A stretch of 64,000 nt of DNA from the NCBI RefSeq assembly GCF_013401515.1, contig NZ_CP058529.1, positions 2,356,001 through 2,420,000 of the forward strand. Reading direction: 5' to 3'. Origin of the DNA: Halorarum halophilum. Its GTDB lineage: Archaea; Halobacteriota; Halobacteria; Halobacteriales; Haloferacaceae. This document shows positions 1 through 64,000 of the stretch, one piece after another. Below the pieces are notes generated by a model. It was given only the letters and a program-made list of their open reading frames with translations. It was not told the DNA's origin and made no database searches. Every line of letters starts with the position of its first letter. Position 1 is the stretch's first letter. Both the position numbers and the translations under genes were made by a program.

Positions 1-1
1 G

Positions 2-2674
2 CGGTACCGGACGCTCATCGAGCACTTCCCCAACGGCGCCGTCGCCCTCGTCGACGGGGACCTGAACTACCGGACCGTCGGCGGCACCCCCCTCGACGTG
101 GCGGACGTCACGGTCGAGGAGCTCGAGGGGATGCCGGCGGAGAAGGTCCTGCCGTCGAAACTCGCCGACGAACTCGTCCCGCGCTACGAGGCGGCACTCG
201 ACGGGGAGTTCGGCACGTTCGAGCTCGAACTCGGCGACCGGTTCTTCCAGTTCCAGGTCGTCCCCGTCCGGGACGATTCCGGCGACGTCTTCGCCGCGAT
301 GGGGATGTCCCAGGACGTCACCGAACGGAAGCGGTACGAGCGTGAGCTGGAGCGCTTCCGCACCATCGTCGAGACCGTCAACGACGGCGTCTACACCGTC
401 GACGGCGAGGGGCGATTCACGATGGTCAACGAGGCGTACGCCGAGCTGACGGGGTACTCGCGCGAGGAACTCGTCGGCTCCCACGTCTCGCTCGTCATCG
501 ACGACGACGTGGCGGCGTCGGCCCGCGAACTCGAGGGCGAACTGCTCGCGGGCGAGACGGATACCGCCAAGATCGAGGCGGAGATCGCGACCGCCGACGG
601 GGGGACGGTCACCGCGGAGGCGACGTTCGCCATGCTCCCCGACGAGGAGGGGGACGCGGAACGCGTCGGCGTCGTCCGGGACATCAGCGAGCGGAAGGCG
701 TACGAGCGCGCGCTCGAGGAGAGCGAGCGCCGGTACCGGACGCTCGTCGAGCACTTCCCCGACGGCCTCGTCGGCCTGTTCGACGAGGACCTGCGCTACA
801 CGGCCGCGGGCGGCGAACTCGTCGACAAGGTGGGCATCGACCTGGAGGAGGCCATCGGGGCCACCGTCGACGAGCGCCTCCCGGAGGACCTCCTCACCGA
901 GGTCGAGCCGTACTTCCGCGGGGCCCTCGAGGGCGAGGAGTCCACCTTCGAGGTGGAGTACCACGACCGCCACCTGCAGGCGCACACGCTCCCCGTACGG
1001 AACGGTAACGGCGAGATCTTCGCGGGGATGCTGATGGTGCAGGACGTCACCGACCGCGTCGAGCGCGAGCGCGAGATCGAGGAACAGCGCGAACGCTACC
1101 GCCGGCTGGTCGACGTCGCGCCGGTCGCCATCGTCACGTACGACGCCGGGGGCGAGATCCAGTTCGCCAACGAGGCCACGGCCGAGTTGATCGGCGTCGA
1201 CGACACCGAGTCGCTGGTGGGGACGCCCGCGATCGAGTACATCCACCCCGACGAGCGCGAGGAGTCGACGGGGCGCATCCGATCGATGCTGGAGGACCGC
1301 GAGTCGGTCCCGCCGACGGAGCGGCGGATCGTCACCGCCGACGGCGAGGTCAAGCACGTACTCATCGCCAGTATCCCCGTCACCTACGGCGGCGAACCGG
1401 CGGCACAGACCGTCCTCGTCGACGTCACCGAGCGGAAGGAGCACGAGCGGGAACTCGAGGCCCGCGCGCGCCAGCAGGACGTCGTGTCCGAACTGGGCCA
1501 GCGCGCGCTCGAGAACCCCTCGCTCGCCGACCTGTTCGACGAGGCGGTCGAGGCGGTCGCCGACACCCTCGACACCGACTACACGAAGGTGCTCGAGTTG
1601 CAGGAGGACGGCGAGATGCTGTTGCGCTCCGGGGTCGGCTGGCGCGAGGGGCTAGTCGGCGACGCCACGGTCGGGACCGGGAGCGACTCGCAGGCGGGGT
1701 ACACGCTGGACTCGACGGCGCCGGTCGTCGTCGACGACCTCGCGACGGAGTCCCGGTTCAGCGGCCCGGATCTGCTCGTCGAGCACGACGTGTCGGCCGG
1801 CATCAGCACGATCATCGGGCCGCCGGGGGACCCGTGGGGGGTCCTCGGCACCCACGACACCGACCGGACCTGGTTCACCGCAAAGGACGTCAGCTTCGTC
1901 CAGAGCGTCGCGAACATCCTGACGACCGCCATCGAGCGCGCGCGGTACGAGGAGGAACTGAACGAGACGGTCGCCGAACTCCGCGAGTCGAACCAGCGGC
2001 TCGAACAGTTCGCCTACATCGCCTCCCACGACCTGCAGGAGCCGCTGCGGATGATCTCGAACTACCTCCAGCTGCTGGAGGGGCGGTACGCGGACGAACT
2101 CGACGAGAACGCCCGCGACTTCATCGACTTCGCCGTCGACGGCGCCGAGCGCATGAAGGAGATGATCAACGACCTGCTCGCGTACTCACGCGTCGAGACG
2201 GAGGCCGAACCGCTGGAACCCGTCGACAGCGGGGCGGCGGTCTCGAACGCCCTCGACGACCTCCGCCTGCAGATCGAGGAGAACGACGCGGAGATCGATG
2301 TGGGCGACCTGCCGACGGTGGTCGCGGACCGCAACCAGCTCGAGCAGGTGTTCCAGAACCTCGTCTCGAACGCGATCAAGTACCGGGACGATGAGCCCCC
2401 GCGGGTCGAGATCGACGCCGAACGCGGGGACGGCGAGTGGGTGTTCCGGATCTCGGACAACGGCATCGGCATCGACCCGGCGCACGTCGACCGCATCTTC
2501 GAGGTGTTCAAACGGCTCCACACGAACGAGGAGTACCCCGGGACGGGCATCGGGCTCGCGCTGTGCGAGAAGATCGTCGAACGCCACGGGGGGCGCATCT
2601 GGGTCGAGTCCGAGGAGGGGGAAGGGGCGACCTTTTGGTTTACCATCCCGTTCGGAGGACAAGATGAGGACTGA
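2..2674 (+). CDS. Multi-PAS/GAF sensor histidine kinase, 5' end outside window
   Basis: The reading frame is open from the first bases, so the N-terminus is missing; 890 residues are visible. Domains in order: a partial PAS (about 1-100), three more PAS domains (about 115-235, 240-350, 360-480), a GAF domain (about 505-640), then a phytochrome-type kinase core. The phospho-acceptor His lies in ASHDLQEPLR near residue 676. The ATPase N-box (NLVSNAIKY) and G-boxes (DNGIGI, GTGIGLAL) follow. No membrane segment is visible, so it is probably a cytoplasmic sensor. PAS domains 1 and 3 are alike even in DNA sequence (positions 1-60 versus 730-789), which suggests internal duplication. The response-regulator gene that starts 39 nt downstream is the likely partner. 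The ligand cannot be inferred. Confidence 0.93.
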   Translation, partial: RYRTLIEHFPNGAVALVDGDLNYRTVGGTPLDVADVTVEELEGMPAEKVLPSKLADELVPRYEAALDGEFGTFELELGDRFFQFQVVPVRDDSGDVFAAMGMSQDVTERKRYERELERFRTIVETVNDGVYTVDGEGRFTMVNEAYAELTGYSREELVGSHVSLVIDDDVAASARELEGELLAGETDTAKIEAEIATADGGTVTAEATFAMLPDEEGDAERVGVVRDISERKAYERALEESERRYRTLVEHFPDGLVGLFDEDLRYTAAGGELVDKVGIDLEEAIGATVDERLPEDLLTEVEPYFRGALEGEESTFEVEYHDRHLQAHTLPVRNGNGEIFAGMLMVQDVTDRVEREREIEEQRERYRRLVDVAPVAIVTYDAGGEIQFANEATAELIGVDDTESLVGTPAIEYIHPDEREESTGRIRSMLEDRESVPPTERRIVTADGEVKHVLIASIPVTYGGEPAAQTVLVDVTERKEHERELEARARQQDVVSELGQRALENPSLADLFDEAVEAVADTLDTDYTKVLELQEDGEMLLRSGVGWREGLVGDATVGTGSDSQAGYTLDSTAPVVVDDLATESRFSGPDLLVEHDVSAGISTIIGPPGDPWGVLGTHDTDRTWFTAKDVSFVQSVANILTTAIERARYEEELNETVAELRESNQRLEQFAYIASHDLQEPLRMISNYLQLLEGRYADELDENARDFIDFAVDGAERMKEMINDLLAYSRVETEAEPLEPVDSGAAVSNALDDLRLQIEENDAEIDVGDLPTVVADRNQLEQVFQNLVSNAIKYRDDEPPRVEIDAERGDGEWVFRISDNGIGIDPAHVDRIFEVFKRLHTNEEYPGTGIGLALCEKIVERHGGRIWVESEEGEGATFWFTIPFGGQDED

Positions 2675-2713
2675 CGCTTTCGCCACCGCCGTTCGGGCCG
2701 GGGGAGGGTGCCG

Positions 2714-3166
2714 ATGACCGGGCAGACGTCGTGTGAACCCGTCGACATCCTCCTCGTCGAGGACAACCCCGGCGACGTGCGACTCACCAAGGAGGCGTTC
2801 ACCGGGGCCCGCATCAACAACACGATGCACGTCGTCACCGACGGCGAAGCCGCGCTCGACTTCCTCCACCAGCGCGGGGAGCACGAGTCGGCCCCCCGGC
2901 CGAAACTGGTGCTCCTCGACCTGAACCTCCCGAAGGTGGACGGTCTCGAGGTGCTCGAAGCGGTGAAGGACGACCCCGACCTCACGTCGATCCCGGTGAT
3001 CATCCTGACGAGTTCGGAGGCCGAGGAGGACATCGTGCGGAGCTACGAACTGCACACGAACGCGTACCTCACGAAGCCGATCAACCCCGACGAGTTCATG
3101 GAGCTCGTCAGATCGTTCGAGCAGTTCTGGTTCACGCTGGTCCGGCTTCCGGACCCGGTGGAGTGA
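2714..3166 (+). CDS. Single-domain response regulator, Rcp1-like
   Basis: A 150-residue stand-alone receiver domain with no output domain. It begins with the acidic pocket (LLVEDNPGD). The phospho-acceptor Asp is near residue 69 in LLDLNLP, and the conserved Thr (ILTSS) and Lys (LTKPIN, near 121) are present. The NPGDVRL signature after the acidic pair is typical of receivers paired with phytochrome-like kinases. ATG at 2714 is preferred because GGGGAGGG sits just upstream; a GTG at 2708 is the alternative. It lies between the kinase and a larger regulator that starts 4 nt after its stop, so it probably shuttles phosphate in this pathway. Confidence 0.93.
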   Translation: MTGQTSCEPVDILLVEDNPGDVRLTKEAFTGARINNTMHVVTDGEAALDFLHQRGEHESAPRPKLVLLDLNLPKVDGLEVLEAVKDDPDLTSIPVIILTSSEAEEDIVRSYELHTNAYLTKPINPDEFMELVRSFEQFWFTLVRLPDPVE

Positions 3167-3170
3167 TCCG

Positions 3171-5213
3171 ATGAGCCACGACGACCCGCTCCAGCTCCTG
3201 CTGATCGAGGACAACCCCGGGGACGCCCGGTACATCACCGAACTGCTCCAGGAGGCCACCGAGCTCTCGGCCCGGGTCCGGAGCCAGGAGGTGGGAGACG
3301 GGCAGGTGTTCGACGAGGACGGGACGGCGCCGACCATCCACCACGAGTCGAGGCTCGAGGCGGGCTTGAACCTGCTCGACGAGGTCGCGGTCGACGTCGT
3401 GCTGCTCGACCTCGACCTGCCGGACAGCGAGGGGCTGGAGACGCTCTCGACCACACTCGACCGGGCATCGGCCCCGGTCGTCGTGCTCACCGGGCTCCGC
3501 GACCGGGAACGTGGGCTCAAGGCGCTGCGCAGCGGCGCCGACGAGTACCTCGTGAAGGACGAGGTGAACAGCGACCTGCTGATCCGGACGGTGTACCACG
3601 CCGTCGAGCGCCGAGCCCACCTGCGCGAGCTGAAGCGGTACGAGGTGCTCATCGAGGAGTCGACCGACGTCAACGCGGTCGTCGACCTGGACGGGACCAT
3701 CCAGTACGTGACCCCGTCGGTCGAGACCGTCCTCGGCTACGAGCCCGGGGAGCTGACGGGCGAGAACGGGTTCGAGTACGTCCACCCCGACGACCGCGAG
3801 GGGGCGAGGAAGTCGCTCAAGCGGGTCCTGGAGACCGACGACGCCCCCTCCATGGAGTTCCGGTTCGAACACAGGGACGGCTCGTGGGTCGTCCTCGAGG
3901 TCCGCGGGCGCGACCTGCGCGAGGAGGAGCTCATCGACGGCATCGTCCTCTACACCACGGACGTCACCGAGCGGAAGCGGCGCGAGGAGCAACTGGCACA
4001 GCAGCGCGAGGAGCTCGCCGCGCTGAACCAGCTGAACGGCGTCGTCCAGGAGATCACCCACCGGGTCATCGAGTCGGCGACCCGGGAGGAGCTCGAACGG
4101 GCCGTCTGCGAGGCGCTGGCCGGCAGCGACTCCTACTCGTTCGCGTGGATCGGCGAGGTCGACGCGGCCTCCGAGAAGGTCGTCGTCCGCACGGAGGCCG
4201 GCGTCGAGGACTACCTCGGCGACGTGGAGATCACCGTCGACGACGGGTCAACGGGGCAGGGGCCGACCGGCCGGGCGATCCGGACGGGGACCATCCAGGT
4301 CGCCCGGAACGTCCACGAGGACCCCGACTACGAGCCCTGGTGGGACCACGCCGAGGAACACGGCATCCACTCGTCGGCGGCCATCCCGTTCGTCCACGAC
4401 GGGATGCTGTACGGCGTCCTGAACGTCTACTCGGACCGCCGCTACGCCTTCGGCGACGACGAGCGGGCGGTCATCGGTCAGCTCGGGCAAGTCGTCGGCC
4501 ACGCCATCACGGCCATCGAACGGAAGCAGGCGCTGATGAGCGAGGAGGTCATCGAGGTGAAGTTCGTCGTCCAGAACTACCTCGATTCGCTCGGCGTCGC
4601 CGGCGGCACGGACGACTCGATCTCCTTCGAACGGGTCGTTCCGCTCGGGGACGATCGGTACGCCGTCTACGGGCGGGCGGGCGCCGACGCCATCGACGTC
4701 CTCGACGCGGTGCGGGAGCACGACCCGTCCTGGGAGTCGGTGACAGTGCTGTCCGAGGGCGGCGACGAGATACGGTTCGAACTCACCCTCTCCGGGTCGA
4801 CGATGCTCACGGCCATCGCGTCCGCGCACGGCCGCGTCCACCGCGCCACCATCGAGGACGGGGCGCTCGAAGTGACCGTCCACCTCCCGCCGGGCGCGAA
4901 CGTACGGTCTGTCGTCGACACGATGCAGGAGGCGTACCCGATGACGCAGTTGCTCGCCCAGCGGCGCACGGAGCGGCGACCTGAGGCGCAGGTCGACGTC
5001 CGGCAGGCGTTCGACGAGCAGTTGACCCTCCGCCAGCAGAGCGCCCTGGAGGCGGCGTACTTCTCGGGCTTCTTCGAGTGGCCGCGGGACAGTTCCGGCG
5101 AAGACGTCGCGGAGTCGCTGGACGTCTCCGCGCCGACGTTCCACCAGCACCTGCGGGCCGCCGAACGAAAGCTCCTGGAGGCGGTGTTCGAGGCGTCGGA
5201 CACGGAGCGTTGA
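3171..5213 (+). CDS. REC-PAS-GAF-Bat HTH transcriptional regulator
   Basis: 680 residues. Order: receiver domain (about 5-135; LLIEDNPGDARY, LLDLDLPDSEG, Lys in YLVKDE), PAS domain (about 150-265), GAF domain (about 290-445), a Bat-type regulatory domain (about 460-620) and a C-terminal helix-turn-helix of the bacterio-opsin-activator type (about 625-678; LTLRQQSALEAAYFSGFFEW, VSAPTFHQHLRAAE). It is cytoplasmic and likely binds DNA. The start is 4 nt after the upstream receiver gene, which indicates one operon with the kinase. Bat-type proteins regulate diverse haloarchaeal genes. No opsin or carotenoid gene is in this window, so the targets are unknown. Confidence 0.92.
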   Translation: MSHDDPLQLLLIEDNPGDARYITELLQEATELSARVRSQEVGDGQVFDEDGTAPTIHHESRLEAGLNLLDEVAVDVVLLDLDLPDSEGLETLSTTLDRASAPVVVLTGLRDRERGLKALRSGADEYLVKDEVNSDLLIRTVYHAVERRAHLRELKRYEVLIEESTDVNAVVDLDGTIQYVTPSVETVLGYEPGELTGENGFEYVHPDDREGARKSLKRVLETDDAPSMEFRFEHRDGSWVVLEVRGRDLREEELIDGIVLYTTDVTERKRREEQLAQQREELAALNQLNGVVQEITHRVIESATREELERAVCEALAGSDSYSFAWIGEVDAASEKVVVRTEAGVEDYLGDVEITVDDGSTGQGPTGRAIRTGTIQVARNVHEDPDYEPWWDHAEEHGIHSSAAIPFVHDGMLYGVLNVYSDRRYAFGDDERAVIGQLGQVVGHAITAIERKQALMSEEVIEVKFVVQNYLDSLGVAGGTDDSISFERVVPLGDDRYAVYGRAGADAIDVLDAVREHDPSWESVTVLSEGGDEIRFELTLSGSTMLTAIASAHGRVHRATIEDGALEVTVHLPPGANVRSVVDTMQEAYPMTQLLAQRRTERRPEAQVDVRQAFDEQLTLRQQSALEAAYFSGFFEWPRDSSGEDVAESLDVSAPTFHQHLRAAERKLLEAVFEASDTER

Positions 5214-5314
5214 CCGGCGGTGGCGACCGTCATCGCGGAGGAAAACCCGACGACGCGGTGGACGGTAAACAATTAGGCCGAGGGGCTATGCGGTATCCGT
5301 CGAAGGGAAGGTGT

Positions 5315-6037
5315 ATGAGCGAAGCCCCCCCGGAGGTGCCCTGTGAATCGTCGACGAACCAGGGATGCCTAGAACGCTCACGCTCGGACGCCGAACTCCT
5401 CGCGGCCGCGGCGGTCCCCCGTCGTCGGGCGGTCCTGGCGACGCTCCGCGACCACGGAGAGTTCGCCATGAGCGACCTGGCGACCCACGTGGTCGCGCGC
5501 GAGGAGGGAGTCGCGACGGACGAGGTGACGGACGCACGGCGCAACCGGGCGCTCACGGGACTTCACCACCAGCACGTGCCGGCGCTCGCCGACACCGGCC
5601 TCGTCGTGTACCAGCACGACGAGGAGGAGCCCCGCGTCGGACCCGCGGTCTGGCTCGCGGACGACCCCACCTTCGACGCCATCGAATCGGCGTTCGCGAC
5701 GGGACGGACGGACGAGGTCGTCGACACGCTCCTGGCGGACTCCGCCCGGGAACTCGTCGTCTCGATCCTCCGGGAGCACGAGGGGGCGTTCGCGCTCGAC
5801 GACCTCGCGTCGGCGGTCGCGGCCGTCGGGCGAACGGCCGGCTCCCCGCCCCCGGAGCGGGCGGTCACGTCCGCGGTCGCCTCGCTCCACCACGTCCACC
5901 TGCCGAAGCTCGACGACGTCGGCATCGTCGAGTACGACGCCGCGGAGCGAACCGTCGAGTTCGAGTCGGTCCCCGAGATCTACGACCTCGTCGTCGAGGG
6001 GACGAGCAACGTCGCCGTGTCGGACCCGAGCGAGTAA
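5315..6037 (+). CDS. Haloarchaeal tandem winged-helix protein (DUF7344-like)
   Basis: 240 residues with two related modules of about 85 residues (about 30-115 and 130-220). Each has the pattern RRxVLxxLRxHG, a helix-turn-helix-like stretch, then LHHxHxPxLxDxGxVxY. This matches the haloarchaeal DUF7344 winged-helix family as I recall it. The first module ends in LHHQHVPALADTGLVVY and the second in LHHVHLPKLDDVGIVEY. ATG 5315 is chosen because GGGAAGGTG immediately precedes it; ATG 5288 in the same frame is less likely. It probably binds DNA. It may be functionally linked to the signalling genes upstream, but there is no direct evidence. The stop codon is inside a tandem repeat. Confidence 0.82.
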   Translation: MSEAPPEVPCESSTNQGCLERSRSDAELLAAAAVPRRRAVLATLRDHGEFAMSDLATHVVAREEGVATDEVTDARRNRALTGLHHQHVPALADTGLVVYQHDEEEPRVGPAVWLADDPTFDAIESAFATGRTDEVVDTLLADSARELVVSILREHEGAFALDDLASAVAAVGRTAGSPPPERAVTSAVASLHHVHLPKLDDVGIVEYDAAERTVEFESVPEIYDLVVEGTSNVAVSDPSE

Positions 6038-6098
6038 CGACGTCGCCCTGGACAGCGAGTAACGACGTCGCCCTGGACAGCGAGTAACGACGTCGCCC
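6030..6098. repeat. 25-bp tandem repeat, about 2.8 copies, spanning a stop codon
   Basis: Units start at 6030, 6055 and 6080 (the last is 19 bp) and begin GCGAGTAACGACGTCG. The first unit contains the last Glu codon and the TAA stop of the preceding gene, so each further unit repeats that Glu-stop pair. This looks like recent slippage or tandem duplication at the 3' end of the gene. Confidence 0.95.
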
Positions 6099-6135
6099 GG
6101 CGGACGGGAGAGGCGTCGAACCGGGGCAGAACCGG

Positions 6136-7260
6136 TCACTCGACGTCCAGGTCGGCGAGCGCGAGCCGCCAGGCGTCGGGGTCAGTGAGGTCGCGGCCGT
6201 CGACGTGCCACTTCGGGTCGCCGTCGGCCGCGAGCGGCCGAACGACCTGCGTCGTCCGGGTCGCTACCCGCGAGAGGGGGAACGCGTCGTCGCGCAGGAA
6301 CCCCCGAGCGCGAAGCACCTCCTCGTGGACTGACGACGAAGCTTTCAGGAGGTCGACGTCCCGGTAGTCCCGCACGAGGTCCGCGAGCAGCGCAGCGATC
6401 GCGTCCGACTCCCTTTCCCCCTCCCGCATCGGCTGGACGTCGAGTAGTTGCGTGCACGTGTACCCGTCGAGGTGCTCCGTGGCGGCGACGACGGCGGCGA
6501 CCGGGTCGCCGTCCCGACGCGCGAGGTACGTCGTCGTCTCCCAGCGCGGGTTGTCGAAGCGCCACTCGTAGAACGCCCGGTCGCGGGGGACGGAGATCCG
6601 GTCCGGTCGGGCGTCCGCCGTGAGGGTCGCGAGTTCCGCGACCGGAACCGACTCGTGTCGCTCGACCGTGAAGTCGTCGACGCTCCCCCTGAGCCGGTCG
6701 CGGACGCGGAGCCAGCCGTGGAGCAACGGCTCGGTCACTCCCGCCACGACGGTGCTTCCGGGGAGGTCGCTCGTCTCCTTCTTCTGGGTCACCACTGCGC
6801 TCGGGTTCTGCATCCGGTACGCCTGCGGGAAGGGGCCGACCACCCGCCAGTCGAACTTCCGGAGCCCCGGGAGGAGCATCTCGCTCGGGAAGTTGAACAG
6901 CAGGTCCGCCCGCGCCGAGTAGCGGTCGATGAGCCGCTCGGTCATCCGCGTGAACAACCCTCGACGCCGGTGGTCGGGGTCGACGATCCAGTCGACCGGC
7001 TGGTAGGCGAACAGGTCGCGGTCCCCGAACTGAAGCGGGAGCGGGAGCAGCGGTTCGGCGCCGACGAGGTCGCCGTCCCGCTCCGCGACGACCATCTCGA
7101 CGTCCGTCGCGTACGGGTTCTCCTCGAACCGCCACTCGAACCAGTCCGCCCCCTTCGTTCGCCCCCACACGCGCTCGTACAGCGAGAGGAACCCATCCCT
7201 GTCGTCCGGGCGGTAGGATCGGACGTCGTAATCGTTCCGTTCCTCGACGGAGGCGGTCAT
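6136..7260 (-). CDS. GNAT-family N-acetyltransferase
   Basis: 374 residues. The N-terminal half is a GCN5-related acetyltransferase fold: YRPDDRDGFLSLYERVWG at the start, a beta-strand region, then the acetyl-CoA loop DHRRRGLFTRM near residues 93-103. The C-terminal half (DRAFYEWRFDNP onward) looks like a second GNAT-like or sterol-carrier-like module, as in two-domain haloarchaeal family members. It should be cytoplasmic; the acetyl acceptor is unknown. It is monocistronic between convergent or separated neighbours. ATG 7260 begins a sequence consistent with family N-termini. A 295-bp upstream gap holds inverted repeats noted separately. Confidence 0.8.
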   Translation of the reverse strand: MTASVEERNDYDVRSYRPDDRDGFLSLYERVWGRTKGADWFEWRFEENPYATDVEMVVAERDGDLVGAEPLLPLPLQFGDRDLFAYQPVDWIVDPDHRRRGLFTRMTERLIDRYSARADLLFNFPSEMLLPGLRKFDWRVVGPFPQAYRMQNPSAVVTQKKETSDLPGSTVVAGVTEPLLHGWLRVRDRLRGSVDDFTVERHESVPVAELATLTADARPDRISVPRDRAFYEWRFDNPRWETTTYLARRDGDPVAAVVAATEHLDGYTCTQLLDVQPMREGERESDAIAALLADLVRDYRDVDLLKASSSVHEEVLRARGFLRDDAFPLSRVATRTTQVVRPLAADGDPKWHVDGRDLTDPDAWRLALADLDVE

Positions 7261-7555
7261 GGGCCTCTACGTACCGCATCCGATGGGTTTAGTAATCGGA
7301 GCTTACCTCAGTGGCGCCTCGACGGTCGGGATGTCACCAGCCGGTAGGTGTTCCCGTCGGGCGGTCGCGCCGCTACAAATGGGGTTTGCCGGCCATCGAG
7401 TCCGTTAGCTCCGGAACCGTCCGTGAGGTAAGCCTACCTTGTCGAGCGGAGCGAACGATATCAACCAGACACAATCGTCGAAATCGTCGGAAAGGGTACG
7501 ATGAGTGAGGAACCGTGCGACCCCGAAAAGCGCCCTCCGAACGGCCGATCCGATC
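7261..7555. promoter_or_regulatory. Gap with paired inverted motifs upstream of the GNAT gene
   Basis: No convincing gene. The 10-mer GCTTACCTCA at 7301-7310 recurs as its exact reverse complement TGAGGTAAGC at 7424-7433. The second copy overlaps the imperfect palindrome AGGTA-AGCC-TACCT (7426-7439), which resembles a dimeric repressor site of DtxR-like type. The first copy lies about 40 nt from the GNAT start codon. A regulator binding both copies could act on that gene; this is inference. Confidence 0.4.
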
Positions 7556-8434
7556 TCAGTACCGCGAGGGGAGGTACGCCAGCCCGATCATGAAGATGGA
7601 GATGAGGCCGCTCAGCAGCGTGACGCCCCAGAGCCCGTCCTTGTGCGTCTTGTAGTCGGTCGACTCCTGCTGGTAGGCCTGATACTGGTCGAACTGCTGG
7701 GTGAGCACCATCGTCTCGTTGTCCGGGAAGTAGGCGAAGTACGTGGTCGAGCCGACCGTGACGTTCGCCCGATCCTCGACCTCGACCTCGTTCGTCTGCG
7801 GGGCGGTCCACGCGAGCGTCGCGCCGCTGGAGTTGACGGTGTCGACGGTCGCCGTGTTGTTCTCAACGTTCGGCACCTCGTCGCCCTGCGAGTAGGTGCG
7901 CTCCTCCGGGGCGGGGAAGTACTCGTCGGCGGGGATCAGCTCCCGCGAGCCGTTCCCGTTGGCCGAGCGGACGACGTACTCCTGGCCGTCGACGGTGGTC
8001 GTCTGGTTCTCGACGGCGGAGTCGTTCTGGAGGATCGCCTGGCGGTTCTGTACCTCGCTGAGCGTGACGCTCTCGTTCTGGCCGGTCGGGACGGTGACGT
8101 TCCAGTCCTGGCCGTCGTAGGTGACGGTCGACCCGTTCTCCCACGTCAGCGTCTGCCGGGCCGAGGTGTTCGTCCAGTTGAGGGCGCCCGAGCGCTCCAG
8201 GGTCTCGCCGCCACCGCCGCCGTGGCCGCCGCCCCCACCGCCGGACATCTCGGCTTCGATGCTCTGGACGTTGTACTCGGTTCCGTCGACGGTGAAGCTC
8301 TCCCCCTGCTGGAGCGTGTGCTCGGGGTTCTCCACCGAGAAGTGCGGCGCGCTCGCGGTGGCGATGAGGGAGAACGACACCGCGCCCACGACGAGGAAGA
8401 ACGCGACGTAGACGGCGGCGGCGCGTCGTTGCAT
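7556..8434 (-). CDS. Membrane-anchored, sequon-rich surface protein of unknown function
   Basis: 292 residues. An N-terminal hydrophobic segment (about 8-28, VYVAFFLVVGAVSFSLIATA) acts as signal or anchor. A Gly-rich linker with one His lies near residues 65-78. A beta-rich extracellular part follows, with repeated TVDG/TYDGQ-W/EYxV motifs near residues 100-230. A second hydrophobic segment (LLSGLISIFMIGLAYLP) lies at the C-terminus. About twelve N-X-S/T sequons lie between the two membrane segments, so it is probably N-glycosylated on the cell surface. I do not recognise a family. It appears to be a single-gene transcript on the minus strand. Confidence 0.75.
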   Translation of the reverse strand: MQRRAAAVYVAFFLVVGAVSFSLIATASAPHFSVENPEHTLQQGESFTVDGTEYNVQSIEAEMSGGGGGGHGGGGGETLERSGALNWTNTSARQTLTWENGSTVTYDGQDWNVTVPTGQNESVTLSEVQNRQAILQNDSAVENQTTTVDGQEYVVRSANGNGSRELIPADEYFPAPEERTYSQGDEVPNVENNTATVDTVNSSGATLAWTAPQTNEVEVEDRANVTVGSTTYFAYFPDNETMVLTQQFDQYQAYQQESTDYKTHKDGLWGVTLLSGLISIFMIGLAYLPSRY

Positions 8435-8603
8435 ACGGGGAGGACGGGGCGCCCGGCGTTTAACCGTTACTTTCTGTGAGGACGACCGCGACGGTCCGGT
8501 CGTCCATCGACTCTGACCCGACCGTCTACCCGCCCCGTCACGACCGCATCCACTGGCTCCGCCCGCCCGGGGCTTTTTTGCGAATCGGCGGTGAGGTCCA
8601 GGT

Positions 8604-9401
8604 ATGGACTTCGATATCGGCGGGAACGCGGCGCTCGTGACGGCATCGAGCAGCGGGCTCGGGAAGGCGAGCGCACTGGCGCTGGCACGCGAGGGTGCGA
8701 ACGTCGTGATGAACGGCCGGGACGAGGAGCGCCTGGAGGCGGCCGTCGAGGACGTCGCCGCGGAGGCGACGGACGGCGCGACGGTCGTCGGGCAACCTGC
8801 CGACCTCACGGACGAGGCGGAGGTCGCGGCGCTGGTCGAACGGACCGTCGACGAGTTCGGCGGGCTCGACCACCTCGTGACGAGCGCGGGCGGGCCGCCC
8901 GCCGGCCCGTTCCTCGAGACGACCGACGAGGACTGGTACGAGGCGTACGACCTGCTCGTGATGAGCGTCGTCAGGCTCGTGCGCGAGGCGGCTGACCCGC
9001 TGCGCGCGGACGGCGGCGGCACCATCGTGAACATCACCTCCCGGAGCGTGAAGGAGGCCATCGACAACCTCGTGCTCTCGAACTCCGTCCGGATGAGCGT
9101 CGTCGGACTCGAGAAGACGCTCTCGACGGAACTCGCCCCCGAGGTCCGGTCGAACGCGGTGCTCCCCGGCTCGCACGAGACCTCGCGCATCGAGAACCTG
9201 ATGGAGGACGCCGTCGAGCGCGGCGACTACGACTCCTACGATGAGGCGCTGGCGGCCCGCGGCGAGGAGGTCCCGCTCGGGCGCATCGGCGACCCGATCG
9301 AACTGGGCAACGTCGTGGCGTTCCTCTCCTCGCCGAAGTCCGGGTTCGTCAACGGCGTCGCCATCCCCATCGACGGCGGCTCGGGCGCGTCGAATCTCTA
9401 A
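8604..9401 (+). CDS. Atypical short-chain dehydrogenase/reductase, ketoacyl-reductase-like
   Basis: 265 residues with a Rossmann fold. The dinucleotide motif is TASSSGLGKASA (about 14-25) and the NAG-like motif is SAGGPP. The usual YxxxK catalytic pair is absent: after the conserved Ser (NITSRS) the equivalent segment reads LSNSVRMSVVGLEKTL, with Ser/Arg where Tyr/Lys are expected. The C-terminus PIDGGSGASNL is typical of tetrameric SDRs. Atypical SDRs resembling ketoacyl reductases (for example YvaG-like proteins) have this substitution. Its neighbours are a cupin, an FAH-type hydrolase and a sugar transporter, so an oxidation step on a sugar derivative is possible, but the missing Tyr leaves activity uncertain. 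Confidence 0.85.
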   Translation: MDFDIGGNAALVTASSSGLGKASALALAREGANVVMNGRDEERLEAAVEDVAAEATDGATVVGQPADLTDEAEVAALVERTVDEFGGLDHLVTSAGGPPAGPFLETTDEDWYEAYDLLVMSVVRLVREAADPLRADGGGTIVNITSRSVKEAIDNLVLSNSVRMSVVGLEKTLSTELAPEVRSNAVLPGSHETSRIENLMEDAVERGDYDSYDEALAARGEEVPLGRIGDPIELGNVVAFLSSPKSGFVNGVAIPIDGGSGASNL

Positions 9402-9626
9402 CCTCATCCGTCGGTTTCTCGTTTCGTACTCTCTGATCTGAGCGACTGTTTGGGCGGTTCTGTACGGCCCGAAGCGCATCTGGCTCTGTACGCGACACGA
9501 ACGCCTCGAAAGCCTCCGGCTTCCGCGGTCGTCACCCCGGTAGCAGTCAAACACCATCCGACCAAATGGATCGTAACTACCCAACCGACACGACCATTGA
9601 ATACCGGCGAGTGCCCTCTCTACTCC

Positions 9627-10034
9627 ATGAAGCCGGTCGACTTCGACGAGGCCGAGACGTACGAACCCGACGAGGGCTGGCAGCGGCGCGCGCTCGCCGG
9701 CAGCGACCAGTTCAGCTTCGAGTGGTTCGAGAAGCCGCCGGGCCACTCCTCGCCGATGCACGATCACGGGAACGAACAGGTGTGCATGGTCCTGCGGGGG
9801 GAACTCACCATCCACACCGAGGACGACTCGGTGACGCTCGGGCAGTACGACTCGGTGCTGCTGGAGTCGTCGGAGCCCCACCGCGTCGAGAACACGGGCG
9901 ACGAACTGGCCGTCGGCCTGGACGTGTTCGCGCCGGGGCGCTCGTTCGACTTCTGGACCGACCGCGAGGACGACGCGGGGGACGAGGAGGAGGCCGGGGA
10001 AGCAGACGACGGCGAGCGGGAGGCGGGCGAGTAG
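9627..10034 (+). CDS. Small cupin-domain protein
   Basis: 135 residues forming one cupin barrel. The metal-site motif 1 is SPMHDHGNEQVCMVLRGE (His, His and Glu ligands) and motif 2 is SSEPHRVENTGDE. The last 25 residues are a very acidic tail (EDDAGDEEEAGEADD). ATG 9627 begins the cupin-like region (MKPVDFDEAETYEP). The stop is followed directly by the ATG of the FAH-family gene, so the two are co-transcribed. Single-domain cupins of this kind often act as mutarotases, isomerases or sensors in sugar metabolism; which one applies here cannot be told. Confidence 0.85.
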   Translation: MKPVDFDEAETYEPDEGWQRRALAGSDQFSFEWFEKPPGHSSPMHDHGNEQVCMVLRGELTIHTEDDSVTLGQYDSVLLESSEPHRVENTGDELAVGLDVFAPGRSFDFWTDREDDAGDEEEAGEADDGEREAGE

Positions 10035-10853
10035 ATGCAGTACCTCGCCCGGAGCGCCGACGGTCGGCCGCTCGTCGGCGACGAGGAGGGGTTCGTCCCG
10101 CTCCAGGCCGCCTACCCGGACGCGTCGAGCGTCCGCGACGTCCTCCCGCGGGCACCGGGCGGCCTGCGCGACCTCGACGACGTCCCTGCCGGGCGGATGC
10201 CCCGCGAGAACCTGTCGTTCGGCCCGTTCGTCGGGGAGCCGGGGAAGCTGTTCGGCATCGGGCTCAACTACGCCGACCACGCCGCGGACCTCTCAGAGGA
10301 CCCGCCGGAAGAGCCGGCGAGCTTCTTCAAGCCGAGCAGCGCGGTGACCGGCCCGGGCGGTCCGATCCGCCTGCCGCCCGAGTCGCAGTCGGAGCGCGTC
10401 ACCGCCGAGGCCGAACTCGCGGTCGTCATCGGCCGGACGTGCCGGAACGTGAGCGTCGACGAGGCCGACGAGGTGATCGCGGGGTTCGCGCCGATCATCG
10501 ACATGACCGCCGAGGACGTGCTCGAACGGAACCCGCGGTTCCTCACGCGGGCGAAGAGCTACGACACGTTCCTCGTGCTCGGCCCGCACCTCGCAGTTCC
10601 CGGCCCCGGGATGGACCTCGAGGACGTGGAGGTACGGACGGTCGTCGACGACGCCGTCGAGTCGCGCAACGTCGTCGCGAACATGCACTTCTCGCCGCGC
10701 GAGCTCGTGGCGTTCCACTCGAACGTGATGACGCTCGAACCCGGCGACGTCGTCTCCACGGGCACGCCGGGTGCCCACCCCATCGACCCCGGTGACCGAG
10801 TCCGCGCCGAGGTGGACGAGGTCGGGACGGTGGCTGCGGACGTCGTTCGGTAG
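10035..10853 (+). CDS. Fumarylacetoacetate hydrolase family protein
   Basis: 272 residues. The FAH catalytic domain covers about 75-270: GIGLNYADHAADL, SSAVTGPGGPIRLP, the metal-ligand region AEAELAVVIGR (Glu ligands), a conserved KSYDTFLVLGPHL and the C-terminal LEPGDVVSTGTPG. Members hydrolyse C-C bonds of 2,4-diketo acids or act as 2-keto-3-deoxy-acid dehydratases using a divalent metal. In haloarchaeal L-fucose/L-rhamnose degradation an FAH-type enzyme cleaves a 2,4-diketo-3-deoxy acid. With an SDR, a sugar ABC transporter and an enolase-superfamily dehydratase close by, that role is plausible here but unproven. It starts immediately after the cupin stop codon. Confidence 0.88.
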   Translation: MQYLARSADGRPLVGDEEGFVPLQAAYPDASSVRDVLPRAPGGLRDLDDVPAGRMPRENLSFGPFVGEPGKLFGIGLNYADHAADLSEDPPEEPASFFKPSSAVTGPGGPIRLPPESQSERVTAEAELAVVIGRTCRNVSVDEADEVIAGFAPIIDMTAEDVLERNPRFLTRAKSYDTFLVLGPHLAVPGPGMDLEDVEVRTVVDDAVESRNVVANMHFSPRELVAFHSNVMTLEPGDVVSTGTPGAHPIDPGDRVRAEVDEVGTVAADVVR

Positions 10854-10894
10854 CGCGGTTCTTTCGTCCCTGGTCGCTTCCTGGTAACTTTCCG

Positions 10895-10962
10895 TCATAT
10901 AAATATCAAATGGCATTCTCGTGAAAACAACTATATTCCGTCCTGCGAATTGTTAACGCGGT
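10895..10962 (+). promoter_or_regulatory. Promoter of the sugar ABC transporter operon
   Basis: This AT-rich island contains two TATA-like elements: ATATAAATATC near 10898-10908 and CTATATTCC near 10931-10939. The second is about 27 nt from the ATG at 10963, the spacing for a leaderless transcript. The first would give a leader of about 35 nt. No operator could be assigned. Confidence 0.6.
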
Positions 10963-12516
10963 ATGTCAGACCACGGCACGAACCGGCGGGCGTTTCTGGT
11001 GACGGCAGGCGCGACGGGGCTGGCCGCGACGGCCGGCTGCATGGGATTCGGCGGAGACGGTGGCGGTGGTGGCGGCGGTGGTAGCGAGGACTTCCTCTCG
11101 ACCGCGGAGGGGCTGGGGCTCGCGAACAACTGGCAGCAGCGCCGTATCGGCGCCGCGGACAGCTGGCCCATCGAAGCGCGCCGGCAGGTTCCCGACCGCC
11201 AGAGCGCCACGACCTGGACGGACAGCGAGGCGTTCCAGAGCGCCGTCGAGAACGACGTGTGGACGCCGCCGGAGGGGTGGCAGGACACCGCCGCCGGCGA
11301 CGTGGACACGCTCCAGATCCTCAACCACGGCGCGGCGAACATGGAGTTCGACCCCGCGACACTGGCCGCCCACGAGATGTTCACCGAGAAAACGGGGATC
11401 GAGCTGGACGTCATCGAGATCGGCGTCGACCAGGCGAACACGCGCGAGCAGCAGTTCCTCTCGTCCGAGGAGCCGAGCCCGCACGCGTTCAACGTCGACG
11501 GGATCCTCGTTCCGGTGTTCGTCGAGCAGGGCTACCTCGAGGCCACGGACGTCCTCTACCCGGAGGGTGGGTACGAACCGTACATCCCGGCGCTCCAGAG
11601 CCTCGTCCAGTGGGACCTGGACCCCCAGTACGAGGGGACCCACACCTTCGGCTACCCGAACATCGGCGAGGCGAGCATGGGCCACCTCCGGACGGACCTC
11701 GTCGAGGAGCAGGGGATCGACCCCTCGCGGTTCCAGGGCGAGTGGTCCTGGGACCTCCTCGAGGAGCTCGGCGAGGCGTTCAAGGGGACCGACCTGAACG
11801 CCTTCGCGTACTACGCCGGCACCTCGACGTACCTGGCGTACTCGTTCCGGGAGCTCCTCTTCCAGCAGGGCGGGCGCATGGTCCAGGACGACGGCACGGT
11901 CGTGATGAACTCCCCGGAGGCCGTCCGCGTCATCCAGAAGATGAAGGAGTGGCGCGACGCGGGCTACGTCCCCAGCGACGTCATCTCGTACGGCGAGGGG
12001 GATATCGTGGATCTGATGGCGTCGGGACAGCTGGCGTACACGACCGCGTTCAGCGACTTCATCCCGCGGCTGCTCCAGGAGTACGAGGCCGGTTCCCAGT
12101 ACCAGGTCGTCGTCCCGCCGGCTGCCAACGCGGGGCCGTCGCCGACCCAGGCGGGACTCGTCGCGCCGAACACGACGAGCATCAACCGGTTCTCGGACAC
12201 CGGCCACAAGCTGGCCTCGATGCTGTACGGCGACCTGAAACTGAGCTACTTCACCCAGTGGCTCGAGTTCACCTACGAGGGGAACATCTCGTACATGGAC
12301 CAGGTCTACACCGACTCGGCGGAGAACGACTTCGTCACGTTCGGGGAGGTTATGGGGAACGCCATCGAGAACGGCGTCCTCGAGCTCTTCCCGCAGATGG
12401 CCTCGGTGTTCCAGCAGATGCTCTCGCCGGCCCAGCGGGCGATCCAGGGCGAGATGTCCCCGCAGGAGGCGATGGACCAGGTGCAGAGCTTCGTGGACTC
12501 CGAGGTCAACAACTGA
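10963..12516 (+). CDS. CUT1-type sugar ABC transporter substrate-binding lipoprotein
   Basis: 517 residues. The N-terminus carries a Tat signal (NRRAFLVTAG, twin Arg at 8-9) followed by a lipobox ending at Cys26 (TAGC), then a Gly-rich linker, so it is a lipid-anchored extracellular protein. The rest is a family-1 solute-binding fold (ILNHGAANMEFDPA, TGIELDVIEIG, SGQLAYTTAFSDF). It is somewhat longer than typical maltose-binding-like proteins. It heads a five-gene run (binding protein, permease, permease, small ORF, ATPase) with 1-30 nt gaps, so all are likely one operon. The substrate is probably a sugar or oligosaccharide, by family and by neighbouring catabolic genes. Confidence 0.92.
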   Translation: MSDHGTNRRAFLVTAGATGLAATAGCMGFGGDGGGGGGGGSEDFLSTAEGLGLANNWQQRRIGAADSWPIEARRQVPDRQSATTWTDSEAFQSAVENDVWTPPEGWQDTAAGDVDTLQILNHGAANMEFDPATLAAHEMFTEKTGIELDVIEIGVDQANTREQQFLSSEEPSPHAFNVDGILVPVFVEQGYLEATDVLYPEGGYEPYIPALQSLVQWDLDPQYEGTHTFGYPNIGEASMGHLRTDLVEEQGIDPSRFQGEWSWDLLEELGEAFKGTDLNAFAYYAGTSTYLAYSFRELLFQQGGRMVQDDGTVVMNSPEAVRVIQKMKEWRDAGYVPSDVISYGEGDIVDLMASGQLAYTTAFSDFIPRLLQEYEAGSQYQVVVPPAANAGPSPTQAGLVAPNTTSINRFSDTGHKLASMLYGDLKLSYFTQWLEFTYEGNISYMDQVYTDSAENDFVTFGEVMGNAIENGVLELFPQMASVFQQMLSPAQRAIQGEMSPQEAMDQVQSFVDSEVNN

Positions 12517-12543
12517 TGACCTGGAGGTATTCACCGACCCGCC

Positions 12544-13491
12544 ATGGCCACTGAGGAGTTCGAGGGCGAGGTCGGCCCCCACGGCGGCGGCCTCACCGGC
12601 ACGATCTCCGACTGGGTGAACGACCACATCCGGACGGTGCTGCTCGGCCCGTCGCTAGTAGCGCTGTTCCTCGTGTTCATCTACCCGGCGGTGATGCTGC
12701 TGTGGCTGTCGCTCCAGAACACGCGCGGCTTCGGCGAGACGTTCGAACCGGCGTACAACTACGGGCGCATCTTCGGCGACCCGACGTTCTGGAACGCGGT
12801 CGAGAACACGCTCGTCTACTCGTTCGGCTCGCTCGTCGTCTCGGTGGGCGCCGGGCTGATCGTCGCGCTCGCGCTGAACAAGCTCGTCAACCAGCGGTTG
12901 CGGGACGCCTACTCGACGCTCATCCTCATCTCGTGGGCGGTGCCGCTGTCCATCGTCGGCGTCACCTGGCAGTGGATGTTCAACGGCGAGCTGGGGGTCG
13001 TCAACAAGGTCCTCATCGACCTCGGGGTACTCGACGCCGGGTACTCCTGGCTGTCGAACTCCGTGTCCGCGATGATCGTCGTCATCCTCGCCGACTCGTG
13101 GTCGCGCATCCCGTTCGCGACCATCGTGCTGCTCGCGGGACTCCAGTCCATCCCGCAGGACATGTACGACGCCGCGAAGACCGACGGCGCGACGACGTGG
13201 CAGACGTTCCGGCACGTCACGCTACCGTACCTGCGGCCGTCGTTCTTCGTCGCCGGGCTCATCACCTGGATGTTCGCGTTCCGCGCGTTCGCCATCCCGT
13301 TCTCGACGACGGGCGGCGGGCCGGGCGGCGCGACCGAGACCCTCGCCATCTACATCCACCGCTTCGGCATCCAGTTGCTCGACTACGGGTTCGCCTCGGC
13401 GGTCTCAGTGTTCCTCGTCGCGGTGACGCTGCTCGTCGCCACGGGGTACGTCTACTTCATCCTCGCACGGATGCAGGAGATCGAGGTGTAA
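12544..13491 (+). CDS. Sugar ABC transporter permease (MalF/UgpA-like)
   Basis: 315 residues with six predicted membrane helices. The first follows a 35-residue cytoplasmic N-terminus (LLGPSLVALFLVFIYPAVML). The EAA loop that contacts the ATPase is MYDAAKTDGATTWQTFRHV near residues 205-225. It forms the membrane channel with the permease that starts 1 nt after its stop. Start ATG 12544 follows 27 nt after the binding-protein stop. Family: binding-protein-dependent transport inner membrane component, CUT1 type. Confidence 0.93.
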   Translation: MATEEFEGEVGPHGGGLTGTISDWVNDHIRTVLLGPSLVALFLVFIYPAVMLLWLSLQNTRGFGETFEPAYNYGRIFGDPTFWNAVENTLVYSFGSLVVSVGAGLIVALALNKLVNQRLRDAYSTLILISWAVPLSIVGVTWQWMFNGELGVVNKVLIDLGVLDAGYSWLSNSVSAMIVVILADSWSRIPFATIVLLAGLQSIPQDMYDAAKTDGATTWQTFRHVTLPYLRPSFFVAGLITWMFAFRAFAIPFSTTGGGPGGATETLAIYIHRFGIQLLDYGFASAVSVFLVAVTLLVATGYVYFILARMQEIEV

Positions 13492-13492
13492 C

Positions 13493-14362
13493 ATGGCGGG
13501 GGCAGACTTCACCGTCGAGAAGTACCGGCGTCGACAGCGAATGTGGGACGCCGTCGAGAGCCGGTACGTCGTTCATCTGGTGCTGTTCGCGGCCGTGTTC
13601 TTCACCATCTCGCCGCTGGTGTGGCAGCTCATCACGTCGTTCAAGACCTCGCAGGGCGTCCTCGCGCTGACGTACCTGCCGCTGGACCCGACGATCGCAG
13701 CCTACGAGCGGGCGCTCATCGATCGGGGGTTCTGGCGCGCGGTCGTGAACAGCGTGATCATCGCCTCCGTGTCGACGGCGATCGTGATGGTGCTCGGGAC
13801 GCCGGCCGGCTACGTGTTCAGCCGGTTCCGGTTCCCGTTCGACAACGCGGTGTTCGTGTTTGTGCTGTTCACGCGGCTGTTCCCGCCCATCGGGCTGGTG
13901 ACGCCGTACTACCGGATCATGACGACGTTCGGGCTGTTGAACACGAAGACGGGCATCGTCATCGCGAACGTCTACCTCTGGCTCCCGCTCGTCATCTACA
14001 TCATGCGGAACTTCTTCATCACCATCCCCCAGTCCCTCGACGAGGCGGCCAGGGTCGACGGCTGCACGAAGATCCAGGCGTTCTGGCACGTCGTGTTCCC
14101 CGTCGTCCTGCCCGGCTTCGCCGCGGGGACCATCCTCACCTTCCTCTACTCCTGGCGGGAGTTCCTGTTCGCGTTCACCGTCAGCACCGACCTCACCTCG
14201 ATGACCATCCCGGTGGCGACGTTCCTGTTCGTCGGGGACGCGGGCATCGACTGGGCGGCGATGGCCGCCGCCTCCATCGTCTCCGTCATCCCGTCGGCGC
14301 TGGTGGTGGTCTTCTTCCAGCGGTACATCGTCGTCGGCATGACGGGAGGGATGAAGGGATGA
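13493..14362 (+). CDS. Sugar ABC transporter permease (MalG/UgpE-like)
   Basis: 289 residues with six membrane helices. The EAA motif is SLDEAARVDGCTKIQAFWHV (about 180-200) and the C-terminal QRYIVVGMTGGMKG is the signature tail of MalG/UgpE-type permeases. It pairs with the upstream permease in a heterodimer. The stop TGA overlaps the ATG of a 33-codon ORF (ATGA at 14359-14362). Confidence 0.94.
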   Translation: MAGADFTVEKYRRRQRMWDAVESRYVVHLVLFAAVFFTISPLVWQLITSFKTSQGVLALTYLPLDPTIAAYERALIDRGFWRAVVNSVIIASVSTAIVMVLGTPAGYVFSRFRFPFDNAVFVFVLFTRLFPPIGLVTPYYRIMTTFGLLNTKTGIVIANVYLWLPLVIYIMRNFFITIPQSLDEAARVDGCTKIQAFWHVVFPVVLPGFAAGTILTFLYSWREFLFAFTVSTDLTSMTIPVATFLFVGDAGIDWAAMAAASIVSVIPSALVVVFFQRYIVVGMTGGMKG

Positions 14363-14460
14363 CCGGGCCCCACTCGCCCCCGGCGACGCGGATCACCCGT
14401 GCGAACGGGACTCCGGAAGCACCGGCCGCACGACCGACCACGGAGACCATCGACCAATGA
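14359..14460 (+). CDS. Possible 33-residue coupled small ORF in the transporter operon
   Basis: ATG 14359 overlaps the permease stop and TGA 14458-14460 overlaps the ATPase start, so the ORF fills the permease-ATPase gap by ATGA overlaps at both ends. The product (start MTGPHSPPATRITRANG, end PTTETIDQ) is Pro/Thr-rich and polar and has no recognisable domain. It could be a translated microprotein or simply a ribosome-relay that couples ATPase synthesis to the permease. Composition alone does not prove it is coding. Confidence 0.35.
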   Translation: MTGPHSPPATRITRANGTPEAPAARPTTETIDQ

Positions 14461-15656
14461 GCGACACAGCAGGACCCAAAGCGGACGAGCGGACGACGCA
14501 ACGGACGGATCGCGACGTCAGCGTCGAACTCAGGGACGTCACCAAGACGTTCACCGAGGAGGACGGTTCGACCGTCGTCGCGGTCGAGGACCTGGACCTG
14601 ACGATCTACGACGGGGAGTTCGTCGTGATCGTCGGGCCCTCGGGCTGCGGGAAGACGACGACCCTGCGGATGATCGCGGGGCTGGAGGAGCCGACGGGAG
14701 GGGACATCGTCATCGAGGGGCGCGACGTGAAGGGGCTCGACCCCCGCGAGCGCGACATCGCAATGGTGTTCCAGAACTACGCGCTGTACCCGCACAAGAC
14801 GGTCCACGACAACATCGCGTTCCCGCTCCAGATCCGGAAGTACCCGGACGAGGAGGTCGAACAGCGCGTTCAGGAGGTCGCCGAGTCGCTCGACATCCCC
14901 GGCCTGCTCGACCGCCGCCCGTCGGATCTCTCGGGCGGGCAACAGCAGCGCGTCGCGCTCGGGCGCGCCATCGTGCGCGACCCCGCCGTGTTCCTGTTCG
15001 ACGAGCCGCTGTCGAACCTCGACGCGAAGCTCCGCATCGAGATGCGGACCGAACTGAACAAGCTCCACGACCGCGTCGGGAAGACCTCGGTGTACGTCAC
15101 CCACGACCAGGTCGAGGCGATGACGCTCTCGGACCGCGTCGTCGTGCTCGACGACGGGCAGCTCCAGCAGTTCGCGCCGCCCCAGGAGCTGTACAACGCG
15201 CCGGCCAACAAGTTCGTCGCGGGCTTCATCGGCGAGCCGCCGATGAACTTCTTCACCGCCCGCGTCGAGGAGCGCGGCGGGGAGTGGTGGGTCGTCTCCG
15301 ACGCGTTCGACCTCCGCCTGCCCGACGAGCACGACGCGAAGCTCCGCGAGTGGACCGGCGACCTCGGGAACGCCGAGTTCGGCGTCCGACCCGAACACCT
15401 GTTCGACGTCGCGGTCCAGGGCGACCCCGGCGAGGGAGCGACGTTCGACGTGCTGGTGAAGGTGATCGAGCCGATGGGGCCGCACATGGACGTGACGGTC
15501 GCGCCGGTCGACCGCCCCGACGACGAGGACGCCGAGTTCACGGCGCGCGTCTCGAACGAGAGCGACGTGTCCATCGGGGGCAGGGTCACCCTCGGCGTCG
15601 AACTCGACAAGGCGCACCTGTTCGACGGCCGGACCGGCGAGAACGTCCTCCGGTAG
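14457..15656 (+). CDS. Sugar ABC transporter ATP-binding protein (MalK/UgpC-like)
   Basis: 399 residues. Nucleotide-binding domain: Walker A GPSGCGKTTT (about 63-72), Q-loop VFQNYALYPHKT, signature LSGGQQQR, Walker B VFLFDEPLSNLDAKLR and the H-loop in YVTHDQVEAMTL. A C-terminal OB-type regulatory domain (about 270-399) ends in FDGRTGENVLR, as in the MalK family. It sits on the cytoplasmic side and powers import by the two upstream permeases. The N-terminus has an acidic extension of about 25 residues before the ABC core. Confidence 0.95.
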   Translation: MSDTAGPKADERTTQRTDRDVSVELRDVTKTFTEEDGSTVVAVEDLDLTIYDGEFVVIVGPSGCGKTTTLRMIAGLEEPTGGDIVIEGRDVKGLDPRERDIAMVFQNYALYPHKTVHDNIAFPLQIRKYPDEEVEQRVQEVAESLDIPGLLDRRPSDLSGGQQQRVALGRAIVRDPAVFLFDEPLSNLDAKLRIEMRTELNKLHDRVGKTSVYVTHDQVEAMTLSDRVVVLDDGQLQQFAPPQELYNAPANKFVAGFIGEPPMNFFTARVEERGGEWWVVSDAFDLRLPDEHDAKLREWTGDLGNAEFGVRPEHLFDVAVQGDPGEGATFDVLVKVIEPMGPHMDVTVAPVDRPDDEDAEFTARVSNESDVSIGGRVTLGVELDKAHLFDGRTGENVLR

Positions 15657-15733
15657 CGGTCCCGCTCCTCGCGGCGGCGGTACTCGACCGGTTCGACCGC
15701 CTCGGCCGGTCCGACCTACCCGACCGATCCGGC

Positions 15734-17026
15734 CTACCCGAGCGGCTCGAAGCGGGGCTCGCCGTCCGCGAACGAGAGTTCCTCCCGGCCCTCGACGGTG
15801 ACGCCGGCGGGCGGGTCGCGCGCGAGCGCCTCGGAGACGCGGAACGACGACAGCGACGCCGTGTCGCGAATCCAGGCGACGCGGACGTCCGCCGGGTCGT
15901 AGGTGCCGATCGTGGAGAGCGCCGCCGTGACCGCGTGCTCGTCGTCGGGGAGGACGACCGGGAGCTTCGCCTTGCTGAGCGACCCGCTCGTGAGCGCGTT
16001 CGTGTACACCTGGTCGAGGTCGAGTTCCTCGGCGACCGCGCGGGTCGTCACGTCCGCGAGGCCGATGCCGTTGCCGTTGCCGTGGGTCGCCTCGGTGAGC
16101 CCCCGGACGACGATGCGCTTGATGGCGGGGTGCTCGGGGTCGTCCGCGTTCAGCACGCTGTACCGGCCGACGACGTTGGTGTCCATCCCCGCGCCGGAGA
16201 CGTCCTTTCCGATCTCGTCGACGACGAGCACGTCGAGTTCGTCGAACGGGAGCGTCGGCATGTACTCGTCGGCCAGTTCCAGCAGCGGCTCCTCCGCGTC
16301 GGGGAGCGCCGACGCGGGGACGCCCTCGACGCGGGCGGTCCGGTCGTGGAAGTTCTCCACGATGGCGAGGCCCCCGAGCAGCGGCGCCTCCGCGCGAACC
16401 ACGTCGAGCGCGGCCGCGAGGACGCGGACGTATCCCTTCACGAGCGCGTGCTCGTGGGCCGCCTTCGCGCCGGGCTGTTTGCCCAGCCCGATGGTCGCCA
16501 TCTTCGTCAGCCCGCTCTCGAACCGGCCCGTGAAGTTGGTGTGGGCCTTCACGCGGTTGATCACGAGGGCGCCGTCGGCCTCGAGCGCGGCCGTCGAGAA
16601 CGGGACCGGGGCGCCGACGGCCGACTCGCCGAGGGTGGTCGTGTCCATCCGCGCGTCGACGGGGCAGCCGAGCGCCTCCTCGGTGAGGCCGATGCCGGCG
16701 AGGGTCCGTCGCTGTCCCTCGGCGGTCGCGCCCCCGTGGCTCCCCATCGCTGGGACGACGAACGGCTCGAAGCCGCGCCGTTCCAGTTCGTCGATCACCG
16801 CCCGCGCGATTGGGACGACGTCGTGGATGCCGCGGCTCCCCAGCCCGACGGCGACGCTCGCTCCCCCGGGGAGGTCGCCGAGCGGGAGTTCGGCGAGTTC
16901 ACCCCGAGCCGCCGCCTCCACGTCCGCCAGTTCCGGCGTCTCCGGCTCGTACCGGACCGACGCGAACCGGGGGAGCGCCGGCGGATGGAGCATCGCGTCG
17001 ACGACGCTTGCGTCCGGGAATCGCAT
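15734..17026 (-). CDS. LarA-family (DUF2088) 2-hydroxyacid racemase-like protein
   Basis: 430 residues. Features of the lactate racemase LarA superfamily: an N-terminal domain with GLGSRGIHD and PAMGSHGGATAEGQ (about 55-105), a second domain with VINRVKAHTNFTGRFESG and LTKMATIGLGKQPGA (about 160-190), and VVDEIGKDVSGAGMDTN. LarA itself uses a Ni-pincer cofactor made by LarB, LarC and LarE, none of which is in this window. Family members act on diverse 2-hydroxy acids. ATG 17026 is divergent from the dehydratase gene by 97 bp, so the two probably share a control region. Substrate unknown; a sugar-derived hydroxy acid fits the context. Confidence 0.8.
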   Translation of the reverse strand: MRFPDASVVDAMLHPPALPRFASVRYEPETPELADVEAAARGELAELPLGDLPGGASVAVGLGSRGIHDVVPIARAVIDELERRGFEPFVVPAMGSHGGATAEGQRRTLAGIGLTEEALGCPVDARMDTTTLGESAVGAPVPFSTAALEADGALVINRVKAHTNFTGRFESGLTKMATIGLGKQPGAKAAHEHALVKGYVRVLAAALDVVRAEAPLLGGLAIVENFHDRTARVEGVPASALPDAEEPLLELADEYMPTLPFDELDVLVVDEIGKDVSGAGMDTNVVGRYSVLNADDPEHPAIKRIVVRGLTEATHGNGNGIGLADVTTRAVAEELDLDQVYTNALTSGSLSKAKLPVVLPDDEHAVTAALSTIGTYDPADVRVAWIRDTASLSSFRVSEALARDPPAGVTVEGREELSFADGEPRFEPLG

Positions 17027-17100
17027 GTGAGGTAGTGTGACGGGCGGCGGGTAAACGGTGTCGGAAGTGGTTCGTGCTACCATGTGGCATAGAGATTTGC

Positions 17101-17112
17101 CGGTTCGAACCG
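17101..17112. promoter_or_regulatory. Perfect 12-bp palindrome between divergent genes
   Basis: CGGTTCGAACCG is exactly self-complementary and lies 11 nt upstream of the dehydratase ATG, in the gap shared with the divergent LarA-like gene. The position suits an operator, but no regulator gene adjoins it. Confidence 0.35.
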
Positions 17113-17123
17113 AACCGTCCCGC

Positions 17124-18347
17124 ATGGAAATCGCCGAGGTCGAGAGTTTCGCCGTGTCCATCCCGCTGGACGAGCCGGTCTCGTTCGCGACGCGGACCGT
17201 CGAGGAGCGCGACCACGCCATCACGTACGTCCGAACCGCCGACGGGATCGAGGGGCTCGGCTACACGCTCGGGTACGGCGGGGCGGGGCTCGTCGCCGAC
17301 GCCGTGACGGACGTGCTCGCGCCGATGGTCGAGGGCGAGGACCCGCGCGACACCGAGCGCCTCTGGCGCGAAATGTTCGACGGCACCGTCCAGATCGGCC
17401 GGAAGGGCGCCATACTGCGGGCCATCGCCGTCGTGGACATCGCGCTCTGGGACCTCGCGGGGAAGCTCCTCGACGTGCCGACCTACCAGCTCCTCGGCGG
17501 GAAGTACCGCGACGAGGTTCGCATCTACTGCGACCTCCACGCGGGCGAGGCGTACGCGGTCGACACCGGCTACACCGAGTACGGCGAGGAGGAGTCCTAC
17601 ACGCCGGCGGCGTACGCCGAGACCGCCGAGCAGGCCGTCGAACTCGGGTTCGACGCCATCAAGTTCGACCTCGACACGCCGACGGACAACGAGCCGGACC
17701 CGTTCAACGGCCGGCTATCGGCCGCGGACGTGGAGGACAAGCGCGAGATCGTCGCCGCCGTCGACGAGGCCGTCCCCGACGAGGTGGAGGTCGCGTTCGA
17801 CTGCCACTGGGACTACTCGCTCGACGCCGCCAAGCGGCTGGCCCGCGCGCTGTAGCCGTACGGCCTCATGTGGCTCGAGGACGTCGTCCCGCGGGAGAAC
17901 GTGAAGGCGCAACGGGAGGTCGCCCGCTCGACTAGCACGCCGCTCGCGACCGGGGAGAACCGCTTCCGCGTCCACGAGTTCTCCGAACTGCTGTACGAGT
18001 TCGCGGTCGACGTCGTGACGCCGGACCCGACCACCTGCGGGGGGCTCGCGGAGTCGCGGGCCATCGCGAACCGGGCGGAGGAGAACTACATCGTCTTCTC
18101 GCCGCACAACGTCTGCGGCCCCGTCGGGACGATGGCGTGCGTCCACCTCGGGGCGTCGATTGCGAACTTCGGCGTGCTGGAGTTCCACGCGCTGGAGGTG
18201 GACTGGTGGGACGACCTCGTGACGCGCTCGGACCCCCTCATCGAGGACGGGTACGTCGCCGTGCCCGAGGCGCCGGGGCTCGGCGTCGAACTCGACGAGG
18301 ACGTGGCCGCCGAACACGCGAAGGGCGACGGCGACCTCTGGTCGTGA
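17124..18347 (+). pseudogene. Enolase-superfamily sugar-acid dehydratase, interrupted by in-frame TAG
   Basis: One reading frame of 407 coding positions is interrupted by TAG at codon 244 (17853-17855). The halves continue the same protein without frameshift: the text reads AKRLARAL-stop-PYGLMWLED, where the family normally has Glu, so a single GAG-to-TAG change explains it. The N-terminal part has the mandelate-racemase/muconate-lactonising lid (MEIAEVESFAVSIPLDEPV) and barrel strands up to IKFDLD and FDCHWDY. The C-terminal part holds metal ligands in WLED and ATGEN and the catalytic His of FSPHNVCGP. The pattern suits a gluconate- or galactonate-type sugar-acid dehydratase. As read, only a truncated, probably inactive protein would be made unless the stop is read through or is a sequencing error. 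Confidence 0.88.
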
Positions 18348-18398
18348 CGGTCGGCGCGGCGGGAGAAGAGCCGGAGTCGGTGGACCGGGAGGATCGGC

Positions 18399-18923
18399 TC
18401 AGACCAGCGTGTCCGGTCGGGTCGACAGGTAGTCGAACACCGCGCCGAGCCCGAAGCCGTAGCCGAGGTGGGCGACGAGCGTGAAGAACACGTAGCCGGG
18501 CAGCCAGAACGACGGGTCGTAGAACGCCATCGCGAACCCGGTCCAGATGACGGCGCCGAACGTGATCCCTCTGGTGGCGAAGCGATCCCCCGGCAGGTAC
18601 GACCCGGCCGACGCGAACAGCAGCGGCCAGACGACCATCCCGCCGGCCAGGAAGACGAAGTAGCCGACCGCGACCGGGTGCTGCGGGTAGAACACGACGG
18701 TCCCCGTCATCTCGGCCAGTTCGGCGAACGCCGTCATCTCGAAGGCGCCGAACGTCCGCGCGACGAGCAGGCCGACGGTTACGATCGCGGTGCCGACCGC
18801 GCCGCCGACGGCGCCGACGAACCCGTCGGTGATGACGCCGAACAGGTGGTCGAAGTCCGGTTCGGCCTCCTCCTCGCCCAGTTCGACGTCCTGAACGGTC
18901 CCCGGTGAGTTCTCCTCTTCCAT
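18399..18923 (-). CDS. Four-helix membrane protein (DUF6789-like) divergent from cox genes
   Basis: 174 residues. An acidic cytoplasmic N-terminus of about 30 residues precedes about four membrane helices (GVITDGFVGAVGGAVGTAIVTVG, YFVFLAGGMVVWPLLF, GITFGAVIWTGFAMAFYD, GYVFFTLVAHLGYGFGLGAV). From memory it resembles haloarchaeal DUF6789 proteins; this was not searched. It diverges from the cytochrome oxidase operon across a 149-bp gap, so a role linked to the oxidase is possible. ATG 18923 is favoured: the minus-strand TATA-like CTTTTATCA at 18945-18953 lies about 26 nt upstream, suggesting a leaderless mRNA. Confidence 0.7.
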   Translation of the reverse strand: MEEENSPGTVQDVELGEEEAEPDFDHLFGVITDGFVGAVGGAVGTAIVTVGLLVARTFGAFEMTAFAELAEMTGTVVFYPQHPVAVGYFVFLAGGMVVWPLLFASAGSYLPGDRFATRGITFGAVIWTGFAMAFYDPSFWLPGYVFFTLVAHLGYGFGLGAVFDYLSTRPDTLV

Positions 18924-19072
18924 GGTGTGTGGTACCATCGTTCATGATAAAAGGCTTGTCCCGGCGTTCGACCGCTTAACGACCACTTCTGGCCGACTTC
19001 CGGGGGCATTCTCCGCAATGAATAAGTGTACATGGGGGGGATTGGGTGCAACGTGCTGGGTTAACGGATGTC

Positions 19073-19870
19073 ATGATACTCGATCACACCGGGGCGGGCG
19101 TAGGCCTGGCGCCGCTCCAGAACGGCATCGTCCCGCGGGGAACGCGTGTACAGGTGTTCCAGCAGATCTTCGACGTGTTCCTCGTGCTCGGAACGCTCGT
19201 CGGCGTCGTCGTCGTGGGCTACATGCTCTACAACGCCTACAAGTACCGGGCGGACGCCGACGTGAAGCGGGGGAACGAAGACCTCCCGACGCTGGGGGAA
19301 CTCCCCACCGGCAGCGGTGGCGGCGGCAAACTGTTCGTCTCGTTCACGCTGAGCGCCGTCATCGTGATCTCGCTCATCGCCTGGACGTACGGGGCGCTGG
19401 CGTTCGTCGAGGACCCGCCGACGCCCGAGGACACCGTCGAAGTCGAGGTCGTCGGGTTCCAGTTCGGCTGGAAGTTCATCTACCCGAACGGCTACCAGGA
19501 CTCGACCCTCCGGGTCCCCGTCGACACCAACGTGAAGCTCTCGATCACCTCCGAGGACGTGTTCCACAACATCGGCGTCCCGGAGCTCCGGGTGAAGTCC
19601 GACGCCATCCCGGGCCAGACCACGGACACGTGGTTCATCGCCGACGAGCGGGGGACGTACATGGCGCAGTGCTACGAGCTGTGCGGCGTCGGCCACTCGT
19701 ACATGACCGCCGAGGTGAAGGTGATGCCACAGGACGAGTACGAGGCCTGGTACGCGAACACGACCGCCGAGAACGGCACCGCATCGGGCGGAAACGGCAC
19801 CGCCGGGAACGGGACGGCGGGCAACGGAACGGCGAGCAACAGTACGGCACACGCGCTCGGAGGAGCATGA
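19073..19870 (+). CDS. coxB: Cytochrome c oxidase subunit II
   Basis: 265 residues from ATG 19073; an in-frame GTG at 19046 would add nine. Two membrane helices (FDVFLVLGTLVGVVVVGYML and FTLSAVIVISLIAWTYGA) precede an extracellular cupredoxin domain. The CuA site is intact: His165 (VFHNIG) and C200-x3-C204-x3-H208 (CYELCGVGH). It accepts electrons from a small carrier such as halocyanin and passes them to heme a. The C-terminal 35 residues are a low-complexity tail with six N-X-T/S sequons. The stop overlaps the start of the fused CoxA-CoxC gene (ATGA), so the two are translationally coupled. Confidence 0.95.
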   Translation: MILDHTGAGVGLAPLQNGIVPRGTRVQVFQQIFDVFLVLGTLVGVVVVGYMLYNAYKYRADADVKRGNEDLPTLGELPTGSGGGGKLFVSFTLSAVIVISLIAWTYGALAFVEDPPTPEDTVEVEVVGFQFGWKFIYPNGYQDSTLRVPVDTNVKLSITSEDVFHNIGVPELRVKSDAIPGQTTDTWFIADERGTYMAQCYELCGVGHSYMTAEVKVMPQDEYEAWYANTTAENGTASGGNGTAGNGTAGNGTASNSTAHALGGA

Positions 19871-22554
19871 CGACGAACGACGACACCGACGACCGGATCG
19901 ACGACCCGAACGCCCGAAGTGATGGCGACGACGCCGGCAGTGACGGGCGGGCGAGCACGGCCCCGACGACCGACGACGACGACGGCACCGACCCGACGCC
20001 GGCGACCGACGGCGGCGACGCGGGAGTCGAGGCCGACGGCGGCCACGGGACGGCCGGGGCGGCCGCCGAGACCGACGAACACCACGGGTTGCCGGGAGCC
20101 GAGACGCTGACGCGCTGGTTCGTCACGACGAACCACAAGGACGTCGGCATCCTCTACACGGTGACGGCGCTGTTCTTCCTCGTCTTCGGGGGCGTGCTGG
20201 CCCTGCTCATGCGGCTGCAGCTGTGGGTCCCCGGCACCGGCTTCCTGTCGGCGAACGCCTACAACCAGGCCGTCTCCGCCCACGGGCTCCTGATGGTGTT
20301 CTGGTTCCTCTCGCCGTTCGCGTTCGGCTTCGCGAACTACGTCGTCCCGCTCCAGCTCGGGGCGAAGGACCTCGCGTTCCCCCGGCTGAACGCGCTCTCC
20401 TACTGGCTCTACCTGTTCTCCGGGGCCCTGTTCTTCGTCTCGTTCTTCCAGGGCGGCACCTTCTCGGGCGGGTGGACGATGTACGCGCCGCTGAACATCC
20501 CGCTGTACACGCCCGAACCCGGCGCGACGACGACGGTGCTCGCGATGATCATGTTCGTCGCCTCGGTGACGGTGTCGTCGGTGAACTTCCTCACGACGAT
20601 GCACCGGATGCGCGCGGAGGGGATGCGGCTCAGGGACATGCCGCTGTTCAGCATATCCATCCTGCTCACCGTCTGGATGATGCTGTTCGCGTTCGCCGCG
20701 CTGCTGGCGGCGATGATGATCCTCACCTCCGACCGGCTGCTGGGGACGACCTACTTCGCCGCGACGGGCGCCGGCGGGTCGCTGCTGTGGGCGCACCTGT
20801 TCTGGTTCTTCGGCCACCCGGAGGTGTACATCGTCTTCTTCCCGGCGCTGGGGGCGATGGCGGAGATATTCCAGACGTTCACCGGGCGCCGCATCGTCGG
20901 CCGAAAGTGGTTCATCGCGGCGATGCTGCTGGTGGCGCTCCAGAGCTTCGTCGTCTGGATGCACCACATGTTCCTCACGGCGATCAACCTCCAGATCAAG
21001 ACGCTGTTCATGGCGACCACCATCGGCATCTCGCTGCCGTTCGACCTGATGGTGTTCGCGCTCATCTACACCACCATCAAGGGGCGGATTCGGTTCACGA
21101 CCCCGTTCCTGTTCGCGTTCGGCGGGCTGCTCGTGTTCATCATCGGGGGCATCACCGGGGTGTTCCTCGGCGCCGTCGTGCTCGACTACGAGTTCCGCGG
21201 CACCTACTGGGTCGTCGCGCACTTCCACTACGTGATGGTCGGCGGCGTCACCGCGCTCGTCGGGGCGCTGTACTACTGGTACCCGAAGATGTCCGGCCGG
21301 ATGTACGACGAGTTCCTCGGGAAGGTCCACTTCGCGGTGTTCTTCGTCGGGTTCAACGTGCTGTACTTCCCGATGTTCATCGCCTGGGAGACGCCCCGTC
21401 GCGTCTTCGAGTACCCGATGGCACTCGCCGGCTACCACCAGACGGCGACCGTCGGGGCGTTCCTGCTCGGCGGCTCGTTCCTCATCATGTTCTGGAACCT
21501 GACCAAGAGCCTCTGGGCCGGCGACCCGGCGCCGGACAACCCCTGGGAGCACGCGACGACCGCCGAGTGGGCGGTGTCCTCGCCCCCACCGCTCGACAAC
21601 TTCCCCGGTCGGCCGAGCTACGCGAGCGGGTCGCTCTCGTTCGTCGACGACCTCCGCCCGTCGATCGGTTCGGGCGGGCCGAGCGCCGCGGACGGCGGCC
21701 TGCCGGCCAGCGCGCACGTCGACGACGCGGCGCACGCCCACGACGATCACGGCGCCGACCACGCGAGCATCTGGCCGTTCGTCGTCGGCCTCGGCGGGTT
21801 CTTCGCCCTGCTGGGCCTCTCGGGCATCCGGGAGGGGAGCTTCGTCCCCGGCATCGCCGGCGGCGCCTACGCGGGGCTGCTCGCGGTGGGGGTCGTCGTG
21901 CTCGGCTACGGGCTGGTCGGGATGACTCGCGAGCCGTTCCAGGGGCTCACCGGCCCGTTCGGATCGAGCTGGCCGTTCGAGAACATCGAGAACACGAAGC
22001 TCGGGCTCTGGATCTTCCTGGCCTCCGACGTGGTGCTGTTCGGGGCGTTCATCGGCTCGTACGTGTTCATCCGGGTCGCGGAGGGGTGGCAGAGCTGGCA
22101 CCACCTCATCCCGGCGGCGCACGTCCCGCTCCCGGGGCTCATCAACACGTACCTGCTCCTGACGAGCAGTTTCACCGTCGTGCTCGCCCTGGTCGCGGCC
22201 GAGAAGGGCAGGCGGTGGGGCGTGGTCGGCGGCCTCGCGGCGACGTTCCTGCTCGGGGTCGGCTTCCTCATCAACAAGGCGCTGGAGTGGCAGCACCTGT
22301 TCCACGTCCACTCGGAGGCGTTCCCGCACGGCTGGAACCTCTCGACGAACGTCGCGTCGTCGACGTTCTACCTCACGACGGGGCTCCACGGCGCCCACGT
22401 CGCCGTCGGCCTGCTCATCACGCTGTACATGCTGATCCGGGCGGTCAAGGGGGCGTACCTGGACGACGAGCGCCCGGTGGAGTACTTCGGGCTCTACTGG
22501 CACTTCGTCGACATCGTCTGGCTGTTCCTGTTCCCGCTGTTCTACATCCTCTAG
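19867..22554 (+). CDS. coxAC: Cytochrome c oxidase, fused subunits I and III
   Basis: 895 residues. An acidic, disordered N-terminus (1-75, rich in Asp, Thr and Gly) precedes subunit I. Ligands are intact: heme a His139 (SAHGLLM) and His454; CuB His317, His366 and His367; cross-linked Tyr321 (GHPEVY); heme a3 His452 (AHFHYVM). A linker with an HDDHG segment follows (about 600-650), then a subunit III domain (about 690-895, ENTKLGLWIFLASDVVLFG to HFVDIVWLFLFPLFYIL). Fused I-III oxidases occur in several archaea and bacteria. It reduces O2 to water in the membrane and pumps protons. It starts in the coxB stop codon and ends 9 nt before coxD. Confidence 0.96.
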   Translation: MTTNDDTDDRIDDPNARSDGDDAGSDGRASTAPTTDDDDGTDPTPATDGGDAGVEADGGHGTAGAAAETDEHHGLPGAETLTRWFVTTNHKDVGILYTVTALFFLVFGGVLALLMRLQLWVPGTGFLSANAYNQAVSAHGLLMVFWFLSPFAFGFANYVVPLQLGAKDLAFPRLNALSYWLYLFSGALFFVSFFQGGTFSGGWTMYAPLNIPLYTPEPGATTTVLAMIMFVASVTVSSVNFLTTMHRMRAEGMRLRDMPLFSISILLTVWMMLFAFAALLAAMMILTSDRLLGTTYFAATGAGGSLLWAHLFWFFGHPEVYIVFFPALGAMAEIFQTFTGRRIVGRKWFIAAMLLVALQSFVVWMHHMFLTAINLQIKTLFMATTIGISLPFDLMVFALIYTTIKGRIRFTTPFLFAFGGLLVFIIGGITGVFLGAVVLDYEFRGTYWVVAHFHYVMVGGVTALVGALYYWYPKMSGRMYDEFLGKVHFAVFFVGFNVLYFPMFIAWETPRRVFEYPMALAGYHQTATVGAFLLGGSFLIMFWNLTKSLWAGDPAPDNPWEHATTAEWAVSSPPPLDNFPGRPSYASGSLSFVDDLRPSIGSGGPSAADGGLPASAHVDDAAHAHDDHGADHASIWPFVVGLGGFFALLGLSGIREGSFVPGIAGGAYAGLLAVGVVVLGYGLVGMTREPFQGLTGPFGSSWPFENIENTKLGLWIFLASDVVLFGAFIGSYVFIRVAEGWQSWHHLIPAAHVPLPGLINTYLLLTSSFTVVLALVAAEKGRRWGVVGGLAATFLLGVGFLINKALEWQHLFHVHSEAFPHGWNLSTNVASSTFYLTTGLHGAHVAVGLLITLYMLIRAVKGAYLDDERPVEYFGLYWHFVDIVWLFLFPLFYIL

Positions 22555-22563
22555 GTGATCAAA

Positions 22564-22827
22564 ATGACGTCAACAAAACTGTACACGGCGATATACGTGG
22601 TCCTGTTCGTACTGGCGACCCTGCAGGTGCTCATCGAGCAGTTCGAGGGGTTCACCTACTGGACGGCGTTCGCGATCATCATGGTCGTCTCGACCGCGAA
22701 GGCGATCGTGGTCGCGGGCTACTACCAGCACCTCCGCTCGGAGCCGCGGTCGGTGTCGTACGTGATGCTCGGCGGGCTGCTTGCGGCGCTGGCGCTGACC
22801 GTCGCCGCGTCGTACTCGATCATGTAG
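22564..22827 (+). CDS. coxD: Cytochrome c oxidase subunit IV-type protein
   Basis: 87 residues with three membrane helices (LYTAIYVVLFVLATLQVLIE, WTAFAIIMVVSTAKAIVVAG, VMLGGLLAALALTVAASY). The segment AKAIVVAGYYQHLRSEP between helices 2 and 3 is typical of bacterial/archaeal CoxD/CtaF-type small subunits. The start is fixed by AGGTGATC at 22553-22560, a near-perfect match to the complement of the 16S 3' end, four bases before ATG 22564; a GTG at 22555 lies inside this site. It is the last gene of the oxidase operon; a T6 run at 22843-22848 may end transcription. Confidence 0.9.
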   Translation: MTSTKLYTAIYVVLFVLATLQVLIEQFEGFTYWTAFAIIMVVSTAKAIVVAGYYQHLRSEPRSVSYVMLGGLLAALALTVAASYSIM

Positions 22828-23165
22828 GTTCGGGGAGTTCGGTTTTTTCGCGGTCGGTGTTCGATCGCTGTGGTGACGTTCGAGTTCTATTAGGAGGGAA
22901 TCCCTTCGAGGTCGTTACGTCGGTTTCGGAGTACATCGGTTTCGGAGCAACGGGCTAATTCCAAGCGTCATGAAAGCCACGCCCTCCCCAGCCGATTCGC
23001 TCCCTCGCTTCGCTCGGTCACTCATCCCTCGCGCACGTGTGCTCGCGCCACGGGGGCGCTCGCGTCACGTGCGCCGACCGCCAGTGGGCCGCCTTTCGAC
23101 CCGTAGTTCACTTTCACCTCGCTTCCGTCCCCTTTATCCGGAGCCCTCCCGGAGTTGCACCAGAA
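22828..23165. other. Gap after cox operon: T-run, short direct repeat, repeat copy A, hjc promoter
   Basis: In order: GGTTTTTTCG at 22841-22850 (possible terminator); the 12-mer TCGGTTTCGGAG twice in 22919-22947; copy A of the dispersed element (22964-23084); and a TATA-like CCTTTATCC near 23130-23139, about 30 nt before the hjc ATG. Confidence 0.6.
22964..23084 (+). repeat. Dispersed modular intergenic repeat, copy A
   Basis: Conserved blocks in order: AGCGTCATGAAAGCCAC (22964-22980), CTCCCCAGCCGATTCGCTC (22984-23002), a variable stem-loop, CTCATCCCTCGCGCACGTGT (23021-23040) and GCGTCACGTGCGCCGACCGC (23062-23081). The blocks match five other gaps in the window. Confidence 0.85.
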
Positions 23166-23657
23166 ATGCCGGGCAATCCGAAGGGCGACCGCCGCGAGCG
23201 CGAACTCGTCAACAGGCTCGACGAGGCGGGGTTCGCGGTGATGCGCGCGCCCGCCAGCGGCTCCTCTACCGACCGGGAACTCCCCGACGTGCTGGCAGGC
23301 GACGCCGACGTCTTCTACGCCGTCGAGGCGAAGTCCTCCTCCGGGAAACCCATCTACCTCACCGGCGAGGAGGTCGAGGCCCTCATCTACTTCGCGCGGA
23401 ACTTCGGCGCGAGCCCGAAGGTCGGCGTGCGTTTCGACCGCGAGGACTGGTACTTCTTCCACCCGAGCGACCTCCACACGACCGACGGCGGCAACTACCG
23501 CGTGAAGAAGGAGACCGCCATCGAGGACGGGCAGACAATCGAGGACCTGAAGGCGGCGGGCGAGGAGGCCGGGAGCGACCGCTCCGTCGCCGAGGTCCTC
23601 AACGCGGTCGAGCAGGGCGTGCTCTCCGCGGACGAGGCCGCCGAGATGCTGGAGTAG
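23166..23657 (+). CDS. hjc: Holliday junction resolvase Hjc
   Basis: 163 residues. Archaeal Hjc nuclease motifs are present in the first 75 residues: basic N-terminus [16 protein letters not shown] with the catalytic Glu, [25 protein letters not shown] with the catalytic Asp and the E-x-K pair. It cleaves four-way DNA junctions in recombination. The C-terminal 45 residues, ending ADEAAEMLE, are an extra helical tail beyond the usual domain of about 120 residues. ATG 23166 begins [11 protein letters not shown], like other members. The TATA-like CCTTTATCC about 30 nt upstream predicts a short or absent leader. Confidence 0.94.
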
Positions 23658-23680
23658 AGGAGTGTTCTCCGAGGACCCCG

Positions 23681-24340
23681 TCAGACTCCGACGACCGCGA
23701 GGTTCGGGGCTATATCGTCCGGAATCCGCTTCAGTCGCGAGGCGGGGAACGAGTAGCGCCGGAGGCCGGACACGTCGAGGTGGCCGTCCGCCGCACGAGC
23801 GCGGCCGACGTACACCGCCTCGACGACGGGTTCGTGGTCGCCGTAGTCGCGGTTCGAGTCGTACTCGGCGATGGGCCGGCCGTCGTCCGTCTCGCGCTCG
23901 TCGGACCGCTCGCTCGTCACGTCGGTGACGAGCAGCAGGCTTCCGGACTCGCGGTCCCGGACGAACTCGCCGCGAGCCGGCCGGTGGACTGGACAGAGGT
24001 AGCTCCCCTTCCCGACGGGGACGAAGATCGGTTCGCCACAGACCGCGCAGGCGCCGTCGCGCTTGCCCGGCGGCGGCACGAGCCCCTCGTTCACCTCCAT
24101 CGCGACGCGGCGGAGGTGCTTGCAGCGGGCGTTTCGAATCGTTCGGTCCGGACAGCTGCACGAGCGGGCGTCGAGGTCGACGATGTAGCTGTCGTGCTCG
24201 GTGTCCACGAGGTACGTGTCGTCCCGGAGCGCCCGCACCGCCATCGGTTCGCGGCGGGCCCGCCCGGCCCGGCCGGTGAGGCCGTCGTCGGGGAGCGTGT
24301 GACGGGCTGCGGACGCGGATGTGTGTACTGAGTGCGTCAT
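23681..24340 (-). CDS. SWIM zinc-finger protein
   Basis: 219 residues. A SWIM-type zinc site lies at about 58-75: CSC-x9-CKH (CSCPDRTIRNARCKHL). A second putative zinc site follows: CAVCGEP ... YLCPVHRP (about 98-120), a mini-ribbon pattern. The remainder is polar and acidic. SWIM domains mediate DNA or protein binding; in haloarchaea such proteins occur singly and are of unknown function, sometimes near recombination genes. This gene converges on hjc with a 23-bp gap, but that does not prove a link. Confidence 0.82.
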   Translation of the reverse strand: MTHSVHTSASAARHTLPDDGLTGRAGRARREPMAVRALRDDTYLVDTEHDSYIVDLDARSCSCPDRTIRNARCKHLRRVAMEVNEGLVPPPGKRDGACAVCGEPIFVPVGKGSYLCPVHRPARGEFVRDRESGSLLLVTDVTSERSDERETDDGRPIAEYDSNRDYGDHEPVVEAVYVGRARAADGHLDVSGLRRYSFPASRLKRIPDDIAPNLAVVGV

Positions 24341-24514
24341 CCCGTATCGACCGTCTCTACGTGCTCGACGGACCTAAACCCTCGTTTCACGTGCAACGTC
24401 ACACCCCTCAGTCCACCCCGTTCGGGTGGGTTTCCCTGGCGTCTACAGTGGAACCAACACGGTGTTGCGAGGCGCTTCGAAGCCCTTTTGCCGGGTGCCG
24501 GGGAAGGCGGCGGC

Positions 24515-24718
24515 ATGGAAATCGACGCGGAGATGCGCCGGAAGATCGCCGTTTCCGTCGGCGCGGTCGGCGTGTTCATCGCGCTCGTCGTCGTGGTGGG
24601 GAGTCAGTACACGAACGACCACCACCTCAACGAGGTCGGCGGCTACGCCCTCGTCGGCATCGTGGCGCTGTTCGTGGTCCTGATGGCGCTCGTCGGCCTG
24701 TTCCTCGACGCCTCGTAG
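24515..24718 (+). CDS. Small two-helix membrane protein
   Basis: 67 residues: a short charged N-terminus (MEIDAEMRRK), a first membrane helix (IAVSVGAVGVFIALVVVVG), a loop containing NDHHLNEVGG, and a second helix (YALVGIVALFVVLMALVGLF). ATG 24515 is preceded by GGGGAAGG, a fair ribosome site. Haloarchaea encode a conserved family of this size and layout (I recall it as DUF7472, not searched). No function is known. It converges on priL. Confidence 0.72.
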   Translation: MEIDAEMRRKIAVSVGAVGVFIALVVVVGSQYTNDHHLNEVGGYALVGIVALFVVLMALVGLFLDAS

Positions 24719-24786
24719 ATTCCGCTCGAACCGCTTCCGGCCCATTCTGACGCCGCCTTCCGTTCCGCCTTCGGCCCACTCCCCGC

Positions 24787-25905
24787 TCAGGCGTCCGCAT
24801 CCGCGTCCGCGTCGGCACCGGTACCCGCGTTCCGCCGCCGCTCCCGCCAGTCCACGACCTCGTCGGCCTCGCGCAGTTGCCGGGCGTAGAACTCCAGGGG
24901 GTGCGGCGCGACGCGGCGGTGCTCGTCCTCGTTGTCGCACACGCCGTAGGCGCCAAGCGTCTCACAGGACGGCGGCGGGTACTGCGCCCCCGATTCGTCG
25001 CGGAGGTACGCGAACTCCGCGGCCACCCGATCGGGCGAGAGCCCGCCCTCGGTGAGCGTCACGACGCCTCCCACGTCGAGGTTCAGGCCGGCGAGGAACG
25101 ACAGCAGGGCGAACCGCTCCTGCGGGTCGAACTCGTCGCCCTCGCCGTTCCGGGTCCGGTCGAGCAGGCGGGCGAGACACGGCGGAAAGTGCTCGGGCGC
25201 GACGACGTCGAAGTCGGCGACGGTCGCGCGCTCGGCGAGCAGGTCCCGGAGATCGGCGATCTCGGTCTCCAGTTCCTCGGAGAGCTCCTCGCTCACGCCC
25301 TCGAACGGGAGCCCCTCGGACACGCGCTCGCGGACGGCCTCCCGGAGCACGCGGAACAGCCCGTCGCGCGGGACCCGCACCTCGCCCCCCGCGAGTTCCC
25401 GGTTGACCAGCCGCCAGTCGTCGCCCCAGCGCGGGTCGACGTACTCGAGGTACGCGCCGACGCCGAGCCGGAACCACTGGGGTTCGGGCGCGCCGGCGGG
25501 CGGGTCCTCCGGGCGCGTCCGGTCGGCCAGGTCGAACTCCCGGAGGAGGGTGTGGAGGTCGGCCCGGGCGGGGTCCGGCGGGCCGTCGCGCGCGACGTCC
25601 GCGGTGAACCGCTCGTGGGCCGTCCGGGCCTCGGCGCCGGCGTACTTCTCCACCGCGGCGGGGGAGTCGAGCAGCGAGACGAGGATCCGCGCGAGTGGGT
25701 AGGAGAGCAACTCCTCGCGCGTGTCCCACTCATGGGGCGTCTCGGAGGCGACGGTTCCCTCGACCAGCGCGCGTTCGACGCGTTCGCGCCCCCGTTCGAC
25801 CGCCGGGTCGCGCTCGGCGACGAGCGTCGCGAGGTCCACGCCCGCCTCGCGGACCGCCTCGCGGGCGTTCCCGAAGAACGGGTAGCGGGCGTAGCGCGGG
25901 TCCAT
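24787..25905 (-). CDS. priL: DNA primase large subunit PriL, one Fe-S Cys not seen
   Basis: 372 residues, normal length. N-terminal helical domain starts MDPRYARYPFFGNAREAVREAG as in archaeal PriL. The C-terminal Fe-S domain has FPPCLARLL (about 238-246), then PPPSCETLGAYGVC (about 325-338) and HPLEFYARQL. Three cysteines are visible. The fourth ligand, usually in a D-x-x-C segment before HPL, reads DEHRRVAPHPL here, with Arg or His in its place. PriL partners PriS to make RNA/DNA primers; priS is not in the window. The C-terminal tail (ADADADADA) is low complexity. The gene is divergent from the ribosomal cluster. Confidence 0.93.
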   Translation of the reverse strand: MDPRYARYPFFGNAREAVREAGVDLATLVAERDPAVERGRERVERALVEGTVASETPHEWDTREELLSYPLARILVSLLDSPAAVEKYAGAEARTAHERFTADVARDGPPDPARADLHTLLREFDLADRTRPEDPPAGAPEPQWFRLGVGAYLEYVDPRWGDDWRLVNRELAGGEVRVPRDGLFRVLREAVRERVSEGLPFEGVSEELSEELETEIADLRDLLAERATVADFDVVAPEHFPPCLARLLDRTRNGEGDEFDPQERFALLSFLAGLNLDVGGVVTLTEGGLSPDRVAAEFAYLRDESGAQYPPPSCETLGAYGVCDNEDEHRRVAPHPLEFYARQLREADEVVDWRERRRNAGTGADADADADA

Positions 25906-26105
25906 ACTTGGACTCCGGGTTGCGAGCGGGGTGGGTTAAGCACGACGGTCTTCCCATCGTCGCGGTCGCGCCGTTCGGCGGCGACTGGTAGGGTCCGCCT
26001 GTTCGGGAGCCGATCCGATCCCGGTGGAGGACGGACCGCCACCCGAACGCGCGGAACGGCGGATGGACAAGAATTTAAGCCGTCCGGGCCAACTCCCGCG
26101 ATACC

Positions 26106-26258
26106 ATGACCAAGAAATCGAAGGCCAAGAAGAAGCGGCTGGCCAAGCTGGAGCGGCAGAACAGCCGCGTCCCGGCCTGGGTGATGATGAAGACCGACAT
26201 GGACGTCACGCGAAACCCCAAGCGTCGCCACTGGCGGCGGAGCGACACGGACGAGTAA
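26106..26258 (+). CDS. rpl39e: Large-subunit ribosomal protein eL39
   Basis: 50 residues, the usual size. Very basic, with the L39e signature: [18 protein letters not shown], then [12 protein letters not shown] and [11 protein letters not shown]. It lies in the exit-tunnel wall of archaeal and eukaryotic ribosomes. A TATA-like AGAATTTAAGCC near 26067-26078, about 30 nt upstream, marks the operon promoter. The next gene (L31e) starts on the base after its stop codon. Confidence 0.97.
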
Positions 26259-26534
26259 ATGAGCGCCAACGACTTCGAGGAGCGGGTCGTCACCGTCCCC
26301 CTCCGCGACGCCAAGCAGGCACCGAAACAGGAGCGGGGCGACCGCGCCATGTCGCTCATCCGCGGCCACCTCGCCAAGCACTTCTCGGTCGAGGAGGGCG
26401 ACGTCAGGCTCGACCCCGCCGTCAACGAGGCGATCTGGGAGCGCGGCAGGCAGAACCCGCCGAGCACGTTCCGCGTTCGCGCGGCCCGCTTCGACGAGGA
26501 CGGCGAAGTCGTCGTCGAGGCCGAGCCCGCGTAA
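26259..26534 (+). CDS. rpl31e: Large-subunit ribosomal protein eL31
   Basis: 91 residues. L31e motifs: [45 protein letters not shown] and [17 protein letters not shown]. The ATG follows directly on the L39e stop. It belongs to the archaeal L39e-L31e-aIF6 operon, in which aIF6 starts 10 nt downstream. Confidence 0.97.
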
Positions 26535-26544
26535 TCGGTTCGTC

Positions 26545-27210
26545 GTGCTCCGCGTCTCCTTCGAAGGTTCGTCGTACGTCGGCGTCTACGCGCACGTCTC
26601 GACCGGCTGCCTGCTCGTGCGCCCCGACGCGGGCGAGGACCGCATCGAGGACCTCGCAGACGAGTTCGACCTCCCGGCGACGGCGACGACCGTCGGCGGC
26701 TCCGGCACCGTCGGCGCGCTGACCGCCGGCAACGAGAACGGCACGCTCGTCTCCCGGCAGGCGACCGACCGCGAACTCGAGACCATCCGCGAGGCGACCG
26801 GCGACCCCGTCGAACGGCTCCCCGGGAGGCTCAACGCCGCCGGCAACGTCGTGCTCGCGAACGACTACGGCGCGTGGGTCCACCCGGAGCTCACGGACGA
26901 GGCTGTCGGCGTCGTCGAGCGGACCCTCGACGTGCCGGTCGAGCGCGGCTCGCTCGCGGACGTGAACACCGTCGGCACCGCCGCCGTGGCGAACAACACC
27001 GGCGTGCTGTGCCACCCCCAGTCGCGCGAGGAGGAGCTAGAGGCCGTCGAGGAGCACCTCGACGTGTACGCCGACCTGGGCACCGTGAACTACGGCGCCC
27101 CGCTCGTCGGCTCCGGCCTGCTCGCCAACGACGACGGCTACGTCGTCGGCGAGGACACCACCGGCCCGGAACTCGGCCGCATCGAGGACACCCTCGGCTT
27201 CATCGAGTAG
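26545..27210 (+). CDS. tif6: Translation initiation factor 6 (ribosome anti-association factor)
   Basis: 221 residues, GTG start 10 nt after L31e. Five pseudo-symmetric repeats of the IF6 pentein fold are visible, for example [37 protein letters not shown] and [20 protein letters not shown]. It binds the 50S subunit near L14 and blocks subunit joining. In other haloarchaea as I recall them L18Ae follows immediately; here 450 bp of non-coding sequence with a dispersed repeat intervenes. Confidence 0.97.
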
Positions 27211-27663
27211 GCGCGATTTTGGTTTCGATTGGCGTTTTTGGGATCTGTTTGGTGGGACAGAGCTGATCGACTGCTAAACCAAGACTGCCGCTACCCATCG
27301 ATCAGCTTCGTGGCCTAGCAGACCACTACTGCCGAGCGTGATGAGACACCACCGGCCTCCCCAGCCGATTGCGCTCCTCGGACGCTTGCTCATGCTCGCG
27401 TCCTGCGGTGCTCATCCCTGGCGCGCGTGTGCTCGCCCCCGAGGGGGCTCGCGTCACGCGCCCCAACCGCGAGAACTCGATCGATCGAATGACCAGCGGC
27501 GACGCTGACCCGGAATGACCACGGACGGGACTGAACGAGGTCACGAGGATACCGAAGTCCACACCATGCCGGCGTCACGGCGACCGACATCCGAACCACC
27601 GCGTGCAGTCGCGCGAATAGCCGAGTCGGAAGGTACTTCCCGCTCGCGGGGCGTTTTTTGGGC
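27211..27663. other. Gap where L18Ae is expected; inverted repeat and repeat copy B
   Basis: No gene was found. AGCTGATCGA (27261-27270) and its reverse complement TCGATCAGCT (27298-27307) can form a 10-bp stem with a 27-nt loop just after tif6. Copy B of the dispersed element occupies 27322-27472. A T6 run (GGCGTTTTTTGGGC, 27650-27663) sits directly before the ATG of a 24-codon ORF. Confidence 0.6.
27322..27472 (+). repeat. Dispersed modular intergenic repeat, copy B
   Basis: ACCACTACTGCCGAGCG (27322-27338), TGATGAGA, CCTCCCCAGCCGATTGCGCT (27356-27375), a variable stem-loop, GCTCATCCCTGGCGCGCGTG (27410-27429) and CTCGCGTCACGCGCCCCAAC (27448-27467). It carries the upstream ACTAC...GAGCG block missing from copy A. 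Confidence 0.85.
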
Positions 27664-27738
27664 ATGAATCAGTGTCCCGTGAGCGGTGAGGTCCGGACCC
27701 GCGGCAACCGGCGCGCGACCCTCGAGGTGGCCGCATGA
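27664..27738 (+). CDS. 24-codon ORF, possible internally deleted ribosomal L18Ae (LX)
   Basis: ATG 27664 to TGA 27736-27738; the stop overlaps the prefoldin ATG (ATGA). The product starts MNQCPVSGEVRTRG and ends NRRATLEVAA. In haloarchaea as I remember them, the gene here is L18Ae/LX of about 58 residues, starting like M-x-Q/E-F-T-V-S-G-x-F-Q-x-R-D-G and ending like K-R-T-Q-x-E-I/L-E-E-V. Both ends of this short ORF resemble those termini and the middle is absent. The comparison is from memory and the ORF is very short, so chance similarity is possible. Confidence 0.35.
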   Translation: MNQCPVSGEVRTRGNRRATLEVAA

Positions 27739-28232
27739 GCCTCGGTGGCGGCGGCGGTCAGGGTCAGCAGCAGCTTCAGCAGCTCTCCCAGGAACTCCAG
27801 GCGATCGACGCCGAGATCGAGGAGGTCGAGGCCGACATCGAGGAGATCCGCCAGGAGCAGCGCGACATCGACGAGGCCCAGGAGGCCATCGAGACGCTCG
27901 ACACCGGCTCGACGGTGCAGGTGCCCCTCGGCGGCGGCGCGTACGTCCGCGCGGAGGTCTCGGACATCGACGAGATCATCGTCTCGCTCGGCGGCGGGTA
28001 CGCGGCCGAGCAGTCCCAGGGCGACGCCGCCGAGGCGCTCGACCGCAAGCGCGACGCGCTCGACGACCGCATCTCGGAGCTCCAGTCCGAGAAGGGCGAA
28101 CTTCAGGCCGAGAGCCAGCAGCTCGAACAGCAGGCCCAGCAGATGCAACAGCAGATGCAGCAACAGCAGATGCAGCAGATGCAGGGGATGATGGGCGAGG
28201 GCGAGGGTGAACCCGGGGACGAGGACGAGTAG
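27735..28232 (+). CDS. pfdA: Prefoldin subunit alpha
   Basis: 165 residues. Two long coiled coils (about 8-50 and 95-145) flank a beta-hairpin core (STVQVPLGGGAYVRAEV, EIIVSLGGGYAAEQS), the prefoldin alpha layout. Gln-rich heptads (QQMQQQMQQQQMQQMQ) and an acidic tail end the protein. It forms a hexamer with prefoldin beta and hands unfolded proteins to the thermosome. It starts in the stop codon of the 24-codon ORF and is followed after 3 nt by ftsY. Confidence 0.95.
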   Translation: MSLGGGGGQGQQQLQQLSQELQAIDAEIEEVEADIEEIRQEQRDIDEAQEAIETLDTGSTVQVPLGGGAYVRAEVSDIDEIIVSLGGGYAAEQSQGDAAEALDRKRDALDDRISELQSEKGELQAESQQLEQQAQQMQQQMQQQQMQQMQGMMGEGEGEPGDEDE

Positions 28233-28235
28233 GCG

Positions 28236-29351
28236 ATGTTCGACGGCCTGAAGGACAAGCTCTCCTCGTTCCGCGAGGACGCGGCCGAGGAGGTCGAGGA
28301 GAAGGCCGCGGAGGCGGAAGCCGAGGCCGAGGCGGACGAGCGGGCCGAAGCCGAGAGCGAGGACGCAGGGGCGGTCGCCGAGACCGAAGCCGATACCGCG
28401 CCCGCCGAGCCGGACGAGAGCGGAGCCATCGAGGAGGAGCCGGACGATGACGACGGCCCGACCGCGAGCCGGTTCACGCGCGCGAAGGCGTTCGCCACCG
28501 GGAAGGTCATCATCGAGGAGGAGGACCTCCAGGAGCCGCTGCGCGACCTCGAGTTCGCGCTGCTCGGCAGCGACGTGGAGATGACCGTCGCCGAGGAGAT
28601 CCTCGACACGGTCCGCGAGAAGATGCTCGGGGAGGCGCGCGCGCAGATCGAGACGACCGACCAGCTCGTCACGGAGGCGCTCCACGACGCGCTGCTCGAG
28701 GTCATCTCGGTCGGCCAGTTCGACTTCGAGGAGCGCATCGCCGCGGCCGACAAACCCGTGACCGTCGTCTTCACCGGCGTCAACGGCGTCGGGAAGACGA
28801 CGACCATCGCGAAGCTCTCGGAGTGGCTCGAGGACCGAGGCTACTCGTCGGTGCTGGCGAACGGCGACACGTACCGCGCCGGCGCGAACGAGCAGATCGG
28901 CGAGCACGCCGACGCGCTCGGCCGGAAGCTCATCGCCCACGACAAGGGCGGCGACCCGGCGGCCGTGATCTACGACGGCGTGGAGTACGCCGACGCGAAC
29001 GACATCGACGTCGTGCTCGGCGACACCGCCGGCAGGCTCCACACGAGCAACGACCTGATGGCCCAGCTCGAGAAGATCGACCGCGTCGTCGAGCCCGACC
29101 TGACGCTGTTCGTCGACGAGTCGGTCGCGGGCCAGGACGCGGTGCGACGCGCGACGGAGTTCAACGACGCCGCCGAGATCGACGGCGTCGTGCTCTCGAA
29201 GGCCGACGCCGACTCCTCGGGCGGGGCGGCGATCTCGATCGCCTACGTGACGGGGAAGCCGGTGCTGTTCCTCGGGACAGGGCAGGAGTACGACGACCTG
29301 GTGCAGTTCGACCCCGAGGCGCTGGTCGACGAACTACTCGGCGAGGAGTAG
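28236..29351 (+). CDS. ftsY: Signal recognition particle receptor FtsY
   Basis: 371 residues. An acidic, Glu/Ala-rich membrane-targeting A domain (about 10-75) precedes the NG GTPase domain: P-loop GVNGVGKTTTIAKL (about 181-194), RAGANEQI, DTAGRLHTSNDLM, SKADADSSGGAA and the C-terminal GTGQEYDDLVQFDP. It docks SRP-bound ribosomes at the membrane. The gene starts 3 nt after pfdA, a conserved archaeal arrangement. GGTTTTTCG about 18 nt after the stop may be a terminator. Confidence 0.97.
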   Translation: MFDGLKDKLSSFREDAAEEVEEKAAEAEAEAEADERAEAESEDAGAVAETEADTAPAEPDESGAIEEEPDDDDGPTASRFTRAKAFATGKVIIEEEDLQEPLRDLEFALLGSDVEMTVAEEILDTVREKMLGEARAQIETTDQLVTEALHDALLEVISVGQFDFEERIAAADKPVTVVFTGVNGVGKTTTIAKLSEWLEDRGYSSVLANGDTYRAGANEQIGEHADALGRKLIAHDKGGDPAAVIYDGVEYADANDIDVVLGDTAGRLHTSNDLMAQLEKIDRVVEPDLTLFVDESVAGQDAVRRATEFNDAAEIDGVVLSKADADSSGGAAISIAYVTGKPVLFLGTGQEYDDLVQFDPEALVDELLGEE

Positions 29352-29425
29352 GTAGCGGTCGAATTCGGTTTTTCGTCGAGCCCTCCTGTTCGGTATCGTC
29401 GTGCGGCTTCGGCCGTGAAGATGCG

Positions 29426-29613
29426 AACCACTACACCTGGACGTGATGAGAGCCACGCCCTCCCCAGCCGACTGCGCTCATCGCGCTCGCGTTGCTCGCG
29501 CTGTGGTGCTCATCCCTCGCGCGCATCCGGCGCGGACTACCCGGGACCTTCGGTCCCGTGAGTTCACATTCGCTTCGCTCGCGTGAACGGAGCCGCGCCG
29601 GCACGCGCCGCCG
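29426..29613 (+). repeat. Dispersed modular intergenic repeat, copy C, with hairpin inserts
   Basis: AACCACTACACC (29426-29437), CGTGATGAGAGCCACGCCCT (29442-29461), CCCCAGCCGACTGCGCTC (29463-29480), GGTGCTCATCCCTCGCGCGC (29505-29524), then an insert with the stem GGGACC-TTC-GGTCCC (29543-29557) and a GCG/CGC-rich end to about 29613. It fills most of the 297-bp convergent gap between ftsY and the next minus-strand gene. No gene was seen here. Confidence 0.8.
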
Positions 29614-29648
29614 TACCGCTAGGGACGACCCCTCGTCTCAACGAGGGT

Positions 29649-30065
29649 CTACACGCCCCCGCTCAACACGACCGTGTAGCCGAGCACGAACGCCGAGAAC
29701 AGCAGGCCGATGAGGACGACGACCTTGATGTGGTAGAAGAACAGCTCGTCGAGCTCCGCCTCGTCCGCCTCATCGTGCGCCTCCCGCTCGGCGTCAGTCA
29801 GTTCGTCCCCGTGGACCTCGCCGACGTGGAGGTCCCGCAGGCGCTCGGTCCGGAACGGGCGGTCGCAGTAGGGACACCGCCCCCCGGGCGTCTCACCGTC
29901 CGGAACCCGGGTCGGCACGTCCCGGCGGGACTCCACCGGACCGATCGGGGGGCCGTTGACGATGCCCCGGGACCGGTCCGTCCCCACCCGGGTGGAGGCG
30001 GAGTCCCCGCTCCCGGCGGTGCCGGCGGTGCTCGCGAGGTCTGGGGAATCGCGTGCGTCGGTCAT
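29649..30065 (-). CDS. Zinc-finger plus C-terminal membrane-helix protein
   Basis: 138 residues. A disordered polar N-terminus (1-65) is followed by a C2H2-type finger CPYCDRPFRTERLRDLHVGEVH (about 72-93; the motif is CxxC-x12-H-x4-H), an acidic helix (DELTDAEREAHDEADEAELDE) and one membrane helix at the end (VVLIGLLFSAFVLGYTVVL). This suggests a tail-anchored protein with its zinc finger in the cytoplasm. Haloarchaea carry a family of this layout (I recall DUF7410, not searched). Its ATG overlaps the stop of the 476-residue membrane protein (ATGA), so it is the last gene of a coupled four-gene set. Confidence 0.75.
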   Translation of the reverse strand: MTDARDSPDLASTAGTAGSGDSASTRVGTDRSRGIVNGPPIGPVESRRDVPTRVPDGETPGGRCPYCDRPFRTERLRDLHVGEVHGDELTDAEREAHDEADEAELDELFFYHIKVVVLIGLLFSAFVLGYTVVLSGGV

Positions 30066-31492
30066 ACTGGCTGGACGTACGGCTGAGTGAGGATCCATAT
30101 ACTGGTCATCGTGTAGGCGATCATCAGGACGATGAAGGGGTACTGGCTCCGGATTGGCTGGAGGCGCCCCGGGAAGGTCTCGAAGGCGACGACGTGCGCG
30201 ACGCCGACCGCGACGAGGTGGCCGACCACGACGAACGAGAGCCTGAGCCCCCCGAACCATCCTGGGAGGAGCAACGTTGGCCCCGGGACCCCCGAGAGCG
30301 GGTTTGAAAGCGCAACGAGGAGCGCGGGCGCCAGACCGAGGAAGTAGCCGAGGTAGTGCGCGAGGTGGTAGCCCGCCGCGATGGGGACGAGCGACGGGGT
30401 GAGCGCGCGCCGGACGTAGTCCGCGGTCACGTAGCTGTCCGCCGTGTCGCGGGACAGCCGGGATGCGCCGACGAGCGCGGCGTAGAACAGCCCGAACCCG
30501 GCGACGAGCGCGACCAGCGAGAGGAGGCGCGAGGGGACGCCGAGACCGACAAGCGGCCTGGCGACCGCCGCCCACGCCGGCGTGGAGACGAGACCGTCGA
30601 ACGTCGTCACCCACAGCAGCGCCACGACGAACGCCGGGGCGTCCTCCCGCTCTGGCGTCGTCCGGACGAGCCCCGCGCCAGGGACGACGAGTTCGAGGCC
30701 GTCGTCGGTGCGCTGGATCGGCGCGAGGCGTCCGTACCACCGGAACACCCTGGCGACCGGGTCGACGTGGCCGAACCACGCCTCGCGGCCGAACGCCGCC
30801 GCACCGGCGAGGGTGACCGCGGTGTAGCCGAGGACGAGGCCGGCCAGGAGCCGCGGGTCGTCGGTGACGGGGCTCGTCACTTCGAGCCACACCAGCGCGA
30901 GCAGGCCGGCGACGCTCGGCCACCCGCCCCACCGCCCGGGGTACTCGCGGTCGAGCGTCGGCAGGAGGCCCGCGAGCGTCCGCCAGGGGTTCACCGCCGG
31001 CCACGAGTCGCCGACGAGGTACACCGTCATCGTGTAGCCCGCCCACCAGCCGGCCCAGGTGAGCAGGACGGCGAGGTTCGCCGTCGACGTCGGCGGGCCG
31101 AGGAGGCCGGAGACGACGACCGCCAGGACCCCCACGACGCCGATCGCCTGGAGTCCGCGACGGCCGACGTTGGAGAACAGATCGGCGACGGACGGAACGC
31201 CGGGAACGCGACCGCGCCACCCCGCCACGGAGTGCATCGGCCCGCGGTCAGTGAGCAGGCTGGTGAAGAGGAACGAGGCGCCGACCACGCCGCCGCCGGT
31301 GGTGATGACGAGCCAGGTCGGCACGGCGACCGGTTCCATCGTCCCGCCGAGTCCGCCGACGTGGGCCCGGACGACCGGCACGATCGCGAGCGAGACGAAC
31401 AGCGGGACGGCGAGCGCGGCGAGTCGAACCGAACCCCGGCGAACGGCCGATCGGTCGTGCGGCCCGCCACCCGGACGCCCCGCGTCGCTCAC
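30062..31492 (-). CDS. Large polytopic membrane protein, unknown function
   Basis: 476 residues from GTG 31492, which overlaps the upstream stop (GTGA). The N-terminus may be a signal-anchor (VRLAALAVPLFVSLAIVPVV). About eleven or twelve further hydrophobic segments follow, such as TWLVITTGGGVVGASFLF, AGWWAGYTMTVYLVGDSW and SFVVVGHLVAVGVAHVVAFE. Notable conserved-looking residues are HLAHYLGYF near 375, two His-containing helices near the C-terminus and many Trp. The fold may be respiratory-like or transporter-like, but no family is recognised. It lies between a six-helix protein and the zinc-finger membrane protein in an overlapping gene set. Confidence 0.75.
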   Translation of the reverse strand: MSDAGRPGGGPHDRSAVRRGSVRLAALAVPLFVSLAIVPVVRAHVGGLGGTMEPVAVPTWLVITTGGGVVGASFLFTSLLTDRGPMHSVAGWRGRVPGVPSVADLFSNVGRRGLQAIGVVGVLAVVVSGLLGPPTSTANLAVLLTWAGWWAGYTMTVYLVGDSWPAVNPWRTLAGLLPTLDREYPGRWGGWPSVAGLLALVWLEVTSPVTDDPRLLAGLVLGYTAVTLAGAAAFGREAWFGHVDPVARVFRWYGRLAPIQRTDDGLELVVPGAGLVRTTPEREDAPAFVVALLWVTTFDGLVSTPAWAAVARPLVGLGVPSRLLSLVALVAGFGLFYAALVGASRLSRDTADSYVTADYVRRALTPSLVPIAAGYHLAHYLGYFLGLAPALLVALSNPLSGVPGPTLLLPGWFGGLRLSFVVVGHLVAVGVAHVVAFETFPGRLQPIRSQYPFIVLMIAYTMTSIWILTQPYVQPV

Positions 31493-32172
31493 CGCCGGAA
31501 CCCCGGACGGACGACCAGCAGCGCCACGGCCGCGAGGAACACCGCGGTCGAGAGGTCCACCGAGAGGTCGGTCACGGTCGCGGCCACGCTCGGCCCGACG
31601 ACGCCGGCCGCGAGCGACGCGAAAATCGGGAACGTGCAGCCGACACAGGAGGCCAGCCCCAGCGCCCCGGAGAGGGCCGCACCCGTCGCGTCGACGACGG
31701 TCGCGTACACGAGGTACGCCAGCGCGAGGAAGCCGATGACGCGGTACGGGACGAAGTACACGTGGAACGCGTGGGTGACGTAGGCGACCCGCGGCCCCCA
31801 TCCGGGAGCGGCCATCCCGATCTGGAGCCCGTGGATGTGCGAGTGGGCGTGGGCGTGCCCGCCGAGATACACCGCGATCAGGCCGGCCAGCCACGCCAGG
31901 ACGAGGAAGTAGGCCGCCGCGACGACCGCGGCCGCGACGCGGTGGCTCGTCGGCGCGTCGGATCGGACGTCGACTGCGGCGACCGCCCAGATCCCGACCG
32001 TGATCCAGACGAACGGGTAGAGGACGTAGCGGAGGTCGGTGATCCGTGCAGACGTGAGCCCGAAGTAGGCGACCACCGAGAGCAACTCGAGCGCGACGAC
32101 GCCGAGCAGCCAGCCGTGCCGGTGCCGGAACTCCGGGTCCCACAGTCGGGCGAACGTGACGCTCACGCTCAC
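31489..32172 (-). CDS. Six-helix membrane protein with CxxC and His-rich loop
   Basis: 227 residues from GTG 32172, which overlaps the stop of the upstream gene (GTGA); an in-frame GTG at 32166 is a possible alternative. About six membrane helices are seen. Candidate metal ligands: a loop HAHAHSHIHG near residue 115, then HAFHVYF, and CVGCTFPIF near residue 180 inside a helix. The CxxCxFP helix recalls the thiol/metal helices of CcdA-like or copper-handling proteins, but overall similarity was not established. Haloarchaeal relatives are known to me as DUF7546, from memory. Confidence 0.72.
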   Translation of the reverse strand: MSVSVTFARLWDPEFRHRHGWLLGVVALELLSVVAYFGLTSARITDLRYVLYPFVWITVGIWAVAAVDVRSDAPTSHRVAAAVVAAAYFLVLAWLAGLIAVYLGGHAHAHSHIHGLQIGMAAPGWGPRVAYVTHAFHVYFVPYRVIGFLALAYLVYATVVDATGAALSGALGLASCVGCTFPIFASLAAGVVGPSVAATVTDLSVDLSTAVFLAAVALLVVRPGFRR

Positions 32173-32609
32173 CCCGCGGTGAGCAGCATCACGGCGATGC
32201 CCGCGACAGCGAGGGTGGCGACAATCCAGATGCCCGCCGCCGCTGCCTGCGATCGGTAGAGTCCGCGGTACCGGACGGAGTGGTAGACGCCGAGGAAGAC
32301 GTAGCCGGCGAGCACGGCGAGGACCACCACCGCCATCGCGACCGTGGCCGCGCCCTGGACACCCTCGGGGACCGGGAGGCCGCCGACGACCACCAGGGTC
32401 CCAAGGCCGAGACCGAGCGTCAGGAGGACGAATCCCCCGATCCACGTGCCGGGGCTCCCGGCCAGTCGCTCCACCGTTTCGCCGACGCCCGAAGCGTCCC
32501 CGGCCGGCGAGTAGTGCTGCCAGTTCCGGTTCCGCGCGAGGACGAGGACCGTCCCCAGGAGGAACAGCCCGGTCAGAACCCCGCTGAGGAGATAGCCACT
32601 CGCTTCCAT
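32169..32609 (-). CDS. Four-helix membrane protein, first gene of coupled set
   Basis: 146 residues from ATG 32609; an in-frame GTG at 32624 would add five. Membrane helices: YLLSGVLTGLFLLGTVLVLA, WIGGFVLLTLGLGLGTLVVV, AATVAMAVVVLAVLAGYVFLG and GIWIVATLAVAGIAVMLLTA. A polar loop with NRNWQHYSPAGD follows the first helix. No family is recognised. The minus-strand TATA-like AATATTTATA at 32643-32652 lies about 35-40 nt upstream and would drive the whole four-gene set. The stop overlaps the next start (GTGA). Confidence 0.72.
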   Translation of the reverse strand: MEASGYLLSGVLTGLFLLGTVLVLARNRNWQHYSPAGDASGVGETVERLAGSPGTWIGGFVLLTLGLGLGTLVVVGGLPVPEGVQGAATVAMAVVVLAVLAGYVFLGVYHSVRYRGLYRSQAAAAGIWIVATLAVAGIAVMLLTAG

Positions 32610-32813
32610 GGGGATAGTTAGCACTGCTGAAGAGCCGGAGTGGTATAAATATTGTCGCGATCGGGCCCCGGCGCTCTCGGTTCGTCGGGTCGCTGGCGGT
32701 CACGTCGCCCTCTAGCGTGACGGTACTCCTGGTGGAAACCACCGATCACCCCCAACAATGCGAAGTTGCGGAAGCAAGTGGAACAACAACCAGGATTCCG
32801 CTCGTCCGTCCGT

Positions 32814-33383
32814 GTGACGAGCGAGACCGAGTCCGAGCGTCTCGAGGGGACGAGGGTCGGGGTCTCCCTCGCGCCCGAGGGTACCGAAGAGGTGGAGTTC
32901 ACCGAGCCGAACCAAGCTGTCTCCGACGCAGGGGCCCGCGTCGACGTCCTGGGAGTCGAGACCGGCGAGGCCGACACCGTCAACGACGACCTCGATCCGG
33001 GCGACACGTACGAGGTCGAGCGAAGCCTCTCGGAGGTCTCCCCCGACGAGTACGACGCGCTGATCGTCCCCGGGGGCACCGTCGACGCGGACAAACTCCG
33101 CGTCGACGACGACGCGGTGGAGTTACTGCGCGAACACGTCGCGGCCGACAGACCGGTCGGGGTGATCTGTCACGGCCCCTGGACGCTGGTCGAGGCGGAC
33201 GTGGTCGACGGCCGGACGCTGACGTCCTATCCGAGCCCGCGGATCGACGTCCACAACGCGGGCGGCGAGTGGGTCGACGAGGAGGTCGTCACTGACGGGG
33301 GAGTCGTGAGCAGTCGGAACCCGGACGACCTCCCCGCGTTCTGCGAGACGATCGTCGAGGAGTTCGCAGCGGGCGCCGAGTGA
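32814..33383 (+). CDS. DJ-1/PfpI-family protein
   Basis: 189 residues from GTG 32814 (MTSETESERL); an in-frame TTG at 32766 is an alternative. PfpI motifs: VGVSLAPEGTEEVEFTEP at the start with the conserved Glu, YDALIVPGGTVDAD (about 98-111) and the nucleophile elbow VGVICHGPWTL (Cys near 137, next to His). Members act as glyoxalases, deglycases, peptidases or chaperones. It is divergent from the membrane-protein set. No partner is evident. Confidence 0.88.
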   Translation: MTSETESERLEGTRVGVSLAPEGTEEVEFTEPNQAVSDAGARVDVLGVETGEADTVNDDLDPGDTYEVERSLSEVSPDEYDALIVPGGTVDADKLRVDDDAVELLREHVAADRPVGVICHGPWTLVEADVVDGRTLTSYPSPRIDVHNAGGEWVDEEVVTDGGVVSSRNPDDLPAFCETIVEEFAAGAE

Positions 33384-33433
33384 CCGGCAGACAAAGCTGC
33401 TGCTCTACGGTCTGATCGTGCGAAATCGTGAAA

Positions 33434-33509
33434 AGCCAAGGGCCGGATTTGAACCGGCGTAGAACGGCTCTGCAGGCCGTCGCGTCTGACCGAACTCTGC
33501 CACCTTGGC
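33434..33509 (-). tRNA. tRNA-Cys (GCA)
   Basis: The minus strand folds as a cloverleaf: acceptor GCCAAGG paired with CCTTGGC, anticodon GCA in the loop CCTGCAGAG, T-loop GGTTCAAATCC and discriminator base U. No CCA is encoded. It is the last gene of the rRNA operon, as in other haloarchaea. Confidence 0.95.
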
Positions 33510-33582
33510 GCGTGCATTGAAAGACGGTTGCGGCGCTTAAGCCTAGCGGATTCGCCGCTTTTCGACGCGTCTCCGAAAATGA

Positions 33583-33617
33583 AGAAAGCCCACCAGCGCG
33601 GTGCTGGTGGGCTTTCG
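33583..33617 (-). terminator. Perfect 14-bp hairpin between 5S rRNA and tRNA-Cys
   Basis: GAAAGCCCACCAGC (33584-33597) pairs exactly with GCTGGTGGGCTTTC (33603-33616) around a 5-nt loop. Read on the minus strand it is followed by TTCATTTT. It could terminate or attenuate transcription before tRNA-Cys, or be an RNase processing signal. Confidence 0.6.
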
Positions 33618-33630
33618 ATGATGTATGAGT

Positions 33631-33753
33631 GGTAGGCGGCGAACCGGATTTTCCAGAGGCTCGCGCACTCCAGTACTCGCCGGAACGCTGGCGGGCTTAA
33701 CTGCCGTGTTCGGGATGGGTACGGGTGTTTCCCCGCCGCTGTGGCCGCCTTAA
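33631..33753 (-). rRNA. rrf: 5S ribosomal RNA
   Basis: About 123 nt. Minus strand begins TTAAGGCGGCCACAGCGG and ends GGTTCGCCGCCTACC, with the conserved internal CCGTACCCATCCCGAACACG and GAGTACTGGAGTGCGCGAGC, as in Haloarcula 5S RNA. It follows the 23S gene in the usual order. Confidence 0.95.
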
Positions 33754-33809
33754 GGCCGACCATCGGGAACGATCCGATGTAACGCCTGCGTCGGTTGAAG
33801 ACTGTAATG

Positions 33810-33844
33810 TACGTGCAATCCAGTTAACGCCTGGACCCGTTCAT
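33810..33844 (-). other. 3' arm of the 23S rRNA processing stem
   Basis: Complementary to 36796-36830: GTGCAATCCAG and TGGACCCGTTCAT pair perfectly, with unpaired bases on both sides between them. This is the bulge-helix-bulge pattern cut by the archaeal splicing endonuclease to excise pre-23S RNA. Confidence 0.85.
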
Positions 33845-33850
33845 GGGCCG

Positions 33851-36772
<2,922 letters not shown>

Positions 36773-36795
36773 TTGATGTGTGTCACTGTGACCCG

Positions 36796-36830
36796 ATGAA
36801 CGGGTCCAGTGGGCGTCTGGATTGCACGTA
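36796..36830 (-). other. 5' arm of the 23S rRNA processing stem
   Basis: Pairs with 33810-33844. ATGAACGGGTCCA and CTGGATTGCACGTA form two helices interrupted by bulges, enclosing the entire 23S gene. Confidence 0.85.
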
Positions 36831-36985
36831 CATACAGTCTCATCACACGTCACGGTGTCTTCCGTGTCCGTGTTCAACCCTTCCCAACCGCGCTTTCGCG
36901 GGATGGTGCATCGGTCTTGCTTCGGGACTCATCGTAGAGCCCTCCCACACTTAAGGGGAGCGGTTCACGATGAGCCCCGAGGACA

Positions 36986-37057
36986 TGGACCCGCTGGGAT
37001 TCGAACCCAGGGCATCCTCCTTGCAAAGGAGGCACTCTACCGCTGAGCTACGGGCCC
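36986..37057 (-). tRNA. tRNA-Ala (TGC) in the 16S-23S spacer
   Basis: Minus-strand cloverleaf: acceptor GGGCCCG/CGGGTCC with one G-U pair, anticodon TGC in CTTTGCAAG, T-loop GGTTCGAATCC and discriminator A. No intron and no encoded CCA. This spacer tRNA is typical of haloarchaea. Confidence 0.96.
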
Positions 37058-37084
37058 ACCCCCGTCGGGGGGTAACGTCGTCAG

Positions 37085-37129
37085 CCTCGATAGTTCGAAG
37101 GTGCCCGATCGGCGTCACGAGCCGGACCA
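37085..37129 (-). other. 3' arm of the 16S rRNA processing stem
   Basis: CCTCGATAGTTCG (37085-37097) and GCCGGACCA (37121-37129) pair with the arm at 38766-38812 on the other side of the 16S gene. The middle pairs imperfectly. Confidence 0.75.
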
Positions 37130-37168
37130 AGCGAAGTGGGCCAGGGCGTCGCCCTGGTCCCGGTCTAT

Positions 37169-38642
<1,474 letters not shown>

Positions 38643-39188
38643 GTCGCTCCCGTAAGGGAGCGGGGTGGCGGGAATCACGTTGTGAAACGTGGTTCTCCAA
38701 GATCACGTCGTAAGACGTGAATCACCAAATGAATCGCATCCGAAGACGCGATTCGCTGCATTGCGTGGTCCGAGCTCGGTGACACCGATCGGGTGTCACC
38801 GAACTATCGAGGCTAACATCAGATACCGTCTTGCGGCGGACCGCAGGGGCGGAATCCTCATTTCTTTCGGATTTCAACGAACGCCCGGCAAGGGTATAAG
38901 CCCTTCGGAGTCCGTCGAACGTCGGCGAACTCGTCCGGCGTTGAACCGGACGGATTCGCGTCGTGTCTTTCGCATTCAATCCAAGCCCCCTGATACACTT
39001 AAGGGCACCGGATCGTTCCTGGCTCGACCCCGCTTGGGTCTGCCATTCACGTTCGTACCGAAATGCCTTGGTATACTTAAGGGCGTTGGATGAGCTTCGA
39101 CATCGCCCCTGAGGGGCGTGCCGTGTCGCCCGGGTGCGCCCCGTGCGACCTTCGCATTCATTCGGATGGGAGGGTTACGTAAAAGGCC
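38643..39188 (-). promoter_or_regulatory. rRNA operon leader with four tandem promoters
   Basis: Four minus-strand units each have a TATA-like box and, about 25-27 nt downstream, an initiator like TGCGAA or ACGAACG. TATA boxes: 39175-39187 (CTTTTACGTAAC), 39071-39084 (CCCTTAAGTATAC), 38992-39003 (CCCTTAAGTGTATC) and 38892-38903 (GGGCTTATACCC). Matching start regions: near 39154, 39052, 38971 and 38872. The leader also holds the 5' arm of the 16S processing stem (38766-38812) and hairpins around 38650-38760. Stacked rRNA promoters are known in Halobacterium. Confidence 0.75.
38766..38812 (-). other. 5' arm of the 16S rRNA processing stem
   Basis: CGAACTATCGAGG (38800-38812) is exactly complementary to 37085-37097, and TGGTCCG (38766-38772) pairs near the other end. 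The stem encloses the 16S gene. Confidence 0.75.
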
Positions 39189-39455
39189 GTCGTTTCATCG
39201 ACACACCGTCATGCGGTTTCACGGTGGACCGACTCATGGAGAACCGTGTACGTCGCCCCGTGCCGGCTTCGGCGTGGAGGAGCCGTACCCGGTGGCTAAC
39301 GGATGGGACCGTTCTCCGGACGTGATCGCTCGACGGTTAGGAAGTGACTCACGGTGGGCACGGCAGGGCGGCGTGTTCGCCGGTCGTATTCGCGGAAAAG
39401 TGGCTGGGTGTTTCGGATCGTGCGCGTACGCAAAGAACAACTAGAACGTCGCCGA
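39189..39455. other. Gap between rRNA promoters and the MC1 gene
   Basis: No gene or clear repeat. Scattered motifs such as GGAAAAGTGG (39397-39406) on plus could be further weak promoter elements on the minus strand, but nothing firm is seen. Confidence 0.4.
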
Positions 39456-39764
39456 CTAGCTCTCGAGATGTTCGATGCCCTTCTTCGAGACGTTCGCTTC
39501 GGTGATCTCGCCGGGCATCCAGTCGGGCTTGTTGTCCGGCGCGCTCTCGCGCCAGGCCCACCCGTCGTAGATGTGGACCTTGTCCGTCCCCTTCTCGCGG
39601 AGACGGAGCTCCGTCCGGTCGGCGGCCTCCTCGGAGTTCCCGGGTTCGAGGCGGCGTGCGGCCTTCAGTGCCGCCTGCCTGGGGGTGTTCCCCGAGTAGA
39701 CACTCTCCTCGTCCCCGTCAGTCTCGCGCAGTGCGAAATTTCGCTTACCGTCCTCACGTACCAT
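39456..39764 (-). CDS. Non-histone chromosomal protein MC1
   Basis: 102 residues, close to the usual MC1 length. Family motifs: RNFALRETDGDEESVYSGNT, PRQAALKAARRL, LRLREKGTDKVHIYDGWAW and NKPDWMPGEIT. MC1 monomers bind and sharply bend DNA and act as abundant chromatin proteins in Methanosarcina and haloarchaea. ATG 39764 has GGAGGCG nine bases upstream and a strong TATA (ATATATTTATAAC, 39801-39813) about 40 nt upstream, consistent with high expression. A haloarchaeal feature is the acidic insertion near residues 10-20 and 40-48. It lies just upstream of the rRNA promoters on the same strand. Confidence 0.94.
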   Translation of the reverse strand: MVREDGKRNFALRETDGDEESVYSGNTPRQAALKAARRLEPGNSEEAADRTELRLREKGTDKVHIYDGWAWRESAPDNKPDWMPGEITEANVSKKGIEHLES

Positions 39765-40003
39765 GGTTTTTCGCCTCCATGTGACGCCAGCACACACTGT
39801 GTTATAAATATATCGGGGAAATGAGGACTGTTCGAAGAAAGCTTTTTGTATCATAGGCGCGCCGTCCGTCGATTCGGGCCCAGAACCCGGGGGTGACGGC
39901 GGGGTGGCACCGGGGGTAGTATCTCGCGCGCACGTCGCCGCACCGCGTACCGGAAACAACACTTATGTATTCCGTGCGGCGAAGCGTGGTGTAACACAAG
40001 GCG

Positions 40004-40201
40004 ATGGTCCGGAAAAAGACGCTCAGCCCGAGTGGCGCCAAAGACGAGAACGGCGAGTACCACAACGTCCACGTGAACCTGCACGAGGACGAACTCGCCG
40101 TCGCGGGCCTGGAAATCGGCGACGAGGTGTTCGTTCGGGTCCGCGACGGGAAGATCATCATCCAGGCAGCGGACCCCGACGAGGTCGAACACGACTTCTG
40201 A
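40004..40201 (+). CDS. AbrB/MazE-like small DNA-binding protein
   Basis: 65 residues. The pattern DELAVAGLEIGDEVFVRVRDGKIIIQ (about 29-54) matches the swapped-hairpin AbrB/SpoVT fold, in which dimers bind DNA. No toxin gene adjoins it, so an antitoxin role is not supported. Haloarchaea have a conserved stand-alone protein of this type. It is divergent from MC1. A TATA-like CACTTATGTA near 39960-39969 lies about 40 nt upstream. Confidence 0.8.
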   Translation: MVRKKTLSPSGAKDENGEYHNVHVNLHEDELAVAGLEIGDEVFVRVRDGKIIIQAADPDEVEHDF

Positions 40202-40265
40202 GCCACCGGACTGACTCCGGAACGAGCCGGCGCGTTCAAACCCCCGCCAGCCGTGGGTGGGTTCG

Positions 40266-41324
40266 ATGAGGGCCTACGATCTCGCCAAGCCGGCGCTGTT
40301 CGCGCTCCCCCCGGAGACGGCCCACGGGTTGACCGCGCAGTTGATGCGGGCCGCGCAGGGAACGCCGGTCGAGGACGCCGTTCGGGCCCGGTACGCCGTC
40401 GAGGACGACCGGTTGAAGACGAGTGCGTTCGGCTGCTCGTTCCCTACGCCCGTCGGCGTCGCCGCCGGCTTCGACAAGAACGCGCACGTCCCGCGGTTCC
40501 TCGCCGCGCTCGGGTTCGGCCACGTGGAGGTCGGCGGCGTCACCGCCGAGGCACAGGCCGGCAACCCGAGACCCCGACTCTTCCGTCTCCCCGAGGACCG
40601 CGCGCTCGTGAACCGGATGGGCTTCAACAACGACGGCGCCGACGAGATCGGCGCTCGCCTCGCAGCGAGCGACCTCCCGTACGTCCCCGTCGGCGTCAAC
40701 GTCGGGAAGTCGAAGTCCACACCCCTCGACGAGGCCCCCTCGGACTACCTGTACACCTTCGAGCGCGTCGGCGAGCACGCCGACTACGTCGCCGTAAACG
40801 TCTCCAGCCCGAACACGCCCGGCCTGCGCTCACTCCAGAACCGCGACGCCCTGGAGGCGATCCTCGGCGAACTGCTCGACGCCGGCGCCGACACGCTGCT
40901 CGTGAAGTTCTCCCCCGACCTCCCCCGCCCGGCCATCGAGGAGGCGCTCGCCGTCGTCGACGACCTCGGCCTCGACGGCGTCGTCGCGACGAACACGACG
41001 ACCGAGCGGCCGGACTCGCTCCGGAGCCCGAACCGCGCGGAGACGGGCGGGCTCTCGGGTGAGCCCATCGAGGAGTCGGCCACCTCGCTCGTCCGCTTCA
41101 TCGCCGAGCGAACGGACGTCCCCGTCGTCGGGGTCGGAGGCGTCTCAGACGCCGAGGGTGCCTACCGGAAGATCAGGGCGGGGGCGAGCGTGGTCCAGTT
41201 GTACACCGCGTTGATCTACGAGGGGCCGGGCCTCGCCCGCGACATCAACGAGGGGCTACTCGGCCTGCTGGAACGGGACGGCTTCGACTCCGTCGCCGAC
41301 GCCGTCGGCGCGGACCTCGACTAG
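40266..41324 (+). CDS. pyrD: Dihydroorotate dehydrogenase (quinone), class 2
   Basis: 352 residues. Class 2 signatures: N-terminal membrane-associating helices (AYDLAKPALFALPPETAH), the FMN-barrel motif VGVAAGFDKNA, RMGFNNDG, the catalytic-Ser segment NVSSPNTPGLRSLQ, VKFSPDL, NTTTERP, VGVGGVSDAEGA and QLYTALIYEGPGL. It oxidises dihydroorotate to orotate in pyrimidine synthesis and passes electrons to quinone at the membrane. ATG 40266 is chosen over the GTG nine bases upstream because it matches family N-termini. It converges with valS. Confidence 0.96.
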   Translation: MRAYDLAKPALFALPPETAHGLTAQLMRAAQGTPVEDAVRARYAVEDDRLKTSAFGCSFPTPVGVAAGFDKNAHVPRFLAALGFGHVEVGGVTAEAQAGNPRPRLFRLPEDRALVNRMGFNNDGADEIGARLAASDLPYVPVGVNVGKSKSTPLDEAPSDYLYTFERVGEHADYVAVNVSSPNTPGLRSLQNRDALEAILGELLDAGADTLLVKFSPDLPRPAIEEALAVVDDLGLDGVVATNTTTERPDSLRSPNRAETGGLSGEPIEESATSLVRFIAERTDVPVVGVGGVSDAEGAYRKIRAGASVVQLYTALIYEGPGLARDINEGLLGLLERDGFDSVADAVGADLD

Positions 41325-41374
41325 AAGAGCGGCGCGAGTGCGGTGGAGGGGAGGTGGAGGTTCGCGACGGCGAC

Positions 41375-44047
41375 TCAGTTCTCGGCGGTCCCGTGGACGA
41401 TGACGACCGCGTCCTCCGCCTCCAGCAGGTCGCCCTCGCCCGCGTACCGCCGCTCGCGTTCGATCTCGAACAGGTCAGCGCCGAGCGTCTCGCCGGCGAC
41501 GCGGAGTTCCCCGTCCGTGACCTCGTACTCGCCCTCGGCGATGGCCGCGTCGATGTCGCCGACCTTCGACCCGAACTGCGGGCCGACCCGGGAGTAGTCG
41601 AGGTCGATCCCGGTCACGACCGTCTCGATCTCCGGTTCGCCCGCGAGCACGTCGAGGTCCGCGACGTTCATCACCCCGCGAACGTCGTCCGCGAAGGCCG
41701 CGACGTCGCCCTCGCCCCAGACCTCGACGCGACCGAGTTCGGCGTTCAGCGGGAGCCCGCGCTCGCTCTTGTAGCGGCGGAGCGCGCCGATGACCGCCGT
41801 GGCCGTCCGGCCGGCCGCGCGGTCGGCTTCGACCCCCAACGGGTCGGGCCAGTCGGTACGGTGGATGGAGCCGCCGTCCCCCGCGGTCGCGTCCCCCACG
41901 TCGGCGTTCGCGTCCGCGTACAGCTCCTGCCACAGCTCCTCCGTCTCGTGGGCGAGGAACGGTGCGAACAGTTTCAGGAACCGCCTGTGGGCGACGCGGA
42001 GGGTGTACTGGGCGGCGGGGTCGTCGTCAGGAGCGTCCCGAACCCGCGTCTTCGCCACCTCGAGATAGTCGTCGCAGAACGTGTGCCAGAAGAAGCTCCG
42101 CAGGTCGTCGCGGGCCTTCGAGAACTCCCGGCGTTCGAACTGCCCCGTCACGGTCCCGATCAGGTCGTCGAGCTCCGCGAGCAGCCAGCGGTCGAGCTCC
42201 CGCAGGTCCTCTCGAGCGACGTCCGGGTCCTCGTCGGGCGTGAGCGAGTCGACGAGTTTCGAGGCGTTCCAGAGCTTCTGCATCAGCTTCTCGCCGGCTC
42301 GCAGGCCCTTCTCCTGGTACGGGAGGTCGTCGCCGACCGCCGAGCCGGTCGCCCAGAACCGCGCGGCGTCGACGGGGTACTTCGCCAGCACCTCGTCGGG
42401 CGCGACGACGTTCCCCTTCGACTTGGACATCTTCTCGCGGTTCTCGTCGAGCACCATCCCGTTGATCATCACCGACTCGAACGGCACCTCGCCGGTGTGC
42501 TCGTAGCACTTGACGACGGTGTGGAACAGCCAGAAGCTGATGATGTCGTGGCCTTGCGGGCGCACGTCCATCGGGTACAGCTCCGGGTTGGACATCGAGA
42601 ACCCCTCGGCGTCCCCCTCCCAGTCCCACCCGGAGTTGATGAGCGGCGTCAGGCTGGAGGTCGCCCAGGTGTCGAGCACGTCGTCCTCCGGTTCGAACTC
42701 GTCGCCCCCGCACTCGGGGCAGGCGTCGACCGGCGGGTCGTCCGAGAGCGGGTCGACCGGCAGGTCGTCCTTCTCGGCGACGACGACCTCCCCGCAGTCC
42801 CCGCAGTACCACACCGGGAACGGGATGCCCGAGGATCGCTGGCGCGAGATGAGCCAGTCCCACTGGAGCCCTTCGATCCAGTGCTTGTACCGGGTGAACA
42901 TCTTCTCGGGGAACCACTCCATCTCCCGGCCGGCCGCGAGGTACTCCTCCGTCCGGTCGAGCATCTTCACGTACCACTGCTCGGTGACGAGGAACTCGAC
43001 GCCCGTTCCGCACCGCTCGTGGACGTTCACCGTGTGGGTGATGGCCCGGCGGTCGAGCAGCGCGCCCTCCTCGTCGAGGTCCTCGACGATGGCCTCGCGG
43101 GCCTCGGCGGAACTGAGCCCTTCGTACCCTTCCGCGACGCCGGTGAGGTGGCCGGACTCGTCGATGGCGATCCGCAGGTCCAGGTCGTACGCCTGGTACC
43201 ACTCGATGTCGGTCTGGTCCCCGAACGTACAGCACATCACGATGCCGGAACCCGTCTCCATGTCCACGCGGTCGTCGGCGATGATGGGCACCTCCTGGCC
43301 GAACAGCGGGATCGTCGCCTCCTCCCCGACGAGGTGCCGGTTCCCCTCGTCGTCCGGGTGGACGAACACGGCGACGCAGGCCGGCAGGAGTTCGGGGCGT
43401 GTGGTGGAGATGGTGAACGGTTCGCCCGAGTCGGCCACGGTGAACTCGATGTCGTGGAAGTGGGAGTCCCGCTCGTCGTCCTCGGTCTCGACCTGCGAGA
43501 TGGCCGTCTCGCACTCGGGACACCAGATGGCGGGCGCCTTCTCGCGGTACTCGCGGCCCTTCTCGTACAGGTCGATGAAGGAGAGCTGCGAGATGCGCTG
43601 GACGCGCGGCTCGATGGTCCGGTACGTCTGGTTCCAGTCGATGGAGATGCCGAGCTGCTGCATCTTCTCGGTGAACTCGGCCTCGTACTCCTCGCAGACC
43701 TCCCGGCAGAGCTGCTGGAACTCCCGGCGCTCGTAGTCCTGGTGGCGTACGTCGAGCTCCTCCTCGGTCAGGCGCTCGGAGGCGATGCCGTTGTCGTCGT
43801 AGCCGAACGGGAAGAACACCTCCCGCCCGCGCATGCGGTTGTACCGCGCGACGGTGTCCTGGAGGATGGAGCCGTACACGTGGCCCCAGTGGAGGCTGCC
43901 CGATACGGTCGGCGGCGGCGTGTCGATGGAGAAGGTCGTGTTCGGGTCCGTCGCCGCGTCCTCGTCGTAGGCGTAGGTGTCGGTCTCGACCCAGCGTCGC
44001 TGCCACTTCGGCTCGACGGAATCGGGGTCGTAGTCTCCACTGGGCAT
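41375..44047 (-). CDS. valS: Valyl-tRNA synthetase
   Basis: 890 residues, normal size for archaea. Class I motifs: HIGH equivalent SLHWGHVYG (about 50-58) and KMSKSKGN (about 540). The editing domain (CP1) holds FTISTTRPELLPACVAVFVH and MCCTFGDQTDIEWY. Zinc-binding cysteines are visible in WCPECET and YCGDCG...ACPECGG. The C-terminal anticodon-binding helical domain begins near residue 620. It charges tRNA-Val in the cytoplasm. It is divergent from the SDR gene across a gap with repeat copy D. Confidence 0.97.
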   Translation of the reverse strand: MPSGDYDPDSVEPKWQRRWVETDTYAYDEDAATDPNTTFSIDTPPPTVSGSLHWGHVYGSILQDTVARYNRMRGREVFFPFGYDDNGIASERLTEEELDVRHQDYERREFQQLCREVCEEYEAEFTEKMQQLGISIDWNQTYRTIEPRVQRISQLSFIDLYEKGREYREKAPAIWCPECETAISQVETEDDERDSHFHDIEFTVADSGEPFTISTTRPELLPACVAVFVHPDDEGNRHLVGEEATIPLFGQEVPIIADDRVDMETGSGIVMCCTFGDQTDIEWYQAYDLDLRIAIDESGHLTGVAEGYEGLSSAEAREAIVEDLDEEGALLDRRAITHTVNVHERCGTGVEFLVTEQWYVKMLDRTEEYLAAGREMEWFPEKMFTRYKHWIEGLQWDWLISRQRSSGIPFPVWYCGDCGEVVVAEKDDLPVDPLSDDPPVDACPECGGDEFEPEDDVLDTWATSSLTPLINSGWDWEGDAEGFSMSNPELYPMDVRPQGHDIISFWLFHTVVKCYEHTGEVPFESVMINGMVLDENREKMSKSKGNVVAPDEVLAKYPVDAARFWATGSAVGDDLPYQEKGLRAGEKLMQKLWNASKLVDSLTPDEDPDVAREDLRELDRWLLAELDDLIGTVTGQFERREFSKARDDLRSFFWHTFCDDYLEVAKTRVRDAPDDDPAAQYTLRVAHRRFLKLFAPFLAHETEELWQELYADANADVGDATAGDGGSIHRTDWPDPLGVEADRAAGRTATAVIGALRRYKSERGLPLNAELGRVEVWGEGDVAAFADDVRGVMNVADLDVLAGEPEIETVVTGIDLDYSRVGPQFGSKVGDIDAAIAEGEYEVTDGELRVAGETLGADLFEIERERRYAGEGDLLEAEDAVVIVHGTAEN

Positions 44048-44403
44048 TCGTGGAGGTAGTACCCGCGAGCCGCTGTTAAACGACTCGATTGTTCGGGGGA
44101 TTCGTGGCGCATCGTGTGCCGAGTTGGACTGGAGAAGTTGAGGGGTTCCTCGACGTATTCAGCTTCGGTTCCTGTGTGAACGGGCGAATCACTACTCCCG
44201 AGCGTGATGAGAGCCACAAACCTCCCCAACCGATTCGCTCGTCGCTGGCGCTCCTCGCTCATCCCTCGCGCACGTGTGCTCGCGCCCGGGGGCGCGTCGC
44301 GTCACGCGCGCCAACCGCCAGCGATCGAACAGCGATCGGACGCGGTGGGACCCTACCCCCGAGCCCCCGAACGGCTTTGCCTTCTGCGCGTCACAGTTCG
44401 TGC
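44048..44403. other. Divergent gap valS/SDR with repeat copy D
   Basis: No gene. The valS promoter should lie near 44070-44100. Copy D of the dispersed element fills 44190-44321, leaving about 80 bp before the SDR ATG. Confidence 0.6.
44190..44321 (+). repeat. Dispersed modular intergenic repeat, copy D (most complete compact copy)
   Basis: CACTACTCCCGAGCGTGATG (44190-44209), AGAGCCAC, CCTCCCCAACCGATTCGCTC (44221-44240), a short variable loop, TCGCTCATCCCTCGCGCACG (44255-44274), TGTGCTCGCG and GCGTCACGCGCGCCAACCGC (44299-44318). All blocks are present in order. Confidence 0.88.
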
Positions 44404-45087
44404 ATGCAGACGGCTGTCATCGCCGGCGTCGGCCCCGGTCTCGGCGAATCGGTCGCCCGGAAGTTCGCGGACGAGGGCTGTCGACTCGGCCTGATCGCCC
44501 GCAGCGAGGACTCCCTCCGCGACCTCGCCGACGACCTCCCGACCGAGGCGGTCGCCGCGCCCGCGGACCTCTCGGAACCGGACGAGATCGAGGCGGCGTT
44601 CGAGACCGTGCGCGACAGCCTCGGTCCGGTGGACGTCCTCGTGAACAACGCGAGCGCCGCCTCGTGGACGGGGCTGCAGGAGACGGACCGCGAGGCGTTC
44701 GACCAGGCGTACGAGGTCGGCCCGCGGGCGGGGTTCCTCTGCTCGCGGGAGGCCGTCGACGACATGCTCGACGGTGACGGCGGGACGATCATCTTCACGG
44801 GCGCGACCACGTCCGTGCGCGGGCGCGAGGGCGCGGTCGGCTTCTCGATGGCGAAGTTCGGCGCACGGGGGCTCGCGGAGTCGATGGCCCGGGAACTCGG
44901 TCCGAAGGGAATCCACGTCGCGCACGTCGTCATCGACGGCGGCATCCGCCCGCCCGGCGCGGCGGCCGACGCCGAGGAGTACCTCGACCCCGACGCCATC
45001 GCCGAGAGCTACTGGCACCTGGCGGAGCAAGACCGGAGCGCGTGGACGCTCGAACTCGACCTCCGGCCCCACGTGGAGGAGTTCTAG
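44404..45087 (+). CDS. Atypical SDR (Phe in place of catalytic Tyr)
   Basis: 227 residues. Rossmann motif IAGVGPGLGESVARKF (about 6-21), NNASAAS, and a Ser/Thr-type site (FTGATTSVRG). The YxxxK pair reads FSMAK (Phe for Tyr, Lys kept). This matches the SDR subgroup described with Phe at the Tyr position and an irregular Gly motif (the SDR_c10 type). The substrate is unknown. ATG 44404 is chosen from the N-terminal beta-strand (MQTAVIAGVG). Inverted copies of the dispersed repeat lie on both sides of the gene. Confidence 0.87.
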   Translation: MQTAVIAGVGPGLGESVARKFADEGCRLGLIARSEDSLRDLADDLPTEAVAAPADLSEPDEIEAAFETVRDSLGPVDVLVNNASAASWTGLQETDREAFDQAYEVGPRAGFLCSREAVDDMLDGDGGTIIFTGATTSVRGREGAVGFSMAKFGARGLAESMARELGPKGIHVAHVVIDGGIRPPGAAADAEEYLDPDAIAESYWHLAEQDRSAWTLELDLRPHVEEF

Positions 45088-45088
45088 C

Positions 45089-45186
45089 GGACTGGCGCGC
45101 GGTGGCCGCGCCTCGTGCGCGGCCGGATGCGCGCGAGGGATGAGCGAGGAGCGTCAGCGACGAGCAAATCGGCTGGGGAGGACGTG
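45089..45186 (-). repeat. Dispersed modular intergenic repeat, copy E, inverted
   Basis: On the minus strand: CTCCCCAGCCGATTTGCTCG, TCGCTCATCCCTCGCGCGCA, a GC-rich stem region and CCGCGCGCCAGTCC, i.e. the same order as in the plus copies. It lacks the ATGAGAGCCAC end. It begins 2 nt after the SDR stop. The following 130 bp to the pdhC stop contain the 25-mer at 45221-45245 that recurs at 9518-9542. Confidence 0.82.
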
Positions 45187-45316
45187 GTGGGGGTCGGATG
45201 GGACTGAAAGGGGCCGCGGGGGCTTTCGCGGTCGTCACCCCGGTAACGTCAGCGTTGACAGCTGAGAACGGTGAGGGTAGAGCGGGAGCTTAAGCGGGAC
45301 TACCGACGAGAACCCA

Positions 45317-46951
45317 CTACTCCAACAATAAGAGCTGCGGGTTCTCCAGGTACTCCATCACGTGGTTCGTGAACCGGCCTGCCTCGGCGCCGTCGATGAC
45401 GCGGTGGTCGATGGAGAGCGAGAGGGGCAGCGTGTGGGCGGCCCTGACCTCGCCGTCCTCGGCGACCGGGCGCTCGTCGATGGCGCCCAGCCCCAGGATG
45501 GCCGTCTCGGGGTAGTTGATGATCGGCGTGGCGTACTCGCCGCCGACGGCGCCGAAGTTGGTGATGGTGAACGTCCCGCCCTGCATCTCCTCGCGGGAGA
45601 GCTTCCGTTCCCGCGCCCTGCTCGCCAGGTCGTTGACCTCCTCGGCCAGTTGGAGCAGGGACTTCTGGTCCACGTCCTTCACGACCGGGACCATCAGCCC
45701 CGCGTCAGTCGCGACCGCGATGCCGACGTTGTACTCCTTCTTCAGGACGATCTCCTCCTCGTCCTCGCGGAGTTCGGAGTTGAGGACCGGGAACTCCTTC
45801 AGCCCGGCCACGAGCGCCTTCATCACGAACGGGAGGTAGGTGAGCTTCACGTCCCGCTCGGCGGCGTGTTCCTTCAGCTCTTCGCGCGCCTCGACCAGGT
45901 CGTCGATGACGACCGTGTCGTGATGGGAGACGTGGGGCGCGGTGTACTTCGACTCGGCCATCTGGTTGCCGATGGTCCGGCGGACGCCGCGGTAAGGAAC
46001 GGTCTCCTCGCCGCCAGTCGCCGTCGACGCTCCCGCCGCGGCGCCGTTTCCGGCCCCGGCTGTCGCGCTCGGGCCGCCCGCTCCGGCAGCCTCGGCCTCC
46101 TCGGCGGCCGCCACATCGGCGGCGTAGCTCCGGACCTGCTCGGCGGTGACGAACGCCTCGCCGTCCCGCGTCTCGTCGGTCGGCACGTCGTTCAGGTCCA
46201 CGCCCTCCTCGTCGGCGACGCGACGGGTCGCCGGGGCCGCGAGGGTCCGCTCGCGCCCGGCCCGCTCGACGGTGCTCGGGGCGGCTGACGCGGACGCGCC
46301 ACCCGTCCCCGCACCCGCCGGTTCGCCGTCCGCGTCCTCGCGCCGCGATACGGCGGATTTTCCCGAACTCATGTCGACCTGCTTGGGGCCCTTCGACGCC
46401 TTCGCCTCGCCGCCCGTCTCGCCCGTTCCTCCGGATTCGGCGTGGTTGCGCACGTCCGCGTCGGTGACCCGGCCGCCCGGGCCGCTCCCGTTGACTGCGG
46501 CGACGTTCACGCCCAGTTCCCGCGCGAGGCGGCGGGCCGAGGGCGGCGCGAACACGCGCCCCTCGGTGGCCTCGACGGCGTCCGCCTCCGCGCCAGGCGC
46601 CTCGGGTTCGGCGGACGCGCCAGGTTCCGCCGACGCGTCGGGTTCGGTCGGAGCGTCGGGTTCCGCGTCCGCACCCGACTCCGAGGACGGTTCGTCGGCC
46701 TCGGCGTCGCCGCCGACGGTGAACGTGATGATGACGTTCCCGACCGGGACCATCTCGCCCTCTTCGGCGAGCAGTTCCTTCACGGTGCCGTCGTACGGGC
46801 TCGGCACCTCGACGAGCGCCTTGTCCGTCTCGACCTCCGCGACCGGCTGGTCCTCCGACACCGTGTCGCCGGGCGCGACGAGCCAGTTGACGAGCTCCCC
46901 CTCGGCGACGCCCTCGCCGACGTCGGGGAGCTTGAACTCCTTCGTCGCCAT
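45317..46951 (-). CDS. pdhC: 2-oxoacid dehydrogenase E2 (dihydrolipoyl acyltransferase)
   Basis: 544 residues. One lipoyl domain (1-80; lipoyl-Lys in ETDKALVEV near 43). An Ala/Glu/Pro linker follows. Two peripheral subunit-binding-like segments come next: APPSARRLARELGVNVAAV with GSGPGGRVTDADV (about 140-175) and APATRRVADEEGVDLNDVP with EAFVTAEQV (about 240-280). Another linker precedes the catalytic domain (about 315-544) with the active site HRVIDGAEAG. It takes acyl groups from E1 and transfers them to CoA. Substrate in haloarchaea is unsettled, since pyruvate is normally oxidised by a ferredoxin enzyme. It is the third gene of pdhA-pdhB-pdhC. Confidence 0.94.
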   Translation of the reverse strand: MATKEFKLPDVGEGVAEGELVNWLVAPGDTVSEDQPVAEVETDKALVEVPSPYDGTVKELLAEEGEMVPVGNVIITFTVGGDAEADEPSSESGADAEPDAPTEPDASAEPGASAEPEAPGAEADAVEATEGRVFAPPSARRLARELGVNVAAVNGSGPGGRVTDADVRNHAESGGTGETGGEAKASKGPKQVDMSSGKSAVSRREDADGEPAGAGTGGASASAAPSTVERAGRERTLAAPATRRVADEEGVDLNDVPTDETRDGEAFVTAEQVRSYAADVAAAEEAEAAGAGGPSATAGAGNGAAAGASTATGGEETVPYRGVRRTIGNQMAESKYTAPHVSHHDTVVIDDLVEAREELKEHAAERDVKLTYLPFVMKALVAGLKEFPVLNSELREDEEEIVLKKEYNVGIAVATDAGLMVPVVKDVDQKSLLQLAEEVNDLASRARERKLSREEMQGGTFTITNFGAVGGEYATPIINYPETAILGLGAIDERPVAEDGEVRAAHTLPLSLSIDHRVIDGAEAGRFTNHVMEYLENPQLLLLE

Positions 46952-46952
46952 C

Positions 46953-47954
46953 TCAGAACTCCACCGCGTCCTTGATCCCGTCGGCCACGCGGGCCGCGTT
47001 GGGCATGTAGTAGTCCTCCATCGCGTACAGCGGGTACGGCACGTCGTAGCCAGTCACGCGCTGGACGGGCGCCTCCTGGTACAGCAGCGCCTCCTCCTGC
47101 AGGGTGGCGGTGATCTCGCCCGCCAGCCCGCCGGTCTTGGGCGCCTCGTGGACGACGCACGCGCGGCCGGTCTTCTTGAACGACTCCACGATTGCCTCGC
47201 GATCCATCGGCGAGACGGTCCGCAGGTCGACGACCTCGGCGTCGATGCCCTCGTCCGCGAGCTCCTCGGCGGCCTCCAGGCTCGGCCGGGTCATCGCGCC
47301 GTAGGTGAACACCGACACGTCGCTCCCCTCGCGGCGGACCGACGCCTCGCCGATGGGCACCTCGTAGTCGCCCTCGGGCACGTCGCCGCGGAAGGCGCGG
47401 TAGATGAGCTTCGGCTCGAGGAAGACGACCGGGTCCGGGTCGCGGATGGCCGAGATGAGCAGCCCCTTCGTGTCGTACGGCGTCGAGGGGATGACCACCT
47501 TCAGGCCGGCCTCGTGGGCGTAGAACGCCTCCTTCGACTCCGAGTGGTGCTCGGGGGCGCGGATACCGCCGCCGTAGGGCGCCCGCAGCACCATCGGGAG
47601 CGTGAACCTGCTCCGCGAGCGCGTGCGCAGGCGGGACATGTGCGAGACGATCTGGTCGAAGCCCGGGTACATGAACCCGGAGAACTGGATCTCCGGCACC
47701 GGCTTCAGCCCCATCGCGGCCATGCCGACCGCGGTGCCGATGATGCCAGACTCCGCGAGCGGCGTGTCGATGACGCGGTCCTCGCCGAACTCCTTCCAGA
47801 GCCCCTCGGTCGCCCGGAAGACGCCGCCGTTCTTGCCGACGTCCTCGCCCATGACGAGGACGTCTTCGTCCAGTTCCATCTCGGTCGCGAGCGCGTCTCG
47901 GACCGACTGTACCAGCGTGAGGTTCTGCGTCGCCTCTGTTTCTTGCGTGCTCAT
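46953..47954 (-). CDS. pdhB: 2-oxoacid dehydrogenase E1 beta subunit
   Basis: 333 residues from ATG 47954; GGAGGAGTGAC precedes it. Transketolase-like pyrimidine-binding and C-terminal domains: VMGEDVGKNGGVFRAT, TPLAESGIIGTAVGMAAMG, FMYPGFDQIVSHMSRLR, APYGGGIRAPEHHSE and EVVDLRTVSPMD. It forms the alpha2-beta2 E1 with PdhA, using thiamine diphosphate. Its start lies 2 nt past the pdhA stop and its stop is 1 nt before the pdhC start. Confidence 0.95.
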   Translation of the reverse strand: MSTQETEATQNLTLVQSVRDALATEMELDEDVLVMGEDVGKNGGVFRATEGLWKEFGEDRVIDTPLAESGIIGTAVGMAAMGLKPVPEIQFSGFMYPGFDQIVSHMSRLRTRSRSRFTLPMVLRAPYGGGIRAPEHHSESKEAFYAHEAGLKVVIPSTPYDTKGLLISAIRDPDPVVFLEPKLIYRAFRGDVPEGDYEVPIGEASVRREGSDVSVFTYGAMTRPSLEAAEELADEGIDAEVVDLRTVSPMDREAIVESFKKTGRACVVHEAPKTGGLAGEITATLQEEALLYQEAPVQRVTGYDVPYPLYAMEDYYMPNAARVADGIKDAVEF

Positions 47955-47956
47955 TG

Positions 47957-49072
47957 TCACTCCTCCAGGAACGCCTCGTCGCCGTACTTCTCGCGCAGCG
48001 CCGCCAGCTCCTCGGCCTGCTCAGCCAGCTCGGACGGCATCTCCTCGAACACGTGGTCGAACATCGTGCTCGGGTCGGGCCGGACGGACGACTCCGCCTC
48101 CTCGATGGCGGCCGCGACCTCCTCCTCGACGGACTCCCGGATGGCGTCGACCCGCTCGTCGTCGAGGATGCCCTGGTTCCGCAGGAACTTCTCCATCCGC
48201 GGGATCGGGTCCTTCGCCTTCCAGCGCTCGACCTCGTCGTCCTCGCGGTACACTGACGGGTCGTCGGCGGTCGTGTGGGCGCCGTAGCGGTACTGGACCG
48301 CCTCGATGAGCGTCGGCCGGAGCTCGCCCTCGGCCGGCGATTTAGCCTTCTCCAGCGCCTCGCTCGTCACCTTGTAGACGGCCAGCGGGTCCATGCCGTC
48401 GACCTGGACGCCCTCGAAGCCGTACGCGACGGCCTTCTGGGCGAGGGTCTCGGAGGCGGTCTGGCGCTCGCGGGGGACCGAGATGGCCCACTGGTTGTTG
48501 TTGCAGAAGAAGACGTTCGGCGTGTCGAACACCCCGGCGAAGTTGAGCCCCTCGTGGAAGTCGCCCTGGGAGGTGGCACCGTCGCCGAAGTAGCAGATGT
48601 AGGCGTTCTCGGGGTTGCCGCCGTGCTTCAGTTTGTCCGCCCAGGCCATCCCCGTCGCGTGGGGGATCTGGGAGGCGATAGGGACCGCGACGGTGAAGAT
48701 GTTGGCGTCCTCGGGCGGGGCGTTCCCGCGCTCGTCGCCCATCCAGTAGCGCAGCGTCCTCGTGAGGCCGAAGCCGCGGACGAGGGCGGCCGCGTGTTCG
48801 CGATAGGACGGGATCATCCAGTCGTCCTCCGCGAGCGCCATCGCGGAGCCGACCTGGGCGCCCTCCTGGCCGGAGAGGGGCGGATACGTCCCCATGCGGC
48901 CCTGCCGCTGGAGGGAGACGGCGCGCGTGTCGAAGTGGCGCGCGAGTTTCATGTTCCGGTACATCTCGACGAGCTCGTCGTCGTCGAGGGCGGGGACGTC
49001 GCCGACGACGCCGCCCTCCTCGTCGAGGACCTGGACCATACCCTCACGGGGGTCGCGCTCGAGCGTGCTCAC
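47957..49072 (-). CDS. pdhA: 2-oxoacid dehydrogenase E1 alpha subunit
   Basis: 371 residues from GTG 49072 (MSTLERDPREGM), set by AAGGAGGACAGC just upstream; a TTG at 49096 is less likely. The thiamine-diphosphate motif is GDGATSQGDFHEGLN...NNNQ (about 185-215). Phosphorylation-loop-type HTTADDPSVYRE and the N-terminal YRNMKLARHFD are typical. It decarboxylates a 2-oxo acid and reductively acylates the lipoyl group of PdhC. First gene of the three-gene run. Confidence 0.95.
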   Translation of the reverse strand: MSTLERDPREGMVQVLDEEGGVVGDVPALDDDELVEMYRNMKLARHFDTRAVSLQRQGRMGTYPPLSGQEGAQVGSAMALAEDDWMIPSYREHAAALVRGFGLTRTLRYWMGDERGNAPPEDANIFTVAVPIASQIPHATGMAWADKLKHGGNPENAYICYFGDGATSQGDFHEGLNFAGVFDTPNVFFCNNNQWAISVPRERQTASETLAQKAVAYGFEGVQVDGMDPLAVYKVTSEALEKAKSPAEGELRPTLIEAVQYRYGAHTTADDPSVYREDDEVERWKAKDPIPRMEKFLRNQGILDDERVDAIRESVEEEVAAAIEEAESSVRPDPSTMFDHVFEEMPSELAEQAEELAALREKYGDEAFLEE

Positions 49073-49399
49073 GCTGTCCTCCTTCGCATACCCCAAATCT
49101 GGCCCGCCCGCGCCATAGTGTTTTCGTAAATAGTTTACTGTGAGCAGAAATACTGCCTCCGTTCCCAGACGTGTCCATCGATGCCCGATCGAATTTGAGG
49201 ATGGGAACTTTTCGCGGCGCTGCGTCGAATCCCTCCCTGATGACCCCCGGAATCCCGCGTGGTTTTTGACAAACGATAGGGAAGGACGGCGCGGCTCGGC
49301 CGGCCGGCGGCGCCGAATCGGCGTCCCATCGGTCGAACCGGCCTGAACGACACGCTCGAACGCGGCGACGATGCCGAACGCTTCGGCACTGTTACCGAG
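49073..49399. other. Gap between lipA and pdhA
   Basis: No supported gene. The minus-strand AT-rich segment at 49116-49140 (TAAACTATTTACGAAAAC) is the likely pdhA promoter, about 45-60 nt from the start. GTGGTTTTTGACAAACG (49260-49276) is another AT-rich patch. A plus ORF of 68 codons at 49140-49346 lacks family features. Confidence 0.5.
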
Positions 49400-50338
49400 T
49401 CAGTCACCGCTGGCCGCTCGGGCGTGCGCACGGGCCTCCTCGACACTCCGACCCTCGCGGAGGAGCGCCTCGACGAAGAACTCGCCGGCCTTGTACGACG
49501 AGCGGACCATGGGACCGGAGGCGCAGTAGAGGAAGCCGAGTTCCCCCTCCGCGACCCGTCGCCACGTCTCGAAGACATCCGGGTGGACGTACTCGAACAC
49601 GTCGAGGTGCGAGCGGGACGGCTGGAGGTACTGGCCGAGCGTGACGATGTCCACGTCGGCCTCCCGGAGGTCCCGCAGCGTCCGGTACACCTCGTGGTCG
49701 TACTCCCCGAGGCCGAGCATGATGCTCGTCTTCGTGTACACGTCCGACTCGCAGCTCACCTGTTCGAGCACGTCGAGCGTCCGCCCGTAGTTCGCCCGAC
49801 GGTCGCGGACCGGCCACTGGAGGCGCTCGACTGTCTCGACGTTGTGCGCGATGACGTCCGGCCCGGCGTCGACGATACGGCGGACGGCCGCCTCGTCGCC
49901 GCCGAAGTCGGGGATGAGCACCTCGACGAGCGTCTCCGGGTCGCGGCGCTTGATCTCCCGGATGGTCTCGGCGAAGTGCGCGCTGCCGCCGTCGGCGAGG
50001 TCGTCCCGGTCGACGGAGGTGAGCACGACGTAGTCGAGGCCGATCTCGACGACGGCCTCCGCGACGTTCGACGGCTCGTCGGGATCGAGCGCCTCCATCC
50101 CCCCGGTCTCGACGTCGCAGAAGTTACAGCCCCGCGAGCACCGGTCGCCCATCAGCATGAACGTGGCCGTGCCGGGGCCGTCGCGGCCCGACCAGCACTC
50201 CCCGAGGTTCGGGCAGTTCGCCTCCTCGCAGACCGTGTGGAGGTCGTGCTCCCGGAGGGTCGACTTGATCTCGGTGAAGCGCTGGCCCGCGGGCGGGCGC
50301 ATCTTCAGCCAATCCGGCTTGCGCCGCCGACTGCTCAT
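49400..50338 (-). CDS. lipA: Lipoyl synthase
   Basis: 312 residues. Radical-SAM protein with both iron-sulfur motifs: the auxiliary cluster CEEANCPNLGEC (about 37-48) and the SAM cluster CSRGCNFC (about 67-74). Also VLTSVDRDDLADGGS, PDVIAHNVETV and the C-terminal ASGPMVRSSYKAGEFF with the conserved Arg-Ser-Ser-Tyr. It inserts two sulfurs into octanoyl groups on lipoyl domains. It lies 327 nt upstream of pdhA on the same strand and presumably lipoylates PdhC. Confidence 0.96.
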   Translation of the reverse strand: MSSRRRKPDWLKMRPPAGQRFTEIKSTLREHDLHTVCEEANCPNLGECWSGRDGPGTATFMLMGDRCSRGCNFCDVETGGMEALDPDEPSNVAEAVVEIGLDYVVLTSVDRDDLADGGSAHFAETIREIKRRDPETLVEVLIPDFGGDEAAVRRIVDAGPDVIAHNVETVERLQWPVRDRRANYGRTLDVLEQVSCESDVYTKTSIMLGLGEYDHEVYRTLRDLREADVDIVTLGQYLQPSRSHLDVFEYVHPDVFETWRRVAEGELGFLYCASGPMVRSSYKAGEFFVEALLREGRSVEEARAHARAASGD

Positions 50339-50527
50339 GGCATCCCTTTCGTCCCCCTGGGCAAAAGGATGCGGATGTGGACGGTGAGGAACCGTTGGCA
50401 ACCGCTGACGGAGCGCCCGCGAACTGCGTCGGGTTCGGGACTGGATCGGTCCGCGACGGGGCATCAGGCCGTATGATTCGGACCGATAACCATTTATTGT
50501 TGGTACCAAACTGTCGAATGATTCGGG

Positions 50528-51931
50528 ATGCTGGACGTGTCGTCGAAGGACATCACCGAGGGATCGCTCGGGCGAGCGCTCGCGTTCCTCTCGGTTCCCA
50601 TCGTCGCCCAGCAGCTCGCGCTGGTCGCCCAGCAGGTCATCGACGTGTTCTGGATCGGCCGACTGGGCGAGGACCAGGTCGCCGCGGTCGGCCTCGTGAT
50701 GCCGCTCCTCGGGTTGTTCGCCGCCGGCACGATGGCGGTGTTTCTCGGCGGGCAGATCGTCGTCTCCCAGCGCGTCGGCGCCGACGACCTCCCCGGCTCG
50801 CGTCGCGCCGCGTTCCACGCCCTCGTCGGCGCCGGCGTCGTTGGGCTGCTCCTCGCCGGCGTCGTCAACGCGTTCGCCCTCGACATCACGCAGCTGTTCC
50901 AGCCCGGCGACCGCGTCGCCCAGCTCGGGGCGATCTACCTCGGCACGATGGTGCTCTCCTACACGTTCAGCGGGATGAGCGACGCGATGGAGGCGGCGTT
51001 CGTGGGGTCGGGCGACTCGCGGACCCCGCTCGTCGTGAACCTCGTCGCCATCGTCGTGAACGTCGTGCTCGACCCGATCCTCATGTTCGGGATGTGGCGC
51101 TTCGACGCGTACGGCATCGCCGGCGCCGCCTACGCGACGCTCGTCGCCTACGCGGTGGGACTCCTCATCGCGCTCGGCGTCGCCCTCTCCGGCCGCGGCG
51201 GGTTCACGCTGACCCGGAACGCGGTCGGCATCGACGTCGACGAGTTCCGCGCCCTGCTCGACGTCGGTGCGCCCAAGGCCGCCCAGGAGAGCGGCCGGCA
51301 GATCGCGCGGCTCGTCATGGTGAGCATCATCTCCGTGACCGGCGGGGGCGCCGCGCTCGCGGCGTACACCGTCGGCGCCCGTATCTCGACGGTGGCGTTC
51401 GTGCCCGCAATCGGGCTCGGCTCTGCGGGAACGACGCTCGTCGGCCAGAACCTCGGCGCCGACCGGCCCGACAGGGCGACGCGGGCGACGTGGCTCGGGG
51501 TCGGCGTCGGCGCCGTCGGCGTCGGCGTTCTCGGCATCGTCCAGTGGTTCGTACCCGGGTTCCTCGCCGAGGTGTTCGTGCCCGGAATCGAGGGCGAGAC
51601 CCTCGAGTACACCATCGCGTACCTCCAGATACTCGCGCTCGGGTACTGGGCGCTCGGCGCGATCTACACCGTCGAAGCCGGCTTCAACGGCGCCGGCAGG
51701 ACGAGCATCTCGATGTACTCGACGATGCTCCAGTACTGGACGGTCCGCATCCCGGTCGCCGCGGTCCTCGCGTTCGGCCTCGGGTACGGCGCGCACGGCC
51801 CGTTCTGGGCCGTCACAGTCTCCAATGTCGTCGCGGCGGTCGGGCTCTGCGCGTACTTCCGTTACTCGACGGACAACGGGATGCTCGACCGCGCGGCGAC
51901 GTCCTCGTGCGGCGCCGACGCCGCCGACTGA
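50528..51931 (+). CDS. MATE-family efflux transporter
   Basis: 467 residues, twelve predicted membrane helices in two related halves. The N-terminal half has LSVPIVAQQLALVAQQVIDVFWIG, QRVGADD, and GMSDAMEAAFVGSGDSRTPL. The second half repeats the pattern with VGAPKAAQESGRQIARLVMVS and LVGQNLGADRPDRA. Exports drugs or metabolites in exchange for Na+ or H+. A TATA-like CATTTATTG at 50491-50499 lies about 35 nt upstream of ATG 50528. It is divergent from lipA. Confidence 0.92.
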   Translation: MLDVSSKDITEGSLGRALAFLSVPIVAQQLALVAQQVIDVFWIGRLGEDQVAAVGLVMPLLGLFAAGTMAVFLGGQIVVSQRVGADDLPGSRRAAFHALVGAGVVGLLLAGVVNAFALDITQLFQPGDRVAQLGAIYLGTMVLSYTFSGMSDAMEAAFVGSGDSRTPLVVNLVAIVVNVVLDPILMFGMWRFDAYGIAGAAYATLVAYAVGLLIALGVALSGRGGFTLTRNAVGIDVDEFRALLDVGAPKAAQESGRQIARLVMVSIISVTGGGAALAAYTVGARISTVAFVPAIGLGSAGTTLVGQNLGADRPDRATRATWLGVGVGAVGVGVLGIVQWFVPGFLAEVFVPGIEGETLEYTIAYLQILALGYWALGAIYTVEAGFNGAGRTSISMYSTMLQYWTVRIPVAAVLAFGLGYGAHGPFWAVTVSNVVAAVGLCAYFRYSTDNGMLDRAATSSCGADAAD

Positions 51932-51973
51932 ACCGCCGAACGCCGTGAATCCGCCCTCAGTCCGGGCTTCCGA

Positions 51974-54043
51974 TCAGAACTCGGCGTCCCCGACGCCCGG
52001 CTCCGGCGGCGCGACGCCCTCCTCCTCGCGGGCCAGTTCGAACTCCTCGCGGAGCTCCCGGACGCGGTCGCGGATGTCCGCTGCGAGTTCGAACTCGAGG
52101 TTGTTCGCCGCCTCCTGCATCCGCTCCTCGAGCGCCTGGATGCGCGCCTGCGCCTCCTCCTCGTCGGCGACGTCGCCGTCGGTGACCCCCGAGGTGTCGG
52201 TCTTCGAGCCGGGGAGGTTCGTCTCGCCGATCTCCTTCTCGATCGTCCGCGGTTCGTAGCCGTGCTCCTCGTTGAACTCGCGCTGGATCTCGCGACGGCG
52301 CCTGGTCTCCTCGATGGCCCCCGCCATCGAGTCGGTCGTGTCGTCGGCGTAGAGGACGACCTCACCGTTGACGTTCCGCGCCGCCCGGCCCATCGTCTGG
52401 ACGAGCGTCGTCTCCGAGCGGAGGAACCCCTCCTGGTCGGCGTCGAGGATGGCGACGAGGCTCACCTCGGGGATGTCCAACCCCTCCCGGAGGAGGTTGA
52501 TGCCGACGAGCACGTCGATGTCGCCCAGTCGGAGCGAGCGCACCAGCTCGTGGCGTTCGAGCGTGTCCGTCTCGTCGTGCATGTACGCGACGTCGACGCC
52601 CGCCTCCTCGAGGTACTCCGTGAGGTCCTCGGCCATGCGCTTCGTGAGCGTCGTGACCAGCGTGCGCTCGCCGCGCTCGATGCGGTCGTCGATGCGGTCC
52701 ATGAGGTCGTCGACCTGCCCGGTCGCGGACGCGATCTCGACCGCGGGGTCGACGAGGTGGGTCGGGCGGACGATCTGCTCGACCACCTGCTCCGAGTGCT
52801 CGCGCTCGTAGTCGCTCGGCGTCGCGCTCACGTAGAGGGTCCGATCCGTCTTCTCCTCGAACTCCTCGAAGGTGAGCGGACGGTTGTCGTAGGCGGTCGG
52901 GAGCCGGAAGCCGTTCTCGACGAGCGAGTCCTTTCGGGACTTGTCGCCCGCGAACTGCCCCTTGATCTGCGGGATGGTCTGGTGCGACTCGTCGATGACC
53001 GTCAGGAAGTCGTCCGGGAAGTAGTCGAGCAGCGTGTACGGCGCGTCGCCCGACTCGCGGTTCGAGAGGTGGACGGAGTAGTTCTCGATGCCCGAGCAGT
53101 AGCCGGCCTCCTGGAGCATCTCCAGGTCGAAGGTGGTTCGCTCCTCGATGCGCTGGGCGGCGACGAGGTTGCCGTCGCGCTCGAACCGGCGGACGCGCCG
53201 CTCCATCAGCTCCTCGATCTCCTCGATCGCCGTCTGCAGCCGTTGCTGGGGGATGGAGTAGTGCTCTGCCGGGTGGATCAGCACCGCCGGCTCCTGGGAG
53301 ACGACCTCGCCCTGCATCGGGTCGACCTTCATCATGCGGTCGATCTCGTCGCCCCAGAACTCGACGCGGACGGCGTACCGGCCGTACATGGGGAAGATCT
53401 CGACGGTGTCCCCGCGCACGCGGAAGGTACCCTGCTGGAAGTCCACGTCGTTGCGTTCGTAGTTCAGGTCGACGAGCCGGGCCAGGAGCTCGTCGCGGCC
53501 GACCTCCTCGCCGACCTCGAGTTCCAGCGACATCTCGCGGTAGTTCGCCGGGTCGCCGAGCCCGTAGATGGCCGAGACCGACGCGACGACGATGACGTCG
53601 TCGCGGGTGAGCAGCGACCGGGTGGCCGAGTGGCGCAGCCGGTCGATTTCCTCGTTCAGCGACATCTCCTTGTCGATGTACGTGTCCGTCTGCTCGACGT
53701 ACGCCTCCGGCTGGTAGTAGTCGTAGTAGGAGACGAAGTACTCGACGGCGTTGTCCGGGAAGAGGTTCTTGAACTCCTCGTACAGCTGGGCCGCGAGCGT
53801 CTTGTTGTGCGCGAGCACCAGCATCGGCCGGTCAAGTTGCTCCGCGACCCACGAAACGGTGTTCGTCTTCCCCGACCCGGTCACCCCGAGGAGGGTCTGC
53901 TTGTCCATCCCCCCTCGGTAGCCCGAGACCAGCTTCTCGATCGCCTCGGGCTGGTCGCCGGCCGGGTCGAACGGCGCGTCGACGCGAAGCGGGCGGTCCA
54001 GTCCGGGGCGGTCCGGCGTCAGCGGACCCTGCGATTCGCTCAT
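51974..54043 (-). CDS. uvrB: Excinuclease ABC subunit B
   Basis: 689 residues. Helicase Walker [12 protein letters not shown] (about 54-64), the DNA-clamping beta-hairpin ([20 protein letters not shown], about 105-124), [20 protein letters not shown] and a C-terminal UVR motif ([20 protein letters not shown], near 645). It verifies lesions in bacterial-type nucleotide excision repair with UvrA and UvrC, which are not in this window. It converges on the MATE gene. Confidence 0.97.
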
Positions 54044-54315
54044 CGTCGGAGTCAGGGGCCCGAGTCACTTGACGGGCGCGGTCGCCGTGGCTGACAGGCG
54101 GCACGGGTGGGCGACGACCCGGTTCGAGACGGGCCGCCGAACTGGAGACACCACGTGGAGGGACCGGGGCGTCTCGTCCGCGGGACGGCGTGCCGCGCAA
54201 CCGCGCATCGCCCCGCGACGGCTCTCACGTCACGGCGGGGGTGGTCCCGTACTCGGATAAAAACCCTCGCCGGGCAGTGAGTACGGTTTTGTCGGTCGAC
54301 GCGGTAGCCCGGCAC

Positions 54316-54585
54316 ATGGTTCGAACCGAACTCGAGGAGGCGAGCGATCACCTTCGCCAGGCCGCCGAGGGGGCGGAGGGGGAGACGCGGGACAAACTGG
54401 GCGAGCAGGCGCACCGCTTCGCGGACGCCGCGACCAGGGAGCACGGCCCCGACCACGGGTGGCTCGACCGCCACACGCACGTCGTCCGCGAACTGGGCGA
54501 GGAGCTGGACGGGGAGGCGAAGGAGCACGTCGAAACGGCGGTGGACCGGATCAACACCTACCGGGAGGGCGTCTCGGGGGTCTAA
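54316..54585 (+). CDS. Small helical haloarchaeal protein
   Basis: 89 residues, all helical and highly charged: MVRTELEEASDHLRQAAEGA, a middle helix with QAHRFADAATREHGPDHGWLDRHTH and an end helix VETAVDRINTYREGV. It resembles a conserved small haloarchaeal family (I recall DUF7553, not searched). No function is known. ATG 54316 begins a canonical N-terminus. It is divergent from uvrB and converges with the next minus gene. Confidence 0.72.
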   Translation: MVRTELEEASDHLRQAAEGAEGETRDKLGEQAHRFADAATREHGPDHGWLDRHTHVVRELGEELDGEAKEHVETAVDRINTYREGVSGV

Positions 54586-54610
54586 CGTACCGTCGAGGGG
54601 CGAGCAGGGG

Positions 54611-55237
54611 CTAGCAGACGTTCTTCGGCTTCACGCCCATCCCCTCGAGCGTCTCGACGTAGTCGTCGTAGGCCGCCTCGACGACCGCGTCGGCCGCCTC
54701 GCGCGCCTCGTCCCACTCCTCGTCGGTCTCGCACACGGCGTCGAGCAGGTCCGCGGCGTCGTCGAGGCGGTCCGAGACGTCGTTCCGGACGCCCCGGAAG
54801 TCGTCGGCCGCGGTCGGGTCCGCGTTGCCGACGAAGAAGCCGACCATCTGCCCGGCCCGCGCGTCCCCGAGCAGGCAGCGCGCCAGCAGGCCGCCGGCGC
54901 GGGCGGGCGTCGACTGCAGGTCCGCGAGCACGCCGTACTCGGGGAACTCCCGGGCGTCGTCGGCGTCGAAACCGTTCGGGGCGACGGCGTCGCGGTGGTC
55001 CCGGGCGTCCTCGGCGACGTCGCCGAACAGGGCCGCCGCGTCGCCGCTGGCCTCGTCGGCGCTCCAGGCCTCGAACCGCTTGGCGGCCGCTTCGGCCTCC
55101 GCCGCCGCGGCCTCGCGGACCGCGTCCGCCGCCATCTCGCCGCCGGTCAGGGCGTACAGCGATTTCGAGGAGCCTAACCGCGAGAGCGCCGTCTCGTGGT
55201 CGTCGCGCAGGTCGGAGAGAAGGGTGTCGCCGTCCAT
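54611..55237 (-). CDS. Helical, ferritin-like-looking protein of unknown function
   Basis: 208 residues from ATG 55237. Almost entirely helical: LLSDLRDDHETALSRLGSSK, MAADAVREAAAAEAEAAAKRFEAW, DARDHRDAV, LADLQSTPARAGGLLARCLLGD, a region with FFVGNADPTAADDFRG, then long helices ending KPKNVC. The four-helix pattern with scattered Glu and His recalls ferritin-like folds, but the usual ExxH pairs are not clear. Haloarchaeal homologues have been given unrelated names; none is supported here. The closing Cys is unusual. Confidence 0.65.
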   Translation of the reverse strand: MDGDTLLSDLRDDHETALSRLGSSKSLYALTGGEMAADAVREAAAAEAEAAAKRFEAWSADEASGDAAALFGDVAEDARDHRDAVAPNGFDADDAREFPEYGVLADLQSTPARAGGLLARCLLGDARAGQMVGFFVGNADPTAADDFRGVRNDVSDRLDDAADLLDAVCETDEEWDEAREAADAVVEAAYDDYVETLEGMGVKPKNVC

Positions 55238-55327
55238 GCTCGTCGGTTGGGCCGTGACGCGCTTGAAACCCCCGGAGTCGGCCGCTTCGACGGTAGGGTT
55301 ACGTGACGGGGGGACGAGATGTGGGCC

Positions 55328-56887
55328 ATGTCCACCGACCGGTCCCCGTCGCTCTCCGACGCGCTGACCGCAGCGGGTCGCGTGCTCGTGGACCACCCCG
55401 TCGCCGTCGTGTCGGCCTACCTCCTCGCGACCGCGGTCGTGCCGGTCGCCCGCGTCCCGTTCCTGGCCGCGTTCGCGGCCGCCGTCGGCCTGCTCGCCTC
55501 CATGGGCCGGATCGAGCCGCTGGTCCAGGCGCTCGCCGACCAGGAGGCCGTCCTGACCGAGGGTGGCGGGCAGGGCGAGGGCAGTATCCCCGGCGGGTTC
55601 GGTGAGGGATTCGGCGGTGGCGGCGGTTCCGATCCGGCGCTCTCCCCGGAGCTCCAGTCCGCCGTCGACGGGCTCCTGATTCCGGAGGTCGGCGCGCTAC
55701 TCGTCGCCGGTCTCGTCGTCACCGCGGTCGTGGCGCTGCTCGCGCAGTCGGTCGCCAGCGCCGTCACCTACGGCACCCTCTGGGCCGCGATCGACGAGCG
55801 GCCGCCGCTGGTCGACGGCGTCGCCACCGCCGGCCGGTGGCGGTCGTACCTCGGGCTGGTGCTCGTCCGCATCGCCGTCGTCGGGCTCGCCGTCGCCGTC
55901 CCGCTCGCGGTCGGCGTCCTGCTCGGCGGCGCCGCCGGGCTGGCAGTCGGCGGCCTCCTCGCGCTCGCCGGGCTGCTCGTCGTGCTGGCGACGCTGCTGC
56001 TGCTGGCGTTCTCCGGTCCGGCGGTCGTCGTCGACGGCGTCGGCGCGATGGGGGCGATCAGGGGGAGCGTGGGGTTCGTCCGCCGGAACCCTGGGGTGAC
56101 GGTCGCGTTCGTGCTCGTGGCCGCCGGGGCGTACGTCGGGGCGTCGATCCTCGTCGGACTGCTGAACGTCGCCGGCGCGGGTCGAATCGGCGGGGTGATC
56201 CTCGCGCTCGCGGTCGCGCCGCTGCTGGACGCCTTCGCCACCGCGCTCTACGCCGGCCGGGGGCTCCCGGCGGCCGCCGACCGACGGACGGTCGGGAGTC
56301 GCCTCCGGGGCGGCGTCCGCGGCGGCTGGCGCGAACTGTGGCGCTTCGTCCGCCACCACCCGATTGCGAACGTCCTCGGGGCGCTCCTCATCGTCGCCGG
56401 CATCGCCGGCGGCTACGCGTACACGGCGCCGATGGGCGTCTCGATCCCGCCGCCGGCGGACGTCGCGGGCGTGTTCGGCGTGGTCCCCATCGGCCCGTTC
56501 GCGAACATCGCCGCGAACAACTGGCTCGTCTCCGCCGGCACGGCCTTCGGTGGGCTGGCGTTCGGCGTCCCCGCGGCCGCGTCGCTGCTGTTCAACGGGG
56601 TGCTCATCGGGGCGCTCGCCGGCCTGTTCGACCGGCTGGCGTTCATCGCACTCGTCGCGCCGCACGGCGTCCTCGAGCTCCCGGCCATCGCCGTCGCCGG
56701 CGGCCTCGGCCTTCACCTGGGCGTCGTTGGGTGGCGCGCGGTCCGCGGCCAGTCGGACGCCGCCGCGGTCGCCGCGGAGCTCCGGCGGGCGACGTGGGTG
56801 CTCGTCGGCCTCGCGCTGGTGCTGGTGCTCGCCTCGTTCGTCGAGGCGTTCCTGACGCCGAGGATCGCGGCGTACGTGCTGGGGTGA
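55328..56887 (+). CDS. Polytopic membrane protein with C-terminal SpoIIM domain
   Basis: 519 residues from ATG 55328; ATG 55319 is an alternative. The N-terminal part has several helices (about 25-330) with a Gly-rich loop near 90-110, resembling glycerophosphodiesterase-type membrane domains. The C-terminal part (about 350-519) is SpoIIM-like: NNWLVSAGTAFGGLAFGVPA, LFNGVLIGALAGLFDR, PHGVLELPAIAVAGGLGLHLG and ASFVEAFLTPRI. Archaeal SpoIIM-domain proteins are unrelated to sporulation; a role in membrane organisation is likely but unproven. A TATA-like GGGTTACGTG near 55293-55302 fits the later ATG. Confidence 0.8.
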   Translation: MSTDRSPSLSDALTAAGRVLVDHPVAVVSAYLLATAVVPVARVPFLAAFAAAVGLLASMGRIEPLVQALADQEAVLTEGGGQGEGSIPGGFGEGFGGGGGSDPALSPELQSAVDGLLIPEVGALLVAGLVVTAVVALLAQSVASAVTYGTLWAAIDERPPLVDGVATAGRWRSYLGLVLVRIAVVGLAVAVPLAVGVLLGGAAGLAVGGLLALAGLLVVLATLLLLAFSGPAVVVDGVGAMGAIRGSVGFVRRNPGVTVAFVLVAAGAYVGASILVGLLNVAGAGRIGGVILALAVAPLLDAFATALYAGRGLPAAADRRTVGSRLRGGVRGGWRELWRFVRHHPIANVLGALLIVAGIAGGYAYTAPMGVSIPPPADVAGVFGVVPIGPFANIAANNWLVSAGTAFGGLAFGVPAAASLLFNGVLIGALAGLFDRLAFIALVAPHGVLELPAIAVAGGLGLHLGVVGWRAVRGQSDAAAVAAELRRATWVLVGLALVLVLASFVEAFLTPRIAAYVLG

Positions 56888-57135
56888 GGTTCGGTGCAGG
56901 CTGGATCGTCGGCGGTCGCGGAAGCCGGTCGAAACCGGCGACTGGCGGGCCAACGTGCCCACTTCTCAGTCGAGGATAGATCATGCATCGTGGCGCACGG
57001 CGGCCGCGCGACCCGAGACTCGCGGGGGCTTTCGGGCACGTAGCAGTCTTTACGAGACGCTTCCTCGTGTGAGTCACCGAAGCGCAGCTCGTCGAACAGC
57101 GTTCGAAAGAAATCGGGGTCGAAAGTCCGAGCGCC
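56888..57135. other. Convergent gap, small GC-rich motif
   Basis: No gene. CTCGCGGGGGCTTTCGGG (57020-57037) resembles the GCGGGGGCTTTCG part of the repeat at 45217-45245. Nothing else is seen. Confidence 0.4.
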
Positions 57136-58002
57136 TCAGTCGTGCTGCGCCTCGCCCGTCTCGATCGGCGCGCGCACGAGGTTACCCCACTCGGTCCAGG
57201 AGCCGTCGTAGTTGACGGTCTGGTCCTCGCCGAGCAGTTCGTGGAGCGCGAACCAGGCGATCGAGGAGCGCTCGCCGATGCGGCAGTAGGCGACGATCTC
57301 GTCGTCGCCCGACTCGACGACCTCGCTGTACAGCTCCTGCAGCTCGTCGGCGCTCTTGAACGTCCCGTCCTCGTTCACCGTCGCGGCCCACGAGATGTTG
57401 CGGGCGCCCGGGATGTGGCCGCCACGCTGGGCGGTCTCCTGCAGGCCCGGCGGGGCGAGGATCTCGCCGCTGAACTCCTCGGGCGAGCGCACGTCGACGA
57501 GGGGGACACCGGCGTCGATGGCGTCGCTCACCTGGTCGCGGTACGCGCGGATGGACTCGTCCGGCTCCTCCGCCTCGTAGGTCGTCTCCGGGAAGTCCGG
57601 CTCCTCGTCCGTGAGCGGGTAGTCGTTCTCCACCCAGTAGTCGCGGCCGCCGTCGAGCAGGCGGACGTCGTCGTGGCCGTAGTACTTGTACTGCCAGTAG
57701 GTGTACGCCGCGAACCAGTTCGAGGAGTCGCCGTACAGGACGACCGTGGAGTCGTCGCTGATGCCGTGCGAGCCGTTCAGTTCCTCGAAGTCTTCCTGCG
57801 TGAGGATGTCGCGTCGCGTCTGGTCCTGCAACTGGGTCTCCCAGTTGAAGCCGATGGCGCCGGGAGCGTGGCCCTCGCCGTACGCCTCGGTGTCCACGTC
57901 GACCTCGACCAGCCGGTATTCGGGGTCGTCCGACTGGAACTCGTCGAGGTGATCTTCCACCCAGTCCGCCGACACAAGAACGTCTTTTGCGTAATCTGTC
58001 AT
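57136..58002 (-). CDS. Thiosulfate sulfurtransferase (rhodanese), two-domain
   Basis: 288 residues. The inactive N-terminal rhodanese domain (10-135) includes DPEYRLVEVDVDTEAYGEGH, VVLYGDSSNWFAAYTYWQ and DVRLLDGGRDYW. The catalytic domain (about 150-285) includes LVDVRSPEEFSG, GHIPGARNISW and the active loop CRIGERSS (Cys near 239). CRxGERS is typical of thiosulfate sulfurtransferases of actinobacterial and haloarchaeal type. It moves sulfane sulfur to cyanide or thiol acceptors in the cytoplasm. It is divergent from a second, shorter sulfurtransferase; the 253-bp gap probably holds both promoters. Confidence 0.93.
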   Translation of the reverse strand: MTDYAKDVLVSADWVEDHLDEFQSDDPEYRLVEVDVDTEAYGEGHAPGAIGFNWETQLQDQTRRDILTQEDFEELNGSHGISDDSTVVLYGDSSNWFAAYTYWQYKYYGHDDVRLLDGGRDYWVENDYPLTDEEPDFPETTYEAEEPDESIRAYRDQVSDAIDAGVPLVDVRSPEEFSGEILAPPGLQETAQRGGHIPGARNISWAATVNEDGTFKSADELQELYSEVVESGDDEIVAYCRIGERSSIAWFALHELLGEDQTVNYDGSWTEWGNLVRAPIETGEAQHD

Positions 58003-58255
58003 TGCGACTCTACCGTACGACTCCCCGGAGCATAATACCCCTCGCCCCGGCAGAGCCGGCCATTCGTTCCACGTACCGGACGATGTTTCCGGTAGTTTCG
58101 GGCGGCGGGAAACGTGTCAGGTTGCCATCCCGACGAGGCGGGGGTGCGCCGACCAGGCGTCCGGCCAGGTGCGGCAAGTTATGCCGGCGTATCGGACGGT
58201 CGTCCGGGTTCGCCGGTGCGGCCGCGCTTTTGACCCGGCGGACGGAAGTGGGAGT

Positions 58256-59035
58256 ATGGACACCTTCGTCTCGGCCGAGCGGCTGGCCTACCGCCTCGAC
58301 GACGTGCGCGTCGTGGACGTCCGCGACGGCTGGGAGTACGAGGGCATCGGCCACCTCCCCGGCGCGGTCTCCATCCCGTTCGCCGAGTTCCGGAGTCGCG
58401 ACGGCGACGCCGGGATGCTCCCCGGGGCCGACCGCTGGGCGGACCTCCTCTCGTCCGCCGGCATCGACGCGGACGACGAGGTCGTCGCCTACGACGACAC
58501 CCACGGCGTGTTCGCCGCACGCTTCCTCGTTACTGCGGAGCTGTACGGCCACGACACTGGGAAGCTCCACCTGCTCGACGGCGACTACTCCGCCTGGAGC
58601 CGCGAGCACGAGGTGACGACCGACGTCCCCGACCCGGAGCCGACCGAGTACGAGCCACACGAGTCCGACGAGTCCCCCCTCGTCACGTTCGAGGAGGTGG
58701 AGGCGGCGCTGGCGGACGACGGGATCGTACTCGTCGACACCCGCGAGGCGTGGGAGTACGAGGAGGGCCACCTCCCGGGGGCGGTCCAGCTCGACTGGAT
58801 GGAACTGGTCGACGCCGACTCGCGCGGGCTGAAACCGCGGGACGAACTCCAGTCGGTCCTCGCGGACCGGGGCATCGCGCCCGACCGTCGGGTGCTCCTC
58901 TACTGCAACACGGCGCGACGGATCAGCCACACGTACCTCGTGCTCCGGCACCTGGGGTACGGGAACCTCGCGTTCTACGAGGGGAGCCTCACCGAGTGGG
59001 AGGAGCGCGGCGGCGCGATGGAGACCGGCGCGTAA
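58256..59035 (+). CDS. Second thiosulfate sulfurtransferase (rhodanese), two-domain
   Basis: 259 residues from ATG 58256, preceded by GGAAGTGGGAG. N-terminal domain: VRVVDVRDGWEYEGIGHLPGA and VVAYDDTHGVFAARF, with Asp instead of Cys in the loop. C-terminal domain: VLVDTREAWEYEEGHLPGAV and the active loop CNTARRIS (Cys near 218). The active loop differs from that of its divergent partner (CRIGERSS), so acceptor specificity probably differs. Haloarchaea commonly keep such pairs. Confidence 0.92.
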   Translation: MDTFVSAERLAYRLDDVRVVDVRDGWEYEGIGHLPGAVSIPFAEFRSRDGDAGMLPGADRWADLLSSAGIDADDEVVAYDDTHGVFAARFLVTAELYGHDTGKLHLLDGDYSAWSREHEVTTDVPDPEPTEYEPHESDESPLVTFEEVEAALADDGIVLVDTREAWEYEEGHLPGAVQLDWMELVDADSRGLKPRDELQSVLADRGIAPDRRVLLYCNTARRISHTYLVLRHLGYGNLAFYEGSLTEWEERGGAMETGA

Positions 59036-59089
59036 CTTCCCCGGACTGCCCGTTCCTCGGGCGGGCGACCGGCACCGCCGGCTCCCGCC

Positions 59090-60232
59090 TCACCCGTCCG
59101 TCGGGTCGGTGGGGGTGACGCCGTCGCCGGCGTCGGCCGTCTCCGTGGCGCCCAGCGAGTCGGTCACCGACCCGCCCGACAGTCCCGACGGGTCGTCGAC
59201 CGACCGCCCCCTCCCCTCCTCCGCGGGTCGGTCGGAGAGCTTCGTCTGCTCGCTCACGGGACCGTCCGAGAGGAGGTTCACGACCTCAGCGAACAGCGCG
59301 ACGACGAGGGGGCCGACGACGAACCCGATGGCGCCGAGCGACAGCAGGCCGCCGACGAACCCGACGAAGTACACCGACACGGGGAGGTCGGTCGTCTCGC
59401 CGGCGAGCCGCGGGCGGATGACCGCGTCGGGGACGAACCCGACGAAGAACAGCCCCAGCCCTGCCACGAGCAGCGCCCGGACGGCGTTGCCGGCGACGAC
59501 GTCCATCGCCGCGAGCGCGAGGATGACGATGCTCGGCCCGAGCACGGGGATGAACTGGAGCATCCCCGCGACGACCGCGAGCGCGAACGGCGAACTGTAG
59601 CCGAGCAGGGCGAAGAGGGCGAACGCGACGACGAACGTCCCGAACGCCGTGGCCGCCTGGAGCACGTAGATGGCCCGCAGCGTGTTCGCCGTCCGCCGGT
59701 GGAGCGCGAACAGCACGTCGTGGTACTCGCCGGGACAGAGTCGGAGCAGCGCCACGCGGGGGGCGGTGGGCGCGTACAACAGCCCGTAGACGACCATGAC
59801 GAGCAGGAGCGCCTTGAGCGCGAACACGGGCGCGGTCGTCGCCACCGACGTTGCCAGCGACCGGATCGCCGCGACCGCGGCGTCGAGGAGCGGCGCGGTC
59901 TCGACGACGTACGAGAACCCGGAGACCTCGACGGGGATCTCCGACGGGATGGACCGCAGGAACGCCACGAACTCCGCCCGTCGGGAGTAGAGCAGGTAGA
60001 CGAACGGCACCGCGATGGCGAGGATGGCGAGGAACGCCGTCGCCGTCGCCGCGACCGCCGCCGCGCGCGTGGAGAACCCACGCCCCCTCAGCGCCTGCTG
60101 GAGCGGGTAGAGGACGTACGCGACGGTGATCGCGAACACGACCGTCGCGAGCACGTCGGCGAGCACGAACGCCGTGAGCGCGAGCATCGCCGCGAGGAGC
60201 GCGGCGAGGACGGTCCGACGACTTGGCTGCAC
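59090..60232 (-). CDS. AI-2E-family (UPF0118/PerM) membrane transporter
   Basis: 380 residues from GTG 60232 (MQPSRRTVLA); an in-frame TTG at 60259 would add nine. Eight membrane helices: AALLAAMLALTAFVLADVLA and VVFAITVAYVLYPLQQALRG at the start, then VALLVMVVYGLL-like and the family-typical MLQFIPVLGPSIVILAL and GLLSLGAIGFVVGPLVVALF. The last 65 residues are a polar tail (LSDRPAEEGRGRSVDDP). Family members export small molecules or exchange Na+/H+; substrate unknown. Confidence 0.88.
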   Translation of the reverse strand: MQPSRRTVLAALLAAMLALTAFVLADVLATVVFAITVAYVLYPLQQALRGRGFSTRAAAVAATATAFLAILAIAVPFVYLLYSRRAEFVAFLRSIPSEIPVEVSGFSYVVETAPLLDAAVAAIRSLATSVATTAPVFALKALLLVMVVYGLLYAPTAPRVALLRLCPGEYHDVLFALHRRTANTLRAIYVLQAATAFGTFVVAFALFALLGYSSPFALAVVAGMLQFIPVLGPSIVILALAAMDVVAGNAVRALLVAGLGLFFVGFVPDAVIRPRLAGETTDLPVSVYFVGFVGGLLSLGAIGFVVGPLVVALFAEVVNLLSDGPVSEQTKLSDRPAEEGRGRSVDDPSGLSGGSVTDSLGATETADAGDGVTPTDPTDG

Positions 60233-60703
60233 GTCCGCATCCGGGTTCCCACGGGTCAAAACGGTTGTCCTACCGAGAGTTGCGATCTGATAGGACACTC
60301 CTACTCGAGTCGATGTCGAGAAACGGCGTTTCGTTCCCGTCGCGGATGGCGCGCGTGACTGCGAGCCCGGAGGGCGAGCAGACGCGCGCGAGGGATGAGC
60401 GAGCCGAAGTTCTCGTGAGCGAAGCGAGCGAGAGCACGCGGGTCGAGCGGAGCGAGTCCCGCGAAGGCGAGCGAATCGGCTGGGGAGGCTCACGCGAGCG
60501 ACCGACGGGAGCGAGGGTGAGTTCCGAGGAGCTGTGCTCCGAGGTAAGTGTGGCTCTCATCACGCTCGGGTGTAGTGTTCTGGATCTTCACGGCCGAAGA
60601 AGTGAGGCGGGGTGAATGAGGATACCATACGGAAATAGAGCCTCACGATCCGAATCATCACAGACCACGTCCGTTAAATACCACTGCCCGAAACCACCGG
60701 GTA
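60233..60703. other. Divergent gap with repeat copy F and thiamine-operon promoter
   Basis: Copy F of the dispersed repeat takes 60342-60577. GTTAAATACC (60675-60684) is a TATA-like box about 25 nt before ATG 60704, fitting a leaderless transcript. No TPP riboswitch core was found. Confidence 0.6.
60342..60577 (-). repeat. Dispersed modular intergenic repeat, copy F, inverted, longest
   Basis: On the minus strand: CACTACACCCGAGCGTGATG, AGAGCCACACTTACC, a long insert, CTCCCCAGCCGATTCGCTCG, a second insert with repeated CGAAGCGAGCGAG-type palindromes (on plus, 60412-60470), GCTCATCCCTCGCGCGCGTC and CAGTCACGCGCGCC. All conserved blocks are in the same order, but two hairpin-rich inserts lengthen it to about 235 bp. 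Confidence 0.86.
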
Positions 60704-61855
60704 ATGAGTCGAACCAGACGTCAGTTCCTGACGGCCGCGGGCGCGGGCGGCGCGGCGCTCCTCGCCGGCTGTCAGGCCGATCCGGTCGACGACGGCAGCG
60801 ACACGCCCGACGGCGGCGCCGAACCGACGGGGACGACGACGGGGACCGGGACGCCCGGAACGGCGGACACGCTCGTCGTGGCGGCGTACCCGCCGTTCGT
60901 GGACGCCCCGAGCACGAGCCCCGGCGCGTGGTTGAAGCGGAAGTTCGAGGAGGAGTTCGACGCGACGCTCGTCTACCAGACGCCCGAGAGCGAGCTGAAC
61001 TACTACCTCGAGCGCGCCATCCAGGGCGTCGACTTCGAGGCCGACGTGTACGTCGGGCTGGACACCGGCCAACTCATCGACGCCGACAACCGGCGGGGCG
61101 AGGGGAAGTTCACCGACCCACTGTTCGCCGAGGCCGGTGATCTGGAGGGGCTCGACCGCGTCCGCGACGGGCTCATGTTCGACCCGCAGGACCGGGCCGT
61201 GCCGTTCGACACCGGCTACATCTCGCTCGTCTGGAACGCCACGATGGACGGCGGCGACTTCGTCGCCCCGGAGACGTTCGAGGGGCTGACCGAGTCCGAG
61301 TACGAGGGCGACCTCATCGTCCAGAACCCCACGACGACCGCGACCGGCGAGGCGTTCATGCTCCACACGATCAAGCAGTTCGGCCCCGAGGGTTACCTCG
61401 ACTACTGGGACCGCCTCCGTGACAACGGGGTGACGGTGCTCGGGAGCTGGTCGGACACCTACAGCGCCTACGAGAACGAGGAGGCGCCGATGGTCGTCTC
61501 CTACTCCACCGACCAGGTGTACGCGGCCGCCGAAGACAAGGACCTCCAGAAGCACCAGATCCGATTCCTGAACGACCAGGGGTACGCGAACCCCGAAGGG
61601 ATGGCCCGCTTCGCCGACAGCGACGCCCCGCGGCTCGCCCGGGAGTTCATGGCGTTCATGCTCCGGCCCGAGATCCAGGCCGGCATCGCCCAGCGCAACG
61701 TGGCCTTCCCCGCCATCGACGACGCCCCGCTGCCCGAGGACTACTCGCAGTACGCGAAGGAGCCGCCGGAACCGGTCACCTTCACGTACGACGAGTTGCA
61801 AGGAAATCGCGAGGAATGGACCGACCAGTGGGCGCGGCGCTTCGCCGGCGGGTGA
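60704..61855 (+). CDS. Thiamine-type ABC transporter substrate-binding lipoprotein
   Basis: 383 residues. Tat signal TRRQFLTAAG (Arg5-Arg6) and lipobox LLAGC (Cys23), then a Thr/Gly linker. Family motifs: LVVAAYPPFVDAPSTSPGAW, ESELNYYLERAIQGV, YVGLDTGQLIDAD, PFDTGYISLVWN and GEAFMLHTIKQFG, as in ThiB/TbpA-type proteins. It captures thiamine or a related cation outside the cell. The stop overlaps the GTG of the permease (GTGA). Assignment to thiamine rests on family similarity. Confidence 0.88.
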   Translation: MSRTRRQFLTAAGAGGAALLAGCQADPVDDGSDTPDGGAEPTGTTTGTGTPGTADTLVVAAYPPFVDAPSTSPGAWLKRKFEEEFDATLVYQTPESELNYYLERAIQGVDFEADVYVGLDTGQLIDADNRRGEGKFTDPLFAEAGDLEGLDRVRDGLMFDPQDRAVPFDTGYISLVWNATMDGGDFVAPETFEGLTESEYEGDLIVQNPTTTATGEAFMLHTIKQFGPEGYLDYWDRLRDNGVTVLGSWSDTYSAYENEEAPMVVSYSTDQVYAAAEDKDLQKHQIRFLNDQGYANPEGMARFADSDAPRLAREFMAFMLRPEIQAGIAQRNVAFPAIDDAPLPEDYSQYAKEPPEPVTFTYDELQGNREEWTDQWARRFAGG

Positions 61856-63573
61856 GCAGGGTCGGACGGGCCGGCGCGCTCGAACGGCGGGCGCTCCCGC
61901 TGCTCGCGGTCGGGACGGCCCTCCTCCTCGTCCTGCTGTTCTACTACCCCGTGGCGACGGTGCTGGTCGAGGCGGTCCTGGAGGACGGCCGGTTCACCTT
62001 CGGCCCCCTGGCGGACGTACTCGGCAACGAGTTCTACGTCGTCCGCGTGTTCGGGTTCACCGCCTGGCAGGCGTTCCTCTCGACGCTCGCCAGCGTCGCG
62101 CTCGGCCTGCCGGGCGCGTGGGTGCTCGCCCGCTTCGAGTTCCGGGGCCGCGAGACGCTGAAGTCGCTGACGATGGTGCCGTTCGTGCTCCCGTCGGTAA
62201 TGGTCGCGGTCGGCTTCTACGCGACCTTCGGCGCGGCGGGCACCCTCAACGACGTGCTCGGGGCGCTCGGCCTCGGCGAACTCGACCTCCTCCCCTCGCT
62301 CGGCGCGATCATCCTCGCGCACGCCTTCTACAACGCCCCGCTGGTGACCCGCGTGACGACGGCCGCCTGGGAGTCCGTCGACGCGGGCGCGGTCGAGACG
62401 GCCCGATCCCTGGGCGCGTCGCCCCGGCGGGCGTTCCGGGACGTGGTCGTCCCACAGCTCCTGCCGGCAGTGCTGATGGGCGCGACCCTGACGTTCGTGT
62501 TCACGTTCGCCTCCTTCCCCATCGTGCTCGCGCTCGGTGGGGCGCGCTACGCCACCGTCGAGGTATTCATCTACTCGGCGGTCCGCCAGCTCGACTACGC
62601 CGACGCGGCCGCGCTCGCGACCGTCGAGTCCGCGGTGTCGCTCTCGCTCACGGCGCTGTACCTCCGGTACGAACGGGCACAGACCGCTGAGCGCCGGGAC
62701 GTTCGGCCGCTCACCCGAGAGCGACTCGTTCCCGAGTCGTGGACGAGCGCGGCCGCCTGGACCCGCGAACGACTCGCCTCCCGGCTCGCGATCGCCGGCT
62801 ACGCGGCGATCGTCGCCGTCGTGGTCCTCGGCCCCCTCGTCAGCATGGTGTACGCGAGCCTCACCGTCGACGGGCAACTCACGCTCGACGCCTACCGGTT
62901 CCTGCTCCGCCGGCAGGTGTCGGGCGCGGCGTTCCAGGTGAAACCCCTCCCCGCGGTCCTGAACTCCCTCCTCTTCGGCGTCGCCACCCTGGTCGTCGCG
63001 CTCCCAATGGGCGTCTCGATGGCCGTGCTCACGACCCGGAAGTTCCGCGGACGGACGCTCGTCGACGCGCTGTCGATGGCGCCGCTGGCGGTGTCGGGCA
63101 TCGTCGTCGGGCTCGGCCTGCTCCGGGGGCTGGTGTTCGGCATCGAGGCGTTCGGCTACCGGTTCTCCGCGTCTGGGCCAGCCGCCATCGTCGCCGCCCA
63201 CGCCGTCGCCGCCTACCCGTTCGTCGTCCGCAACGTCGCGCCGCCGCTCGACGGCCTCGACCGGACGCTCGTCGAGTCGGCCCGGTCCCTCGGCGCCTCG
63301 CGGGTCCGCGCGCTCCTCGACGTCGAACTCCCGCTCGTCTGGCCGGGCGTCGCCGCGGGCGCGGCGTTCGCGTTCGCCATCAGCGTCGGCGAGTTCGACG
63401 CGACGGTCGTGCTCGCCGAGGGCGGCGGGACGTACACGATGCCCGTCGCCGTCGAGCGGTTCATCGGCCGACGGCTCGGCCCCGCCACGGCGATGGGGAC
63501 GGTGCTGCTCGCGGTGACGGCCGCCTCCTTCGTCGTCATCGAGCGCGTCGGGGGTGGCTTCCGTGGCCGATGA
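61852..63573 (+). CDS. Thiamine-type ABC transporter permease, fused double permease
   Basis: 573 residues from GTG 61852, overlapping the upstream stop; ATG 61816 would overlap by 40 nt. About twelve helices in two permease halves. EAA loops: first VDAGAVETARSLGASPRRAFRDV (about 180-200), second LDRTLVESARSLGASRVRALLDV (about 475-497). The duplicated halves allow one polypeptide to form the whole channel, as in ThiP and Fe3+ permeases. It is followed by an overlapping ATPase gene. Confidence 0.93.
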   Translation: MSRVGRAGALERRALPLLAVGTALLLVLLFYYPVATVLVEAVLEDGRFTFGPLADVLGNEFYVVRVFGFTAWQAFLSTLASVALGLPGAWVLARFEFRGRETLKSLTMVPFVLPSVMVAVGFYATFGAAGTLNDVLGALGLGELDLLPSLGAIILAHAFYNAPLVTRVTTAAWESVDAGAVETARSLGASPRRAFRDVVVPQLLPAVLMGATLTFVFTFASFPIVLALGGARYATVEVFIYSAVRQLDYADAAALATVESAVSLSLTALYLRYERAQTAERRDVRPLTRERLVPESWTSAAAWTRERLASRLAIAGYAAIVAVVVLGPLVSMVYASLTVDGQLTLDAYRFLLRRQVSGAAFQVKPLPAVLNSLLFGVATLVVALPMGVSMAVLTTRKFRGRTLVDALSMAPLAVSGIVVGLGLLRGLVFGIEAFGYRFSASGPAAIVAAHAVAAYPFVVRNVAPPLDGLDRTLVESARSLGASRVRALLDVELPLVWPGVAAGAAFAFAISVGEFDATVVLAEGGGTYTMPVAVERFIGRRLGPATAMGTVLLAVTAASFVVIERVGGGFRGR

Positions 63574-64000
63574 GGAGTCCGCGACCGGCAGGGATTCGGC
63601 AACGGGCGGACGGTCCGCGGCCGACGTGCGGCTGGACGGGCTCCGGGTCGAGTACGGCGCGACCGCCGCGCTCGACGGCGTCGACCTCCACGTCGAACCG
63701 GGCGAGTTCTTCACCCTCGTCGGGCCGTCCGGCTGCGGGAAGACCACGACGCTCCGGTCGATCGCGGGGTTCGAGACGCCGACCGCCGGGACCGTCGACA
63801 TCGCCGGCGAGTCGATGCGCGGGGTTCCACCCGAGGACCGCGGTGTTGGCGTCGTCTTCCAGAACTACGCCCTGTTCCCGCACATGGACGTCGCCGAGAA
63901 CGTCGCGTACGGCCTGCGCTTTTCGGACGCGCCGGGCGGCGTCGGGCGGGACGAGCGCGTCGCCGACCTCCTCGACCTGGTGGACCTCGGGGGCTTCGGC
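63563..64000 (+). CDS. Thiamine-type ABC transporter ATP-binding protein, 3' end outside window
   Basis: 146 codons visible from GTG 63563 (MADEESATGRD); it overlaps the permease by 11 nt. Walker A GPSGCGKTTT (near 55-64), Q-loop VFQNYALFPHMD and the start of the helical domain are seen; the signature motif and Walker B lie beyond the window. It completes a binding protein-permease-ATPase operon. Confidence 0.93.
   Translation, partial: MADEESATGRDSATGGRSAADVRLDGLRVEYGATAALDGVDLHVEPGEFFTLVGPSGCGKTTTLRSIAGFETPTAGTVDIAGESMRGVPPEDRGVGVVFQNYALFPHMDVAENVAYGLRFSDAPGGVGRDERVADLLDLVDLGGFG

What the first reader, a model, noticed from the sequence alone, without database searches (positions are those of the whole stretch)
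17124..18347. In-frame amber codon in an otherwise intact sugar-acid dehydratase
Both halves of an enolase-superfamily enzyme are preserved in one frame, with all visible catalytic residues, but codon 244 is TAG where relatives have Glu (GAG). A single transversion accounts for it. It may be a very recent nonsense mutation, a sequencing error, or a codon that is read through. Loss would disable the adjacent sugar-acid pathway.
Basis: seen in the sequence. Interest (0 to 1): 0.6.

Follow-up and report, generated by a model that had tools for sequence, protein, structure and literature searches.

The report
Fused dehydratase gene with premature stop
A salt-loving archaeon carries the remnant of two neighbouring sugar-acid enzyme genes that a deletion fused into one and a stop codon silenced; a related species suffered the same kind of fusion at the same short DNA match, so this is ordinary gene decay with an unusually clear and repeated mechanism.

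Summary
The TAG at 17853-17855 is really in the assembly (codon 244; the relatives compared have Glu). But the gene is not "otherwise intact". It is a chimera of two adjacent enolase-superfamily dehydratase genes, A and B, which stand in tandem in about 50 other haloarchaea. Residues 1-105 come from A and 111-407 from B, joined inside a 15-bp block (17439-17453). A congener keeps both genes intact at the fully syntenic place; about 1.1 kb is missing here. Another congener has an independent A-B fusion, made from a different A/B pair at the same 15-bp block. It has its own TAG at another codon, made by an 8-bp micro-inversion, and has lost its 3' end. Both fusion-bearing genomes keep one intact A/B pair. 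No CUA tRNA was found, no pyrrolysyl-tRNA synthetase scores above cut-off, and TAG ends neighbouring genes. The truncated product would lack two of three metal ligands and the catalytic His. Substitutions on both sides of the stop still look constrained, so inactivation is recent, or the stop base is a sequencing error. Best reading: a recent fusion pseudogene, tolerated through redundancy. Readthrough is unlikely.

The parts
17124..18347 (+). A-B fusion gene (frame of 407 codons plus TGA) interrupted by TAG
17124..17438 (+). A-derived part, residues 1-105 (most of the capping domain); 91% aa identity to gene A of G001, about 92% nt
17439..17453 (+). ATCGCGCTCTGGGAC (IALWD): junction block; the corresponding 15 bp ATCGCGCTGTGGGAC are identical between A and B in this genome's second pair and form the exact junction in G002
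17454..18344 (+). B-derived part, residues 111-407 (barrel); 89% aa identity to gene B of G001
17853..17855 (+). in-frame TAG, codon 244; Glu in all relatives compared
17799..17801 (+). Asp226, presumed first metal ligand, before the stop
   Evidence: role inferred from the superfamily
17877..17879 (+). Glu252, presumed second metal ligand, after the stop
   Evidence: role inferred
17955..17957 (+). Glu278, presumed third metal ligand, after the stop
   Evidence: role inferred
18105..18107 (+). His328, presumed general base/acid, after the stop
   Evidence: role inferred
15734..17140 (-). divergent neighbour, nickel-pincer-cofactor-dependent isomerase group 22 (NF052515; LarA-like), intact; true start probably near 17028
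10035..10853 (+). fumarylacetoacetate hydrolase-family protein of the same cluster, intact, ends in TAG
10963..15656 (+). ABC sugar-type transporter: binding protein, two permeases, ATPase (ATPase ends in TAG)
   Evidence: permeases named from gene order and sequence

Best explanation
The feature is a recent fusion pseudogene. The ancestral locus held two tandem, about 30% identical enolase-superfamily dehydratase genes, A (talarate/galactarate- or arabinonate-dehydratase-like) then B (galactonate/mannonate-dehydratase-like). A deletion of about 1.1 kb between the in-register IALWD codons of A and B removed the A barrel and the B cap, leaving an in-frame A-cap/B-barrel gene. A G-to-T change then (or before) created TAG at codon 244. 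The truncated 243-residue product lacks two metal ligands and the catalytic His and should be inactive. The loss was tolerated because a second, intact A-B pair exists in the genome. Shown: chimerism, junction, intact syntenic pair, second pair, a parallel fusion in a congener. Inferred: deletion by short-homology recombination or end-joining, order of events, loss of function, redundancy as the reason.
For: Intact A (7607-8710) and B (8713-9939) at the syntenic place of G001, with the same transporter, hydrolase and isomerase upstream and the same membrane protein and oxidase downstream. Identity of the frame switches from A to B between 17438 and 17454. Separate trees put the N-terminal part in the A clade and the rest in the B clade, each at 100/100. 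In G002 a second fusion, from the other pair (A2-B2), has its junction in the same 15 bp, the longest A2/B2 match and in register; it also has a TAG made by an 8-bp inversion between two GCCGGC and a lost 3' end. Intact A2-B2 in this genome. Tandem A-B in about 50 haloarchaeal loci, fusions in only these two among the genomes searched. TAG ends neighbouring genes; no CUA anticodon, PylS model only below cut-off. Microhomology-mediated end-joining is documented in Haloferax volcanii (PMC2700283; PMC7521656).
Against: No relaxed constraint is visible: dN/dS vs G001 is 0.21 (A part), 0.21 (B before stop) and 0.20 (B after stop), like the intact neighbours (0.17-0.41), and the window branch has no excess of amino-acid changes. 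So decay must be very young, or the stop is an error. No read data were available. The two genomes' fusions were judged independent from trees with 89/95 (A side) and 100/92 (B side) support.
Confidence: 0.82

Rival explanations
1. The TAG is a sequencing error and the cell makes a full-length A-cap/B-barrel chimeric enzyme.
For: dN/dS on both sides of the stop equals that of intact neighbours; the window branch shows no excess of changes; presumed catalytic residues are all present.
Against: An isolated substitution outside a homopolymer in a 4-contig, 99.85% complete assembly is not a typical error. In the only parallel case the fusion is clearly dead. Cap loops of A with a barrel of B, which differ at about 30% identity, would probably not make a matched active site.
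Confidence: 0.12
2. The TAG is read through (suppressor tRNA, recoding, or pyrrolysine), giving a functional protein.
For: Frame kept on both sides with constrained substitutions; prokaryotic in-frame stops with such patterns have been argued to be read through (PMC7918605, abstract).
Against: The codon is Glu, not TAG, in the relatives compared. No CUA tRNA among the 72 tRNA matches of the genome, including a 31-tRNA array on contig C4. No PylS above cut-off. TAG ends the hydrolase, transporter ATPase and isomerase genes next door. The G002 TAG is at another codon.
Confidence: 0.03
3. The fusion is an assembly artefact (A and B collapsed).
For: A and B are paralogs next to each other and the genome has a second pair.
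Confidence: 0.02
4. The fusion was a selected, working domain-swap enzyme, only recently hit by the stop.
For: In-frame junction close to the cap/barrel boundary; constraint still visible; the same fusion arose twice.
Against: In-register recombination of homologous genes is in frame by necessity. Both fusions carry stops, one also lost its end. No intact fusion was found in any genome searched.
Confidence: 0.1

Closest known systems
Mandelate racemase/muconate lactonizing subgroup dehydratases (enolase superfamily)
   Same: Domains MR_MLE_N and MR_MLE_C, presumed metal ligands and His in place; A side closest to L-talarate/galactarate and archaeal arabinonate dehydratases, B side to galactonate/mannonate dehydratases and the uncharacterised PDB 2qq6
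   Different: All curated NCBIfam models score below their cut-offs, so substrates of A and B are unknown; the window gene joins two subgroups and is interrupted
Fusion pseudogenes from unequal or short-homology recombination between tandem paralogs
   Same: Loss of the 3' part of the first and 5' part of the second gene, in-register junction in a shared motif, redundancy elsewhere
   Different: Parents only about 30% identical, junction in about 15 bp; seen twice at the same block in two congeners
Archaeal UAG readthrough / pyrrolysine genes
   Same: In-frame UAG inside a long open frame
   Different: Not conserved, no PylS above cut-off, no CUA tRNA found

Membership tests
Fusion (chimeric) pseudogene | 5' and 3' parts derive from different parent genes | tested here: met
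   identity switch and two separate trees
Fusion (chimeric) pseudogene | parents adjacent and intact at the syntenic place in a relative | tested here: met
   G001 L043
Fusion (chimeric) pseudogene | frame disabled | tested here: met
Fusion (chimeric) pseudogene | relaxed selection after inactivation | tested here: not met
   dN/dS about 0.2 on both sides, no branch excess; expected if very recent
Enolase-superfamily sugar-acid dehydratase | MR_MLE_N and MR_MLE_C domains with metal ligands and His | tested here: met
   on the read-through frame only
Enolase-superfamily sugar-acid dehydratase | catalytic activity and substrate | not testable with these tools
   no NCBIfam model passes its cut-off
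Readthrough or recoded UAG gene | decoder (CUA tRNA, or PylS) | tested here: not met
   a tRNA with a long intron could be missed
Readthrough or recoded UAG gene | UAG conserved at the site in relatives | tested here: not met

The most novel reading that the evidence does not exclude
Recombination at the short conserved IALWD-coding block, near the cap/barrel boundary, repeatedly builds domain-swapped enolase-superfamily enzymes in haloarchaea; the window fusion was a working enzyme until a very recent stop, and a few such fusions elsewhere survive as new enzymes.
Probability: 0.1. Interest if true: 0.55.

Novelty: new member of a known kind. Interest (0 to 1): 0.3.

Why it matters
It corrects an 'intact gene with one bad codon' to a two-gene fusion, which changes what should be tested (which paralog pair carries the pathway) and warns against calling such stops readthrough because dN/dS is low. 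Two independent fusions of about 30% identical neighbours at the same 15 bp give a natural case of short-homology deletion in haloarchaea and a testable hot spot at the boundary between specificity and catalytic domains.

Tried and rejected
Suppressor tRNA and pyrrolysine: no CUA among tRNAs of the chromosome or the tRNA-rich contig C4; L093 is an intron-containing tRNA with anticodon TCT, read by eye; L106 is a poor match without a clear CUA. The TAG reported inside another own-genome paralog (C1:1373212-1373676) is consistent with that gene's normal end. Decay signature by dN/dS and branch counts: none. Other A-B fusions in wider searches: none beyond G002, though truncated A relics (28-57 residues) precede B in three loci. 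Literature on the function of the A-B pair: nothing specific found. No structure prediction was run, because a fold model of the chimera would not decide between the rivals.

Full report
Observation. The frame 17124-18347 on the + strand is open apart from TAG at 17853-17855, codon 244. The stretch before the stop matches MR_MLE_N and the beginning of MR_MLE_C, and the stretch after it matches the rest of MR_MLE_C. The site is Glu in the congener G001 and in five further relatives, and GAG in G001.

The gene is a chimera. The own genome has over 30 enolase-superfamily genes. Two of them, here A2 and B2, stand in tandem and are intact (L011/L046). The window frame resembles A at its N-terminus and B in the rest. 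In the congener G001 the same neighbourhood is preserved in the same order: FAA-family hydrolase, binding protein, two permeases, ATPase, divergent nickel-pincer isomerase, then A (7607-8710), B (8713-9939), membrane protein and oxidase genes. In 30-bp windows, identity to G001 A is 0.83-1.00 up to about 17440 and then collapses, while identity to G001 B rises to 0.73-1.00. The last A-specific base is at 17438 and the first base that both B parents support against both A parents is at 17454, leaving the 15-bp block ATCGCGCTCTGGGAC (17439-17453) as the junction zone. In G001 coordinates the missing stretch is about 1,103 bp (computed). Separate maximum-likelihood trees place the N-terminal part among A genes and the remainder among B genes, each clade with 100/100 support.

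It happened twice. Of the genomes searched (148 in the family, 391 in the class, overlapping) only one other contains a fused A-B frame: G002, a congener. That fusion lies beside the protein that neighbours A2-B2 in the window genome, and its parts group with A2 (89/95) and B2 (100/92), not with the parents of the window gene. Its junction falls in the same block, ATCGCGCTGTGGGAC, which is the longest exact A2/B2 match and is in register. It has its own TAG at a different codon. Comparison with B2 shows why: GCCGGC-TACCACTC-GCCGGC has become GCCGGC-GAGTGGTA-GCCGGC, an 8-bp micro-inversion between two copies of a palindrome, and the new order spells TAG. Its 3' end is replaced by an antisense piece of another dehydratase gene. 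That copy is plainly dead. The class search used a strict E-value (1e-125), so decayed fusions could have been missed.

Background state. Among loci fetched by sequence from named genomes, about 50 show A directly upstream of B, usually less than 150 bp apart. Three have only an A relic of 28-57 residues before B (L050, L151, L179). G001 has one A-B pair, intact; the window genome has one fused and one intact pair; G002 has one fused pair and one intact A and B in convergent orientation beside its isomerase gene. So the pair collapsed in the two genomes that had a spare. This is a pattern in three genomes, not a statistical test.

Function and consequence. A and B score below every curated cut-off: A is nearest to talarate/galactarate and arabinonate dehydratases, B to galactonate and mannonate dehydratases; nearest solved structures are 3msy/2pp0 for A and 2qq6 for B. 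From superfamily knowledge D226, E252 and E278 should be the metal ligands and H328 the general base (positions). The stop at 244 removes two ligands and the His, so the truncated product should be inactive. The fusion itself would pair A-type cap loops with a B-type barrel; whether that could work is unknown.

Timing. dN/dS against G001 is 0.21 for the A part, 0.21 for B before the stop and 0.20 after it; intact neighbours give 0.17-0.41. Against outgroups the window branch carries no more amino-acid changes than the G001 branch (8 versus 11). Hence the inactivation is recent relative to the split from G001, or the stop is an error. The low ratio is not evidence of readthrough, because almost all of the compared divergence predates the stop. 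The order of fusion and stop cannot be told.

Readthrough. The covariance search found 72 tRNA matches; none of the anticodons read by ARAGORN, nor the intron-containing one read by eye, is CUA. The PylS C-terminal model gives only sub-threshold hits of the kind that ring in 13 of 14 control genomes. Three neighbouring genes end in TAG. Nothing supports decoding of this TAG.

Mechanism. Deletion by short homology is known in Haloferax volcanii: inaccurate plasmid repair gave deletions of 6-977 bp with 3-5 bp microhomology (PMC2700283), and self-targeting by CRISPR provokes such deletions (PMC7521656). A 15-bp in-register match fits such a pathway, but homologous recombination or replication slippage cannot be told apart from sequence.

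Verdict. A recent fusion pseudogene, ordinary in kind, with an unusually well resolved and repeated mechanism.

Noticed in passing
G000:C4:45500-59500 (locus L087), contig of 148,857 bp in the window's genome: Array of 31 tRNA genes covering most amino acids, next to Orc1/Cdc6-like and ParA-like genes (named by eye) on a small replicon; only a trace of similarity to halovirus HCTV-5. Perhaps a virus-like or plasmid replicon with its own tRNA set.
   Followed up: partly
L044:8498-8517 (G002): 8-bp micro-inversion between two GCCGGC palindromes that creates a TAG in the second fusion gene.
   Followed up: yes
L044:9040-9420 (G002): 3' end of the second fusion joined to an antisense fragment of another enolase-superfamily gene: a further rearrangement between inverted paralogs.
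   Followed up: partly
L050:10170-10253, L151:5001-5129, L179:5001-5162: Short A relics (28, 43 and 57 residues) just upstream of intact B: separate partial losses of A.
   Followed up: partly
G000:C1, about 1.31-1.41 Mb: Dense cluster of many enolase-superfamily paralogs in the window's genome, over 30 members genome-wide; largely unassigned substrates.
   Followed up: no
about 50 haloarchaeal loci: Conserved tandem A-B pair of two different dehydratase subgroups; its pathway appears unassigned.
   Followed up: no
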